64,000 bases of DNA from Thiocapsa rosea (GTDB lineage Bacteria > Pseudomonadota > Gammaproteobacteria > Chromatiales > Chromatiaceae). The position numbers were made by a program, and so were the translations under genes. Numbering within the stretch: position 1 is the first letter of the stretch; each line of letters opens with the position of its first letter. Positions 1-64,000 of this stretch are shown one piece after another. The notes beneath the pieces are model-generated. The model did not search any database, was not told where the DNA came from, and worked only from the letters and a program-made list of their open reading frames with translations. The stretch covers positions 372,001 to 436,000 of the forward strand of contig NZ_RBXL01000001.1 in NCBI RefSeq assembly GCF_003634315.1. Direction: 5' to 3'.

Positions 1-2546
1 AGCGTCGTCACGACATCGAGCGCCCGCTCCTGCCGCCGGCCAAGCTCTATCTGCATCCCGACGAGATGGCCGGGGCACTCAACCGACTGTCGGGCGTGCT
101 CTATCAGTCCCCCGAGGTTCCGGATCGGCGCAAGGGGTATGCGGCATTCCACAACTTTGCGACCACCACCCTGCCCCCGCTCGCCATCCAGGCGCGCGCT
201 GCAGAACCCGCGCAAGCCTTGCAGGACTTCCTGAGCATGCCGGATCGCCGGGTCCTGTTCGTCGCCGAAAGCACGGGGCGGCGCGAGATGCTCTCCGAGC
301 ATCTGGCCGGGTTCAACATCCGCGCCCGTCAGGTCGAAGGCTGGCAAGCATTCGTCGAGGGTGATCTCGATCTGGCGTTGACCGTCGCGCCGCTCGAGCG
401 CGGTCTGCTGCTGGAAGACCGCGGCATCGCGCTGGTCACCGAGACCCAGCTCTACGGCGAGCGGGTGCGCCAGGAGCGTCGGCGCCGCGCGCGCGAGCGC
501 GACAGCGACGCCATCGTGCGCAACCTTACCGAGCTGACCGAGGGCGCGCCGGTCGTGCATGAGGAGCACGGCGTCGGGCGCTATCTGGGGCTGCAGACCC
601 TGCAGGTCTGCGGGATGACCACCGAGTTCCTCGCACTCGAATACGCCAACGGCGACAAGCTCTATGTCCCGGTCAGCTCGCTGCATCTGATCTCGCGCTA
701 CACGGGTGCCTCGCCCGAGAACGCGCCCCTGCACCGACTCGGCGGCGAGCAGTGGGATCGGATCAAGCGCAAGGCCGCGCAGAAGGCGCACGACGTGGCC
801 GCCGAGCTGCTCGATATCTACGCGCGACGCGCCGCCCGCGAGGGCGTGGCCTGCCCGGCACCGGGCGACGACTATGCCGCCTTCGCCGCTGCCTTCCCCT
901 TCGAGGAGACCCCCGATCAGCTGCGCGCCATCGAGGGCGTAATCGCCGACATGGAAGACGCCAAGCCGATGGACCGGGTGGTCTGCGGCGATGTCGGCTT
1001 CGGCAAGACGGAGGTCGCCATGCGGGCGGCCTTCATGGCCGTACAGGGCGGACGGCAGGTCGCGGTGCTGGTGCCGACCACCCTGCTCGCCCAACAGCAT
1101 TTCGAGAACTTCTCCGACCGCTTCGCCGACTGGCCGATCAAGATCGAGAGCCTGTCGCGATTCCGCACCGCCAAAGAGCAGAAGAAGGTGCTCGAAGGTC
1201 TGGCCGACGGCACGGTCGACATCCTGGTCGGCACCCACAAGCTCCTACAGCCCAGTCTGAAATTCAAGAATCTGGGACTGGCGATCATCGACGAGGAGCA
1301 CCGCTTCGGTGTGCGCCACAAGGAGCAGCTCAAGAATCTGCGCAGCGAGGTGGACATCCTGACCCTCACGGCGACGCCGATACCACGCACGCTCAACATG
1401 GCCATGTCAGGCCTGCGGGATCTGTCCATCATCGCGACACCGCCGGTCGAGCGTCATCCCATCAAGACCTTCGTCAGCCCCTGGAACGACGGCCTGATCC
1501 AAGAGGCGGTGCTGCGCGAGCTCAAGCGCGGCGGTCAGGTCTACTTCCTCCACAACGAGGTGGAGACCATCGAGAACCAGGCGCAGAAGCTCGAGGCCCT
1601 GATCCCGGAGGCGCGGGTACAGGTCGCGCACGGACAGATGCGCGAGCGCGATCTCGAACGGGTGATGCGCGACTTCTATCACCAGCGTTTCAACCTGCTG
1701 GTCTGCACCACCATCATCGAGAGCGGCATCGACGTGCCGAGCGCCAACACCATCGTCATCAATCGTGCCGACAAGCTGGGGCTGGCGCAGCTGCATCAGC
1801 TGCGCGGACGGGTCGGGCGCTCGCACCATCGCGCCTACGCCTATCTGATCACGCCGCCGACCAAGGTCATGACTGCGGACGCGAAGAAGCGATTGGAGGC
1901 GATCGAGTCCATGGAGGATCTAGGGGCCGGCTTCACGCTCGCCACCCATGACTTGGAGATCCGCGGAGCCGGCGAGCTGCTCGGCGACGAGCAGTCCGGC
2001 CAGATCCACGAGGTCGGCTTCTCGCTCTACATGGACCTGCTCGAACGCGCGGTCCAGGCGCTCAAGGCCGGACGCACGCCCGAGCTGGACCGACCACTCA
2101 GTCACGGCGCCGAGATCGATCTCGGCCTACCCGCCCTGCTGCCCAGCGACTATCTGCCCGACGTGCACGCCCGCCTCGTCATGTACAAACGGATTGCGAG
2201 CGCCGCCACGGCCGGCGATCTCAGGGAGCTGCAGGTGGAGATGATCGACCGCTTCGGCCTGCTGCCCGAGCCGGCCAAGAACCTGCTCGAGATCACCGAG
2301 CTGAAACTGAAGGTCCAGCCCTACGGAATCCGCAAGATCGAAGCCGGGCCGGCGAGCGGGCGGATCCTCTTCGACGAGACGCCGAGCATCGACCCCGGAA
2401 ACCTGATCCGACTGATTCAGCAAAAGCCAAAGGAGTTCAAGCTCGACGGCAGCGACAAGCTGCGGTTTTACCGGGACATGGCCGAGCCGCAACGCCGGCT
2501 GAGGCAGGTGAACGAAGTGATTGCGCAGTTGGTTGGCGCAGGATAA
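1..2546 (+). CDS. mfd: Transcription-repair coupling factor Mfd (5' truncated by window edge)
   Basis: The open frame runs from base 3 without a stop, so the gene begins upstream; about 848 of the ~1150 residues usual for Mfd are present. Mfd displaces RNA polymerase stalled at DNA lesions and recruits UvrA. Visible from the N-terminal side: the end of the UvrB-homology region, the RNA-polymerase-interaction (CarD/RID-like) region with EEHGVGRYLGL, then a RecG-like translocase with Walker A GDVGFGKTEVA, the DEEHRFG motif, TATPIPRTLNMAM and the helicase motif GRVGRSHHRAYAYL, followed by the C-terminal TRCF domain. The reading frame looks intact. A double-length uvrA lies at the other end of the window. 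Confidence 0.97.
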   Translation, partial: RRHDIERPLLPPAKLYLHPDEMAGALNRLSGVLYQSPEVPDRRKGYAAFHNFATTTLPPLAIQARAAEPAQALQDFLSMPDRRVLFVAESTGRREMLSEHLAGFNIRARQVEGWQAFVEGDLDLALTVAPLERGLLLEDRGIALVTETQLYGERVRQERRRRARERDSDAIVRNLTELTEGAPVVHEEHGVGRYLGLQTLQVCGMTTEFLALEYANGDKLYVPVSSLHLISRYTGASPENAPLHRLGGEQWDRIKRKAAQKAHDVAAELLDIYARRAAREGVACPAPGDDYAAFAAAFPFEETPDQLRAIEGVIADMEDAKPMDRVVCGDVGFGKTEVAMRAAFMAVQGGRQVAVLVPTTLLAQQHFENFSDRFADWPIKIESLSRFRTAKEQKKVLEGLADGTVDILVGTHKLLQPSLKFKNLGLAIIDEEHRFGVRHKEQLKNLRSEVDILTLTATPIPRTLNMAMSGLRDLSIIATPPVERHPIKTFVSPWNDGLIQEAVLRELKRGGQVYFLHNEVETIENQAQKLEALIPEARVQVAHGQMRERDLERVMRDFYHQRFNLLVCTTIIESGIDVPSANTIVINRADKLGLAQLHQLRGRVGRSHHRAYAYLITPPTKVMTADAKKRLEAIESMEDLGAGFTLATHDLEIRGAGELLGDEQSGQIHEVGFSLYMDLLERAVQALKAGRTPELDRPLSHGAEIDLGLPALLPSDYLPDVHARLVMYKRIASAATAGDLRELQVEMIDRFGLLPEPAKNLLEITELKLKVQPYGIRKIEAGPASGRILFDETPSIDPGNLIRLIQQKPKEFKLDGSDKLRFYRDMAEPQRRLRQVNEVIAQLVGAG

Positions 2547-3015
2547 AACGGAAGAGGAGTCGAAACGATCGCGAGGGCCATCCGGAAAGTGCAGACCGCT
2601 TCTTCTTGCGCGCATGTTTATGTCTTTTGTACGGCCTGGTTCATCAGACGGTCCATCTTGCGTACGCTGTCGCGATCAGGAACCACACCGACGAATCGAA
2701 TCAAGGAAGAAAGCCTCATGACCCAGACAACGGCCTACCCGTACTTCCCGCCGGCCCAGCGCCACGCGTTTGCCAGCCCTCGGCATCACTGACTACCCCC
2801 GCCGTGGGCATCGCTCTTTAGATCGCCCCCCCAGATGCTCGGAGGACTCTTGATACCGCTCCGCGGCGCCACGCATGCCATGTGGCGGTTTGGCCGGAGT
2901 TACGAAAAAGGGCGATGACGTGATAATCCGTCATCACGGACGAACAACTTCACCGAGCGATGCTCGGAGGCATCGTTTTCAGCTGAGCCTGCCAATCATC
3001 GCGAGAAACATCACC
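2547..3015. other. Intergenic region, mfd to subtilase
   Basis: About 470 bp with no convincing gene except one possible short peptide (2718-2792). No clear terminator follows mfd. The protease frame stays open back to 2875, but the start codons before 3016 lack a good ribosome-binding site and give no signal peptide at the N-terminus. Confidence 0.5.
2718..2792 (+). CDS. Possible 24-residue peptide
   Basis: An ATG preceded by a good purine-rich Shine-Dalgarno stretch (AAGGAAGA, about 7 bases upstream) opens a 24-codon frame ending in TGA, rich in Pro, His and aromatic residues. It could be a leader peptide, the remnant of a lost gene, or chance. No family is recognised. Confidence 0.2.
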   Translation: MTQTTAYPYFPPAQRHAFASPRHH

Positions 3016-5268
3016 ATGAACATTCGCCCCACGGTACGAAAACAACTGAGCGCTGCGAGACAAGCCATGAGCATCTCAATCTCGGTCATCTTGGCATTCG
3101 TCGCCGTGTTCGCTGCGATGCCGACCCCGTCGGCCAACAACGCAATCGATCCACCTGTCGCGCCAAATAAGAGCGCGGAGCTTAAGACCAAAACGGGGCA
3201 GAGCGCAGATTTGCGTGGCAGTCCACCCGAAAAAGCCTCAGCTCATCGTGAGTTGTTGGATCAAGCTCATTCCTTAGGTCGAATCCCGGTCATCGTCAAG
3301 CTCAAGACCTGGGTGCAGCCCGAATCAATGCTTGACGATGACGGAATCGTGCAACAGCGCGAAGCGCTCTCGACGATACAACAGCGCGTTCTGGATGAAT
3401 TGTCCTCGAGGAACGGGCGGGATCAAGCGGCCATGGGCATCAAGCGCTTTGCTCTGACACCTGCATTCGCAATGCAGGCGAGCGAGTCAGACATTCTGGA
3501 GCTTCTGGCGCATCCGGACGTTATCGACGTCGTGGAGGATAGCATCATGCTCCCCTTCCTCATGGATAGTGTTCCGCTGATTGGGGGCCTCGATGGTGCT
3601 TTCCTTGGATACACCGGCCTGGGCCAGGTCGTTGCCATTCTGGATACCGGCGTGGATAAAAATCATCCTTTTTTGAAAGGAAAGGTGATTTCGGAGGCAT
3701 GCTACTCGTCGAATGTCCCGGCACTCGGTGCGACTTCGCTTTGCCCCGGGGGTGTCTCTGAATCTACGGCCGATGGCTCCGGGGTCAATTGTCCAATCAC
3801 CTTGGCGGGTTGTGATCACGGCACTCATGTAGCGGGAATTGTAGCTGGACGAAGCACCAACGCTTCCGGTGTTGCCAGAGACGCTGACATCATCGCCGCT
3901 CAGGTATTTTCGCGTTTTGATTCAGCCAGTTTCTGCGGGATTGCAGCGCCTTGCATTGCGACTTTCACATCCGACTCACTCCGTGCATTAGAGCGAATTT
4001 ACCTTCTCCGAACCAGTTACCCGATTGCTGCAATTAACATGAGTCTCGGTAGCGGTGCTTTTCAAGATCCTTGCAATGATGACGCAAGACGGACGATTAT
4101 CGACCAGCTGCGAAGCGCTGGCATTGCAACCGTCGCCGCAAGTGGAAACGAAGGCTATGCAAATGCGATGAGTGCGCCCGCATGCGTTCCGAGCGCGATC
4201 AGTGTCGGAAGCACAACCAAAGCGGACCAGATCTCGGGCTTCTCCAATAGTGCTTATTTTCTCGATCTACTGGCGCCCGGAGCATCGATCTATTCAGCAG
4301 TCCCAGGCACGGGCTATGCGTCAAAAAGCGGAACCTCGATGGCGACACCTCACGTCGCCGGAGCTTGGGCGGTGATCAAATCGGCCCAACCCGCCGCAGA
4401 CCCCGATGCTATTCTGAACATGCTCAAATCAACCGGGATAGCTCTAACCGATGTCAACGACATCACGACGTCTCGGATCCAGGTTGATCGAGCAGTCGAT
4501 GAAATCGCGGGACCACAAGCGACCATCAACACTGCTGTCCTACCCTACGCCCGTGCCGTCGCGATCGCCGAAACCGCCACCGCCTTTGCGAGCGTCATCA
4601 ACAGCGGCGACACGACGGCATTAAGTTGCTTGATTGCCCTTCCCACTGGCATTCCCGCAACCTTGAGCTATCAGACGACCACCGCAGCCAACGTGCTGAC
4701 AGGGACGCCGAACACCCCTGTCGACATTGCCGCCGGCGCAACCCAAGGCTTTGTCTTCGGCATCACACCGAGCCAATCGATGGCCGCGACCGAGATCCCG
4801 CTCGTGTTCGACTGCACCAACACCGCCCCGGCGCCCAGTCATCCCGGCCTCAATACCTTCATCCTCTCAGCCGCGGCGATCGCACCCCCCGATCTGCTCG
4901 CAATCGGCGTAACGCCAAGCGGGGACGGCGTCGTGCGGCTGCCGAGCAGCACCGGCATCGGCTTCTTCGCCACGGCAGCCGTGAACATCGGCAGCGCCGG
5001 CACGGTGACCGTCAGCGCCGACGACGGCGGGCGCGGCCTGCCCTTAACCCTGCGGGTCTGCGAGACCACCCCGGCAGGGGAGTGGATCGTCTGCGGAAAC
5101 AGCCTGACCCGTTTGGTCGGTGCCGACCAAACGGCCTACTTCACCGTTTTTGCCACCGGCACCGGTCAGCCGATTGCCTTTGATCCGGCCAACAACCGCC
5201 TCTTCCTGCGCTTCGCCTCGAACGGAACGACGGTGGGTGCAACCAATGTCGCAGTGACGGCGCCGTAG
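3016..5268 (+). CDS. Secreted subtilisin-like serine protease (S8) with C-terminal module shared with the 8733 gene
   Basis: About 750 residues from the chosen ATG; starts at 2875 and 3067 are possible, and 3067 would begin directly at the hydrophobic segment. Order: signal peptide; an inhibitor-like propeptide (VIVKLKTWVQPE...); then the peptidase S8 domain with Asp in AILDTGVDKNHP, His in DHGTHVAGIVAG, oxyanion Asn in ASGNEGYA and the catalytic Ser in GTSMATPHVAGAW. It should act outside the cytoplasmic membrane. From about 4519 to the stop it carries a ~249-residue module also found at the end of the secreted protein at 8733-11234. The protease call is firm; substrate and export route are unknown. 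Confidence 0.9.
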   Translation: MNIRPTVRKQLSAARQAMSISISVILAFVAVFAAMPTPSANNAIDPPVAPNKSAELKTKTGQSADLRGSPPEKASAHRELLDQAHSLGRIPVIVKLKTWVQPESMLDDDGIVQQREALSTIQQRVLDELSSRNGRDQAAMGIKRFALTPAFAMQASESDILELLAHPDVIDVVEDSIMLPFLMDSVPLIGGLDGAFLGYTGLGQVVAILDTGVDKNHPFLKGKVISEACYSSNVPALGATSLCPGGVSESTADGSGVNCPITLAGCDHGTHVAGIVAGRSTNASGVARDADIIAAQVFSRFDSASFCGIAAPCIATFTSDSLRALERIYLLRTSYPIAAINMSLGSGAFQDPCNDDARRTIIDQLRSAGIATVAASGNEGYANAMSAPACVPSAISVGSTTKADQISGFSNSAYFLDLLAPGASIYSAVPGTGYASKSGTSMATPHVAGAWAVIKSAQPAADPDAILNMLKSTGIALTDVNDITTSRIQVDRAVDEIAGPQATINTAVLPYARAVAIAETATAFASVINSGDTTALSCLIALPTGIPATLSYQTTTAANVLTGTPNTPVDIAAGATQGFVFGITPSQSMAATEIPLVFDCTNTAPAPSHPGLNTFILSAAAIAPPDLLAIGVTPSGDGVVRLPSSTGIGFFATAAVNIGSAGTVTVSADDGGRGLPLTLRVCETTPAGEWIVCGNSLTRLVGADQTAYFTVFATGTGQPIAFDPANNRLFLRFASNGTTVGATNVAVTAP
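4519..5268 (+). repeat. Copy 1 of a ~750 bp direct repeat encoding a shared C-terminal domain
   Basis: This stretch and 10482-11234 are alike in DNA and protein, with identical runs such as TAFASVINSGD, FDCTNTAPAPSH, GLNTFILSAA, DDGGRGLPL and GATNVAVT. The two copies lie in the same orientation about 6 kb apart, fused to unrelated N-terminal parts. A few Cys residues are conserved between copies. Confidence 0.85.
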
Positions 5269-5398
5269 CTGCGCGCGGTGCGGCGAATCGCGAGTGCCGG
5301 TGTCCACCGGCATGTCGCATCGGCTATCCTGCCGTCGCACCCTTGGCTGCAGCTTCGAGCAGGGTGGAGGTACACCGAACCATTCAGGAGGGTTGAGC

Positions 5399-7498
5399 AT
5401 GACGATCGACTGGACACCCGCGCCGGCGATGGCGTTCGCCTGTCCGGTCTGCCGTTCGGACGGCGCCAAGCGCTCCGTCCTGGCGGTTGAGTCGCCTTTC
5501 AATTCCAAAGATCTTTTGCGACTCCACGCCTGCGACGTGTGCGGAACCTTGAGCTTTCCGGGGCTGACGCCGCCAGCCTATGAGGAGGACGGGGCGGATG
5601 CGGATGCCGACACCGGGACGTCTCTTTCGCAGGCCGCCATCAAGTTCTATGTGGAGCAGGGCGCGGCGCCCGACACCATGGTCGAACCCCTGTTCTGGTT
5701 CGATCGGACCAATGTCAGGCGCTATGCGGAGGTCGGTTGCGGCTTCGGGTTCGGTTTGGACTTCGCCCGCGAGGCGCTGGGTTGGAAGGTTCGCGGTTTC
5801 GATCCCTCGCCGCTTGCACGCGCCGGGCGACACCTCCTGAATCTTCCCATCACATCGGCGTATCTCGGTCCCGAGACCTTGCGCGGCGAGCCGCCGGTCG
5901 ACGTACTGCTCGCCTCCGAGGTCATCGAGCATGTCGTGGACCCCCACCGCTTCCTGGACGACATCACGCCGATCTTGGCTCCAGACGGATGGTTGGTGAT
6001 CAGCACGCCGAATGCCGCCGGGGTCAGCCCGGATGCGTCTCCCGGCGCGCTGCTGCCGATTCTGACCCCCGGATATCACCTTGTACTCTTCAGCGAGGCG
6101 GCGCTGCGCCGGCTGCTCGAGGAACATGGCTTCACGCAGGTCGACATCCGAGCGTCGGCGACGAATCTGACGGCACTGGCCTGCCGTCAGTCACGGCCTT
6201 GCGATCTCTCTCGCACACTCGACCGGGATCTCTACCGCGACTATCTAAAGCGCCGACTCGGTTCGCTGGATCCGGACGAACCGCTCGCTCACGGGTTTTC
6301 CGGGCGATTGATCAAGGAGTATGTCAACGCGGGCGACATCGAGGCGGCACAGGCGGAGCTGCGCGGCCTGACCGACACCTATCGGCGTCTTTACGGCATC
6401 GATCTCGAGCGCCCCGAGACGGTCTTGGCCGGGCCGATCGAGATCGAGAGTTTCGGGAGATTTGGCGCAGTGATCCCGGCCAATCTCTGTGGTCTAGCCT
6501 ATCGGAGTGCCTTCATCGCGCTACGTCATGCGAATGAACCCGGACGCGCGCTGTCCTGTTTCCAGCTCGGCGAGCGTGCCGGGGTTGCCCTTCGCGAGGC
6601 TCTGCAATCGATCGGCTGCGACGACGGCGAGACCGAGCATCTCGTCGAGCTGTGCCGATTGGGTTCGCTCGAGGCTTCGACCCGCGTGTCTCCATCCGAA
6701 GCTCCGATGCGCTTGAAGGCCGCTCGCGAGGCATTCGTCGGAGCCGACGGCAGCGGGGCGAACTCACGACGTCGCTTCGAAGTCGATCTGGAACGGTGTT
6801 TCGTCGATCTGGCCTTCAGCGGTGACTACGCGGCAGCGAACGCCTTGGCTGACGCGCGTTGCACCGAGTGGCCGGATGCGCCGGGTGTACTCGACGCGCT
6901 CGGCCTCGCAGCATACGACTATGCCCGTTCCTGTCATGCCCGTGGATTGCTTGCCCTGAATGACCGAAACGATGCGGAGGCGGCGCTCACTTGGTTCCGG
7001 GCTGCCGGCGAACACCTGCAAGCCTCGACCGCTGCCGGCGACGCAGACCAAGACGACCTCGCACGAGCAATCGAAAGCGCCCTCCTGTCGGCCCAAGCCA
7101 TTGCCGAGCCCGAGGCTGCGGCCCGTGCATGTCAAGAGCGCTTGGCGGTCACGCCTTCATCGGCCCCTCATGTCCTTGGCCTCTGCTGCGAGGTCTTTCA
7201 GCGTCTGGTCCACAGCGGAGCTTACACTGCAGCGGCGACGCTCGAGCCCGCCATCGCCCGGCAACTGACCCTGGCGCCCGAGATGCTGACGGGCGAACTG
7301 GCGTTTGTGCTGGGCATTCTCGCCTTGAATCATGCGGCGGATCCAGCCGAAGCCTTCGGGTGGTTTTCGCGAGCGGCGCAATTAACATCTCCCGAGAGTC
7401 CGCTGAACGACCTCGCAATTTCCCATGCACGCCTGGCCGCGGCGGCAGCCGGCATCGAAGGTGCCGGCATCGGCGCAGACCCGAGCAGATCCAAGTAG
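5399..7498 (+). CDS. Zinc-ribbon class I SAM methyltransferase with helical C-terminal region
   Basis: The ATG at 5399 has a perfect AGGAGG seven bases upstream, so the in-frame start at 5294 is rejected; 699 residues. The N-terminus has paired cysteines (CPVC ... CDVC) typical of a zinc ribbon. The Rossmann methyltransferase follows: motif I EVGCGFGFGLDFAREA, acidic residue in VRGFDPSP, then LLASEVIEHVVDPHRF and DGWLVISTPN. The last ~350 residues are Ala/Leu-rich helices resembling TPR-type repeats. Such enzymes often modify surface sugars or lipids, which fits the RgpF-like gene 31 bases downstream, but the substrate is not evident. Confidence 0.8.
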   Translation: MTIDWTPAPAMAFACPVCRSDGAKRSVLAVESPFNSKDLLRLHACDVCGTLSFPGLTPPAYEEDGADADADTGTSLSQAAIKFYVEQGAAPDTMVEPLFWFDRTNVRRYAEVGCGFGFGLDFAREALGWKVRGFDPSPLARAGRHLLNLPITSAYLGPETLRGEPPVDVLLASEVIEHVVDPHRFLDDITPILAPDGWLVISTPNAAGVSPDASPGALLPILTPGYHLVLFSEAALRRLLEEHGFTQVDIRASATNLTALACRQSRPCDLSRTLDRDLYRDYLKRRLGSLDPDEPLAHGFSGRLIKEYVNAGDIEAAQAELRGLTDTYRRLYGIDLERPETVLAGPIEIESFGRFGAVIPANLCGLAYRSAFIALRHANEPGRALSCFQLGERAGVALREALQSIGCDDGETEHLVELCRLGSLEASTRVSPSEAPMRLKAAREAFVGADGSGANSRRRFEVDLERCFVDLAFSGDYAAANALADARCTEWPDAPGVLDALGLAAYDYARSCHARGLLALNDRNDAEAALTWFRAAGEHLQASTAAGDADQDDLARAIESALLSAQAIAEPEAAARACQERLAVTPSSAPHVLGLCCEVFQRLVHSGAYTAAATLEPAIARQLTLAPEMLTGELAFVLGILALNHAADPAEAFGWFSRAAQLTSPESPLNDLAISHARLAAAAAGIEGAGIGADPSRSK

Positions 7499-7529
7499 CC
7501 CGACTCACGCAGTACTAAAGGATTGTTCT

Positions 7530-8564
7530 ATGGGGTTGCGCGAATTTCGTCAAGCACTCACCGGGCGCCGACTCGGCAACTTCATCGAGCACCGAACCTG
7601 TTGGATGCGCGTGCGCTTTGCGCGTGACCCGAGTTGGGTTGTCCAACGCTGGGACGGCGATGGCGGGTTGGCCGAGACCAAGCGGATCGCCGTCTTCGTC
7701 CACTACGACGACAAGGGTCTCGTCCATCAGTACGTGCTTTTCTATCTGCAGCAATTGCGAGAGGCCGGCTACGATATCCTGTTCGTGACCAACAGCCCTC
7801 GGCTCTTGCCGTCTGCGGTCGAGGTGCTGCGTCCGCACTGCGCTTTGATCTTGCGGCGGCGCAACCGCGGCTACGACTTCGGGGCCTATAAGGATGCCAT
7901 ACGGGAGATCCCGGACCTCGCCACGCTCGACAGCCTCATCCTGGCCAATGACAGTGTTTACGGCCCCTTTCACTCGCTGAGTGAGCTCCTGCGACAGGCC
8001 GACCCGACTCAAGCCGACATCTGGGGCATTACGGATAATTTTGAGCACCACTATCATCTGCAGAGCTACTTCCTCCTCCTCCATCGCCCGGCCTTGGCAG
8101 CGACCGAGTTCCACCGGTTCTGGAGGGATGTCTGCTACACCCAAACGAAAGAGCTGGTCATCCATCATCACGAGATCGGCTTCTCGCGGCGAATGCTGGC
8201 CGCCGGACTGCAATTAGAAGCGCTCTATCCCTACCGCGCTGTGGCGATGGAGCTAATCGACGATCTGCAACGCCGCTGGCTGGACAATCCCGATTGGGCC
8301 GCGCGGTTACCACAGCGCGATTATCTCAAATGGTTGTTCGAGAAATTGATGGCCGGTGTGCCCGTTAACCCCAGCCACTTCTTCTGGGAGCCCTTATTGC
8401 GTCGGCACGGCTACCCCTTCCTAAAACGCGAGCTGCTCACACGCAACCCCTGCGGCGTGCCGCTGACCCAATACTGGGAGAGTGCGATTCGCCAAGTGAG
8501 CGGATACGATACTCGCCTAATCTCCCGACACCTGCAGCATGTCTTGCGTAACCGTAGCATTTGA
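7530..8564 (+). CDS. Rhamnan synthesis protein F (RgpF)-like glycan biosynthesis protein
   Basis: Start set at ATG 7530 with AAAGGA eight bases upstream; 344 residues. The core resembles the rhamnan synthesis F family: VFVHYDDKGLVHQYV near the start, LRRRNRGYDFGAYKDAI, LILANDSVYGPF, and a later block with FWRDV and HHHEIGFSRRM. The family takes part in building rhamnose-containing surface polysaccharides, probably as a glycosyltransferase-like cytoplasmic enzyme. It is probably co-transcribed with the methyltransferase before it. Exact activity is unknown. Confidence 0.75.
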   Translation: MGLREFRQALTGRRLGNFIEHRTCWMRVRFARDPSWVVQRWDGDGGLAETKRIAVFVHYDDKGLVHQYVLFYLQQLREAGYDILFVTNSPRLLPSAVEVLRPHCALILRRRNRGYDFGAYKDAIREIPDLATLDSLILANDSVYGPFHSLSELLRQADPTQADIWGITDNFEHHYHLQSYFLLLHRPALAATEFHRFWRDVCYTQTKELVIHHHEIGFSRRMLAAGLQLEALYPYRAVAMELIDDLQRRWLDNPDWAARLPQRDYLKWLFEKLMAGVPVNPSHFFWEPLLRRHGYPFLKRELLTRNPCGVPLTQYWESAIRQVSGYDTRLISRHLQHVLRNRSI

Positions 8565-8592
8565 ACGGAAACCGAAACCCCAGGACCGGGTC

Positions 8593-8676
8593 TTAAACCG
8601 CGCCGGCTCCGACGGCCGTCGGAGCCGGCGCGGCCAAGCCAACACACTACGCATACCGCACTGGGCGCAGTTTAGA
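8593..8676 (+). repeat. TIR element E1 (GCC type, internal-palindrome variant)
   Basis: Left end TTAAACCGCGCC, right end GGGCGCAGTTTAGA. The interior holds a perfect palindrome centred on GACGGCCGTC (about 8598-8631). It is the reverse-orientation relative of E3 and shares its ends with E5 and E9. Its right end runs into the first possible start codon (8676) of the next gene. Confidence 0.85.
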
Positions 8677-8732
8677 TGACAATCGTCGCCGCACCCTGCG
8701 CGGCAGCCGAACGGGTTAAGAAGATGTTCACA

Positions 8733-11234
8733 ATGAAAACACTGCCAACATCGTTTTTCTTGGGCTTTGCCGCACTGCTGATATGGACGATGAGCAGCGC
8801 CGCCTTCTCCGGTGGGTTCAATTCCGGCTCGGATCTCGAAGACCTGCATCGGCGCGCCGTCGAGCACGACGCCTGGATGCGCGAGCACCTGATGCCGGCC
8901 GGCGGGGTCATGTCCGCGCAGTTCACCGACGACACCTACTCGCAGGTGCGCAGTTACGGCGGTAGGCGGGATCCTGCGATCTGGACCGGCGCCTATCTGG
9001 CCGCGCAAGCGCTGCGTCTGCAGGTGACCGGCGCGGCCGATGCGGTAGACCAGGTTGCCGAGACGGTCAGGGTGCTGCATCGATGGTGGCGGATCTCGGG
9101 GGATGCGGGCTATCTCGCTCGGTTCGCGGCACCGGCCGACAGTTCGGAAGCCATCCTAGCGACACTGCCTGCCGAAGATCCAGAGGTCATTCGAGACGTT
9201 CCTTACGAGGATGCACTCTGGCACTGGCGTGGCCGGGTCAGTCGCGATCAATACCAAGGCGTGCTGCTCGGCATGTCGCTCGCTTACGAGGCGACATCCG
9301 ATCCCGGCATTCGTCAGCTCATTCGGGAAGATGTCGCAACCTTCGCCGAGCAGCTCATGAGGCGCGAACGCAAGCGCGTGAAGGTCATCATCAACGGGGC
9401 GAGCAACTTCTCGACCACGATTGAGCTACAGCATACGGTCTACACCGACGACGAAACCCCGGACGGAATACCGATCCTCAACATTCGCACCAGCCCATTC
9501 GAGGCGGAGGGCTCTGGAATGTTGGGGTTCTGGCCGAACCCGACCGAAATCGCGCGTCAAATCCCCGGCCTCGGATGGCTGCCCGATGTCCTCTTGCCGA
9601 GTCAGGCGATCCAGCTTGCCGCAACCTTTCGGGTTGCGCTGCAGGTCACCGCCGGGGTTCCGGGATACGAGGCGCGTCATGCAGCCCTGCTGGCGCATTA
9701 CGACGAGCAGGTCGAAAACTGGCTTGCGATCGCGACGGGTTGGGAGAATACGAATCGATGCGGCGCCAGCTATCACGGGCTGAATATCGCCTTTATGCCG
9801 ATGTACACCTGGGTCAGGCTTGAGGATGACCCGGTGCGACGCGAGCGACTTCAACGCGATGTCCTGAGAGATGCGCTCTGGTCCGCGGTCGAAGACCACA
9901 AGAACGTCTTCTTCAGCTTTATCTATGCCACGCAGGCGGCACCCGAGGATTCCGTCGAGGCCGTGATCGCCGAGCATCTCGCTCAGCTTCGATTGTTCCC
10001 CAACCCGCCTCAAACGGCCGAGCCGCTGGATGTGCGCTGGAAGTATCCCGAAGATCCGGAATGTCCCGGTCTGTCGGCTGTTGCCACCGATGTCGACGAT
10101 CGAGCAGGTGCCACCTTTATTTGGGAGCGCCAGCCTTGGAGGCTGGTCGATCCGGGAGCGCCCGACATGGCCTTTGCGGGTGTCGACTATCTCTTGGCGT
10201 ACTGGCTCGGGCGTCAAGCCGGCTTCATCGGAGGAAGCGGGCGTGTCACCGTTTCGCAGGCGGGCACGGGTCGGGGGACCCTGACATCGACCCCGTCGGG
10301 TATCGACTGCGGCGCGATCTGCGACGCTGACTTCGATCTTGGATCGGAGGTAAGTCTTGCTGCCGTGGCTGCACCCGGTTCGGTGTTCACGGGGTGGTCG
10401 GGAGACGCATCCTGCCCCTACATCCATTCGCTGAATGGAGACACGCGCTGCGTTGCGACCTTCGAGACCCTTCCCGTCGGCGCCACGACCATCCATGCGG
10501 CCGTGCTTCCCTACGCCCGCGCCGTGGGCATCGGCGAGACTGCGACCGCCTTTGCGAGCGTCATCAACAGCGGGGACAGCATCGCCAGCGGTTGCTCGAT
10601 CGCCCTGCCGGGCGGCATTCCGGCGAGTTTCGGCTTTCAGGCGACCAACGCACTCAATATCGCTACCGGCACACCCGATACCCCGATGGACATCGCCCCG
10701 GGTGCGACCCAAGGTTTCGTCTTCGCATTGACGCCTCACGGCGCCCTGCGGGCTATCGAGATCGCCCCGGTATTTGACTGCACCAATACCGCTCCGGCAC
10801 CCAGCCACACCGGCCTCAACACCTTTATCCTCTCGGCGGCGTCGACCGCACCGCCCGATCTGCTTGCGGTCGGTGTAACCCCGAGCGGCGACGGCGTAGT
10901 GCGGCTTCCGAGTCGAGACGGAACCGGCTTCTTTGCCGTTGCGGCGGTCAACATCGGCAGCGGAGGGACGGTTACCGCCAGCGCGGACGACGGCGGGCGC
11001 GGCCTGCCGCTAAGCCTCCGAGTGTGCGAGACCGATGCTCAAGGCGAGTGGATCGCCTGCGGCAACAGTCTCACCCGCAGCCTTGCAAGAGACGAAACCG
11101 CCTATTACACCGTTCTGGTCAGCGGCTCGGGTCAGCGAGTCGCCTTCGATCCAGCCACGAACCGGTTGTTTCTTCGCCTGCAGACGGCCGGCGTGACCGT
11201 CGGCGCCACCAACGTCGCGGTGACGACCCCTTAG
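8733..11234 (+). CDS. Large secreted protein: helical domain, InlB-like repeat and shared C-terminal module
   Basis: Start placed at ATG 8733 (AAGAAG nine bases upstream), which begins at a good signal peptide; 8676 and 8724 are also in frame. About 833 residues. Residues ~25-500 form a Trp/Tyr-rich helical region reminiscent of alpha/alpha-barrel glycan-active enzymes, but no family is assigned. Around 10240-10470 is a short repeat (GRGTLTSTPSGIDCGAICDA, then FTGWSGDASC and CVATF) resembling divergent InlB B-repeats. The last ~250 residues are the module also carried by the S8 protease at 3016. Secretion is likely; function is unknown. Confidence 0.75.
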   Translation: MKTLPTSFFLGFAALLIWTMSSAAFSGGFNSGSDLEDLHRRAVEHDAWMREHLMPAGGVMSAQFTDDTYSQVRSYGGRRDPAIWTGAYLAAQALRLQVTGAADAVDQVAETVRVLHRWWRISGDAGYLARFAAPADSSEAILATLPAEDPEVIRDVPYEDALWHWRGRVSRDQYQGVLLGMSLAYEATSDPGIRQLIREDVATFAEQLMRRERKRVKVIINGASNFSTTIELQHTVYTDDETPDGIPILNIRTSPFEAEGSGMLGFWPNPTEIARQIPGLGWLPDVLLPSQAIQLAATFRVALQVTAGVPGYEARHAALLAHYDEQVENWLAIATGWENTNRCGASYHGLNIAFMPMYTWVRLEDDPVRRERLQRDVLRDALWSAVEDHKNVFFSFIYATQAAPEDSVEAVIAEHLAQLRLFPNPPQTAEPLDVRWKYPEDPECPGLSAVATDVDDRAGATFIWERQPWRLVDPGAPDMAFAGVDYLLAYWLGRQAGFIGGSGRVTVSQAGTGRGTLTSTPSGIDCGAICDADFDLGSEVSLAAVAAPGSVFTGWSGDASCPYIHSLNGDTRCVATFETLPVGATTIHAAVLPYARAVGIGETATAFASVINSGDSIASGCSIALPGGIPASFGFQATNALNIATGTPDTPMDIAPGATQGFVFALTPHGALRAIEIAPVFDCTNTAPAPSHTGLNTFILSAASTAPPDLLAVGVTPSGDGVVRLPSRDGTGFFAVAAVNIGSGGTVTASADDGGRGLPLSLRVCETDAQGEWIACGNSLTRSLARDETAYYTVLVSGSGQRVAFDPATNRLFLRLQTAGVTVGATNVAVTTP
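10482..11234 (+). repeat. Copy 2 of the direct repeat encoding the shared C-terminal domain
   Basis: Pairs with 4519-5268. Both copies end at the same point a few residues before the stop codon (GATNVAVT followed by two residues), as expected for a sorting or anchoring module. Confidence 0.85.
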
Positions 11235-11268
11235 GGAAGTCCGAGGTGATCGGTCCTGGCGTCGCCGA

Positions 11269-11691
11269 TCACCGCTTCCTCGTCTTCTCGCACTCCGCGC
11301 AGATCCCGTAGAGCACGAGCGAGTGATCCTCGATCCGGAAGTGGCGCTCCTCGGCGATCTTGGATTGGCGCTCTTCGATGACCGGGTCGCAAAACTCCAC
11401 GACCTTGCCGCACTTGATGCACACCAGATGGTCGTGGTGGTCTCCGCTGTTGAGCTCGAAGACCGACTGCCCGGTCTCGAAGTGTCGCCGGCACACCAGC
11501 CCCGCGCCCTCGAACTGGGTCAAGACGCGGTAGACGGTGGCAAGCCCGATCTCCTCGCCGTTGTTGAGGAGCTCTTTGTAGACATCCTCGGCGCTTAAGT
11601 GGCGCTTGCCGCAGTTCTCGAGAATGGCGAGGATCGCGACCCGCGGGGCGGTGACCTTGAGACCTGCCTGTTTGATCTGCTCGATTTCCAA
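11269..11691 (-). CDS. fur: Ferric uptake regulator Fur
   Basis: 140-residue Fe(II)-dependent repressor. The N-terminal winged helix (AGLKVTAPRVAIL, LATVYRVLTQFE) is followed by the metal-binding dimerisation domain with HHDHLVCIKCGKVVEF and a late CAEC pair. The start appears to be TTG at 11691 with GGGGAG seven bases upstream; the nearby ATG is out of frame, so translation uses a weak start codon. It is divergent from bamE, the usual gammaproteobacterial arrangement, and convergent with the secreted-protein gene, whose stop lies 34 bases away. Confidence 0.97.
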   Translation of the reverse strand: MEIEQIKQAGLKVTAPRVAILAILENCGKRHLSAEDVYKELLNNGEEIGLATVYRVLTQFEGAGLVCRRHFETGQSVFELNSGDHHDHLVCIKCGKVVEFCDPVIEERQSKIAEERHFRIEDHSLVLYGICAECEKTRKR

Positions 11692-11832
11692 ATCCCATCT
11701 CCCCGTCTTAAGGCGGGTCCTGCGCGGTGCGCGGGCCTGCCCGATTCGTCTTCTGATTCGTCGCCCCGATGATCGGATCCGGGCGCTGCTGTATCATGCC
11801 TGGGTTCACTGCAAATGCGCTGTTTTCAAGAC

Positions 11833-12327
11833 ATGCGAAAGTTGGTTTATATCTCGATTCTCGGCTGCCTGGTTGCGCTTGCAACGGCCGGCTGCTCCCG
11901 TGACAAAAAGCCCGAGCAGTATCGGGGCTCTGTCCTGGAGGATCTCCCGTTCGTCTACAAGATGACGGTGCAACAAGGCAATATCATCACCGAGGAGATG
12001 GTCGATCGCCTGGAGCTCGGGATGAACAAGCGCCAGGTCCAGTTTCTGCTTGGTACGCCCTTGCTCACGGATTTCTTCCAGGCCAATCGCTGGGACTACA
12101 CCTATACCATTCAGCGCGGGCACGATCCTATGGAGATCCGCTTCTTGACTCTGCATTTTCAGGACGATGATAGCCTTGCGCGGATCGAGGGGGATATTCG
12201 CCCCAATCCGGCGCGCGCCGAGGCGAGAGAGCCGCAGGAAATGGTCGTCTCCGTTCCCGATTATCAGGAACGTAAGGGCTTGATTACACGCGCCCTGGAA
12301 ACAATCGGCTTGGAGCCGAAGGAGTAA
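11833..12327 (+). CDS. bamE: Outer membrane assembly lipoprotein BamE (SmpA/OmlA)
   Basis: 164 residues from ATG 11833. A lipoprotein signal peptide ends in TAGC, with the acylated Cys near residue 20. The SmpA/OmlA fold follows, with KRQVQFLLGTPLLTDFF and RWDYTYTIQRG. BamE is a small subunit of the BAM complex that inserts beta-barrel proteins into the outer membrane. The C-terminal ~45 residues are charged and poorly conserved. Divergent from fur. Confidence 0.95.
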   Translation: MRKLVYISILGCLVALATAGCSRDKKPEQYRGSVLEDLPFVYKMTVQQGNIITEEMVDRLELGMNKRQVQFLLGTPLLTDFFQANRWDYTYTIQRGHDPMEIRFLTLHFQDDDSLARIEGDIRPNPARAEAREPQEMVVSVPDYQERKGLITRALETIGLEPKE

Positions 12328-12401
12328 CGTCAGCCCGTTCGAGGAGGCCGGTGCGATCGCGATGCACCCCGAGGATGCTCGGCGATCCGTGACGCGCCGG
12401 C

Positions 12402-12731
12402 TCAGGTTCCGCTGCTCGTATCGGCATCCGCGCTGCCCTTGCGCATGACCTTGCCCTCCGCTGCACGGCGTTTGCGCGCCTCCCTCGGATCGGCAATCAA
12501 GGGGCGATAGATCTCGACGCGATCGCCATCCTCTAAGATCTGATCCAGTTTAGCCAGTTTTCCGAAAATGCCGACCTGGTTGACCGCCAGATCGATCTCG
12601 GGGCACCTGGAGAGCACGGCGGATTGCTCGATCGCCTCGCGCACCGTCGCCCCCATGCGCACCTCGAGCGGACGGAGCATTTGGTCGTCGGCACCGACAT
12701 AGGCCACGGACACCTTCAGATAGTCAGTCAC
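12402..12731 (-). CDS. ratB: RatB / RnfH-family (UPF0125) ubiquitin-like protein
   Basis: About 109 residues with beta-grasp features: LKVSVAYVGADDQ, VREAIEQSAVL, IFGKLAKLDQILEDGDRVEIYRPL. The start is taken as GTG at 12731, overlapping the end of ratA by 8 bases (the in-frame ATG at 12782 lies deep inside ratA). The ratA-ratB pair is standard in gammaproteobacteria. The molecular role of RatB is poorly defined. Confidence 0.9.
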   Translation of the reverse strand: MTDYLKVSVAYVGADDQMLRPLEVRMGATVREAIEQSAVLSRCPEIDLAVNQVGIFGKLAKLDQILEDGDRVEIYRPLIADPREARKRRAAEGKVMRKGSADADTSSGT

Positions 12732-13158
12732 CGTAGACCTCTTCGGCACGCCGACAAAAGGCATCCACCAGCGTATTGGCAATCTGGTGAAAGACGGCTC
12801 CGAAGGCCTTGTCGATCAGATGTCCCGAGAACTCGAACTCCAGCTCCAGCTCGACCTTGGAGGCATCCTCGCGCAACGGGACGAAACGCCACCCGCCGAC
12901 CAGCTTTCGGAAGGGGCCGTCGAGCAGATCGATGTCCATCCGCCGGTCGCGCTCGAACCGATTACAGGTGCTGAAGGTCTGGCGAATCCCCATGCGAGCG
13001 ACCTCGATCTGGCCGCAGATCTTCTCGTCTGTTTCCGAGATGACGCGTGTCTTATCGCACCAGGGCAGAAATTTCGGGTAAGAGCCGACATCGTAGACGA
13101 GGTCGAACATCTGCGATGCCGAGTAAGGCACCAGAGCACTTTTTCTGACGATAGCCAC
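12724..13158 (-). CDS. ratA: RatA, START-like ribosome association / coenzyme Q-binding family protein
   Basis: 144-residue START/COQ10-type fold: SALVPYSASQMFDLVYDV, YPKFLPWCDKTRV, the GPFRKLVGGWRF loop and FSGHLIDKAFGAVF. In E. coli RatA is reported to interfere with 70S assembly; homologues bind quinones. The start is GTG 13158 with no Shine-Dalgarno: the bases upstream are the end of repeat element E2, which also contains an in-frame stop. The smpB/ssrA genes often found beside ratA are absent. Confidence 0.92.
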   Translation of the reverse strand: MAIVRKSALVPYSASQMFDLVYDVGSYPKFLPWCDKTRVISETDEKICGQIEVARMGIRQTFSTCNRFERDRRMDIDLLDGPFRKLVGGWRFVPLREDASKVELELEFEFSGHLIDKAFGAVFHQIANTLVDAFCRRAEEVYGD

Positions 13159-13160
13159 AG

Positions 13161-13248
13161 CTAAACCGCGTCCCGAGTGAAAAACCGACGTTTAGAAAGC
13201 CCCTGCCCCCTCAAGGGCATCGAAAGCCGTCTGCGTGACGCGGTTTAG
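13161..13248 (+). repeat. TIR element E2 (GTC type)
   Basis: 88 bp with perfect 12-bp inverted ends, CTAAACCGCGTC and GACGCGGTTTAG. It abuts the GTG start of ratA and so forms its 5' untranslated region. The interior is related to E7 (CGAGTG...AAACCGACGTT). Confidence 0.88.
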
Positions 13249-13381
13249 AGAATGAAAAGATCCCAATTCCGTCGCTCGACGAGCATTGACTCAGGCCCCT
13301 CGATACACGCACATCCTGCGTGCGCATCGTTCCGCCCGGGTCCGAGCCGAGCGGATCTCTCGAAGCTGATCACCGTCCGAT

Positions 13382-14740
13382 TCACCCCAACCCGAACCAT
13401 TTGAGCACGCCGACGGCATTCAGCAGCACGATGCCGACGGCGATGGGGGCAACGTACCTGATCAGCACCCACCAAAGCCGGTATGCCAGACCCTCGCCCA
13501 TCTGAAGCTCATCGGAGGACGAGGACCGCGCGAGTATCCAGCCGGCAAAGACTGCAATCAGGACACCTCCTAAGGGCAACAGGATGTTCGCGGTCAGAAA
13601 GTCGAAGAGATCCAGAAAGCCCTTGCCGAAAATCTTGACCTCCGACCAGGCATTCAACGAGAGCAGACAGGCGATGCCCAGCAGCCAAACAGTCAGGCCG
13701 CCCAACACGGAGGCACGCACCCGGCTGAAACTCAGATTCTCGACCAGCCAGGCCACGAGCGGCTCCAACAGGGAGATGGCCGAGGTCCAGGCCGCGAACA
13801 GGAGCAGCACGAAGAACAGGGTCCCGAAGAAAGGCCCGCCCGGCATGTCTCCGAAGGCGATCGGCAGGGTCTGGAAGATCAGACCGGGGCCGCTGTCCGG
13901 TGCCAGGCCGTGGGCGAAGACGATGGGGAAGATCGCAAGCCCGGCCAACAGGGCCACCAGGGTATCCAGGCCGGCAATGATCATGGTGTTCTGTGCGATC
14001 GAGGAGTCGCGTTTCAGGTAGGACCCGTAGATCATGATGGCGCCCATCCCGAGGCTCAGGCTGAAGAACGCCTGGCCCATGGCGCTGAGGATCGCCTCGC
14101 CCGCCTTGCCCTGAAATTCGGCAAAGTCAGGCTCGAAGAGATAGGTCACCGCCTTGTCGAAATCTCCGGCCTGCATGCCGTATCCGACCATGACCACGAG
14201 GAGCACGAACAGCGCCGGCATCAGGACGCGCACGGCCTTCTCGAGCCCGCCGGCGACACCGCGCGCGACCACGAGCACCACCATGATCATGAAGATGGTG
14301 TGCCAGGCGAGCAGTCGCTCGGCATCGCCGATCAGGCCGGAGAACATCTCGCCGGCACCCGCACCGTCGATGCCGGTGAACATCCCGGTGGCGGCGCGGA
14401 ACATGTACCCCATGGTCCAGCCCGCGATCACGCTGTAGAAGGAGAGGATGAGGAAACCCGCGAGGATCCCCATCCAGCCCAATAACTGCCACGCGGGCGA
14501 CCGGCCCTCCGCACTGGCCAGTGCGCGCATGGTGTTGATGGGACTGCGCCGACCACGCCGCCCGAGCATGATCTCCGCCATCATGATCGGAACGCCGATC
14601 AGGACGACACAGAGCACGTAGACCAACACGAAGGCGCCGCCGCCGTATTCGCCGGCGGTGTAGGGAAAGCGCCAGATGTTCCCGAGACCCACCGCCGATC
14701 CGCTCGCCGCCAGGATAAAGGCGAGCCGAGTCGACCACAT
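13382..14740 (-). CDS. Sodium:neurotransmitter symporter (NSS/SNF) family transporter
   Basis: About 452 residues from ATG 14740, the size of bacterial NSS proteins. TM1 holds the sodium/substrate signature (ASGSAVGLGNIWRFPY), followed by about ten further hydrophobic segments. These carriers take up amino acids or related compounds with Na+. No Shine-Dalgarno is obvious, and the start lies 23 bases past the glmM stop. Substrate cannot be predicted. Confidence 0.9.
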   Translation of the reverse strand: MWSTRLAFILAASGSAVGLGNIWRFPYTAGEYGGGAFVLVYVLCVVLIGVPIMMAEIMLGRRGRRSPINTMRALASAEGRSPAWQLLGWMGILAGFLILSFYSVIAGWTMGYMFRAATGMFTGIDGAGAGEMFSGLIGDAERLLAWHTIFMIMVVLVVARGVAGGLEKAVRVLMPALFVLLVVMVGYGMQAGDFDKAVTYLFEPDFAEFQGKAGEAILSAMGQAFFSLSLGMGAIMIYGSYLKRDSSIAQNTMIIAGLDTLVALLAGLAIFPIVFAHGLAPDSGPGLIFQTLPIAFGDMPGGPFFGTLFFVLLLFAAWTSAISLLEPLVAWLVENLSFSRVRASVLGGLTVWLLGIACLLSLNAWSEVKIFGKGFLDLFDFLTANILLPLGGVLIAVFAGWILARSSSSDELQMGEGLAYRLWWVLIRYVAPIAVGIVLLNAVGVLKWFGLG

Positions 14741-14763
14741 TCCATGTATCGAGTCGGCCGCGC

Positions 14764-16128
14764 TCAAGAGGGCAGCCCGTCCGCGCAAGGCGCGATCTGG
14801 GCACGCACGACATCGGCCAGCCACTCGGCAAGGCGCCGGACCTCGCTCGCGTCGACACCCTCGACCATGACCCGAACCAGCGGCTCGGTTCCGGAGGGAC
14901 GCAGCAGGATGCGTCCCCGGCCCGCGAGCGCCTGCTCCGCGGTCTGCACCGCATCCTGCACGGCGGACAAGCCGACGACGTCGCGTTGAGCGTCCAACCT
15001 GACATTGATCAGGACCTGCGGGTAGGGCGCAACCTCCGCACAGACCTCGTGCAGCTCTCTGTCCAGACGTTTTAGCCCGGCCAGGACCTGCAGTGCCGCG
15101 ACGATGCCGTCACCCGTGCTGGTGCGGTCGCGACAGATGATGTGTCCGGAGGGCTCGCCGCCGAGGATGCCGTCCGAGCGCTTCAGATGCTCCATGATGT
15201 AGCGGTCGCCGACCTTGGCCCGCACGAATCCGACGCCGAGGCGTTGCAAGGCATGCTCGAAGCCCAGGTTGCTCATGAGGGTGCCGACGACCTCGCCGCG
15301 CATCGCCCCGTCGGCAAGGCGGTCCTTGGTAATGACGTACAGGAGTTGATCGCCGTCGATCAGCCGGCCTTTGCCGTCGACCATCAGCACCCGGTCGCCG
15401 TCGCCGTCGAAGGCGATGCCAAGATCGGCCCCTTCTTCCACGACCGCTCGGCACAGGGCGTCCGGATGGGTGGAGCCGACATCGCGATTGATGTTGAACC
15501 CGTCAGGCTCGGCGCCGAGGCGGATGACCTCGGCGCCGAGCTCTTCGAAGACATAGGGCGCCGTGTTGTAGGTCGCGCCGTGGGCGCAATCGACGACGAC
15601 ACGCAGTCCACGGAAATTCATACTCGTCGGAACGGTGCTCTTGCAGAACTCGATGTAACGCCCGTTGGCGTCGTCGATCCGCTTCACCTTGCCGAGCGCG
15701 GCTGAATCAACCGTGCGCAGGGGCCGCTCGAGCTCGGCCTCGATCGCTTCTTCGACCTCGTCCGGGAGCTTGTCGCCGTCGGCCGAGAAGAATTTGATAC
15801 CGTTGTCTTGATAAGGATTGTGCGAGGCGGTGATGACGATGCCGGCCGAGGCGCGAAAGGTCCGCGTGAGATAGGCCACACCGGGCGTGGTCATCGGCCC
15901 GAGCAGCCGGATATTGACTCCGGCCGCCACCAGGCCCGCCTCCAAGGCCGACTCGAACATATAGCCCGAAATCCGCGTGTCCTTTCCGATGAGGACCTTT
16001 CCGCCATTGCCCTGGCCGAAGACGCGTCCGGCCGCCCAACCGAGCTTGAGGACAAAGTCCGGGGTGATCATCCCCTCCCCGACGCGCCCACGGATCCCGT
16101 CCGTCCCGAAATAACGACGTCCCGACAT
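14764..16128 (-). CDS. glmM: Phosphoglucosamine mutase GlmM
   Basis: 454 residues, full length. GlmM converts glucosamine-6-phosphate to glucosamine-1-phosphate for UDP-GlcNAc, peptidoglycan and LPS synthesis. Seen: N-terminal [13 protein letters not shown], active-site phosphoserine loop [16 protein letters not shown], metal loop [11 protein letters not shown], sugar loop GGEPSGH and phosphate loop [20 protein letters not shown] stands six bases before the ATG. It follows ftsH by 14 bases; folP, usual between them, is absent. Confidence 0.97.
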
Positions 16129-16142
16129 ATCGGCCTCCGTGC

Positions 16143-18080
16143 CTAGTGTTCGCTGGCAGGTCGTCCAAGTGTCCCGTCGTCGGGACCCGACTCGGGATCC
16201 GCCTGTCGAGCGCGATCGGAGCGACGACCGGCCGGGCGGCCGCCGGTCTCCTCGTCCTCCCAGTCACTCGGCGGACGTGGCGGGCGCCCGGACATGATGT
16301 CGTTGATCTGCTCCGCATCGATGGTCTCGTATTTCATCAACGCGGCGGACATGGCGTGCAGCTTGTCCATGTTGGCGGTCAGCAGGCCGCGGGCACGCTC
16401 GTAGTTGCGCTCGATGACGTTGCGGATCTCCTCGTCGATGAGATGCGTCGTCTCGTCCGAGACACTCTTGTGCTGGGTGACCGAGTGCCCGAGGAAGACC
16501 TCTTGCTCCTCCTCGCTGTAGGTCAGCGGACCCAGCTTGTCGGACAGACCCCACTTGGTGACCATATTGCGCGCGATCTCGGTCGCACGATGGATGTCGT
16601 TCTGCGCGCCGGTGGTCACGCTTTCCGGGCCGAAGATCAACTCCTCGGCCAAGCGTCCGCCGAAGAGGCTCGAGATGCTGCTCTCCAGGCGCTGCTTGCT
16701 GTAGCTGAAGCGGTCATCCTCGGGCAGGAAGAGGGTCACGCCCAGCGCCCGACCCCGCGGGATGATGCTGACCTTGTGCACCGGATCGTGGTCGGGGACC
16801 AGTCGACCGACAATGGCATGGCCGGACTCGTGATAGGCGGTCAACCGCTTCTCGTCGTCGGACATGACCATGGAGCGACGCTCGGCGCCCATCATGATCT
16901 TGTCCTTCGCCTTCTCCATGTCGTCCATGTCGACCATCTTCTTGTTCGATCGAGCGGCGAAGAGAGCGGCCTCGTTGATGAGGTTGGCGAGATCCGCACC
17001 CGAGAACCCGGGCGTGCCGCGCGCCAGGACCGACGCCTTCACGTCCTCGCCCGCCGGGATCTTGCGCATGTGCACCTTCAGGATCTGCTCGCGACCGCGC
17101 ACGTCCGGGAGCGGGACGACCACTTGGCGGTCGAACCGACCCGGACGCAGGAGGGCCGGATCCAGAACGTCGGGGCGGTTGGTCGCCGCGATGACGATGA
17201 CGCCCTCGTTGCCCTCGAACCCGTCCATTTCAACCAAGAGCTGGTTGAGGGTTTGCTCGCGCTCGTCGTGACCGCCGCCCAGACCGGCACCACGATGCCG
17301 GCCGACCGCGTCGATCTCGTCGATAAAGATGATGCAGGGAGCGTGCTTCTTGGCCTGCTCGAACATGTCGCGCACGCGCGAGGCGCCCACACCGACGAAC
17401 ATTTCCACGAAGTCCGAGCCCGAGATGGTGAAGAAGGGCACCTTCGCCTCGCCTGCGATCGCGCGGGCGAGCAGGGTTTTGCCGGTTCCGGGCGGACCGA
17501 CCATGAGGACGCCTTTCGGGATCTTGCCGCCGAGCTTCGTAAATTTGCTCGGATCGCGCAGGAAATCGACCATCTCCGAGACCTCGTCCTTGGCCTCCTC
17601 GGCACCCGCGACATCCTGGAAGGTGACCTTGACCTGATCCTCGGAGAGCATCCGGGCGCGGCTCTTGCCGAAAGACATGGCACCGCGACCGCCGGCACCG
17701 CCCTGCATCTGGCGCATGAAGAAGATCCAGATCGCGATCAGGATCAGGAGCGGGAACCAGTTGATCAGGACCTGCATGAGGACGGATTGCTTCTCGGGAG
17801 GCGCGGCCTTGATCACGACGCCGTGATTCAGGAGGTCCCCCACGAGTCCGTCGTCACCGGGGCTGAAGGTCGTGAACCGCTGCCCCGACCCGCTGATGCC
17901 CTCGATCGTGCGACCCTGGATCGTGACCTCCTTGACCTCGCCACCCCGGACCTGCTCGATAAATTCGGAATAGGTCAGGGTCCGAGGCGTCGTCGGCGCA
18001 GTGGTGAAATTGTTGAAGACGGACATCAGCACGACGGCGATGACCACCCAAAGAAGTATATTTTTCGCCATGTCATTCAC
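16143..18080 (-). CDS. ftsH: ATP-dependent zinc metalloprotease FtsH
   Basis: 645 residues. A membrane-anchored AAA+ protease that removes misfolded membrane proteins and short-lived regulators. Two N-terminal membrane segments flank a periplasmic part ([16 protein letters not shown]). The AAA domain has Walker [14 protein letters not shown], Walker [12 protein letters not shown] and the SRH region; zinc motif HESGH near residue 418. Start taken as GTG 18080 (AGGGG nine bases upstream); an ATG three codons later is possible. The C-terminus is acidic and low in complexity. Confidence 0.97.
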
Positions 18081-18154
18081 GGCCGCTTGCCCCTGCTGAT
18101 GGTGGACCGACGCGATTGTGTCGAGGTCGGACGATCGAAACTAGCACCGACGCC

Positions 18155-18775
18155 TCAAGGATGAAAGCCTTTGGCGACGAGGTAAAGCTCCCGGCTCTGG
18201 GATCGCGACGATTTGGGCTTACGACTGACCACTTTGGAGAAGCTCCGTCGCAGCTCGGTCAGGATGTCGTCGAAGCCCGTGCCTTGGAACACTTTGACGA
18301 CCAGAGACCCTCCGGGTTGCAGATGCGACCGCGCAAGATCCAAGGCCAATTCCACAAGATACATCGAGCGCGGCTGATCCACGACCGTCATTCCGGTTAT
18401 GTTGGGGGCCATATCCGAGAGCACCAGATCAAGCGGCTCGCCGCCGAAGCTTTCACAGAGCCGCTCGAGGATCTCGGGCTCGCGGAAGTCGCCCTGCATG
18501 ACGACGACGCCGGCCAGCGGATCCATCGGCAGCAGGTCGAGCGCAACGACACTGCCGCGCGCCCCGACGAGGCGTGCGGCGATCTGGGACCAACTGCCCG
18601 GAGCGGCACCCAAATCCAAGACCCTCATCCCCGGGCGAAAGATCCGGTCCTTCTCCTGGATCTCGAGCAGTTTATAGGCGGCGCGTGAACGATACCCCTC
18701 GCGCTGCGCGCGCTTGACGTAGGGATCGCTGTGCTGCCGATCGAGCCATTTCCGGCTTGAGGCTGTTTTCGCCAT
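18155..18775 (-). CDS. rlmE: 23S rRNA 2'-O-ribose methyltransferase RlmE (FtsJ/RrmJ)
   Basis: 206 residues from ATG 18775, the family length. It methylates U2552 of 23S rRNA. Motifs: SRAAYKLLEIQEKDRIF, SAM motif VLDLGAAPGSWSQIAA, catalytic Asp in LVLSDMAPNITG and catalytic Lys in GGSLVVKVFQG. Gene order rlmE-ftsH is conserved in gammaproteobacteria. Element E3 ends three bases before the start codon, so the leader lies in the repeat. Confidence 0.96.
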   Translation of the reverse strand: MAKTASSRKWLDRQHSDPYVKRAQREGYRSRAAYKLLEIQEKDRIFRPGMRVLDLGAAPGSWSQIAARLVGARGSVVALDLLPMDPLAGVVVMQGDFREPEILERLCESFGGEPLDLVLSDMAPNITGMTVVDQPRSMYLVELALDLARSHLQPGGSLVVKVFQGTGFDDILTELRRSFSKVVSRKPKSSRSQSRELYLVAKGFHP

Positions 18776-18777
18776 GT

Positions 18778-18870
18778 CTTTAAACCGCGCCCGATGCGAT
18801 ATGCGTCGTGTGTTGGAGTGTCTTGGCCGCGCCGGCTCCGACAACGTGTCGGAGCCGGCGCGGTTTAAAG
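18778..18870 (-). repeat. TIR element E3 (GCC type, internal-palindrome variant)
   Basis: 93 bp with perfect 14-bp inverted ends, CTTTAAACCGCGCC and GGCGCGGTTTAAAG. Its reverse complement aligns with E1, including the internal palindrome. It directly precedes rlmE. Confidence 0.88.
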
Positions 18871-18888
18871 TATTCAAAAATATTAAAC

Positions 18889-18976
18889 TTTAAACCGCGT
18901 CTCACCGAGATCGAGGACATCTCCGAAGCCAACCGCAACATGAAAACGACGCGTGTCGCTCTGGACGTGGTTTAAA
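18889..18976 (-). repeat. TIR element E4 (GTC type)
   Basis: 88 bp, ends TTTAAACCGCGTC and GACGTGGTTTAAA with one mismatch. The right end supplies the TAA stop codon of the membrane-protein gene at 18972. With E3 it forms a nearly head-to-head pair separated by 18 AT-rich bases. Interior related to E8 (GTCCAGAGCGA). Confidence 0.85.
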
Positions 18977-19835
18977 TGTCGTGCACCCAGGAGAACCGAA
19001 AGAGCTCGAGCAGCATGCCTGCGATCGCGCCACCGAACAGCCCCCCGAGAATCGCCATCGGGATGCGATCGTGCATGGCCGCACTCGCGGATTCCCACAA
19101 CCCGCTCTCGATATCGATAAGAGGACCAATCATCATCCAAACGCTGCCGGCGGCCACACCTGCCAGCGTCGCCATCACCAAGGACTCGATGATGTAGCAG
19201 GGCCGCGACTCGCAATGCAACCGATGCGACACCGACAGCCACCAGCGCACGGTCGCGACATAAAGTACCCCGTTGACACTGACCAGAAACGCCAGGACCG
19301 CGAACGAGGAGAATGGATTCGGGTGAAAAGGCTCGACCAGCGCCAGAAAACCGCCGCCGATCGCACCCGTCGCCAGGCCCGCCATGGTCTTCCCCGGGAC
19401 ATGTCTCGAGCAACGTGCCGGAAAGCTCACGGTCAGACCGACCAGACCGGCGACGGCAGCCGCTACAAAAACCACATGGAAAACAGCGATTTGCTCGGCA
19501 AAGAGCGTCAGGACAAGGACGCCGACCAGGACACCGATGCCCGTCGCGATCAGGGCCACCTCACGCGCTCCGTAGAGCGCGGCCCCGACGGCACCCGCCA
19601 AGGCTGCGGCAGCGATGTAGGTCCCGTGGCCGAAGCCGAGGCCCTGGAACAACTCTGCGAGACCCGTAAACAAGGGCGCATAGATCATCCCGATCAGGCC
19701 CCAGACGATACCGCGCAGAACCGCCATGCGCCAACTCGGGGCCGAGGTATCGGGAGAACGGATCGAACCGCCGAAGGGTTGGGCAATCTCGGAACTCGAG
19801 GACGAGGGGTGTTGCGAGAAGGTCATGAGGATCAC
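18972..19835 (-). CDS. Polytopic membrane protein of unknown function
   Basis: Up to 287 residues; ATG at 19826 also possible. After a Ser-rich cytoplasmic N-terminus there are about eight hydrophobic segments rich in Gly/Ala (GIVWGLIGMIYAPL, AAAALAGAVGAALYGA, VFVAAAVAGLVGLTV, MATLAGVAAGSVWMM, AILGGLFGGAIAGMLL). No transporter or enzyme motif is recognised. It lies between rlmE and the HiPIP gene, all on the minus strand. The stop codon falls in repeat E4. Confidence 0.7.
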   Translation of the reverse strand: MILMTFSQHPSSSSSEIAQPFGGSIRSPDTSAPSWRMAVLRGIVWGLIGMIYAPLFTGLAELFQGLGFGHGTYIAAAALAGAVGAALYGAREVALIATGIGVLVGVLVLTLFAEQIAVFHVVFVAAAVAGLVGLTVSFPARCSRHVPGKTMAGLATGAIGGGFLALVEPFHPNPFSSFAVLAFLVSVNGVLYVATVRWWLSVSHRLHCESRPCYIIESLVMATLAGVAAGSVWMMIGPLIDIESGLWESASAAMHDRIPMAILGGLFGGAIAGMLLELFRFSWVHDI

Positions 19836-19980
19836 CGGAGAACGTCTGGGAAGGATTGCGTTCTCGAAATCAAAGCAAAAACTGGACCTGGAAGGAGCAG
19901 AGTCGGACGATCAGGGGAACATGGCTGTCGGGGGTGACACGAGCCCGGGCGCATTGGGCATCCCAAGGTTCGGCCATGCA

Positions 19981-20010
19981 AAGAGAAACGGGGCCAAACG
20001 GCCCCGTTAC
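19981..20010 (-). terminator. Rho-independent terminator after the HiPIP gene
   Basis: AACGGGGCC and GGCCCCGTT form a perfect 9-bp stem with loop AAAC. Read on the minus strand the stem is followed by TTTCTCTTTG. It lies 30 bases past the HiPIP stop codon. Confidence 0.8.
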
Positions 20011-20039
20011 GGACGATCCGAGCCGATTGATCGACGCGA

Positions 20040-20408
20040 TCAGCCGGCCTTAAGGGTCCAGGACGCGCACCAGCCGTTGACGTTGATCAACTTGCCGGGG
20101 AACAGGCTGCAGCCGTGCCATTCCTCGGTCGCACCGGCGACGTCGGGGAGGTGGAACTGGCAGTTCGAGCAGATCTGCTCATCGGGCGGAAGACCGGGAC
20201 GAGCGGCGGCAGCACGATCGGACTTGGTTGCATCGGCGCTGTACTTGAGCGCGACCGCGGTGGGATCGTTCGCGGCAACTGCGTTTGCAGGAACCTCGGC
20301 GCGCGCGGTGCCGAAGCCGACCAAATTGATGACCGGGATCGCGGCAGCGGTACCCAGCATCACCTTGACAGCGTCGCGACGGCTCGTGCTCATTGGCTTA
20401 TCGGACAT
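20040..20408 (-). CDS. hip: High-potential iron-sulfur protein (HiPIP)
   Basis: 122-residue precursor of a soluble periplasmic [4Fe-4S] electron carrier. In purple sulfur bacteria it re-reduces the photosynthetic reaction centre. A Tat signal ([13 protein letters not shown]) is followed by a cleavage region at [14 protein letters not shown]. The four cluster cysteines are present: CSNC, then HGCSLFPG and GWCASW. AAGGAG lies about eight bases before ATG 20408. Monocistronic with its own terminator, as expected for a highly expressed electron carrier. This gene is the main taxonomic clue. Confidence 0.96.
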
Positions 20409-20535
20409 GTTTGTCAACTCCTTCGAGTATTTCATTGTGGTGACATCGACACCCCCGGCTCGACCGGAAGCTGTCGCGCATTGTGCTACATTGGGCCAAA
20501 AAACGCGAGCGGAAGGCCGCGTCCGATCGGGCGGA

Positions 20536-20997
20536 TCAGTCGAGGTAGGTTCCGGCACCCAGGTAACGGGCCTGCCAGTACGGCGTCTCGAGGCGGTCGA
20601 GCCGGACCTCTCGGCGGGATGTCGAGGCATGCACGAAACGCTCGTTGTCCACCATCAGGCCGACATGGTGCTGCTCCGGTCCGGTGCGGAAGAAGACCAT
20701 GTCGCCGGCCCGCGGCTGGCGACCCGGCACGGGTGTGGCCGCGCGCAGCTGCTCGATCGAGACACGCGGGATCTGCACCCCGGCGACATGGTGCGCGTAA
20801 TAGGTGAGCCCGGAGCAATCCAGGCCTTGGCCGGGCGTGTTTCCTCCGTAAACATAGGGCGTTCCGACTTGAGACAAGCCGGCCAGCACCACGTCGGCGC
20901 GCGGGCCGCCGAGATCGTTGCGCGAAGTGGCGCAGCCGGACAGGATCCCGGCAATGAAAAGGACGCAGAGAATGCAACCGCCTTGCCGACACGTCAT
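20536..20997 (-). CDS. NlpC/P60-family lipoprotein peptidase
   Basis: 153 residues. A lipoprotein signal ends in ILSGC (Cys ~22), then an NlpC/P60 domain with [17 protein letters not shown] (catalytic Cys), [10 protein letters not shown] (catalytic His) and RFVHASTS. Family members cleave peptide bonds in the peptidoglycan stem. Probably anchored to a membrane in the periplasm. Not linked by function to the HiPIP gene beside it. Confidence 0.9.
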
Positions 20998-21365
20998 GAT
21001 CTACACTCGATATGTTTCGCAATCTCCTGTAAACGAGACTTCTAGACTGCCGAATGCCATGTGTCAAGTGAGCATCGGCGCGTCTGCCGGGAACGCGACC
21101 CCGTGCCCAAAACGCCTCGGCCGGCGGCGAGTTCGCATGAGCGCGGCTGCGTCACCGCGCGCCGAACCGGCGAAGACGCGGCATAATCGCGCTGCGGCTG
21201 CGCATCGCAGGCCATCATCGGACCGGACGCGAATCCGGCCTGGCCTTCCCCTGCGGTCGATGCACAGGCGATCACTCCGGGATGTGCGTGCGGAACAAAC
21301 AGCGGACCGCTTAAGGCTCGCCGATTCGAAAACGCCACGGCCCAGCGAACAAGGACCCCAAAACG
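20998..21365. other. Intergenic region between divergent genes
   Basis: 368 bp separating the NlpC/P60 gene (minus) from the antiporter gene (plus). It should hold both promoters. A CATAAT hexamer near 21182 could be a -10 box. No supported gene, RNA or repeat was seen. Confidence 0.4.
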
Positions 21366-22622
21366 ATGCGACTTTTTGATGTTCTCGCCGTCCTGATCGG
21401 ATTCTCGGCGCTCTTCAGTTGGCTGAACGATCGCTATCTCAAGCTCCCGAACGCCATCGGCCTGATGCTGATCGCCCTGGTGTTTTCACTCGTGCTCTTG
21501 CTGCCGTTCCCGTTTGCCCGGGAGTTGGAGCACGAGGTTCAACGCATGCTGGCCAGCATCGATTTCAGCGAGGCCCTGCTGCAGGGGATGTTGGGATTTT
21601 TGCTCTTCGCAGGCGCGCTCCACGTCGACCTACGCGAGCTCGCCAGACACAAGTGGGCGATTGCGATCCTCGCCTCGGCGAGCGTCATCGGAGCAACCGT
21701 CCTCATCGGCTGCGGTAGCTGGCTCCTGTTCCACGCGCTCGGGATCGAGATCCCGTTCATCTATTGCATGCTCCTGGGTGCGCTTATCTCGCCCACCGAC
21801 CCGGTCGCGGTGCTCGGCATCCTGAAGAACGCGAAGGCCCCGAAGTCGCTGGAGATGAAGATCACCGGAGAGTCGCTCTTCAACGACGGCGTTGCGGTCG
21901 TGGTCTTCATACTGCTGGCCGGCCTTGCTGCCGGCGAGACGACGCCGGGGTTCGGCAACACCCTGATGATCTTCGCCACCGAGATCGTCGGAGGGCTGGC
22001 GTTCGGCTTCGTGATCGGCTGGATCGCGCTGTACATGATCAGCAAGACCGCCAACTATCAGGTCGAGATCATGGTGACCCTGGCGCTGGCCATGAGCGGC
22101 TATGCCATCGCCGAGCATGCGCACGTCTCGGCACCGATCGCCATCGTGGTCGCGGGCCTCATCATCGGCAGTCGGGGCCGCGCCATCGCCGTGACCGAGG
22201 CCACCCGGTATCGATTGGACGACTTTTGGGAGCTGGTCGACGAGATCCTCAACGCCGTCTTGTTCGTGATCATCGGACTGGAGGTCTTGGCGATCAGCAT
22301 CACCGGGCAGTTCATGCTGGCCGGTCTCCTTGCGATCCCCTTGGTGCTGCTCGCCCGACTGGCCAGTGTCGGTCTGCCCTTCCACCTGCTGCGCCGCCAT
22401 CGCCACTTCGAGCCCGGCTTCCTCTCGATCCTGACCTGGGGCGGCCTGCGGGGCGGGATCTCGGTTGCCTTGGCCCTGTCGTTGCCGGAGGGCGAGCCGC
22501 GCGATCTGCTCCTGAGCGTGACCTACATCATCGTGGTCTTCTCCGTGCTGGTGCAGGGCCTGACACTGGGACCTTTGGTCCGCCGTGTGACCGCGAGGAC
22601 CGAGGGGACGAAGAACCCCTGA
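21366..22622 (+). CDS. Na+/H+ antiporter, CPA1 (NhaP/NhaK) family
   Basis: 418 residues with about twelve membrane segments. Seen: the conserved SPTDPVAVLGILK segment, GESLFNDGVAVVVF (the family's Asn-Asp ion-binding pair) and LTWGGLRGGISVALALSLP near the C-terminus. It exchanges protons for Na+ or K+ across the inner membrane. A short C-terminal tail means no large regulatory domain. No operon partner is evident. Confidence 0.93.
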   Translation: MRLFDVLAVLIGFSALFSWLNDRYLKLPNAIGLMLIALVFSLVLLLPFPFARELEHEVQRMLASIDFSEALLQGMLGFLLFAGALHVDLRELARHKWAIAILASASVIGATVLIGCGSWLLFHALGIEIPFIYCMLLGALISPTDPVAVLGILKNAKAPKSLEMKITGESLFNDGVAVVVFILLAGLAAGETTPGFGNTLMIFATEIVGGLAFGFVIGWIALYMISKTANYQVEIMVTLALAMSGYAIAEHAHVSAPIAIVVAGLIIGSRGRAIAVTEATRYRLDDFWELVDEILNAVLFVIIGLEVLAISITGQFMLAGLLAIPLVLLARLASVGLPFHLLRRHRHFEPGFLSILTWGGLRGGISVALALSLPEGEPRDLLLSVTYIIVVFSVLVQGLTLGPLVRRVTARTEGTKNP

Positions 22623-22783
22623 ACGCCGCGCGCGGACGGCACGGCATTGCCGGGGTGTCGCGCAGGACCTCGAGCGCCGCATCGCCGTGAGGGACCGCGA
22701 ATCCCGACCGGATTCGAGGCGTCGCCCGACCCGAACACAACGCGCAACTCAACCGCGTCGAGAATGATATATTTTTTAATCTT

Positions 22784-22869
22784 TTAAACCGCGCCGGCTC
22801 GAGCGATCGTCAAGTCTGCCGGGGCCGATCCCATCCAAAACATCGCATACCGCACCGGGCGCGGTTTAA
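22784..22869 (+). repeat. TIR element E5 (GCC type)
   Basis: 86 bp, ends TTAAACCGCGCC and GGCGCGGTTTAA (perfect 12 bp). Interior core GCCGGGGCCGATCCCATCC followed by CATCGCATACCGC, shared with E6, E9 and E12. It ends 15 bases upstream of the trxB start, just before the GGAG ribosome-binding site. Confidence 0.88.
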
Positions 22870-23850
<981 letters not shown>

Positions 23851-23927
23851 CGCAACCGAGCACCCCGATGCCTTGGGCACCGATCGGGCGCCCTCATGTG
23901 CCTGATACCGGCCCGGCCTTCCGATCG

Positions 23928-25118
23928 ATGTCCATGTATAGACTGACGACCCACTCGGCGATTGCCGACATCCCCGCGGATCAATGGAACCGGCTCGTCG
24001 GGGACGACAGCCCCTTCCTGCGGCATGAATTCCTCGATGCCATGGAGCGTCACGGCTGCGTGGGCGAGTCGCTCGGTTGGTTGCCGCGGCATCTCGCGCT
24101 GCACGATACGAAGGGACATCTGGTCGCGGCCGCGCCCTGCTACCTGAAGTTCAACTCCTACGGCGAGTTCGTCTTCGACTGGAGCTGGGCCGACGCTTAT
24201 CGGCGCAAAGGGCTGCGGTACTATCCGAAGCTCGTTATCGCGTCGCCCTATACGCCCGCGACGGGACCGCGACTCCTGACCGGGGATTCGCCCGCGCGCC
24301 GAGACCATGCACGCGCACTGATTCAGGGCGCGATCCGGGTGGCCGAGGAGGCGGGGGTCTCCTCGCTGCATTGGCTGTTCACGGCGGACGACGAGCAGGC
24401 GTTGCTCGAGGATCAAGGCCTGATCAAACGCGTCGGGTGTCAGTTTCATTGGAACAACCGGGGCTACAACACGTTCGAGGATTATCTCGGGACCTTTACG
24501 GCCGAGAAGCGCAAAAAGGTCAAACGCGAGCGGCGCCGCGTCGTCGAATCCGGCGTACGGATTCGACGCATCCCCGGCAACGCCGTCACGGAGGCGGAAT
24601 GGGCCACCTTCCATCGCCTCTATTGCGACACCTTCGACAAGCGCGGCGGGATCCCGACCTTCTCGCTGCCCTTCTTCCAGGCCATCGGCGAGACGATGGG
24701 CGAGAATCTCCTGCTGGTGCTGGCCGACTACGGCAACGACATCGTCGCCGCCGCCTTCGACCTGGTCGGCGCACGCTCGCTCTACGGACGCCATTGGGGA
24801 TGTTTTCAGGACTTCCACAGCCTGCATTTCGAGGCATGCTACTACCAGGGCCTGGACTATTGCATCGAGCAGGGCCTGACCCGCTTCGAGCCGGGTGCAC
24901 AAGGCGAGCACAAGGTCAGCCGCGGCTTCCTGCCGACCCCGACCTGGTCGGCCCATTGGATCGCCGACTCGGCCTTTCGCGACGCCATCGCACGCTTCGT
25001 GACCCTCGAGGCGGAGGGCATGGACGACTACATCGCCGAGATGCAGACCCACAGTCCCCACCGCCGAGACAACAGCCTATCGGCCGCCTCGGCACCGGCC
25101 GGACAGGGTTCATCATGA
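23928..25118 (+). CDS. FemAB-like GNAT-fold protein (peptidoglycan biosynthesis/recognition family)
   Basis: 396 residues from ATG 23928; 23934 is nearly equivalent, and 23868 extends upstream without a good ribosome-binding site. Family marks: [52 protein letters not shown] and the C-terminal [20 protein letters not shown] with [16 protein letters not shown]. The fold is related to aminoacyl/acyl transferases. Its stop overlaps the aat start (ATGA), so the two are translationally coupled. With aat and bpt downstream, three acyl/aminoacyl-transferase folds form one operon. Substrate unknown. Confidence 0.85.
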
Positions 25119-25855
25119 TCCCGCGACTCGACCCGTACGACAGGTCCGCATTCCCGGATGTTCGCCACGCACTGCGCGATCCCGACGGCCTGCTGGCGTT
25201 CGGCGGCGATCTGTCGCCGGAGCGCCTCGAAAGCGCCTACAGACGCGGCATCTTTCCCTGGTTCAGCGAAGGCGACCCCATCCTGTGGTGGTCCCCGAAC
25301 CCGCGCACCGTGCTCTTTCCTCAAGCCTTGAAGGTGCCGCGCAGCCTACGCAAACGACTGCGCAAGCAGACATTCAGGGTCACCATGGATCGCGACTTCG
25401 GCGCGGTCATTCGCGGCTGCGCGGCACCGCGAGACGCGCACGGCGGCACCTGGATCCTTCCGGAAATGGTGATGGCATATGAAACCCTGCATCGACGCGG
25501 GAGCGCACATTCGGTCGAGGTTTGGCAGGACGGGAAGCTCGCAGGCGGCCTCTACGGGGTTGCCGTCGGAGGCGCATTCTTCGGAGAATCCATGTACAGC
25601 CGGGCGACCGACGCCTCGAAGGTTGCACTCGTACATCTGTGCGAGCGCCTGACGCAGTGGGGTTTCGGCCTGATCGACTGTCAGATGCGCACCGAGCATC
25701 TGATGCGTTTGGGCGCCGTCGAGATCCCTCGCGACGAGCTGGTGCGTCGCTTGGATCGGCTCTGCCGTTTGGCCGCTCCGGCAACGCCCGGTCGGCACTG
25801 GGACGACGGACGCGAGCACCTCCCCCTTCTCGACGGCAACGCGGAGACACTATGA
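25115..25855 (+). CDS. aat: Leucyl/phenylalanyl-tRNA--protein transferase
   Basis: 246 residues. Aat adds Leu or Phe to proteins with N-terminal Arg/Lys, marking them for ClpAPS. Family blocks: [78 protein letters not shown] and [19 protein letters not shown] 25115 overlaps the preceding stop and the stop at 25855 overlaps the bpt start. The ClpA/ClpS machinery that reads this degron lies only ~2-4 kb downstream. Confidence 0.97.
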
Positions 25856-26610
25856 ACGCCGCGGACGGCCCCCTTGCAGGGCGCCATCTCGCCCTCTACC
25901 TGACCGGCGAGCACAGCTGCTCCTATCTGTCCGAGCGCCGGGCACGGACCCTTTTCGTTGACCCCACCGCCCACATCGACGGCGCGACCTACCAGGCCCT
26001 GGTCGATCAGGGGTTCCGCCGCAGCGGCTCCCATGTTTACCGACCGGCCTGTCGCGGCTGTGCGGCCTGCGTGCCGGTCCGGGTGCCGGTTGCGGATTTC
26101 GTCCCGAACCGCTCGCAACGTCGCAACTGGCGCCGTAATTCGGCCGAGCTGAGCCTGCTCGATACCCCGGCGACCTTCAAGCCGAGCCATTTCGAACTCT
26201 ACAGACGTTACCTCAGGGAGCGCCATCCGCAAGGCGGTATGGCGGACGATGCCTCCGAAGGCAGCTACCGCCGCTTTCTGGTCGAGCGTTGGGGCGGATC
26301 GACGCGCTTTATCGAGATGAGGCTCGGGGAGCGACTGGTCGGCGTGGCCGTGACGGACCTCCTCGAGCAGGGGCTCTCCGCCGTCTACACCTTCTTCGAC
26401 CCGACGCTCTCGGAACGCTCGCCGGGGACCTTCGCCATCCTGGCGCAGATCGAAGCGGCTCGACGCATCCGCGCTCCCTATCTCTATCTCGGGTATTGGC
26501 TTCGAGACTCGCCGAAGATGCGGTATAAAGAGCGATTCCGCCCGATCGAGGCGTGGGACGGCCACAGGTGGGTCAGGTTCGATCGCACGCGACCCTTGGA
26601 CCTCGGTTAA
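25852..26610 (+). CDS. bpt: Aspartate/glutamate leucyltransferase (Bpt, Ate-type)
   Basis: 252 residues. It leucylates N-terminal Asp/Glu, extending the N-degron pathway. Seen: [18 protein letters not shown], the Cys pair [25 protein letters not shown] and [19 protein letters not shown]. The family is often called arginyltransferase; the bacterial Bpt subtype transfers Leu. The ATGA overlap with aat indicates coupling. The TAA stop (26608-26610) lies inside the left end of repeat E6. Confidence 0.94.
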
Positions 26611-26693
26611 ACCGCGCCCCGCGCGATATGCGATATTTCCGGATGGGATCGGCCCCGGCAGATTTGGCGACCGCTGGAGTCGGCGCGGTTTAA
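26607..26693 (-). repeat. TIR element E6 (GCC type)
   Basis: 87 bp, ends TTAAACCGCGCC and GGCGCGGTTTAA (perfect). The reverse complement matches E5/E9/E12 (GCCGGGGCCGATCCCATCC core). Its left end contains the stop codon of bpt. Confidence 0.88.
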
Positions 26694-26825
26694 GACACAT
26701 CGGGCAATCGACGCGGTACGAAACGATTCAACACTCCCTGCTGCCCCGCCGGGACGCTCAACCTATGGTACACTCCCGGAGCTTCATGGCCCGGATCCGA
26801 TCACGCAGTACAACATACAAAAACT

Positions 26826-27044
26826 ATGTCAAAAGACGACGTTATCCAAATGGAAGGTACGGTCACCGAGACCCTGCCGAACACTGTCTTCAGGGTCGAG
26901 CTGGAGAACGGTCACACCGTCACGGCTCATATCTCCGGCAAGATGCGCAAGCACTATATCCGCATTCTTACGGGGGATAAGGTCACTGTCGAACTGACCC
27001 CGTACGACCTTACGAAAGGCCGTATCGTGTATCGAGCGCGATAA
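26826..27044 (+). CDS. infA: Translation initiation factor IF-1
   Basis: 72 residues, exact family length; S1/OB-fold protein of the 30S A site. Sequence [18 protein letters not shown] followed by [20 protein letters not shown] is diagnostic. Start ATG 26826 follows an A-rich leader without a strong Shine-Dalgarno. Convergent with clpA. The infA-clpA-clpS neighbourhood is conserved in gammaproteobacteria, though the tRNA-Ser often found there is not seen. Confidence 0.97.
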
Positions 27045-27256
27045 GCACGCTCGAAGCGAAAAGACATCGCAAGCGCCGGAAGACGGTAACCCGGTGTAGC
27101 AGAACACGGGCTGGCATGTCGGTGGCCACGAGCGGGTCGTCGTCCTGGCCACCGGGAAGATGCTGCCTCAGAGGTTTGCGCGTTCACCGGCACTCCTTTG
27201 CCGGGGACACGATGATCGATGCTTGCGCCGGGCGACGCCTGTCGCCGGGCTGTCGT

Positions 27257-29518
<2,262 letters not shown>

Positions 29519-29584
29519 TGGCCTAATCCAAGCAGGGGTTGACGAAACGGTGTGAGCCGCTGCAGCGACCAGGTGTGTCGGGCT

Positions 29585-29908
29585 CTAAGCCTCTTCCATC
29601 GTACACATTAAGGGGTGTTGGTGACTGCGTGCAAAGTCATTCACCTGCGACACCTTGGTCTCGGCGATATCTTTGGTAAAAACGCCGCACACCCCTCGAC
29701 CGCGCGTATGCACGTGCAGCATGATCTGGGTCGCCTTCTCGCGGTTCATTGCAAAAAAGATTTCCAGCACCTGCACCACGAACTCCATCGGGGTGTAATC
29801 ATCGTTCAGCAACAGGACTTTGAATAGGGGCGGCCGACGAAGCTTCGGCTTCGCCTCCTGTACGGTCAGCCCTGATTCGCGCTCCTCGCTTGGAAGGTCG
29901 TCACTCAT
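29585..29908 (-). CDS. clpS: ClpA adaptor protein ClpS
   Basis: 107 residues from ATG 29908. ClpS binds Leu/Phe/Tyr/Trp N-degrons and delivers them to ClpA. Family blocks: [36 protein letters not shown] and the late [12 protein letters not shown]. It is the natural partner of the aat-bpt operon upstream, which creates its ligands. Confidence 0.96.
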
Positions 29909-30209
29909 GATTCGGGATTCTAGGCAAAATTTTGAGGGTTGCGATGTCGGTCGCACGTTTCGTCGCGGTATCCGATCCGGGTTCGGGTTGATCCCGAGTC
30001 CGAGCGATGACGCCAGCGTTCGGATTCGGGCCGGGCCGACCCGTGACGCGGATCGGTTTGGAGTGCCCCGGACGATGTCGGTTTGACCCCCGAAATCACC
30101 TTACTATACTACGCAGTTATGGCGCGGTTCCGAGGTTTCAAGGCACCCGTCAGACAACAACAACGATGACCACCAACGAGAAACCTGCAACTCCTGGAGG
30201 AGCCCTTAA
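29909..30209. other. Intergenic region between divergent clpS and csp
   Basis: About 300 bp. It contains the predicted csp promoter and an approximately 90-base csp leader rich in CAACAA/ACCAAC, consistent with the long structured leaders of cold-shock mRNAs. No other feature was seen. Confidence 0.5.
30083..30110 (+). promoter_or_regulatory. Predicted sigma-70 promoter of the cold-shock gene
   Basis: TTGACC (30083-30088), 16-base spacer, TATACT (30105-30110). Transcription would start near 30117, giving a leader of roughly 90 bases before the csp ATG. Confidence 0.7.
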
Positions 30210-30416
30210 ATGATTACCGGTGTTGTCAAGTGGTTCAATAACGCCAAGGGTTACGGGTTCGTGCAACCCGATGGCCGCGACGAGGACGTCTTCGTCCACT
30301 TCTCGGCCATCGACATGGATGGCTACAAGACCTTGCGCGAGGGGCAAAAAGTCCAATTCGAGATCAGCCAGGGCCCAAAGGGCCTTCATGCGGCCAACGT
30401 GCACCGCGTGAGTTGA
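30210..30416 (+). CDS. Cold-shock domain protein (CspA family)
   Basis: 68 residues: a single OB-fold RNA chaperone with both RNA-binding motifs, KGYGFV (RNP1) and VFVHFSAI (RNP2). A strong CTGGAGGAG ribosome-binding site precedes the ATG. It has its own promoter and terminator, so it is probably monocistronic. Whether it is cold-induced cannot be told from sequence. Confidence 0.96.
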
Positions 30417-30484
30417 TCGCCCCGGGATAACCGCTCGCGATTGTCGGCCCGGCCGGGTCCTTGCGCCGACATTCGACCACAGCC

Positions 30485-30517
30485 GGGGGCGGAATCCTGA
30501 TTCCGCGCCCCGTTTTT
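30485..30517 (+). terminator. Rho-independent terminator after csp
   Basis: GGGGCGGAAT / ATTCCGCGCCCC stem with a short loop followed by GTTTTT. A second short hairpin (AAGAC/GTCTT then TTCC) lies just after it, before the end of icd. Confidence 0.8.
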
Positions 30518-30542
30518 ACCGAAGACTCGGCGGTCTTTTCCG

Positions 30543-31802
30543 TCAATCCATCCGCGCGATCACCGCATCCCCGAAGCCCGAGCAGCTCAGCTTCGTCGCT
30601 CCGTCCATGAGTCTATCGAGATCGTAGGTCACGGTCTTGGCCGCAATTGCACCTTCCACGCCTTTGATGATGAGGTCGGCCGCTTCGGTCCAACCCATAT
30701 GCCGCAGCATCATCTCGGCGGACAGGATCAAGGAGCTTGGATTCACCTGATCCTTGCCGGCGTATTTCGGCGCAGTCCCGTGCGTAGCCTCGAACATGGC
30801 GACGGTGTCGGACAAATTCGCCCCCGGAGCCATTCCGATGCCGCCGACCTGCGCGGCCAAGGCGTCCGAGATGTAATCGCCGTTGAGGTTGAGTGTGGCG
30901 ATCACGTCGTAATCCTTCGGGCGCAGCAGAATCTGCTGCAGGAAGGCATCGGCGATCACGTCCTTCACCACGATCTCCTTACCGGTCTTCGGGTTCTTGA
31001 AACTGCACCAGGGTCCGGCCCCGATCTCCTCGGCACCGAACTCGGACTTGGCCAGATCGTACCCCCATTGTTTGAAGGCACCCTCGGTGAACTTCATGAT
31101 GTTGCCCTTGTGTACCAGGGTCAACGAGGATCGATCGTTGTCGATGACGTACTGGATCGCCTTGCGCACCAGACGCTCGGTCCCCTCGCGCGAGACCGGC
31201 TTGACCCCGATCCCGGAGGTCTCGGGGAAGCGGATCTTGGTCACGCCCATCTCGTTGCGCAGAAAATCGATGACCTTCTTGGCCGCCGGCGTGCCTTCCT
31301 GCCATTCGATGCCCGCATAGATGTCTTCGGAGTTCTCGCGAAAGATCACCATGTCGGTATGCTGGGGCTCCTTGAGCGGGCTCGGCGTACCGGTGAAATA
31401 GCGCACCGGACGCAGACAGACATAGAGATCGAGCTCCTGGCGCAGGGTCACGTTCAGCGATCGGATACCGCCGCCGACCGGTGTGGTCAGCGGCCCCTTG
31501 ATCGAGACCACGTAGTCCTTCACGGCCGCAAGCGTCTCCTCCGGCAGCCAAACATCCTCGCCGTAGGCCCGGGTCGACTTCTCGCCGGCAAAGATCTCCA
31601 TCCAATGGATCTTGCGCGACCCTCCATACGCCTTGGCCACCGCCGCGTCGACCACCGCACACATCACCGGAGTGATATCGATACCGATGCCGTCGCCCTC
31701 GATGTAGGGGATGATGGGGTTGTTCGGCACCTGAAGAGACAGGTCCGGGTTGACCTGAATCTTTTCTCCGCCCGCAGGGATCTTGATGTTGTCGTTGGCC
31801 AT
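30543..31802 (-). CDS. icd: NADP-dependent isocitrate dehydrogenase
   Basis: 419 residues. Converts isocitrate to 2-oxoglutarate in the TCA cycle. Seen: [15 protein letters not shown], the serine loop [27 protein letters not shown], the metal-binding [17 protein letters not shown] and the coenzyme region [19 protein letters not shown] typical of the NADP type. Convergent with csp, divergent from mnmA. Aconitase and citrate synthase lie 3-9 kb away. Confidence 0.97.
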
Positions 31803-31931
31803 GTGCAGTGCTCTCGTTGCCCAAAAGCCGTCATGCTAACACCGGCTTCGCAGCTTGCGCAGACCTTCGATGCGGCGCGAGCGCACCCGTTCGCGACGCG
31901 GACCCACGCGCGCTCGGTATACAATCCCCCG

Positions 31932-33044
31932 ATGACCGCCGTATCGCACAAGCCCCGCTCGACCCGCGTGATCGTCGGCCTCTCCGGCGGTGTCGATTCG
32001 GCTGTCGCAGCCCATCGACTGCTCGAGCTGGGCTACGCGGTCGAAGCACTCTTCATGAAGAACTGGGAAGAAGACGACGACCCCGGCTACTGCGCCGCCG
32101 CCGCGGACCTGGCCGACGCGCGCGGCGTCGCCGAGCGGCTCGGGATACGGCTGCATACCGTCAACTTCGCCACCGAATACTGGGATCGCGTCTTCGAGTC
32201 CTTCCTAAGCGAATATCGAGCCTTGCGCACCCCCAACCCGGATGTGCTGTGCAACCGAGAGATCAAGTTCGCCGCTTTCCTCGATCACGCACTGGGGCTG
32301 GGTGCCGACCTCATCGCCACCGGCCACTACGCACGGGTCACGGGCGATGCGCAGGGCGCGCGTTTGGGTCTGTGCGCCGACCCCGACAAGGATCAAACCT
32401 ATTTCCTGCATCTGCTCGATCAATCTCAGTTGGAGCGCACGCTCTTCCCGCTTCATGATCTGACCAAGCGAGAGGTCCGGGAGATCGCGAGGGGTCTGGG
32501 ACTCGCCAATGCCGAGAAGAAGGACAGCACCGGGATCTGCTTCATCGGCGAGCGTCGCTTCCGGGACTTTCTCGCCCGCTACCTCCCGCGCGAGCCCGGC
32601 CCCATCGAGACCGCCGAAGGGATTGTGATCGGGGAGCATCGGGGGCTCGCCTACTACACGATCGGGCAGCGCCAAGGACTCGGCATCGGCGGCATTCACG
32701 GAAGTCGCGAGGCGCCCTGGTTCGTCGCCGCGAAGGACGCCGAGCGCAACACCTTGGTGCTGGTCCAGGACACGCACCATCCGCTGCTCATGTCGTCCGG
32801 GTTGCATGCGGCGGCGCCGCATTGGATCGCCGGTGAGCAGCCAGACAACACGCCGTTTCGGTGCCTGGCGCGTCTACGCCATCGCCAGCCTCTGCAGCAC
32901 TGCGAGGTCGTAGAGACCGGGGAGGCGGGTTGCCGGATTCGCTTCGACCAACCGCAGCGCGCGGTGACGCCGGGTCAGTCGGTCGTGCTCTACCGCGACG
33001 ACGTCTGTCTCGGCGGCGCGATCATCGACGCCGGATGGCGCTGA
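31932..33044 (+). CDS. mnmA: tRNA-specific 2-thiouridylase MnmA
   Basis: 370 residues from ATG 31932; the frame is open far upstream but that part is antisense to icd. It thiolates U34 of tRNA Lys/Glu/Gln. PP-loop [16 protein letters not shown], first catalytic Cys in [20 protein letters not shown], and second Cys in [12 protein letters not shown]. The mnmA-hflD pair is conserved in gammaproteobacteria. Confidence 0.96.
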
Positions 33045-33125
33045 GCGGTTGAGAACCGGCACTTGGCGCAACCGCCCGGTTCGGGTTCAAATGACCTTCA
33101 AGCCCCTCAGGAGATCCCCAGCCGA

Positions 33126-33773
33126 ATGCCTCACGACAATCTCGACCGCCTCATCGCCCTCGCCGGCATCTATCAAGCCGTCAATTGCGTCATGCGTGTC
33201 GCCCGCTCCGGCTCGGCCGACACCGACGCGATGGAGCCCTGTATCTACAGCCTACTTCAGGTCAATGCCGACGACGTGGGTGCGGTCTTCGGCGAGCCGG
33301 GACGGGTCGCGAACGGCGCACGCCAGATCATTGCGCAGCTCACCGGCAAACCGGAGCGCAACCTGGAGCTGACCCGCTACGTGGTCCTCGTGATGAAACT
33401 GGAGCGGGCCCTTGCGGGGCGCCCCGACCTTCTCGCGCGCATCGGCGAAGGCATCGAGGCAGGACAGGCAAAGCAGGAGCACTTTGCACTCCTGCATCCG
33501 AATATGCTGGCCCATTTCGCGGCGATCTACACCGACACCGTCAGCACCCTGGAACCTCGAATCATCGTGCGCGGCGACCCGCTGCATCTGCAGAATCCAG
33601 ATAACCAGAACCGGGTGCGCGCACTTCTGCTCGCCGGCATCCGTTCCGCCATGCTGTGGCGGCAGGTCGGCGGTACCCGCTGGCAATTACTTTTAAAGAA
33701 CAAGCAGATCCTCGCCGACGCCCGCCGCTATCTCAACAGCCTGGCCGACCGCACGGCCAATCCGAATGCCTGA
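33126..33773 (+). CDS. hflD: HflD homologue, lysogenization regulator family
   Basis: 215 residues from ATG 33126 (AGGAG about 12 bases upstream). All-helical membrane-associated protein: LDRLIALAGIYQAVNCVMRVA, GNGARQI-like helix, RYVVLVMKLERAL, HPNMLAHFAAIYTDTVS and the C-terminal VRALLLAGIRSAMLWRQVGG. In E. coli it lies in the mnmA-hflD-purB operon; here acnA sits between hflD and purB. Confidence 0.92.
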   Translation: MPHDNLDRLIALAGIYQAVNCVMRVARSGSADTDAMEPCIYSLLQVNADDVGAVFGEPGRVANGARQIIAQLTGKPERNLELTRYVVLVMKLERALAGRPDLLARIGEGIEAGQAKQEHFALLHPNMLAHFAAIYTDTVSTLEPRIIVRGDPLHLQNPDNQNRVRALLLAGIRSAMLWRQVGGTRWQLLLKNKQILADARRYLNSLADRTANPNA

Positions 33774-33833
33774 CGAACGCGGAGCCTGAGGCAGCAATCA
33801 TCCGCCGGCATTATCCGACGCCGGAGCATCGCT

Positions 33834-33924
33834 GTTAGCTGTTAGCTGTTAGCTGTTAGCTGTTAGCTGTTAGCTGTTAGCTGTTAGCTGTTAGCTGTTA
33901 GCTGTTAGCTGATAGCTGATAGCT
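33834..33924. repeat. Heptanucleotide tandem array GTTAGCT
   Basis: Eleven exact GTTAGCT units (33834-33910) followed by two GATAGCT variants. The same heptamer recurs at 41395-41435. A shifted relative (GTTAGTG) is found at 49512. Confidence 0.95.
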
Positions 33925-33962
33925 GGATGTTGATTCCCGGAAATCGCCTTAGCTGTCAGCTC

Positions 33963-34000
33963 AAGGCTGGAGGCTGGAGGCTGGAGGCTGGAGGCTAGAA
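33963..34000. repeat. Heptanucleotide tandem array GGCTGGA
   Basis: About five units of GGCTGGA/AGGCTGG, the last degenerate (GGCTAGA). Nearly the same unit recurs at 41455-41496, and both loci also carry the GTTAGCT unit. Confidence 0.9.
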
Positions 34001-34105
34001 GCTCGCCCCCACCCCGCCCGAACATATTGCACCGCAGCATATAGCGCCGCACCGGCTTGGCCGCTAGAATCGGGTCCAACCTGTTCGCCGAACCCGGAGC
34101 ACCGC

Positions 34106-38147
<4,042 letters not shown>

Positions 38148-38158
38148 GTAGTGGGACA

Positions 38159-38193
38159 ATAAAAAAGCCGCTCACGTCGAGACGTGAACGGCT
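38159..38193 (-). terminator. Rho-independent terminator, minus-strand direction
   Basis: AGCCG-TCACGTC / GACGTGA-CGGCT stem (13 bp, one mismatch). Read on the minus strand it is followed by TTTTTTATTG. It would end transcription of the OmpA-family gene. Confidence 0.75.
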
Positions 38194-38236
38194 CTCCCAT
38201 AAGCCCCGGTCGGGGGGATGAGGCTTATTGGACCCT

Positions 38237-38268
38237 ACCGCGCAGATCACTTCAGTGATCTGCGCGGT
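38237..38268. terminator. Perfect 15-bp palindrome, possible bidirectional terminator or binding site
   Basis: ACCGCGCAGATCACT and AGTGATCTGCGCGGT are exact inverted repeats separated by two bases. No strong T-run follows on either side, so a protein-binding site is also possible. It lies between convergent purB and the OmpA-family gene. Confidence 0.6.
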
Positions 38269-38370
38269 CTTAAACGGGGACAGTCGAGAGGTCGAAGAGA
38301 TGAGCGGGATTGATCGCTCGCCCGGCACAAGGCTAGGCGATCGATACAGACCCGGCTTTGGAGCAGAGTG

Positions 38371-38952
38371 TCAGCTTCCTTCGTACTCGGCGAGGATCCT
38401 CACACGACGCTGCTGCACCGAGAAGATGTCGTACTCAGGCAGCATATTGCGCTTGCCTTCGCTTGTGACCGACACGATATCGCTCGCCGGGATACCCTTG
38501 CTGATCATGTAGTTCCGGACAGACTCCGCGCGACGCATGCCGAGCGCCATGTTGTACTCGTCCGAGCCCTTGGCATCGGTATGACCGACAAGCGAGATCT
38601 CTTCCCGGACCGGCGTCGCCTTCACCTGAGCGATGTAGTCGTCCAGGCGTTGCAGCTCGGCATCGTTGACGACGTTGGCCATTTCATACTTGTCGAACTC
38701 GAAGTTCAGACGGACGGTAAATTCTTTCGGAACAATAGCAGCCTTGACGCAGGGCTCCAAGTCATTGGGGCCATGCAGACTCTGCCAGCATTCACCGTAG
38801 CTGGTCACCCACGCCGTGCCTACGGGCTGAGCGGACCAGAAGTGCTCATAGTTGTAGTCGGCCTGAACCGACAGCGGAGCGGCCAATGTGACGGCCATCG
38901 CGAGCGGGGCTGCGAGCGCGGCCAGCCTTGAGGTCTTTTTCTGTTTGCGCAT
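38371..38952 (-). CDS. OmpA-family outer membrane / peptidoglycan-associated protein
   Basis: 193 residues. A long signal peptide ends near SVQA-DYNYEHF. A Cys-containing linker (YGECWQSLHGPNDLEPCVKA) leads to an OmpA C-terminal domain: RLNFEFDKYEM, SLVGHTDAKGSDEYNMALGM, RRAESVRNYMISKG and the late QQRRVRI. The domain binds peptidoglycan. There is no N-terminal beta barrel, so it is a short periplasmic or outer-membrane-attached type. AGGAAACC precedes the ATG. Confidence 0.9.
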   Translation of the reverse strand: MRKQKKTSRLAALAAPLAMAVTLAAPLSVQADYNYEHFWSAQPVGTAWVTSYGECWQSLHGPNDLEPCVKAAIVPKEFTVRLNFEFDKYEMANVVNDAELQRLDDYIAQVKATPVREEISLVGHTDAKGSDEYNMALGMRRAESVRNYMISKGIPASDIVSVTSEGKRNMLPEYDIFSVQQRRVRILAEYEGS

Positions 38953-39404
38953 CTTTTGGTTTCCTGTTCAGGTGGATGGATGATGATTCAAGCGTCGGCT
39001 TTGGCTTTGGCCTTAGGCGGAAGACATGTCAGGAAAAAGCAACATCATCGTCTTTGTATCGCTCGTTCGCCGCGGGTCTGCCGTCTTACTTCAGCTCATC
39101 GATTAAGATTGGGCGCGGACAGCATAGACAGACCGCACTTGGGACAACGACATTTTAGCCTACAACAGGCACAAAAGTGCAACTTTTTTCGCCGTGCGAA
39201 ACATATTTGCAACGACCGCTTCCCGAATACCACATCAGCCGACGGAAAAGCGATCCTCGAACCCAGCAGCGACGTGGCATGCAAAGGATCGACAAGCATT
39301 GTTGTTAATTCACAACTTCAACATCGGAGCAGGGCGGGACGTGTTTTCCCGGTCGGACCCGGTAGACATCGACGCACGGTAAGATAGGACAGGAGCACAA
39401 TGAC
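38953..39404. other. Intergenic region upstream of the OmpA-family gene
   Basis: About 450 bp, less GC-rich than the surroundings. A short inverted repeat AAAAGT-GCA-ACTTTT followed by T's lies at 39173-39188. The region should hold the divergent promoters. No gene is supported; the frames across it lack ribosome-binding sites and family similarity. Confidence 0.45.
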
Positions 39405-39905
39405 GTGAATGGGTCTCGCCAACAACAACCCGGCCCCAGAAGACTCGCAACACGAGGCGAGATGCGCGACGCGGGGATTGCGATCGCACAAGGGGCGCGA
39501 AGGGAGCTGCTTGTGTTCGATCGTACGCTCGACCTCGATCTGTACAACACCCAAGAGTTCATCGATGCCGTGAAGTCGCTTGCGCTCGCACGGCCGGACT
39601 CTCCAGTACGAGCCCTCTTGAGCCTCCCGGACAAACGCCACCAAACCGGGAACCGCATCGTCGGACTGACGCAGCGGCTGAGCTCGAGGATCGCGATCCG
39701 GCGCCTTGCCGACGACGCTCCGGATCGTCCCGATGCCTTTCTGATCGCCGACCGACACGCCTACCTCAAACGGCCATTCGCGGACGACAGCGAAGGCCTC
39801 GTCGATATGCACGGGCGACGGGAAGCCCATCGGCTGCACGTCGACTTCGAGCAGATGTGGGAGCACGCCGAGACCGACATCGAGATCCGCCGCCTCCACC
39901 TCTGA
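39405..39905 (+). CDS. Conserved hypothetical protein (~166 aa)
   Basis: GTG start at 39405 with AGGAG nine bases upstream; a two-codon ATG frame (39400) lies in between and stops at once. The body alternates hydrophobic strands and helices (RELLVFDRTLDLDLYNT, VRALLSLPDKRH, RIAIRRLADD, DAFLIADRHAYLKRP), recalling PLD-like folds without an HKD motif. Such proteins occur in gammaproteobacteria, but I cannot name a function. Convergent with gltA. Confidence 0.65.
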   Translation: MNGSRQQQPGPRRLATRGEMRDAGIAIAQGARRELLVFDRTLDLDLYNTQEFIDAVKSLALARPDSPVRALLSLPDKRHQTGNRIVGLTQRLSSRIAIRRLADDAPDRPDAFLIADRHAYLKRPFADDSEGLVDMHGRREAHRLHVDFEQMWEHAETDIEIRRLHL

Positions 39906-39959
39906 AGACTCCGCACCGGGCGCTCCGGTGCGCGTGCTGCGTCCGACCCGCGTCGCGGG

Positions 39960-41248
39960 TCAGCGTCGCTCGCTCAACAGCACGCGATCGGTCTCTCGCG
40001 GTCCCACATAGATCTGACGCGGGCGGGCGATCTTGTTGCCGGGCACCTGCTCCTGCTCCCACCAGTGGGCGATCCAACCGGGGAGCCGGCCGATCGCGAA
40101 CATGACCGTGAACATGTTCACGGGGATCCCGATGGCCCGCAGAATGATCCCGCTGTAGAAGTCCACGTTGGGATAGAGCTGCCGATCGATAAAGTAGGGA
40201 TCTTCGAGCGCGATCTCCTCGAGCCGACGCGCGATGTCGAGCAACGGGTCCTTGACGCCGAGCTGCGGAAGGAGACGCTCGGCGACATTCGCCAGCATCC
40301 GTGCGCGCGGGTCGAAATTCCGGTAGACCCGGTGACCGAAACCCATCAGCCGGACCTTGCTGTCCTTGTCCTTTGCCAACCGGACATAGTCATCGGGGTC
40401 ATCTGTCCCTGATGGATCTGCTCGAGCATCTCGAGCACGGCGACGTTCGCCCCGCCGTGCAACGGCCCCCAAAGCGCGCAGACGCCTGCTGCACAGGAGG
40501 CGAAGAGATTGGCCTGACTGGAGCCGACCATACGCACCGTCGAGGTCGAGCAGTTCTGCTCATGATCGGCGTGCAGCAACAGGATCAGATTGAGCGCGTC
40601 TCGAACGATCGGCTCGCAGACATGCTGCTCGAAGGGCTGGGAGAACATCATGTGCAGAAAGTTCGGCACGTATCTCAGCTTGGGATCCGGATAGATATAA
40701 GGCAGACCTCTGGAGTGGCGGTAGGCGTAGGCGGCGATGGTGCGGATCTTACTAATCAGTCCGGCGGCAGCGATCCGCACCGAATCCTTGTCCTGGAGCT
40801 CGAAGATCTCCGGATGAAAACAGGACAAGGCATTGATCATGGCCGAGAGGATGGCCATCGGCGGCGCCGCGCGCGGGAAACCCTCGAAGTGATGCTTCAT
40901 CCCCTCGTCGAGATTGGCGCACCCGGTCAAATCCGCGGCAAAGGTGTCGTATTCCTCCGGGCTCGGCAGATGCCCGAAGATCAGGAGCCAGGCCACCTCG
41001 ACGAAGTTCGGCGCCGCCTCGAACTGCTCGATCGGGATACCTCGGTAGCGCAGGATCCCCTGCTCGCCATCGATAAAGGTAATGGCGCTTTGGCAACTCC
41101 CGGTATTGCCGTACCCCGGATCAAGGGTGATCAAGCCCGTTTCCGCGCGCAGGTTTCGGATGTCGATTGCGCGCTCCCCCTCCGTTCCCTCGATGATCGG
41201 GAAACGATAGGTCGCGTCGCCCACGGTCAAGGTCGCTTCGTTGGACAT
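39960..41248 (-). pseudogene. gltA: Citrate synthase GltA, interrupted by a frameshift
   Basis: The N-terminal frame runs from ATG 41248 (GGAG upstream) to a stop at 40346. The C-terminal frame (39960 to about 40400) continues the family in another frame. The join lies at CAGATGACCCCGATGAC on the minus strand: the first frame reads QMTP then nonsense, the other resumes [20 protein letters not shown]. One missing base in the C-run (GGGG at 40395-40398 on the plus strand) explains it. Together the parts give a full-length type II citrate synthase with [19 protein letters not shown] and [14 protein letters not shown]. Both halves are well conserved, so a recent mutation or sequencing error is likely. 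Confidence 0.9.
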
Positions 41249-41302
41249 GACAGTCTCCAAGGGTTGAGGGGGAATTCATGCGGATCGGTGTTCGGGCTTG
41301 TC

Positions 41303-41397
41303 ATGCCTCCTGCCTCCTGCCTCCTGCCTCCTGCTTCCTGCCTCCTGCTTCCTGCTTCCTGCCTCCTGCCTCCTGCCTCCTGCCTCTTGCCTCCTGC
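41303..41397. repeat. Heptanucleotide tandem array TGCCTCC
   Basis: About thirteen units of TGCCTCC with TGCTTCC and TGCCTCT variants, directly upstream of gltA. It passes straight into a GTTAGCT array. Confidence 0.9.
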
Positions 41398-41496
41398 TGT
41401 TAGCTGTTAGCTGTTAGCTGTTAGCTGTTAGCTATCAGGCTTCATCCGTTCCCTGAAGGCTGAAGGCTGAAGGCTGGAGGCTGGAGGCTGGAGGCT
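41395..41496. repeat. Heptanucleotide arrays GCTGTTA then CTGAAGG/CTGGAGG
   Basis: About five GCTGTTA units (41395-41435), a short spacer, then about six CTGAAGG/CTGGAGG units (41455-41496). These are the same unit types as in the hflD-acnA gap. Confidence 0.88.
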
Positions 41497-41511
41497 GCCC
41501 GCGAGCAACCA

Positions 41512-42495
41512 TCAAATCTCCGAAACGACCTTATCGTAAAACGTCAAATAGTCATCCGGCGTCGCGCCCTCGCGCCACTCGATTGCGGAGCGCGGGTGTT
41601 GATTGAGCTGCCCGGTGATGTTGTAGGGAACGGACGGCCCCCAGTCCAACTCCTTGCGCAGCGGCAGCATCCGGTTCTGGATGACCTCGATGATAGGGCG
41701 AACGTTGAATTTCGGATTGCGCAGAAAACCGAGCAGCAGCTCGGTATGGCAGTTCCCGGCGCCGCGGCCGAAGCCGAAGATCGTCGCGTCGACCCGGTTG
41801 CAGCCCAGGATGATGGCCTCGATGGTGTTGGCGAAGGCCAATTGGAGATTATTGTGGGCATGGATGCCGATCTCCTTGCCGGTGCCTTCGAGTGCGGCGG
41901 TGTACTTGCGGTAGAGCCGGTCGATCTGCTCGCGGTAGAGATAGCCGAAGCTGTCGACGATCACCATGGTGCTGGCCGGCGTCTCGGCGATGGCCTCGAG
42001 CACGGTATCGATCTCGGTCTCGCTGATGTTGGAGACCGCCATCAGGTTCGCGGTTGTCTCGTAGCCGAGCTCGGTGGCATGGCGGATCATATCGACCGCC
42101 TCGGACACCTGATGGGCGTAGAAGGCGACGCGGATCATCGAGAGCACACTGTCGCTTGCGGGGATGAGCTGGGTCTGCCAGTCGCTCTTGCCCGCATCGG
42201 CCATGGCGGCGAGCTTCAGCCCGGTCGTCTCGGCATCGTGATCGCCGACGACGCGACGCAGATCGGCCTCGTCGCAGTGGCGCCAAGCACCGAACTTGTC
42301 CTTCGGGAAGACACGCGGCGAATTCTTGTAGCCGATCTCCATGTAGTCGATGCCGGCTTCGACACAGGCGCCATAGATGGCGGCGACGAACGCGTCGTCG
42401 AAGCGGTGGGCATTGACAAGACCCCCATCGCGAACGGTGCAATCGAGCACCTTAAGCTCGGGTCGGAAGGTAATCCAGGGGGCCTTTTCGGACAT
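41512..42495 (-). CDS. Aldolase/HMGL-like (DRE-TIM metallolyase) family protein
   Basis: 327 residues from ATG 42495 (GGAG nine bases upstream). The N-terminal VLDCTVRDGGLVNAHRFDD is the metal-binding and catalytic signature of the HMG-CoA lyase/4-hydroxy-2-oxovalerate aldolase superfamily. Also seen: YMEIGYKNSP, IVDSFGYLYREQI and the second metal motif GIHAHNNLQLAFAN. The exact reaction is not evident; it could be a 2-oxoacid aldolase. Confidence 0.8.
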   Translation of the reverse strand: MSEKAPWITFRPELKVLDCTVRDGGLVNAHRFDDAFVAAIYGACVEAGIDYMEIGYKNSPRVFPKDKFGAWRHCDEADLRRVVGDHDAETTGLKLAAMADAGKSDWQTQLIPASDSVLSMIRVAFYAHQVSEAVDMIRHATELGYETTANLMAVSNISETEIDTVLEAIAETPASTMVIVDSFGYLYREQIDRLYRKYTAALEGTGKEIGIHAHNNLQLAFANTIEAIILGCNRVDATIFGFGRGAGNCHTELLLGFLRNPKFNVRPIIEVIQNRMLPLRKELDWGPSVPYNITGQLNQHPRSAIEWREGATPDDYLTFYDKVVSEI

Positions 42496-42623
42496 CAAAC
42501 ATGCTCCGGAGAATCATTGAAGATCGGGCATTTTGAGGCTCCGACGACTTCTGAGCAAACCCGCCGTCAACGGACTCGAAGCCGGACGCAACCCAAGGCG
42601 CAACCCAAGGATCAATTCGGCAA

Positions 42624-43250
42624 TCAGCGTGTCGCCGGACCCTCCGCCGAGGCGATCAAGGCCATCCGCACCAGCTCGGCAAGCGAGTCGGCCCGCATCT
42701 TCTCCATGACCCGGGCGCGATGTGCCTCGACCGTCTTGGCGCTCACGCCGAGCGCAGCGGCGATATCCTTGTTCGACTTGCCGTCCGTGACCATCGCCAT
42801 GACCTCGTGCTCGCGCGGCGTCAGCTCGGCGAGCCGCGTCGCGATATCGGCCCGTGCCGCCTGGTCGGCACGGTGTCTCTCGTCGTAGTCGAGTGCGCGC
42901 CGAATGCTGCGCAGCAGATCTTCGTCGTGAAACGGCTTCTCGATGAAGTCGACCGCTCCCGCCTTCATCGCTTTGACCGCCATCGAAACATCGCCGTGTC
43001 CGGTGATCATGATGACGGGCAGACGATAGCCTTCGCGCGCGAGGTGGCTTTGAAGCTCCAAGCCGCTCATCCCGGGCATCCGAACATCGAGCAGAAGACA
43101 GCCCGCACGTCCCGGATAATAGCTCGCGAGAAAGACATCGGCCGACTCGTAGGTCTGGACCGACATCCCGGTGGATTCAATCAGCCACTGCAGAGAGGTC
43201 CGCATGGCTTGGTCGTCGTCGACGACGAAGACGGTTGCGTCGTTGGTCAT
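42624..43250 (-). CDS. FixJ/NarL-type response regulator
   Basis: 208 residues. Receiver domain with VFVVDDDQAM, phospho-acceptor Asp in LLLDVRMPGMSG and Lys in FIEKPFHDEDLL. A LuxR-type HTH follows: LTPREHEVMAMVTDGKSNKDIAAALGVS-type helix then VEAHRARVMEKM. The start overlaps the stop of the sensor kinase by 4 bases, so the two are a coupled pair. Target genes are unknown; a neighbouring transporter or metabolic gene may be one. Confidence 0.93.
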   Translation of the reverse strand: MTNDATVFVVDDDQAMRTSLQWLIESTGMSVQTYESADVFLASYYPGRAGCLLLDVRMPGMSGLELQSHLAREGYRLPVIMITGHGDVSMAVKAMKAGAVDFIEKPFHDEDLLRSIRRALDYDERHRADQAARADIATRLAELTPREHEVMAMVTDGKSNKDIAAALGVSAKTVEAHRARVMEKMRADSLAELVRMALIASAEGPATR

Positions 43251-45847
43251 GTCAGGCTCTCCAGGAGCTCGGATTTACCCGCGTCCGCCGCGTCGGGCCT
43301 GTCGGCCTGCGCGAGCGGCAGCGAGACATAAAAGGTCGAGCCCTGTCCTGGCTCGGATTCGGCCCAGATGCGGCCGTCGTGATTCTCCACGATGGTCTGG
43401 CTGATCGCCAAGCCCATCCCCATGCCGCCCTCCTTGGTCGTGAAAAAGGGATGGAAGAGATGCAGGATGCGATCCGCGGTGATTCCGGGGCCGGTATCCT
43501 CGACCTCGACGATAGCCTGATCCCCCTCCACCCGGGTGCGGATACACAGACGGCGACGCTCTTCGGGCGACTCCTGCAGGGCATCGATCGCGTTGCGAAC
43601 CAGGTTCAGCAGCACCTGCTCGATCTGGACCAGGTCGACATTGACGGGGATCGGATGTGCGCCCGGATCCAGCTCGATCTGCAGTGCCATCCGCGTGGTC
43701 TCGAACTCGACAAAGGAGCACACCTCGCGCACCAGATGATTGAGATCGGCGTCGGTGCGGATCGGCGGTTGCTTGCCGACCAGGGCGCGCAGACGACGGA
43801 TGATCTCGCTTGCGCGCTGCGCCTGCACCGTGATCTGGCCCATGGCGCCGACCAAGTCCTCGGTCTTGGACGAGGCGCTCTGCAGACGGCGAGAACAGCC
43901 GTTGGCATAGTTGACGATCGCCGAGAGCGGCTGATTGAGCTCGTGCGCCATGCCGGTGGCCATCTCGCCCATGGTGCTGAGTCGGCAGACATGCACCAGC
44001 TCGGCCTGATGCTGGCGGGCCTCCTGCTCGGCGCGGCGCACCGCGGTGATGTCGCGGGCATAGATGTTGAGATAGCCCAGATCCCGAATGGGCGCGAACA
44101 GCAGCGAATAGACCTGTCCCGCGATCTCCTGCTCCCGCTCTTGGGGCTCGCCGCTGTCGAGCGCCACGGCGATCTCCTCGCGCCAATCCTCCGGCAGGCA
44201 CTCGCCGGGTTCCGCACCCCAGGCCTGCAACAAGGGTCGACTGGCTCGATTGGCATACACGATCAGGCCGTCGCCCGTCACCCGCAGGATCGGGTTCGGG
44301 CTCTCGCTGGCGAACCGCGCGAGGCTCTTGATCTCGCGCTCGGCCTGCTTGCGCGCCGTAATGTCGTGGATGTAGAGCGTGTAGAACCGCTCGGACTCCA
44401 GGTCGATCGGCACGATCGAAATCTCCACCGGGATCTCCGAGCCGTCCGAGCGCAGCGCCACCAACTCGCCGCGGCCCTGAGGCTCGCGGTGCAGGTGGCG
44501 CGAGCGGTCGAGGAGTCGCTGAAAGGCCGGGCGTGCGATCTCGGGCAAAAAACGCTCGGCAAAGACAGTCCCCGAGGCATCGCCGCGATCAAGCCCCAGC
44601 ACCCGCTCGGCAGACGGATTAAGCTCGATGATCCGACCGCCGTGATCGAGCGTCACGATCGCATCCAGAGACGCCTCCATGACGGCCGCCTTGAGCGCCT
44701 CGCTCTCGCGCATCTCCGCCTGATGCTTGATGCTCATCTCCTCGCGCGCCTTGAGCACCAGTTGCGTGAAATGTTGGATCCATTCCTCGAGCAAGAGCAA
44801 TTGGTTGCCGTCGCGATGGAACCCGGGCTCCGGAATACCGAGCGCACGTTGCGAGAACCGCGTCATGCGCTTCAGCACCGCGTTCAGTCGCGACGACACC
44901 AGATAGATGACCGCGGTAAAGACCAGGATGTAGACCGCAGCGGCGATCCCGCGCTGGCGGCGCTCGAAGATACGGACATGCCGCGACATCTTCTCCACCG
45001 CGGCATGCGGGACAAAGGTTGCAAACAGCACGCTGGAGTCGGCACCCTCGTACTCCGCCATGGACTGGGAGGTGACCAGGTAGCTTTCGGACCAGTCCGA
45101 GAGCAGGCTTCCGGGCACCAGCATCTCGGAGTCGACGCTCGCGATGATCCGCTGATCGGCCCCGTCCACCAAAGCCACCGCGGCGCGCCCGACATAGACG
45201 CCGCGTTGAGAGGAGGCCAAAAAGGCGTCGTCCACGGGCACCAGCACCACCAGATGCCCCATCGCGTAACCGCCGGCATCCTCGACAGCATCGCTGCTGA
45301 GCAAGTAGAGTCCGTCGTCGAATCGCTCGATGACGGAGCGTACCTCCCGCACGTTGAGCAAGCGCGTCGGGATCCGGGTCGCGATCTCCTCGGGCAACGG
45401 ATCGTTGCCGGATTGAAAGACCTCTCGCACACGCCCCTGCGGATCGGTGAGCAGCACATGACTCGGAGGACTCAGCGCCTCGCGATCGAAGAAATCCGGG
45501 AGCCAATGAGGGCGAAACTCCTTGTAGATGACGGGAACGGCGGTGTCGTCTTCGAACCAGAACAGCGGCTCGAGATATTCCGAAAGGCGTCGGTGGTTGG
45601 CCAGCAGGCGCGTGGTCGCCCCGTAGTTGGAGAGATAACGGTCGAATCGAATCAGGCTCTCGCGTGCACGCTGGTCGAGCTGCGCTTGAAGCTCCTGCTC
45701 GAAGATCTTGTCGACCTGACGGCTCTGCACCTGATCCAGAAGCCCCCATACCGCGAGTCCCACGGCAAGCCCGACCAGGATCGCGATCACGGGCATGGGT
45801 ACACGCCGGAACAGGACGAACAGGATGGATTTGACGGAGAGCCGCAT
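43247..45847 (-). CDS. Membrane sensor histidine kinase with PAS domains
   Basis: 866 residues. TM1 (VPMPVIAILVGLAVGLAVW), a ~270-residue periplasmic sensor, TM2 (AAVYILVFTAVIYLV), a linker helix, two PAS domains (VMEASLDAIVTLDHGGRI and FASESPNPILRVTGDGLI), then the kinase: H-box MATGMAHELNQPLSAI, N-box NLVRNAIDAL, DTGPGI and GMGMGLAI. Arrangement resembles the FixL/TodS-like PAS kinases that pair with FixJ-type regulators. Its ATG abuts repeat E7, and no Shine-Dalgarno is visible. Confidence 0.93.
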   Translation of the reverse strand: MRLSVKSILFVLFRRVPMPVIAILVGLAVGLAVWGLLDQVQSRQVDKIFEQELQAQLDQRARESLIRFDRYLSNYGATTRLLANHRRLSEYLEPLFWFEDDTAVPVIYKEFRPHWLPDFFDREALSPPSHVLLTDPQGRVREVFQSGNDPLPEEIATRIPTRLLNVREVRSVIERFDDGLYLLSSDAVEDAGGYAMGHLVVLVPVDDAFLASSQRGVYVGRAAVALVDGADQRIIASVDSEMLVPGSLLSDWSESYLVTSQSMAEYEGADSSVLFATFVPHAAVEKMSRHVRIFERRQRGIAAAVYILVFTAVIYLVSSRLNAVLKRMTRFSQRALGIPEPGFHRDGNQLLLLEEWIQHFTQLVLKAREEMSIKHQAEMRESEALKAAVMEASLDAIVTLDHGGRIIELNPSAERVLGLDRGDASGTVFAERFLPEIARPAFQRLLDRSRHLHREPQGRGELVALRSDGSEIPVEISIVPIDLESERFYTLYIHDITARKQAEREIKSLARFASESPNPILRVTGDGLIVYANRASRPLLQAWGAEPGECLPEDWREEIAVALDSGEPQEREQEIAGQVYSLLFAPIRDLGYLNIYARDITAVRRAEQEARQHQAELVHVCRLSTMGEMATGMAHELNQPLSAIVNYANGCSRRLQSASSKTEDLVGAMGQITVQAQRASEIIRRLRALVGKQPPIRTDADLNHLVREVCSFVEFETTRMALQIELDPGAHPIPVNVDLVQIEQVLLNLVRNAIDALQESPEERRRLCIRTRVEGDQAIVEVEDTGPGITADRILHLFHPFFTTKEGGMGMGLAISQTIVENHDGRIWAESEPGQGSTFYVSLPLAQADRPDAADAGKSELLESLT

Positions 45848-45933
45848 GAAACCGCGTCCGGAGTGTACGAAACCGACGTTGAGTCAGGACCGGCCTCCAG
45901 TCTATCGGCCGCCTTTTCCTCGACGCGGTTTCA
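45847..45933 (+). repeat. TIR element E7 (GTC type)
   Basis: 87 bp, perfect 12-bp ends TGAAACCGCGTC and GACGCGGTTTCA. The left end overlaps the first base of the kinase start codon. First of three elements in a row (E7-E9). Confidence 0.85.
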
Positions 45934-45951
45934 GTGAAAAATCATAAGACC

Positions 45952-46035
45952 TAAGCCGCGTCCAGAGCGAGATGCCGGTCTTCTTGTGAACTCGACGGTT
46001 GGCGCATCCACAACCCTTGGCAGGGACGCGGCTTA
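45952..46035 (+). repeat. TIR element E8 (GTC type, compensated arm change)
   Basis: 84 bp, ends TAAGCCGCGTC and GACGCGGCTTA. The usual A at the fourth position is G here and the opposite arm changes T to C, keeping perfect pairing. Interior related to E4. Confidence 0.85.
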
Positions 46036-46057
46036 AAATGATCTGTTTTTTAGAATC

Positions 46058-46144
46058 TTAAACCGCGCCGACTCCAGCGATCGTGGCGTCTGCCGGGGCC
46101 GACCCCATCCACAAACATCGCATACCGCGCCGGGCGCGGTTTAA
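46058..46144 (+). repeat. TIR element E9 (GCC type)
   Basis: 87 bp, ends TTAAACCGCGCC and GGCGCGGTTTAA. Core GCCGGGGCCGACCCCATCC and CATCGCATACCGC. Its right end runs into AAGGA, the ribosome-binding site of the RDD gene. Confidence 0.88.
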
Positions 46145-46151
46145 GGACACC

Positions 46152-46616
46152 ATGGACCTCGACATCAGCCTTGCCAAGACCCCTTCCCTGCTGCGCCGTA
46201 TCGGGGCACTGCTCTATGACAGCGTGCTGTTGCTCGGCGTTCTGATGTTCGCCGTCATGCTGGTCGTGATCCCCTACACGAGCCTCACGGGTGCCTCGCC
46301 GAACGAGCATCCGATCCATCTGGCCCTCATGCAGATCTATTTGGCGATCGTGATCTGCGCGTTCTACGTCTACTTCTGGACCCATGGCGGCCAGACCCTC
46401 GGCATGCGTGCCTGGCGGTTTCGCGTCATCCGCGACGACGGCGAGAACCTGAACAAGGGCGATGCGCTCAAGCGCTTCGGATGGGCCGTGTTGAGCCTCT
46501 TGCCGGCCGGACTCGGCCTCTGGTGGAGCCTGATCGACCGTGACGGTCTGGCCTGGCACGACCGCCAATCGCAGACTCGGCTGGTGATTCTGCTGCCATC
46601 CGGGAAGAAACCCTGA
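46152..46616 (+). CDS. RDD family membrane protein
   Basis: 154 residues from ATG 46152 (AAGGA eight bases upstream). Typical RDD layout: RRIGALLYDSVLLLGVL (TM1), a second membrane segment (LALMQIYLAIVICAFYVYFW), the conserved GGQTLGMRAWRFRVI turn, a third segment, and DRDGLAWHDRQSQTRLV near the end. RDD proteins are poorly characterised; some act in ion transport. The front of the gene abuts element E9. Confidence 0.88.
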   Translation: MDLDISLAKTPSLLRRIGALLYDSVLLLGVLMFAVMLVVIPYTSLTGASPNEHPIHLALMQIYLAIVICAFYVYFWTHGGQTLGMRAWRFRVIRDDGENLNKGDALKRFGWAVLSLLPAGLGLWWSLIDRDGLAWHDRQSQTRLVILLPSGKKP

Positions 46617-46626
46617 GGCGCTGTCT

Positions 46627-46783
<157 letters not shown>

Positions 46784-46790
<7 letters not shown>

Positions 46791-47848
46791 ACCCTGCGCA
46801 GCAAGAACAAGGCCCCGGCGATGAACAACAGCGGCGGCATGATCGCCGCGACCAGCGGGTTCAACCCGAACAGCAGCGCGACGAACGCAAAGGTGCGGCT
46901 GACCAGATAATAGAGGATACCGACCAGGACACCGACGAAGATGCGCGGACCAAGCCCGGTGGTGCGCGCCGATCCGAGGATGATCGGAATCGCCACGAAG
47001 ATCATCGAAAGCGTCAGGACCGGGTGCAACACCTTGCCCCAGAAGACCACCTCGTAGGGTCCGGCATCCTGCTTGTTGATCGTCATGAAGCGGATGTATT
47101 TGTAGAGTCCCCAAACCGGGAGCACCTTCGGATCCACGACCACGACCTTGAGCAGCCCAGGATCCAGCATCGAGCTCCATTCCGCCCGCTCCATGCACTC
47201 CACCTCGACCCCCGCCGCACTCACCCGGCTGCGCGCGATGTCTTCCAGCACCCAACCGGCCTCGCTGTAGCGCGCACCCGCGGCGTGGGTCGCGACCAGG
47301 GAGCCCGCATCCGCGTCAAACTGATAGATGAAGATGTCGCGCAGGCGCGTCGGCGAGGCGATCTCGCGGATGTTGACATAGGCGCGATCGTCGATAGCCC
47401 AAAAACCATAGGCGGTCTGCTGGGTGACGTCGCCCGAGAGCGCTTGTCGGCGCAGCTCGAGGCCGCGCTGCTCCGCAACCGGCGCGATCACCTCCCCGAC
47501 GAACACCGCGAGCGCCGCCAACAGCACACCGCCGAGCAGGCCGGCCCGAATGATCCGTGCCACCGAGAAGCCGGCGGCCCGCATCGCCACCAGCTCCGAG
47601 CGACTCGCCAAGGCCCCGAGGCCGATCAAGGCGCCGATCAGGGTCGCGATGGGAAAGACCTGATAGGCATAGCGCGGCAGGCTCAACGCCATGAACACCA
47701 GCGCATCCGCAAGGCCGTAACCATCGACCCCGACCGCGTCGATCTCGTCGGCGAGGATGAAAAAACCGAGCAGCGGCAGCAGGATCCCGAGCGTGAGCAG
47801 GGTCCCGCCGATGACGGCACGCGCAAGATAGCGTTCGAGGATGATCAC
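46784..47848 (-). CDS. lptG: LPS export ABC transporter permease LptG
   Basis: About 354 residues, start taken as GTG 47848 (VIILERYLARAV). LptG with LptF forms the inner-membrane permease that extracts LPS for the Lpt bridge. Six membrane segments: three N-terminal (GGTLLTLGILLPLLGFF, IATLIGALIGLGAL with SRSELVAMRAAGFS, LLGGVLLAALAVFV), a periplasmic jellyroll region and three C-terminal. WGLYKYIRFM and QDAGPYEVVFWGKVLHP favour LptG over LptF. The pepA/lptF/lptG order would predict lptF between lptG and pepA, but only 178 bp lie there. Confidence 0.9.
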
Positions 47849-48026
47849 GGCGTCGGGCCTTGCGCCACGACCGGGGCGCGGCCGCAGGCCGCGCGGATGG
47901 CGGACCCGGCTCGGCACGACGGACCCGCGGCGCAGTCATGCCGACGGGCTTCGACCGCGCGGTCTCTTCCGGTAGACTCGTTGTTCGACATCAAAAGCAC
48001 CAGATCCGTTCAACAGGAGTCCGACG

Positions 48027-49523
48027 ATGGAATTCAGAATCAAGACCGGCGAGATCGCGCAACTCAAGACGCCCTGTATCCTGATCGGGATCTTCGAGGG
48101 GCGCAAGCTCGCCGGACCCTCCGCCACGCTCGATACCGCCACCGGCGGTCGCCTGTCCGAGCTGCTGAAGAAGGGCGACATGGACGGTCGACTCGGCGGC
48201 ACCCTCATGCTCTACGACCTGCCCGGTCTGGCAAGCGAGCGGGTCCTCGTCGTCGGATGCGGAAAACACAAGGAATTCGGGCGCGACAACTATCGCAAGG
48301 CACTCATCGGCGCGGTGGCTGCACTCCAGCAGACCCATGCGGGCGCCGCACTCTGTACCTTGCCCGAACTCGGTCCCGACGGCCTCGACCTCTACGCCGC
48401 CGTGCGCGACCTGGTGACGACCGCCGAGGACAAGACCTATCGCTACACCTTGACCAAAAAAGACGACAAACAGGCACCCAAGACGCCGCTGAAGCGGCTC
48501 GACGTCTGGCTCTCCGAGAAGGCCGACGCGCAAAGCGCCGAGCAGGCGATCCGACACGGCAGCGCCATCGCAGCCGGCATGGCACTCTCCAAAGAACTGG
48601 GCAATCTGCCCGGCAACATCTGCACCCCGACCTATCTCGCCGAGAAGGCCCTGGAGCTCGGCGAGCGCTACGAGCGTTTGGAGACCGAGATCCTCGAAGA
48701 GGCCGACATGGAGGAACTCAAGATGGGCGCCCTCCTCTCGGTCTCGCGCGGGAGCCGCCAGCCGGCCAAGCTGATCGTCATGCACTACCGCGGCGGCGAG
48801 CCCGACGCCAAGCCGGTCGTCCTGGTCGGCAAGGGCCTGACCTTCGACACCGGCGGCATCTCCATCAAGCCCGCTGCCGACATGGACGAGATGAAGTACG
48901 ACATGTGCGGAGGCGCGGGTGTCTTCGGGACCATGCTCGCCGCCTGTGAGCTGGGCATGCCGATCAACCTCGTCGGCGTCGTTCCATCCTCCGAGAACAT
49001 GCCCGACGGCGACGCCAACAAACCCGGCGACATCGTGACCAGCATGTCCGGACAGACCATCGAGGTCCTCAACACGGATGCGGAGGGCCGACTCATCCTC
49101 TGCGACGCGCTCACCTACAGCGAGCGCTTCGACCCTGAGCTGGTGATCGATCTGGCCACGCTGACCGGCGCCTGCGTGATCGCACTCGGCAAACATGCCT
49201 CCGGCCTCTTTACCACGGATGATCATCTCGCCGAGGAGATCCTCGCGGCCGGCCAAGCCGCCGCCGATCGCGCCTGGCGCATGCCCTTGTGGGACGACTA
49301 CCAGCAGCAGCTCGACACCAACTTCGCCGACATGGCCAACGTCGGCGGCCGCGAGGCCGGCGCCGTCACCGCTGCCTGCTTCCTCGCGCGCTACACCAAG
49401 GCCTATCGCTGGGCGCATCTGGATATCGCCGGAACCTCCTGGCTGAGCGGCAAGGAGAAGGGCGCAACCGGACGGCCGGTTGCCTTGCTCACACAGTTCC
49501 TGCTCCGGCGCGTTAGTGGTTAG
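48027..49523 (+). CDS. pepA: Cytosol (leucyl) aminopeptidase PepA
   Basis: 498 residues. A hexameric two-metal aminopeptidase. Metal-binding and catalytic blocks: VGKGLTFDTGGISIKPAADM, EMKYDMCGGAGVFG and the signature NTDAEGRLILCDALTY. AGGAG eight bases before the ATG. The last codons (Val-Ser-Gly-stop) are written in the GTTAGTG heptamer array, so repeat slippage would alter the C-terminus. Divergent from lptG. Confidence 0.96.
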   Translation: MEFRIKTGEIAQLKTPCILIGIFEGRKLAGPSATLDTATGGRLSELLKKGDMDGRLGGTLMLYDLPGLASERVLVVGCGKHKEFGRDNYRKALIGAVAALQQTHAGAALCTLPELGPDGLDLYAAVRDLVTTAEDKTYRYTLTKKDDKQAPKTPLKRLDVWLSEKADAQSAEQAIRHGSAIAAGMALSKELGNLPGNICTPTYLAEKALELGERYERLETEILEEADMEELKMGALLSVSRGSRQPAKLIVMHYRGGEPDAKPVVLVGKGLTFDTGGISIKPAADMDEMKYDMCGGAGVFGTMLAACELGMPINLVGVVPSSENMPDGDANKPGDIVTSMSGQTIEVLNTDAEGRLILCDALTYSERFDPELVIDLATLTGACVIALGKHASGLFTTDDHLAEEILAAGQAAADRAWRMPLWDDYQQQLDTNFADMANVGGREAGAVTAACFLARYTKAYRWAHLDIAGTSWLSGKEKGATGRPVALLTQFLLRRVSG

Positions 49524-49547
49524 TGGTTAGTGGTTAGTGGTTAGTGG
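49512..49547. repeat. Heptanucleotide tandem array GTTAGTG overlapping the pepA stop
   Basis: Five GTTAGTG units. The first two encode the final Val-Ser-Gly and the TAG stop of pepA. Confidence 0.92.
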
Positions 49548-49595
49548 ATCGACCATAGACACGGGAGACGCCGTTCAGAATGTTGATTTTTTATT

Positions 49596-49680
49596 CTGAA
49601 CCGCGTCAGGGACAACGTCGTTGGTAACCTCGACGCCCAACCCGACCCGAACCGCATCATGGACTGTGGACGCGGTTCAG
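49596..49680 (-). repeat. TIR element E10 (GTC type, compensated arm change)
   Basis: 85 bp, perfect 12-bp ends CTGAACCGCGTC and GACGCGGTTCAG. The TGA stop of the PH-domain gene lies within the right end. The flank (49571-49595) together with the left end forms a further hairpin with a T-rich loop. Confidence 0.85.
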
Positions 49681-50144
49681 TTGCGCTTGATGAGCTCGCG
49701 CAGAAGACTCGGGTTCGGCAGGCCGCGGACGATGAGTTCCGGATCGTCCCCGGAGGTGTAGATCTTGATGTCGCCGGCATTCAGGATGCGTTGCAGGAGG
49801 CTTTGATGGAGTCGCACCGTACGCACCGAAGACAGCTTGATCTCGGTGTAGCTCTTGCTGAGAAGACCATGGGTCCAAACCAGCTCGTCGTCGCGGATGA
49901 CGAGATGGTCGGAGCGGGTGGCCAACCACCAGATGCACAGCTGCAGCAAGGCGAGTCCGGCGACGACCAGGCCCGAGATCTTGACGATCCGCTCATCGAG
50001 CGGCTCGGGCAGTGGAACCGGGATCAATGCCGGACCCATCACGGCGAACAGGATCCCCGCCAGCAACAGGACGATCATCAATGGGGTCGAAAAAGGACGA
50101 ATTCGCAACATCGAGGGATGAGCGTCGTAATGAATCTCGGACAT
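49677..50144 (-). CDS. Bacterial PH-domain (bPH2/DUF304) membrane protein
   Basis: 155 residues from ATG 50144 (AGGAG six bases upstream). Two membrane segments (PLMIVLLLAGILFAVMGPAL and VVAGLALLQLCIWWLAT) precede a PH-like beta domain: HLVIRDDELVWTHGLLSKSY, EIKLSSVRTVRL and GDIKIYTSGDDPEL. Function is unknown. It is divergent from the AlbA_2 sensor gene. The stop codon is contributed by repeat E10. Confidence 0.82.
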   Translation of the reverse strand: MSEIHYDAHPSMLRIRPFSTPLMIVLLLAGILFAVMGPALIPVPLPEPLDERIVKISGLVVAGLALLQLCIWWLATRSDHLVIRDDELVWTHGLLSKSYTEIKLSSVRTVRLHQSLLQRILNAGDIKIYTSGDDPELIVRGLPNPSLLRELIKRN

Positions 50145-50326
50145 CGGCATCTCCTGTCTCTTTGCCTGGAGGATCGGTCGACATGTCTCGTCGCCGCGTC
50201 CCGCACGACCTGAGCACGAGATCACCCCGTGCGGGTGGGGTTACTATACCCAGAGCAGCGAGAGATTTCGCGCGATCGCATGTCGAGTTGTTTTACTTAT
50301 TTTTGAGCCGTTCCTAAGCCTCCCCC

Positions 50327-51937
50327 ATGACACCCTTCTCCTTGTTGCGGACCTCCTCGGGTCCAGTCCGCTCGCGGCTGCTTCGCGACCTCGTGTTGCT
50401 GGTGCTCCTGACCGTCGGTCTCTTGGTGGCCATCAATATCCTCTTGATCAACCTTATCAAGGAGGATCTGGCCGAAAGCCGCATCGAGGCCGCAACCGCA
50501 CTGGTTCGCGACGAGGTTCGTGGTCTCCTGGTGCCGGTCGAGCAGCAGCTCCTGATCATTCGCGACGGTCTTGTCGCCGCCGGCCTGACCCCGGCCGACG
50601 AGGGCGCCTTGAATCAACGCTTGACCCCGATCCTCGCGCACATGGGCCAGATCGCAGCCGCGATCGATGCCTCGGCCGAAGGGGCCGAGTATTTTCTGCG
50701 CCGCGACGGCGACGGTTGGATGAGCCGACTGCAGGAAGCCGGGACGGGACAGCCGGTGCGCGTCACCCGCTGGGACGCCGAGCTGCGTCCGCTGGAGACG
50801 CGCGACGAGGCAAGCGAGCACGACCCGCGCACACGCCCCTGGTTCAGCGCGGCGGCCGACCGACCCGGCACCCTGCTCTGGACCCGACCCTATGTCTTCG
50901 AGTCGACCCAAGTCCCCGGACTCACGGCATCTTTGGGTTGGATGCAGTCGGGACAGCTGCGGGTGACCGCCTTGGACGTCACCATCCAGACCATCGTCGA
51001 GAGCATCGAGCGACATGCCGTCGCCGCCGAAGGACGCGGTTTTCTCTTCAGCGGTGCGGGCGGCGTCTATGTTCCCGAGGACGACGCACGAACGCCGGAT
51101 CCGGAACGGGCCAGCGGCTTCTTCTCGGCCCATCTCACACCCGGCGGCCCCTTGGCGTTCGACGCGGTGTCGGCCTGGAACCTGGCGGGCCGACCGTCAC
51201 AGGGTTTGATCCGTTTCAACAGCTCGGGGGTTCAGTGGTGGGGCGGCTTCAGACCACTGACCGAGGACCTCTCGGGCGGCTGGTCCGGCGTTGTCCTTCC
51301 TGTCTCCGAGACCCTCGCGATCCTCCAGAGCCGGTGGCATATCGTCGCCCTCACCGTGCTCGGCATCCTGATGGCCAGCCTGGCCATGACGACGCTCGTG
51401 GTGCGCAAGTACCATCGCCAACTGCGCGACATGCCCAAGCTCAGCATCGACCGGCGTCGCGCCGAGGATGATCTGCGCGAGCTGGTCGCCTCGGGCGAAA
51501 GCACGCATCTGGAGTTCAAATCCACCATGCGCATGAACCTGCACAGCAAGGTCACGGGTCGGGAGATCGAGATGGCTTGGCTGAAGGCCGTCGCGGCCTT
51601 CCTGAATTCGGAAGGCGGGATTCTGTTGCTCGGGGTATCGGACAGCGGAGCTGTACTGGGCTTGGAGGCCGACAAGTTCGAGAACGAGGACAAGTGCAGA
51701 CTGCACTTCAAAAACCTGCTGAACCACCATATCGGGGCCGAGTATGCGCGGTTCGTGCGCTTCGATCTCTATGATTTGGACGATCTGCGCGTGGGAGCGG
51801 TCGAGTGCGAGCGTGCGGACACGCCGGCCTTTCTGCACGATGACAAGAATCGAGAGTTGTTCATCATCCGCAACGGTCCGTCGAACATCGAGCTGCCGAT
51901 CAGCCGTGCGCTCAAATACATACGAGGTCGGTTCTAG
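50327..51937 (+). CDS. Membrane sensor with cytoplasmic Schlafen AlbA_2 domain
   Basis: 536 residues. TM1 (LLRDLVLLVLLTVGLLVAINILL, ~20-42), a ~300-residue extracytoplasmic region with cache-like features (DPRTRPWFSAAADRPGTLLW, RVTALDVTIQTIVESI), TM2 (IVALTVLGILMASLAMTTLVV, ~340-360), a short charged linker, then an AlbA_2 (Schlafen-type) domain: GESTHLEFKSTMR, WLKAVAAFLNSEGGILLLGVSD and FLHDDKNRELFIIRNG at the end. AlbA_2 domains bind nucleic acids or nucleotides and usually occur in cytoplasmic regulators. There is no kinase or GGDEF part. Signal and output are unknown. Confidence 0.85.
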   Translation: MTPFSLLRTSSGPVRSRLLRDLVLLVLLTVGLLVAINILLINLIKEDLAESRIEAATALVRDEVRGLLVPVEQQLLIIRDGLVAAGLTPADEGALNQRLTPILAHMGQIAAAIDASAEGAEYFLRRDGDGWMSRLQEAGTGQPVRVTRWDAELRPLETRDEASEHDPRTRPWFSAAADRPGTLLWTRPYVFESTQVPGLTASLGWMQSGQLRVTALDVTIQTIVESIERHAVAAEGRGFLFSGAGGVYVPEDDARTPDPERASGFFSAHLTPGGPLAFDAVSAWNLAGRPSQGLIRFNSSGVQWWGGFRPLTEDLSGGWSGVVLPVSETLAILQSRWHIVALTVLGILMASLAMTTLVVRKYHRQLRDMPKLSIDRRRAEDDLRELVASGESTHLEFKSTMRMNLHSKVTGREIEMAWLKAVAAFLNSEGGILLLGVSDSGAVLGLEADKFENEDKCRLHFKNLLNHHIGAEYARFVRFDLYDLDDLRVGAVECERADTPAFLHDDKNRELFIIRNGPSNIELPISRALKYIRGRF

Positions 51938-51938
51938 C

Positions 51939-52025
51939 TTGAACCGCGTTTTGGGAGGGTATGCGCGGGGTGTCGCTTGTGTCGCTGTCGGGACAACTTT
52001 GGAATGCCGGAGCGACGCGGTTCAA
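51939..52025 (-). repeat. TIR element E11 (GTC type, compensated arm change)
   Basis: 87 bp, ends TTGAACCGCGTT and GACGCGGTTCAA (one mismatch). It begins one base after the stop of the AlbA_2 gene. Interior is the least conserved of the set. Confidence 0.8.
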
Positions 52026-52132
52026 CGATTCTCAAAAAAGATCTTTGAACTGGGTCTCGGCCACGTTGCCGGTCTAGGCGAGAGTGATCGCGCCCCGACC
52101 GGCTTTTTATCGCACCGGACGCAGTTCGGAGA

Positions 52133-52294
52133 TTAGAGCTGCCGGATCTGGGTCGGGAAGGCCGTTGCGGTCCCGCTGTCCTTGTTCTTGTCCTTGGTAC
52201 AACCTTCGCCGGCTTGGGCGGTCATGAGGGAGCCGGCGACCAGCATGGCACCAAGGAGAACTGCGGTGGCGAGGGTGGAGAGACGCATGGACAT
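52133..52294 (-). CDS. Small secreted protein (~53 aa)
   Basis: ATG 52294 with GAGGA nine bases upstream; ATG 52300 is also in frame. A clear signal peptide (LSTLATAVLLGAMLVAGSLM) ends at AQA. The mature part is only about 25 residues: one Cys, a KDKNKD stretch and a C-terminal FPTQIRQL. A T-rich hairpin-like sequence lies beyond the stop. No family is recognised. Confidence 0.6.
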   Translation of the reverse strand: MSMRLSTLATAVLLGAMLVAGSLMTAQAGEGCTKDKNKDSGTATAFPTQIRQL

Positions 52295-52568
52295 GGGCAT
52301 AAATCCTCGATCGGGTCAGGTTGGGAAGGTGGGATTCGGCGAGCGGTCGGCTCGCTTCTCCCGCCTAACGTAAGCTAGGGGCATCCGAGTCAAGCACAAG
52401 CCTCGACCGCACGCGTTGCGATGCGAAATGTCAATCGAGTTTTCAGGGAAATCGGTGCGCCGCCCGCCGTTCGACCCGTCCACGCAGGTCCGGACCCGAG
52501 AGTCGAGACCGGTCGAACGCAATGTGCCGTACGTCCGATAAGGCTCGCTCCGGATCGGCTTAGAATGC

Positions 52569-53729
52569 ATGCCTTGCAACGATAGAAAACCAGACGAGCC
52601 ATCGCCGGGGCCTTCGGATATGAAGAAGAAGGATGTCGCCTTGCCTGACCCCATCGAGCTGCGGGGATTCAATCGAACCCTGGCGGAGATCGAGTGGCTC
52701 TTGTTGGTGCTCGTGCTGGTCTATCTGGTGCTGCCGGACGAACCCGTCGAGCAAACCTTGGGCATCGCCGCCGCGATCGCGGTCTTCGCCGTCTTCATCC
52801 TGGGCTTTCGTTACCTGAACCTGTTCACACTACCGGCACGCTGGAAGCTCACGATCGAAACCTGGGCCATGTTGGCCTTCACGGCCTTCGTGGTTTGGCA
52901 CACGGGCAAGGTCGACAGCCCGCTGATCAGCCTCTTCCTGCTGGTCATCGTCTTCAGCGCCCTCACGCTCGGCAAGCTGATTACACTCCTCGAGGTGGCC
53001 CTCATCGCCAGCTTCTATCTCTTCGCCGCTTACACGGCCGCGGGAACCGAGCTCTTCGCCTATTCGACCTTCAGCCGCCTGATGCTGCTGTTTGCGCCCG
53101 TCGCCTTGGTCGCCTATGTCACCTCGCTGATCGCCTCGGACATGAGTTTTTCGCGCACCTTCGTGCAGCGCCTCTCGGAGACCGACGAACTCACCGGGCT
53201 GCCGAACATGCGCGCCTTCTCGGTCGCCCTCGCGCGCCATAAGCAGGCCGCCGTTCTGCGCGACCGCCCCTTCGGCGTCATGATGGTGGACGCGGATAAC
53301 CTCAAAGAGGTTAACGACCGCTATGGCCACAGCGTCGGCAACCAGGTCATCCGCGCCGTCGCCGAGGGGATCCGTCGGAGCATCCGCAGCGCGGATCTGG
53401 TCGCGCGCTACGGCGGCGACGAGTTCATCCTGCTCCTTCCGGATACCACGGAGCAGGCAGCGCACGAGGCCGGCGAGCGGATACGCATGATGGTCGCCAG
53501 CACCCTGATCGACACCGGAAAGGACGCGGTGACCACAACCGTGAGCATCGGCTATGCCACCTATCCGAGCATGGCCACGGAGGTCGACGACCTCATGGTG
53601 CGCGCCGACGAGGCGCTCTATGCGAGCAAACGCGCCGGACGCAACCGCATCTTCGCCTTCAGCGAGATCGCCGAGATGGCCCGTGCCCCGCATGACGATC
53701 CGGATACCCGTCGAGAGCCTTTCGGCTAA
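52569..53729 (+). CDS. Membrane-bound diguanylate cyclase (GGDEF)
   Basis: Up to 386 residues; ATG 52620 is an alternative. Six hydrophobic segments (residues ~40-200) are followed by a GGDEF domain: DELTGLPNMRAF, VMMVDADNLKEVNDRYGHSVG, and the active site RYGGDEF. The RSAD sequence nine residues before GGDEF fits the inhibitory I-site, suggesting feedback control by c-di-GMP. No EAL domain. The TAA stop lies within repeat E12. Confidence 0.92.
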   Translation: MPCNDRKPDEPSPGPSDMKKKDVALPDPIELRGFNRTLAEIEWLLLVLVLVYLVLPDEPVEQTLGIAAAIAVFAVFILGFRYLNLFTLPARWKLTIETWAMLAFTAFVVWHTGKVDSPLISLFLLVIVFSALTLGKLITLLEVALIASFYLFAAYTAAGTELFAYSTFSRLMLLFAPVALVAYVTSLIASDMSFSRTFVQRLSETDELTGLPNMRAFSVALARHKQAAVLRDRPFGVMMVDADNLKEVNDRYGHSVGNQVIRAVAEGIRRSIRSADLVARYGGDEFILLLPDTTEQAAHEAGERIRMMVASTLIDTGKDAVTTTVSIGYATYPSMATEVDDLMVRADEALYASKRAGRNRIFAFSEIAEMARAPHDDPDTRREPFG

Positions 53730-53812
53730 ACCGCGCCGACTCCATCCGCCGTCAAGTCGGCCGGGGCCGATCCCATCCAAGAACATCACATCACGCGCTG
53801 AGCGCGGTTTAA
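53726..53812 (+). repeat. TIR element E12 (GCC type)
   Basis: 87 bp, ends CTAAACCGCGCC and AGCGCGGTTTAA. Core GCCGGGGCCGATCCCATCC as in E5/E9. It joins two genes: the left end holds the GGDEF stop codon and the right end lies six bases before the uvrA ATG, where no Shine-Dalgarno is visible. Confidence 0.88.
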
Positions 53813-53818
53813 ACGCCA

Positions 53819-56800
53819 ATGCCAGAACCAAGTCTGCGACGGGATCTGATCCGTCTGCGCGGGGTGCGCCAGAACAACCTCAAGGACATCGATCTCGACC
53901 TGCCGCTCAACGCGCTGATCGTCGTGACCGGGGTCTCGGGCTCGGGCAAGTCCTCGCTCGCCTTCGACACACTCTATGCCGAGGGCCAGCGGCGCTATGT
54001 CGAGACCTTCTCGCCCTATGCGCGTCAGTTCCTCGATCGGATGGATCGACCCGCCGCCGACCGCATCGAGGGCATTCCGCCCGCGATCGCCATCGACCAG
54101 ACCAATCCGGTGCGCACCTCGCGCTCGACCGTCGGCACCATGACGGAGCTGAACGATCACCTGAAGCTCCTCTTTGCGCGCACTGCCCGGCTGTTCTGCC
54201 GCGGGTGCGGTCGCGAGGTTCGGCGCGATACGCCCGAGGGGATTTGGGAGTATCTGGTCGGACTCCCCGAGGCCGCTGACCGAAATGTCTCGATCGCCTT
54301 CGGCGTGCCGGTGCCCGCGTCCCTGGATGTCGAGGCAGTCAAAACACTGCTCGCCCAGCAGGGCTATGTTCGGATCCTATCCGAGGACGCGACCGCCATC
54401 GAGGTGATTCAAGACCGCCTGCGTCTGACCGCCGAGCACCGCGGTCGCGCCATCGAGGCGCTGGAGACCGCGCTGGCCCGCGGTCACGGACGCATTCGGG
54501 TCTACCCGCTCGACGCCGATCGCCAACCCGGCCCGCCCTGGCGCTTCTCGGCCGATCTGCACTGCGCCGACTGCGACATCGCCTATGCGGATCCGACACC
54601 GAGCCGCTTCTCCTTCAACTCGCCCGTCGGCGCCTGTCCGACCTGTCGGGGTTTCGGACGCACCATCGGGATCGACTGGTCGCTCGTCGTCCCGGACCCG
54701 TCCAAATCGCTGCTCGAAGGCGCGATCAAACCCATCCAGTCCGACAGCTATTCCGAGATCCAGGAAGACCTGATGGGCTTCGCGCACCGCCGCGGCATCC
54801 CGACCGATCTGCCCTGGCGCGACCTCACCGATGCCGACCGCGCCTGGATCATCGAGGGCGACGGCGAGTGGGAGGCCGGCGTCTGGTACGGGTTGCGCCG
54901 CTTCTTCGCCTGGCTCGAAGGGCGCAGCTACAAGATGCATGTGCGCGTGCTGCTCTCGCGCTACCGCGCCTACGATGTCTGCACCGCCTGCGACGGGGCC
55001 AGACTCACCGACGAGGCGCTGGACTGGCGGGTCGGGGACAAGGCGCTCGCCGATCAGGCGCTCATGCATCAAGCCCCGGCGCCCGAGCGCCGCTTCCGGC
55101 ACGGACGCATCGGCATGGACAAGGCGACCTGGCAGGCACTCCCCGGTCTGTGCATCCACGACCTGATGCGTCTGCCCTTGAGCGCCTGTCGCGACTTCTG
55201 CGACGCGCTGCCGCTGGACCCGGCGTTGGATCTGCTGATCGACGGCATCCGCTCGCGCCTGCGCTATCTCTGCGAGGTCGGACTCGGCTATCTGACCCTG
55301 GACCGCCAATCGCGCACCCTCTCGGGCGGCGAGGTGCAACGCATCAACCTGACCACGGCGCTCGGCAGCACACTGGTCAACGCGCTGTTCGTCTTGGACG
55401 AGCCCAGCATCGGTCTGCACCCGCGCGACATGGACCGGATCGTGGCCATCCTTCGGCGCCTGCGCGACCAGGGCAACTCGCTGGTGGTCGTCGAGCACGA
55501 CCCGCAGGTGATGTGGGCCGCCGACCGGATCATCGACATCGGCCCCGGACCCGGCGAGCAAGGCGGGCGCATCCTCTTCGAGGGGCCGCCGAAGGACCTG
55601 ATCCGCACGGCCGGATCACTCACCGGCGACTATCTGGCGGGTCGGCGACAGGTCGCCGCCGGCCACCCGGCCAATCCGCCGGCGTCCGACGGACCGCGGA
55701 TCCACATCCGCGGCGCCCGCGCCCACAACCTCAAAGGGATCGATGTCGAGATCCCGCTGCACCGCCTGACGGTGATCACGGGCGTCTCGGGATCCGGCAA
55801 GTCGACCCTGGTGCAGGAGGTCATCTACAACGCACTCTGCCAGCTCAAAGGCCATCCCGACGAGCCGCCGGGCGAGCACGCCGGGATCGACGGAGACAGC
55901 CTGATCGCCGATGTCGTGCTGCTCGATCAATCCAGCATCGGGCGGACCTCGCGCTCGAACCCGGCGAGCTATGTCGGCGCGCTCGACGTGCTGCGCAAAC
56001 GCTTCGCCGCCCTGCCGCTGGCAAAGGAGCGCGGCTACACCGCCGGCACCTTCAGCTTCAACAGCGGCACCGGACGCTGTCCGACCTGCGGCGGCAACGG
56101 CTACGAGCATCTGGAGATGCAGTTCCTCGCCGATGTCTATCTGCGCTGTCCGGACTGCAACGGCCGGCGCTATCGCGCGCCGGTGCTGGAGGTCGAGATC
56201 GGCGCCCGGCCCGGCGAGCCCGGACGCTCGATCGCCGACGTGCTGGAGATGACGGCGACCGAGGCACTTGTCTGCTTCGCCGAGGACGCCGATCTGAAAC
56301 GGGCGCTGGAGCCCTTGCTCGCGGTCGGGCTCGGCTATCTGCGGCTCGGCCAGCCGGTTCCCACACTCTCGGGCGGCGAGGCCCAGCGGCTCAAGCTCGC
56401 CGGTCATCTCGCCAAATCAGGCCGGGGCAAGGCGCGCGACGGCGGTCTGCTCTTCCTGCTCGACGAGCCGACGACAGGGCTGCACTTCGCCGATGTCGCG
56501 GTCCTGCTGAACGCCTTCCGGCGCCTGCTCGACAAGGGGCATTCGCTCCTCGTCATCGAGCACAATCTCGACCTGATCGGCGCGGCGGATTGGCTGATCG
56601 ACCTGGGACCCGAAGGCGGCGAGGCGGGCGGCGAGCTGGTCTGCTGCGGCACGCCCGAGCAGGTCGCGGCACATGCGACGAGACATACGGGGCGGGCCTT
56701 GGCCGAGCATCTGCGGATCCTAAACGCCCAGATGGTTTTTGCCACGGAAACACACGGAAAGACACGGAACGAAGAAGCATTTTCGGGAGGATCCTCTCAA

Positions 56801-59461
56801 CTGGCCTGGTCGGTGGAAGACAGTCCTTTTCCGTGTCTTCCGTGTCCTTCCGTGGCAACAGATTTGCCGCCTGCCGCCCCGATCCAGGCGGGGATCCAGA
56901 TCATCCACGCCCGCGAGCACAACCTCAAGGATCTGTCCCTCACGATCGCGCGCGACAGCTTCACCGTCATCACCGGCGTCTCGGGCAGCGGCAAGAGCAC
57001 GCTCGCCTTCGACATCCTTTTTGCCGAGGGCCAGCGTCGGTTCTTGGAGTCGCTGAACGCCTACGCCCGCCAGTTCGTCCAGCCCGCCGCGCGGCCGGAT
57101 GTCGATGCCGTGCTCGGCATCCCACCCACCGTCGCCATCGAGCAGCGCACCAGTCGCGGCGGCGCCAAGAGCACGGTCGGCACACTCACCGAGATCCACC
57201 ACTATCTGCGTCTGCTCTACGTCCGGCTCGGGATCCAGACCTGCCCGACCTGCGCCGTGCCGATCGAGCCGATGAGCCGAGACGCCATCCTAGAGCGGAT
57301 CGGGCGCGATCACCGGGACAAAACCGTCGCACTCATGGCGCCGTTGGTGATCGCGCGCAAGGGTATCTACAAAGAGTTGGCCGACTGGGCCGTCCGGCAT
57401 GGCTGGTTCGTCCTGCGGGTCGACGACGAACCGGTCGAGACTCGCGACTGGCCGCGGCTCGACCGCTATCGCGAGCACAGCATCGACCTGCCGGTCGGGG
57501 AGGTCGCGATCCGACCCGATCAGGAGAACGCGCTGCTCACACTCCTGGACCAGGCCCTGGATCTCGGCAAGGGCGCGATCCGCGTCGTGGATGTCGTCGA
57601 CGGGACCTGGGGCACCGAGACGCCCTACTCGACCCGACGCGCCTGCCCGAGCTGCGGGATTGCACTGCCCGAGCCCGACCCGCGGCTCTTCAGCTTCAAC
57701 TCGAAGCAGGGCTGGTGCGGGGACTGCTTCGGCACCGGACTGGAGCTTCGCGACTTCGACGGGGAGCAGTCGGGCGAAGAGGATCAATGGCAGGAGGCCG
57801 ACGCGGTCGAGTCTCAGCCCTGCCCGAGCTGTCGCGGCGCACGTCTCAACCCGCAGGCGCTCGCGGTGCGCTTTCGCGAGCGCTCCATCGCGGATCTCTC
57901 GGCTTTGACCGTGGAGCAGGCGGGGGCCTTCGTCGCCGGCCTGCACCTGGACACGCGCGAGACCGCCATCGCCCACGACCTGCTTGCCGAGGTGCGCGAG
58001 CGCCTCGCCTTTCTCGCCGAGGTCGGGCTCGGCTATCTGACCCTGGATCGGGCCGCGCCCACGCTCTCCGGCGGCGAGGCCCAGCGCATCCGGCTCGCCG
58101 CCCAGCTCGGCTCCAACCTGCGCGGTGTCTGCTACATCCTCGATGAGCCGACCATCGGCCTGCATCCGCGCGACAACCGCTTGCTCCTGAACGGACTCGA
58201 CCGGCTCCAGGCCAAGGGCAACACCATCCTGGTCGTCGAGCACGACGAGGAGACCATCCGTCGCGCCGACGAGGTCATCGACCTGGGACCGGGCGCCGGC
58301 TCGCGTGGCGGCGAGATCATCGCCCGCGGCACCGCGCTGGAGCTGATGCAGGATCCGGCCTCCGTCACCGGGCGCTGTCTCGCCCGCGCGCGGGGACGTT
58401 CGCGGCCGGTCCGCGCGACCGGCAAGGGCGACGACGGGCTCCTGATCTCGGGTGCACGCCGGCACAACCTTCAGGACATTGATGTCCGCGTCCCGCTCGC
58501 CCGGCTGGTCTGCATCACCGGCGTCTCGGGATCGGGCAAGTCGACACTGGTGCGCGAGGTCCTGGTCAAGAGCCTGCGCAACCTGCTCACGCAGGAGGGC
58601 AAGACAGGCTCGCGACCCGTCAAAGGCACCCTGATCGGTTGCAAACGCCTGGCCGGATGGCAGGGCCTCGCGCGCGTCCTGGAGGTCGACCAGACGCCGA
58701 TCGGCAAGACACCGCGCTCCTGCCCGGCCACCTATGTCGGCTTCTGGGACCCGATCCGCCGCCTCTTCGCCGCCACCTCGGAGGCCCGCATCCTCGGCTG
58801 GGGACCGGCACGCTTCTCCTTCAACACCAGCGGCGGGCGCTGCAGCGCCTGCGAGGGACAGGGGGTGCAAAAGCTGGAGATGAGCTTCCTGCCGGATGTC
58901 CGCATGACCTGCGAGGTCTGCGGCGGCAGCCGTTTCGATCGCGAGACCCGCGAGGTGCGCTACCAGGGATTCGACATCGGTCAGGTCCTGCGCTTGAGCG
59001 TCGACGAGGCGGTGGATGTCTTTCGCGCACACCGCGCCATTCACCACCCGCTCGCCCTGCTCCGGGATGTCGGACTCGGCTATTTGCAGCTCGGTCAGCC
59101 CAGCCCCACACTCTCGGGCGGCGAGGCCCAGCGCATCAAGCTGGTCACCGAGCTGACCAAGGCCCGATCGACGACGAATCAAGGTGCAGCCCGCCCGACG
59201 CTCTATGTCCTCGACGAGCCGACCGTCGGCCTGCACATGGCAGACGTCGAACGCCTACTCAACGTCCTGCATCGACTTGTCGACGCCGGTCACTCGGTCC
59301 TGGTCATCGAGCACAACGTCGATCTTATGACCGAAGCAGATTGGATCATCGACCTAGGCCCGGAAGCAGGCGACGCAGGCGGTCGGGTCGTCGCCGAAGG
59401 CACGCCGGAAACAGTCGCGAAGGCCGGCGACTTCCCGACCGCCCAAGCACTCCGGCGCTGA
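53819..59461 (+). CDS. uvrA: Double-length UvrA: two fused excinuclease ABC subunit A units
   Basis: 1880 residues, twice the usual ~940. Unit 1 (~1-970) has NBD1 Walker [24 protein letters not shown] signature [15 protein letters not shown]2 Walker [15 protein letters not shown] and zinc-finger CPTCGGNG...CPDC. Unit 2 (~1018-1880) repeats the plan with [32 protein letters not shown], a second [22 protein letters not shown]...CEVC and [12 protein letters not shown]. All four ATPase sites look intact. UvrA finds DNA damage as a dimer; this fusion could be a covalent dimer. The linker (~974-1014) is encoded by a palindromic repeat. The usual uvrA is not in the window. Confidence 0.93.
56739..56859. 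repeat. Palindromic repeat inserted in frame in the UvrA linker
   Basis: Left arm TTGCCACGGAAACACACGGA (continuing GACACGGAA) and right arm ending TTCCGTGGCAA pair over about 30 bases with few mismatches. The 121 bp encode about 40 residues joining the two UvrA units without a stop. Similar CCACGGAA...TTCCGTGG palindromes are usually intergenic in proteobacteria. Confidence 0.8.
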
Positions 59462-59503
59462 TCGTCCGTCAGGCCCCAACGAACGATTCAAAAACAACCA
59501 AAA

Positions 59504-59618
59504 CGTAGGATGGGTAGAGCGCAGCGAAACCCATCTTTTCCACGCCGCGCCGCGCCGCCACTCGGATTGGGTGTCTGAGCGGGGAGGATGGGTTTCGCTG
59601 CGCTCTACCCATCCTACG
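59504..59618. repeat. Palindromic element with perfect 32-bp arms
   Basis: 59504-59535 and 59587-59618 are exact inverted repeats (CGTAGGATGGGTAGAGCGCA... and its complement) around a 51-bp GC-rich loop. The sequence type is a common dispersed repeat in gammaproteobacteria. It lies in the gap between uvrA and the curlin-repeat cluster (convergent genes) and may act as a terminator. Confidence 0.9.
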
Positions 59619-59629
59619 CGCAACACCAT

Positions 59630-60064
59630 TCAGCGCATCCGCTCAAGCATCCGCGTCTTGAATGCATCCTGAGTCGACACGGACGTCTCCCGCACCTCAT
59701 CGACACCTCGCCGGGTCGCGGGAAACCGAGAGCTGACGCCGTCCCGGCTCGAAGACCGCTCGAAGCGTTCCACCTGCGATGTCGCACGCGGTCCATCGGT
59801 GCCTGAGACCGCAGCCGCGCTATCGCGTTGAATGGTGACATCGGTGTTGCGGCCGTCCTGTGTGACGATCGTCTGCCCATCGCGATAACGTGTGACCCGC
59901 GACTCGACCGGACGGGTTCCACCGCTCTGTTGGATCACCGCCGTCGACCCGCCGGATGTGTGGGTCTGCGCAACGGCACATCCCGTCACGACGCTCATCG
60001 ATAAAACAGCCAGGCCAAGCAACCCCGAGCCCATGCCTCTCGCACTGATTCGTTTGATCTTCAT
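59630..60064 (-). CDS. Lipoprotein with curlin-like Gln/Asn motifs, last gene of the curlin-repeat cluster
   Basis: 144 residues from ATG 60064 (GGGAG eight bases upstream). A lipoprotein signal ends in VVTGC. The mature part contains VIQQSGG, IVTQDGRNTDVTIQRD and similar Q-x-G/N strands like those of its neighbours, then an Arg/Ser-rich tail. It could anchor or nucleate fibres of the three upstream repeat proteins at the outer membrane, but this is inference. No CsgG/E/F similarity is seen. Confidence 0.65.
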   Translation of the reverse strand: MKIKRISARGMGSGLLGLAVLSMSVVTGCAVAQTHTSGGSTAVIQQSGGTRPVESRVTRYRDGQTIVTQDGRNTDVTIQRDSAAAVSGTDGPRATSQVERFERSSSRDGVSSRFPATRRGVDEVRETSVSTQDAFKTRMLERMR

Positions 60065-60171
60065 CGGTCTCTCCCACGGGCGTGTCAACCAGAAGGGACA
60101 GGCGCCAACCCGAAGCGCCGACCTCGGTCGTGTGCCCCGAGCGCCAGCGATCCGGCGCACCGCGTGTTGTG

Positions 60172-60483
60172 CTATCGCGCCCGCGCGGCGAGCGCCGAGC
60201 GTCCTTGACCCGGGTGTGTGCCATTGGCCTTCGCCCCGCCCGCTTGCCCCTTCCCGCTCCCTCGGTCGTTGCAGCCGCCCTGCCTGGTCGTGTTGATATT
60301 GACCTTGCCGTCTTGATAAGTGGCATTGTCGTTGATGTCTCCGCATTGGCGGGTGTGATTGATGTTGACCTTACCCGACTGAACGGACGTATTGGTATTG
60401 TCCTGCGCCAAGACCGGACCGCACAGGCAAGCCGACAGCATGACCGCGACAACGGAGATTGGTCTGGAGATTGAATTCGACAT
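60172..60483 (-). CDS. Secreted curlin-repeat protein 3
   Basis: 103 residues. Signal peptide to about residue 26, then four consecutive 11-residue units (30-73) of pattern x-N-x-T-x-Q-x-G-x-x-N: TNTSVQSGKVN, INHTRQCGDIN, DNATYQDGKVN and a decayed INTTRQGGCND. The C-terminus is Gly/Arg/Ala-rich. The pattern equals the half-repeat of CsgA/CsgB curlin, which forms stacked beta strands in amyloid fibres. AAGG lies about nine bases before the ATG. Confidence 0.8.
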   Translation of the reverse strand: MSNSISRPISVVAVMLSACLCGPVLAQDNTNTSVQSGKVNINHTRQCGDINDNATYQDGKVNINTTRQGGCNDRGSGKGQAGGAKANGTHPGQGRSALAARAR

Positions 60484-60588
60484 TCATTTGACCTTATTCG
60501 GTTGAAAAACAGGCTCGGCCGATTCACCGCAGCAAAGGTCGACCGCCATCCCGGCCGATGCGATTCCGCCAGTCGCATGATCCTCGGT

Positions 60589-60667
60589 GTAGGGTGGACG
60601 AGCGAGAGCGAAGTCCACCGAGCCCCGCGCCGACGCTGGCGGACTGCGCTACGCTTGTTCACCCTAC
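60589..60667. repeat. Imperfect palindromic element of the GTAGGGTGGA type
   Basis: GTAGGGTGGACGAGCGAGAG... pairs imperfectly with ...GCTTGTTCACCCTAC. It belongs to the same broad class as 59504-59618 and lies between curlin-repeat genes 2 and 3. Confidence 0.7.
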
Positions 60668-60734
60668 CGCTGCGATCATCGACGTGTCAGGGTTTATGAG
60701 CGACGCCTATCGCGAACAGCGACCACACCCAAGA

Positions 60735-61028
60735 CTAATCGCCATCCCCGGAAATCCGATATCGCGGATGTTGATATTGATACTGCCGAACCTTGTTGTT
60801 GTTCACATCACCGGTTTGGATCGTTGTCGTCCGATTCACTTTTCCGGCCTGCACCGTTCGACTAAAGTTCATCTCGCAATCCTGCTGAACATCCGATTGA
60901 TTGACACGGTCATTCTGGATATTGACGCTGTAACAGGGACCCTGCGTCCGGTCGCGCCCCGCATCGGCCTGCGCCAAGGGAACAAGCGAAAACAGTAGGA
61001 TACCAACCGACAAGATCGAGGTTTTCAT
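60735..61028 (-). CDS. Secreted curlin-repeat protein 2
   Basis: 97 residues. Signal peptide to about residue 22 (ends AQA). Five consecutive 11-residue units (33-87): YSVNIQNDRVN, QSDVQQDCEMN, FSRTVQAGKVN, RTTTIQTGDVN and NNKVRQYQYQH. The Gln at position 6 is kept in all five and the Asn at position 11 in four. Two Cys (one before unit 1, one in unit 2) could form a disulfide. Probably an amyloid-type fibre subunit or nucleator. Confidence 0.78.
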   Translation of the reverse strand: MKTSILSVGILLFSLVPLAQADAGRDRTQGPCYSVNIQNDRVNQSDVQQDCEMNFSRTVQAGKVNRTTTIQTGDVNNNKVRQYQYQHPRYRISGDGD

Positions 61029-61102
61029 ATGCTGACACCATTCGTTGAGTAGACCCGGCCGCCGACACCCGCGCCGGGGTGTCGGCTCGACAGCCCTTCA
61101 GA

Positions 61103-61414
61103 TTAACGATCGCGCTGCTTGGAACTGCGGTCGGACATAGGCCCTTGGCTGGTCTCGTTGTAATTGATCCTGCCGAACTGACCGGTCTGGTTCCAATTCT
61201 CGTTCCCGCGCTGCTTGGTACGGTTCGCGTTGTCGTTCCCTTCCTGATAGGTCGCGTTGTCGTTGTACGCACCACGCTGAGAGGTATCGTTGGTATTGAT
61301 GCGACCCTCCTGGATCGTGGTATTGAAGTTGGTCTGTGCGGATGCGACCCCGCCGAGCGTGACAAGGATGGCAGCAAGAGCGGCGGGAAGGAGCTTGGAG
61401 GTCGTGTTGGTCAT
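61103..61414 (-). CDS. Secreted curlin-repeat protein 1, the most regular
   Basis: 103 residues. Signal peptide ends VASA-Q at about 26. Six perfectly phased 11-residue units (30-95): FNTTIQEGRIN, TNDTSQRGAYN, DNATYQEGNDN, ANRTKQRGNEN, WNQTGQFGRIN and a final YNETSQGPMSD. Consensus x-N-x-T-x-Q-x-G-x-x-N, as in curlin half-repeats. A short charged tail ends the protein. First gene of the cluster; GAGG precedes the ATG. Likely the major fibre subunit. Confidence 0.82.
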   Translation of the reverse strand: MTNTTSKLLPAALAAILVTLGGVASAQTNFNTTIQEGRINTNDTSQRGAYNDNATYQEGNDNANRTKQRGNENWNQTGQFGRINYNETSQGPMSDRSSKQRDR

Positions 61415-61891
61415 TGGTTTAGCCTCTTCGGTTGATCAAGCATATCGGACGGGTTGAGTGGATTCGGCGAGATTCGGAACACTGTCGTATCTCCCGGCGA
61501 ATCGGCCCTGCCTTCACGTCAGGGGTTTATGGCGACGAGATCTGCTGTATCCCGTCGTTGGATGCAGAATACGTAAGACAGCCTGAACGAGACCTGAACG
61601 GAAAGAACGTGCGGCGTGAGTTTTTCGGTCGACGGCAAAACGAATAGGCGGAAGGGATCCAGTGCCTCAATGACAACCTTGTCATCTCGCCGTCAGCGTC
61701 CTGACTGGAGACATCGACCACCATGCACTCCGGTGGTCTCCCCCGCGGGCTACGCCTCTCGGAGACAACGGGGAGCGTGACGGTTCGGCAGTCACCTTGC
61801 AGACCCCCGACCCCGCCCCCCTCTATCGAGGGGAAGTGGCCGAAATGATTTGCTCGTCAGCATCGACTCGGGAGCCCATCGAGACAACGAC
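61415..61891. other. Divergent intergenic region, curlin-repeat cluster to efflux genes
   Basis: About 480 bp holding the promoters of both transcription units. One direct repeat (61583-61599) looks like an operator. No gene is supported; the short frames here lack ribosome-binding sites. Confidence 0.5.
61583..61599. promoter_or_regulatory. Direct repeat CTGAAC-N5-CTGAAC, possible response-regulator site
   Basis: Two identical hexamers 11 bases apart, one helical turn, as in OmpR/PmrA-type binding sites. It lies about 290 bases before the efflux genes and 170 bases before the curlin-repeat cluster. Which operon it serves is unknown. Confidence 0.35.
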
Positions 61892-63664
61892 ATGCAGAGA
61901 ACCCCGGCCTACCTCCCGATCCTGCTCGCGACCGTGCTGTCTGTCCTGACCACGACCGAGGTTTCCGCCCACGAAGGCCACGACCACGGCCCTCCGTTGC
62001 CGGCACCGGTCACCGCGACCCTGGCGCCGCGGGTCAGCGCCGAGTCCGCGGATCTGGAGCTGGTTGCCGTACTCGAAGACGGGACACTGACGGTCTATCT
62101 GGATGAGTTTGCGACCAACCGCCCGATCGAGGACGCTGTCCTGCAGGTCGAGAGCGGGGCTTGGCAGGGCACCGCGACCCATGAGGGCGAGGGCGTCTAC
62201 CGACTCGATCCGGGTCCGCTGGCGGAGCCGGGCCGCCATGACCTGATCTTTACGATCGAGTCGCCGACGCTGGCGGATCTGCTGTTGGGGGCCCTGGAGG
62301 TGCCGGACGATCCAGGCATCGATGCCCAGCCTCCCGCCGGATCGCCTGCCTGGTATGACTCCGTTCCGCTGCTGCAAGGGGCGGTCGTGCTGCTGGCCCT
62401 GTGCAGTCTGGCCCTGCTGCTGTGGCGCGACCACCGGGACCGCGGCGGACCAGGCGAGCCATCAGGCCAAAGGACCCCGCCGAAGGGTTCACCCTCCTCG
62501 ACCACGGCCGCGATGATGACGCTGGCGCTCCTCGCAACGACGCTGCTGGCGCTGGACGCCGTCGGACCCGTCCGCGCCCACGAGGGACACGACCATGGCA
62601 CACCCGATCCGGCGCCCGGTCCGTCGGCCGCCGGCCAGGCCGCCGCGCGCCTGCCGGACGGTACCCTGTTCGTGCCGAAACCGACCCAACGGCTGCTCGG
62701 CATCCGCACCGCTCCCGCCGAGCCCGGCGAGTGGCCGGACACCTTCACCCTGTCCGGCCATGTGATCCCGGATCCGAACGCCAGTGCGCTGGTGCAGGCG
62801 CCGCTGCGGGGCCGCATCGAGCTGCCGGAGGATGGTCTGCCGCTGCTCGGAGCCTCGATCCGAGAGGGTCAGGTGCTGGCCTATCTGGTGCCGATTCTCG
62901 ACGCGGTGGACAGCACCGATCTGCAGGCGGAGATGGCCGAACTCGACGGACGCATCGAGAACCTCGCCCGCAACCTGATCCGCCTGCGCCAGCTCGGCGA
63001 CAACGCCCCGCGCCAGGAGCTGGAAGAGACCGAGACCGAGCACATGAGCCTGACCGCCCGTCGCCGGGCGATCGCCGACAGCTTCAGCGCGCGGATGCCG
63101 CTGACCGCCGCGGTCGGCGGCGTGCTGGCCTTGCGCAACGCCTCGCCGGGCCAGATCGTGGCCGGCGGCGAGACCTTGTTTACGGTCGTGGACCCGCAAC
63201 GTCTGCTCGTCGAGGCCCTGCTCTACGACACCGACCATGCGACCCACTTCACCTCGGCCAGCGCCACCACGACCGAAGGCCGACTGCTGCGCCTGACACC
63301 GATCGGCAGCGGCTACGAGCTGCGCGGCCATGCCCTGCCGATTCAATTCCGGATCGAGCCAGACCCGCCGGGGGAGAAGCCCGGTACCTCCCGGCCACCC
63401 GACCAGCTCGTCGTGCGCCAACCATTGACGGTGGTCGCCACCATGTTCCACGGCAGCACGGGTCTGCGCATCCCGAGCGCCGCGGTCCAGCGCGGCCCGG
63501 ACGGCGCCGAGCTGGTCTGGGTGCATGTCCAGCCCGAGCACTTCCGCCCGCAGCGCGTCCGGGTCCGGGCGCTGGGTGCCGGCGACAGCGTGGTGACCGC
63601 CGGGCTCGCAGCCGGGGACCGGGTGGTCTCCGACGGCGCCGCGCTGCTCGGTCAGGTGCGCTGA
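61892..63664 (+). CDS. RND efflux periplasmic adaptor, apparently a fusion of two secreted His-rich proteins
   Basis: 590 residues from ATG 61892; an in-frame TTG at 61850 is less likely. First part: signal peptide, metal-binding HEGHDHG, a beta-rich domain and a membrane segment (VVLLALCSLALLLW). Then a second signal-like helix (MMTLALLATTLLALDAVGPVRA) followed by HEGHDHG again, and a HlyD/CusB-type adaptor: LSGHVIPDPNASALVQAPLRG, a coiled-coil hairpin (DLQAEMAELDGRIENLARNL) and barrel domains. Probably exports metal ions with the pump encoded 9 bases downstream. Confidence 0.85.
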   Translation: MQRTPAYLPILLATVLSVLTTTEVSAHEGHDHGPPLPAPVTATLAPRVSAESADLELVAVLEDGTLTVYLDEFATNRPIEDAVLQVESGAWQGTATHEGEGVYRLDPGPLAEPGRHDLIFTIESPTLADLLLGALEVPDDPGIDAQPPAGSPAWYDSVPLLQGAVVLLALCSLALLLWRDHRDRGGPGEPSGQRTPPKGSPSSTTAAMMTLALLATTLLALDAVGPVRAHEGHDHGTPDPAPGPSAAGQAAARLPDGTLFVPKPTQRLLGIRTAPAEPGEWPDTFTLSGHVIPDPNASALVQAPLRGRIELPEDGLPLLGASIREGQVLAYLVPILDAVDSTDLQAEMAELDGRIENLARNLIRLRQLGDNAPRQELEETETEHMSLTARRRAIADSFSARMPLTAAVGGVLALRNASPGQIVAGGETLFTVVDPQRLLVEALLYDTDHATHFTSASATTTEGRLLRLTPIGSGYELRGHALPIQFRIEPDPPGEKPGTSRPPDQLVVRQPLTVVATMFHGSTGLRIPSAAVQRGPDGAELVWVHVQPEHFRPQRVRVRALGAGDSVVTAGLAAGDRVVSDGAALLGQVR

Positions 63665-63673
63665 GGCCCGCCC

Positions 63674-64000
63674 GTGTTCAGACAGATCATCCAAACCAGT
63701 CTGCGGCAACGGCTGCTGGTCCTGGCCGCGGCCCTTGTGCTGATCGGTTACGGCAGCTACCAGGCGCTCGGCCTGCCGATCGACGTCTTCCCGGCGCTGG
63801 ACAAGCCGACGGTCACCCTGATGACCGAGGCCGAGGGCATGGCGCCGGAAGAGGTCGAGCAACTGGTGACCTTTCCGATCGAGGCAGCGGTCAAGGGTCT
63901 GCCCGGCGTGACGCGGGTGCGCTCGGTGTCCGGCATCGGGCTGTCGATCGTCTATGTCGAGTTCGACTGGGGCAGCGACCTCTACCGCAATCGCCAGCAG
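63674..64000 (+). CDS. RND efflux pump, CzcA/CusA-like (3' truncated by window edge)
   Basis: GTG start nine bases after the adaptor stop; the first 109 residues are visible. FRQIIQTSLRQRLLVLAAAL and GYGSYQALGLPIDVFPALDK, then EEVEQLVTFPIEAAVKGLPGV and SGIGLSIVYVEFDWG, match the TM1 and porter start of heavy-metal RND pumps rather than the drug type. Partner of the adaptor upstream. Metal specificity cannot be judged from this part. Confidence 0.88.
   Translation, partial: MFRQIIQTSLRQRLLVLAAALVLIGYGSYQALGLPIDVFPALDKPTVTLMTEAEGMAPEEVEQLVTFPIEAAVKGLPGVTRVRSVSGIGLSIVYVEFDWGSDLYRNRQQ

What the first reader, a model, noticed from the sequence alone, without database searches (positions are those of the whole stretch)
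59630..61414. Minimal curlin-repeat (amyloid-type) gene cluster
Three consecutive small secreted proteins consist almost only of tandem 11-residue units x-N-x-T-x-Q-x-G-x-x-N (six, five and four units), starting near residue 30 in each. A lipoprotein with related Q-x-G-N strands follows on the same strand. This is the half-repeat of CsgA/CsgB. The proteins are shorter than curli subunits and no csgE/F/G/D homologue is in view. It may be a compact fibre or adhesion system with its own lipoprotein anchor.
Basis: partly seen in the sequence, partly recalled or inferred. Interest (0 to 1): 0.85.

Follow-up and report, generated by a model that had tools for sequence, protein, structure and literature searches.

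The report
Curli-like mini-protein cluster without CsgG
A purple sulfur bacterium carries a conserved four-gene cluster of tiny, apparently exported proteins built from curli-type repeats, with a partner lipoprotein and a shared promoter motif but without the pore that curli fibres need, so it may build a curli-like envelope filament by another route.

Summary
The repeats are real. Three small proteins with signal-like N-termini (A six units, B five, the first degenerate, C four) are followed by a lipoprotein-like protein, D. The order is A-B-C-D in 11 of the 16 loci compared and A-B-D-E in the other 5, E being a curlin-repeat passenger on an autotransporter barrel. The repeats are distant relatives of curlin: profiles of B and A find the curlin chain 8c50 at E 1.4e-17 and 5.1e-5, and one syntenic A passes Pfam Curlin_rpt. 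The window proteins themselves match no Pfam family. A core position that in curlin is hydrophobic, Ser or Thr is Asn in 88 of 94 counted A units. The genome has no CsgG match. All 11 A-B-C-D loci carry a PhoP-box-like repeat and -10 before A; the 5 others do not. Best reading: a regulated envelope module of mini-curlins assembling without CsgG. Fibres and export route are inferred. AlphaFold gave six strands but no confident solenoid, and Foldseek no match. Ser/Thr-core curlins outside csg operons are already in print (PMC10192328), so: a new variant of a known kind.

The parts
61103..61414 (-). gene A: 103 aa, signal-like N-terminus, six 11-residue units N-x-N-x-T-x-Q-x-G-x-x, basic tail
   Evidence: dN/dS 0.17-0.21 against three Thiocapsa orthologs
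60735..61028 (-). gene B: 97 aa, five looser units with a more curlin-like core, Cys pair present in 16 of 16 orthologs aligned
   Evidence: dN/dS 0.07-0.10 against three Thiocapsa orthologs
60172..60483 (-). gene C: 103 aa, four units like those of A, Cys47 and Cys71 present in 11 of 11 orthologs aligned
   Evidence: dN/dS 0.35-0.40 against three Thiocapsa orthologs
59630..60064 (-). gene D: 144 aa, lipobox-like signal, conserved core around VTR-x-RDG and STDITIQR; a homologue in 16 of 16 loci
   Evidence: no Pfam family for the window protein; dN/dS 0.25-0.32 against two orthologs
61583..61599 (-). direct repeat GTTCAG-N5-GTTCAG upstream of A, PhoP-box-like
   Evidence: the only copy with 11 or more of 12 matches in both strands of the window
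61566..61571 (-). putative -10 hexamer TATTCT, 11 nt after the direct repeat
   Evidence: same spacing in 11 of 11 A-B-C-D loci
59504..59618 (.). 32-nt perfect inverted repeat just after the stop of D (51 nt between the arms); may be a terminator or a repeated extragenic palindrome

Best explanation
The cluster is a module, probably switched on by an OmpR/PhoP-type response regulator, that exports through Sec a set of very short curlin-type beta-solenoid subunits. A and C have an all-polar core (Asn-Asn-Thr-Gln ladders); B has a more curlin-like core and one conserved Cys pair, and could be the seed or cap. They stack end to end into a thin filament or layer in the cell envelope or at the surface, and the lipoprotein D holds or chaperones them at a membrane. 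No CsgG pore is used; passage through the outer membrane, if it happens, would need another route such as type II secretion. In a sister branch C is missing and an autotransporter that displays curlin repeats (E) is present, which would be a membrane-anchored nucleator. Shown here: the genes, the repeats, curlin kinship of B and A, the conserved order, the conserved promoter motif, absence of CsgG. Inferred: export, solenoid fold, stacking, location, the roles of D and E, and that a PhoP-type protein binds the motif.
For: Order A-B-C-D in 11 loci and A-B-D-E in 5, no exception among the 16 compared. B profile to curlin 8c50 E 1.4e-17, A profile 5.1e-5, in both cases the best row among 177635 distinct PDB sequences. 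The syntenic A of genome G017 passes PF07012 with 32 bits (cut-off 20.7), and its first core position reads I, A, T, G, V, I, as in curlin; E of Thiocystis minor passes PF07012 with 30.4 bits. E follows D in 5 loci, and in the family set the 4 genomes with E (E 1e-30 or better) all have A. Inward columns of A are more conserved than outward strand columns and arcs: 0.97 against 0.85 and 0.76. The box plus -10 occurs once before A in each of 11 A-B-C-D loci and nowhere else in 261257 bases of the 16 loci. A response regulator and kinase, best NCBIfam rows PhoP and PhoQ, lie just upstream of A in L023. GspD over its cut-off in 13 of 15 carriers.
Against: No window protein reaches a Pfam cut-off, and PF07012 finds nothing in the own genome even at E 10. 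C alone is not significantly curlin-like (8c50 E 4.5; hhalign 4.8%), and its best NCBIfam row is another family, below cut-off. The five AlphaFold models of A have mean pLDDT 71.7, 58.4, 52.9, 50.7 and 41.9; Foldseek finds no PDB match at E 0.001, the top rows being fatty-acid-binding proteins and Affimers, not curlin. The gap B-C is 251 nt, so one transcript is not certain (gaps A-B 74, C-D 107). The A-B-D-E loci lack the promoter motif. No data on expression, location or fibres. Conserved Cys pairs fit folding in the periplasm as well as export. The module is rare: 9 of 210 family genomes.
Confidence: 0.5

Rival explanations
1. The proteins are soluble periplasmic mini-solenoids that do not polymerise: curlin-derived repeats reused as an envelope-stress factor under PhoP-type control, with D as a membrane partner.
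For: No CsgG in the own genome; conserved Cys pairs in B and C suggest oxidative folding in the periplasm; very short chains; a PhoP-box-like motif hints at an envelope response.
Against: Three co-kept paralogous subunits with repeat ends look made for stacking (inference); 5 loci add a curlin-repeat autotransporter (four of the five E proteins were scanned against Pfam).
Confidence: 0.3
2. A reduced remnant of a curli system that has lost csgG and is decaying.
For: CsgG-domain proteins occur in 40 of 146 family genomes and in none of the 6 carriers among them.
Against: dN/dS 0.07-0.40 within Thiocapsa, invariant order with D in 16 of 16 loci, a conserved promoter motif in 11, and a well-supported split of the two architectures (99.8/100).
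Confidence: 0.05
3. The Asn/Thr face is a binding surface (for ice, mineral, sulfur or sugar) and not a fibre core.
For: Regular Asn and Thr ladders; of the 11 named loci 5 are Chromatiaceae and 4 are filed as Thioalkalivibrio, groups that I recall as sulfur oxidisers.
Against: In the curlin register these positions point inward (PMC10192328, section 6), and B has Ser, Ala, Asn, Val or Thr there. No direct test.
Confidence: 0.1

Closest known systems
Curli subunits CsgA/CsgB and the Curlin_rpt family (PF07012; structure 8c50)
   Same: 11-residue half-repeat N-x-x-x-x-x-Q-x-G-x-x, near-identical half-repeats, signal-like N-terminus, paralogous subunits side by side; B and A profiles match 8c50
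   Different: only 4 to 6 half-repeats; Asn at the first core position of A and C; Cys pairs in B and C; no CsgG in the own genome; a partner D of no known family; window proteins below the Pfam cut-off
Ser/Thr-core CsgA-like proteins outside csg operons (Sinorhizobium fredii A0A249PTX6, reported in PMC10192328)
   Same: hydrophilic core and no csg operon
   Different: the core is Ser/Thr there and Asn/Thr here; whether those genes have partner genes was not looked at
Autotransporters (PF03797)
   Same: E of the A-B-D-E loci has this barrel
   Different: short curlin-repeat passenger; no E homologue at E 1e-30 in the window genome, only a 24%-identity match at 9.8e-5

Membership tests
Curlin repeat (PF07012) | score over the Pfam gathering cut-off | tested here: not met
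   No window protein matches; own genome 0 hits at E 10. Of the 12 A rows none matches PF07012 and of the 12 B rows 2 do, best E 0.014. One further syntenic A ortholog, in G017, passes with 32 against 20.7 bits
Curlin repeat (PF07012) | tandem N-$-Psi1-$-Psi2-$-Q-X-G-X-X with Psi one of A, I, V, L, F, S, T (PMC10192328 section 6) | tested here: inconclusive
   Psi2 fits (T 64, S 5, A 1 of 70 units); Psi1 is Asn in 88 of 94 counted A units of 16 loci, outside the stated set; the six exceptions are all in G017
Curlin repeat (PF07012) | left-handed beta-solenoid of stacked arches | tested here: inconclusive
   six strands on the six units, but no Foldseek match at E 0.001
Curli biogenesis system (csg) | CsgG secretion pore in the genome | tested here: not met
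   0 matches in the own genome; the same search rings in 4 of 14 control genomes
Curli biogenesis system (csg) | CsgD, CsgE, CsgF | not tested
   no genome search was made with these families
Functional amyloid | cross-beta fibres that bind amyloid dyes | not testable with these tools
   needs purified protein
PhoP-type regulon | two (T/G)GTTTA hexamers as a direct repeat with a 5-nt spacer (PMC3335776, passages) | tested here: inconclusive
   CGTTCA-N5-CGTTCA in the window: spacing fits, one base of each half-site differs beyond the first; no regulator was sought in the own genome

The most novel reading that the evidence does not exclude
A second, CsgG-independent assembly pathway for curlin-type fibres: regulated mini-curlins with an all-polar Asn/Thr core, a dedicated lipoprotein and, in one branch, an autotransporter that displays curlin repeats as a surface-anchored nucleator.
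Probability: 0.3. Interest if true: 0.82.

Novelty: new variant of a known kind. Interest (0 to 1): 0.62.

Why it matters
Known curli subunits travel with the CsgG pore in nearly all genomes surveyed (98% in PMC10192328), and most have a hydrophobic core. A conserved, apparently regulated cluster that keeps the repeat, lacks the pore and has an Asn/Thr core would test whether either is needed for curlin-type assembly, and offers very short natural units for the study of fibre nucleation.

Tried and rejected
Chance repeat: rejected by shuffles. Pseudogene or decayed curli: disfavoured by dN/dS and synteny. One antisense frame (rc1) also shows low dN/dS, 0.09-0.58, so dN/dS alone does not pick the frame; signal-like segments, repeats and homology lie in the sense frame. 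D as a curlin-like strand protein: no support. A known family for D: no Pfam row for the window protein, and one row for one of 12 members at E 0.014; best PDB row E 1.4. RNA families in 50000-64000: none. Sigma-70 scan of 59400-61900: 0 promoter-like sites, 3 terminator-like sites against 1.9 expected. Plasmid collection: no match to A.

CsgG: co-absence is not statistically strong, since 106 of 146 family genomes lack a match anyway. Of 13 module-bearing genomes, 10 have no match and 3 MAGs (G146, G147, G152) have weak ones of 27-49 bits on contigs other than the module's; the curli genome G064 has 273 bits. G153, G269, G540, G519 and G521 were not searched for CsgG under those handles (G153 and G540 appear to be the genome of L016; G519 appears to be the same record as G151, which was searched).

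Literature: searches listed no paper whose title or abstract start describes such a cluster; I judged from the listings, and the library is open-access only.

Rows dropped: units without N at position 1 or Q at position 7 are not counted (70 of 72 expected; 94 of 96). G064, G515 and G024 matched the queries but are left out of carrier counts: G064 and G024 have strong CsgG, G515 shows curlin-like proteins by eye. Only 12 of the 16 orthologs went into the AlphaFold alignments. L019 and L020 are nearly identical and four of the 16 loci are close Thiocapsa relatives, so the 16 are not independent. The box was defined on the window and then tested on the other loci.

Full report
What is there. On the minus strand of the window, between a long UvrA-type gene and an HlyD-family gene, both on the plus strand, lie four ORFs: A (61103-61414), B (60735-61028), C (60172-60483) and D (59630-60064). 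Gaps are 74, 251 and 107 nt. A, B and C have a hydrophobic N-terminal segment and then 11-residue units; the period is far above shuffles. D is a lipoprotein-like protein of unrelated sequence.

Conservation. A scan of genome contigs with A gave 11 named loci: Thiocapsa roseopersicina, Thiocapsa sp. KS1 and a Thiocapsa MAG, four MAGs filed as Thioalkalivibrio, two as Competibacteraceae, one as Chromatiaceae, and Thiocystis minor. The order on one strand is A-B-C-D in 11 and A-B-D-E in 5. A tree of A plus B separates the five A-B-D-E loci with support 99.8/100. In the longer loci the neighbouring genes differ between genera, judged by eye from ORF lists; the Thiocapsa loci share the efflux neighbour. 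In the family set held, A occurs in 9 of 210 genomes with G024 left out, and in a class-wide sample in 2 of 369, the own genome included and G515 left out.

Curlin kinship. The window proteins match no Pfam family; NCBIfam gives CsgB and CsgA rows far under cut-off, and for C a better but also sub-threshold row to another family. Profiles do better: B finds curlin chain 8c50 at 1.4e-17 and A at 5.1e-5, the best PDB row in each case. C does not (E 4.5; hhalign 4.8%) but is a paralog of A (hhalign 99.8%). A against four curlin-type proteins of two other genomes gives 83%. In genome G017 the syntenic A passes Curlin_rpt with 32 bits. E of Thiocystis minor combines Curlin_rpt (30.4 bits) with an autotransporter barrel at 9.1e-33; three further E proteins have the barrel, with curlin scores of 20.2, 14.4 and 19.2 bits under the cut-off of 20.7; the fifth was not scanned.

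What differs from curlin. By PMC10192328 (section 6; passages) the inward residues of each half-repeat are N, Psi1, Psi2 and Q, with Psi hydrophobic, Ser or Thr. In A Psi1 is Asn in 88 of 94 counted units of 16 loci; all six exceptions are in G017, where it reads I, A, T, G, V, I. Psi2 is Thr 64, Ser 5, Ala 1 of 70. Inward columns are the most conserved (0.97 against 0.85 and 0.76). So the same syntenic protein exists with a curlin-like and with an Asn core. The paper also reports CsgA-like sequences with a Ser/Thr core outside csg operons, and 2% of CsgA-bearing genomes without CsgG, so a polar core and a missing pore are each in print. Of PMC3521004, PMC12019908 and PMC3335776 I saw passages only.

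CsgG. No match in the own genome, 6.1 Mb in two contigs, 100% complete. In the family 40 of 146 genomes have a CsgG-domain match, none of the six module carriers among them. Three carrier MAGs outside that set have weak CsgG-domain matches.

Promoter. DNA before A is well conserved among four Thiocapsa loci. It holds GTTCAG-N5-GTTCAG, then 11 nt, then a hexamer TA(N3)T. With at least 10 of 12 matches and that hexamer the motif occurs 11 times in both strands of the 16 loci (261257 bases): once before A in each A-B-C-D locus and nowhere else; none of the five A-B-D-E loci has it. The spacing is that of the PhoP box (hexamer repeat, 5 nt apart). In L023 a response regulator and kinase whose best NCBIfam rows are PhoP (215 bits, cut-off 336) and PhoQ (196.6, cut-off 497) lie just upstream of A; both are under the cut-offs, so the names are leads.

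Structure. AlphaFold for A (12 sequences) gives six strands on the six units, with pLDDT 78-88 in the repeat blocks of the best model, but only one of five models has a mean above 60, and Foldseek against PDB finds nothing at E 0.001; the top rows are fatty-acid-binding proteins and Affimers, which I know as antiparallel folds. I take this as undecided. The Cys pair of B sits at positions 1 and 20 of one 22-residue repeat, and that of C in arcs of neighbouring repeats; the second fits a solenoid better than a flat meander (inference; no coordinates were at hand). D gave a poor model.

Mechanism. Shown: ORFs with low dN/dS within Thiocapsa (0.07-0.40), a conserved module, curlin kinship of A and B, a conserved promoter motif, no CsgG match in the own genome. 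Inferred: Sec export, solenoid folding, stacking into a filament, D as membrane partner, E as anchored nucleator in the sister branch, PhoP-type control. GspD over its cut-off is present in 13 of 15 carriers, so type II secretion is available but untested.

Verdict. A real, conserved curlin-type module without CsgG, for which the searches made listed no description; a new variant of a known kind.

Noticed in passing
window 53819-59458 +: One 1880-aa reading frame with UvrA interaction and DNA-binding domains and several ATP-binding stretches, apparently two UvrA copies fused in tandem.
   Followed up: no
window 59504-59618 and 60589-60667: A 32-nt perfect inverted repeat after D, and in the B-C gap an inverted pair of GTAGGGTGGACGAGCG-like sequences (2 matches against 0.6 expected), which look like repeated extragenic palindromes.
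   Followed up: partly
L054 3-1013 (genome G017): A frame that looks by eye like a GspE-type secretion ATPase ends upstream of A in this genome.
   Followed up: no
window 61415-61565: The leader of about 150 nt between the putative -10 and A is highly conserved in four Thiocapsa loci, which could hide a regulatory element.
   Followed up: no
L025 1932-3401; also in L053, L054, L052, L073: A compact autotransporter with a short curlin-repeat passenger; no description seen in the listings.
   Followed up: partly
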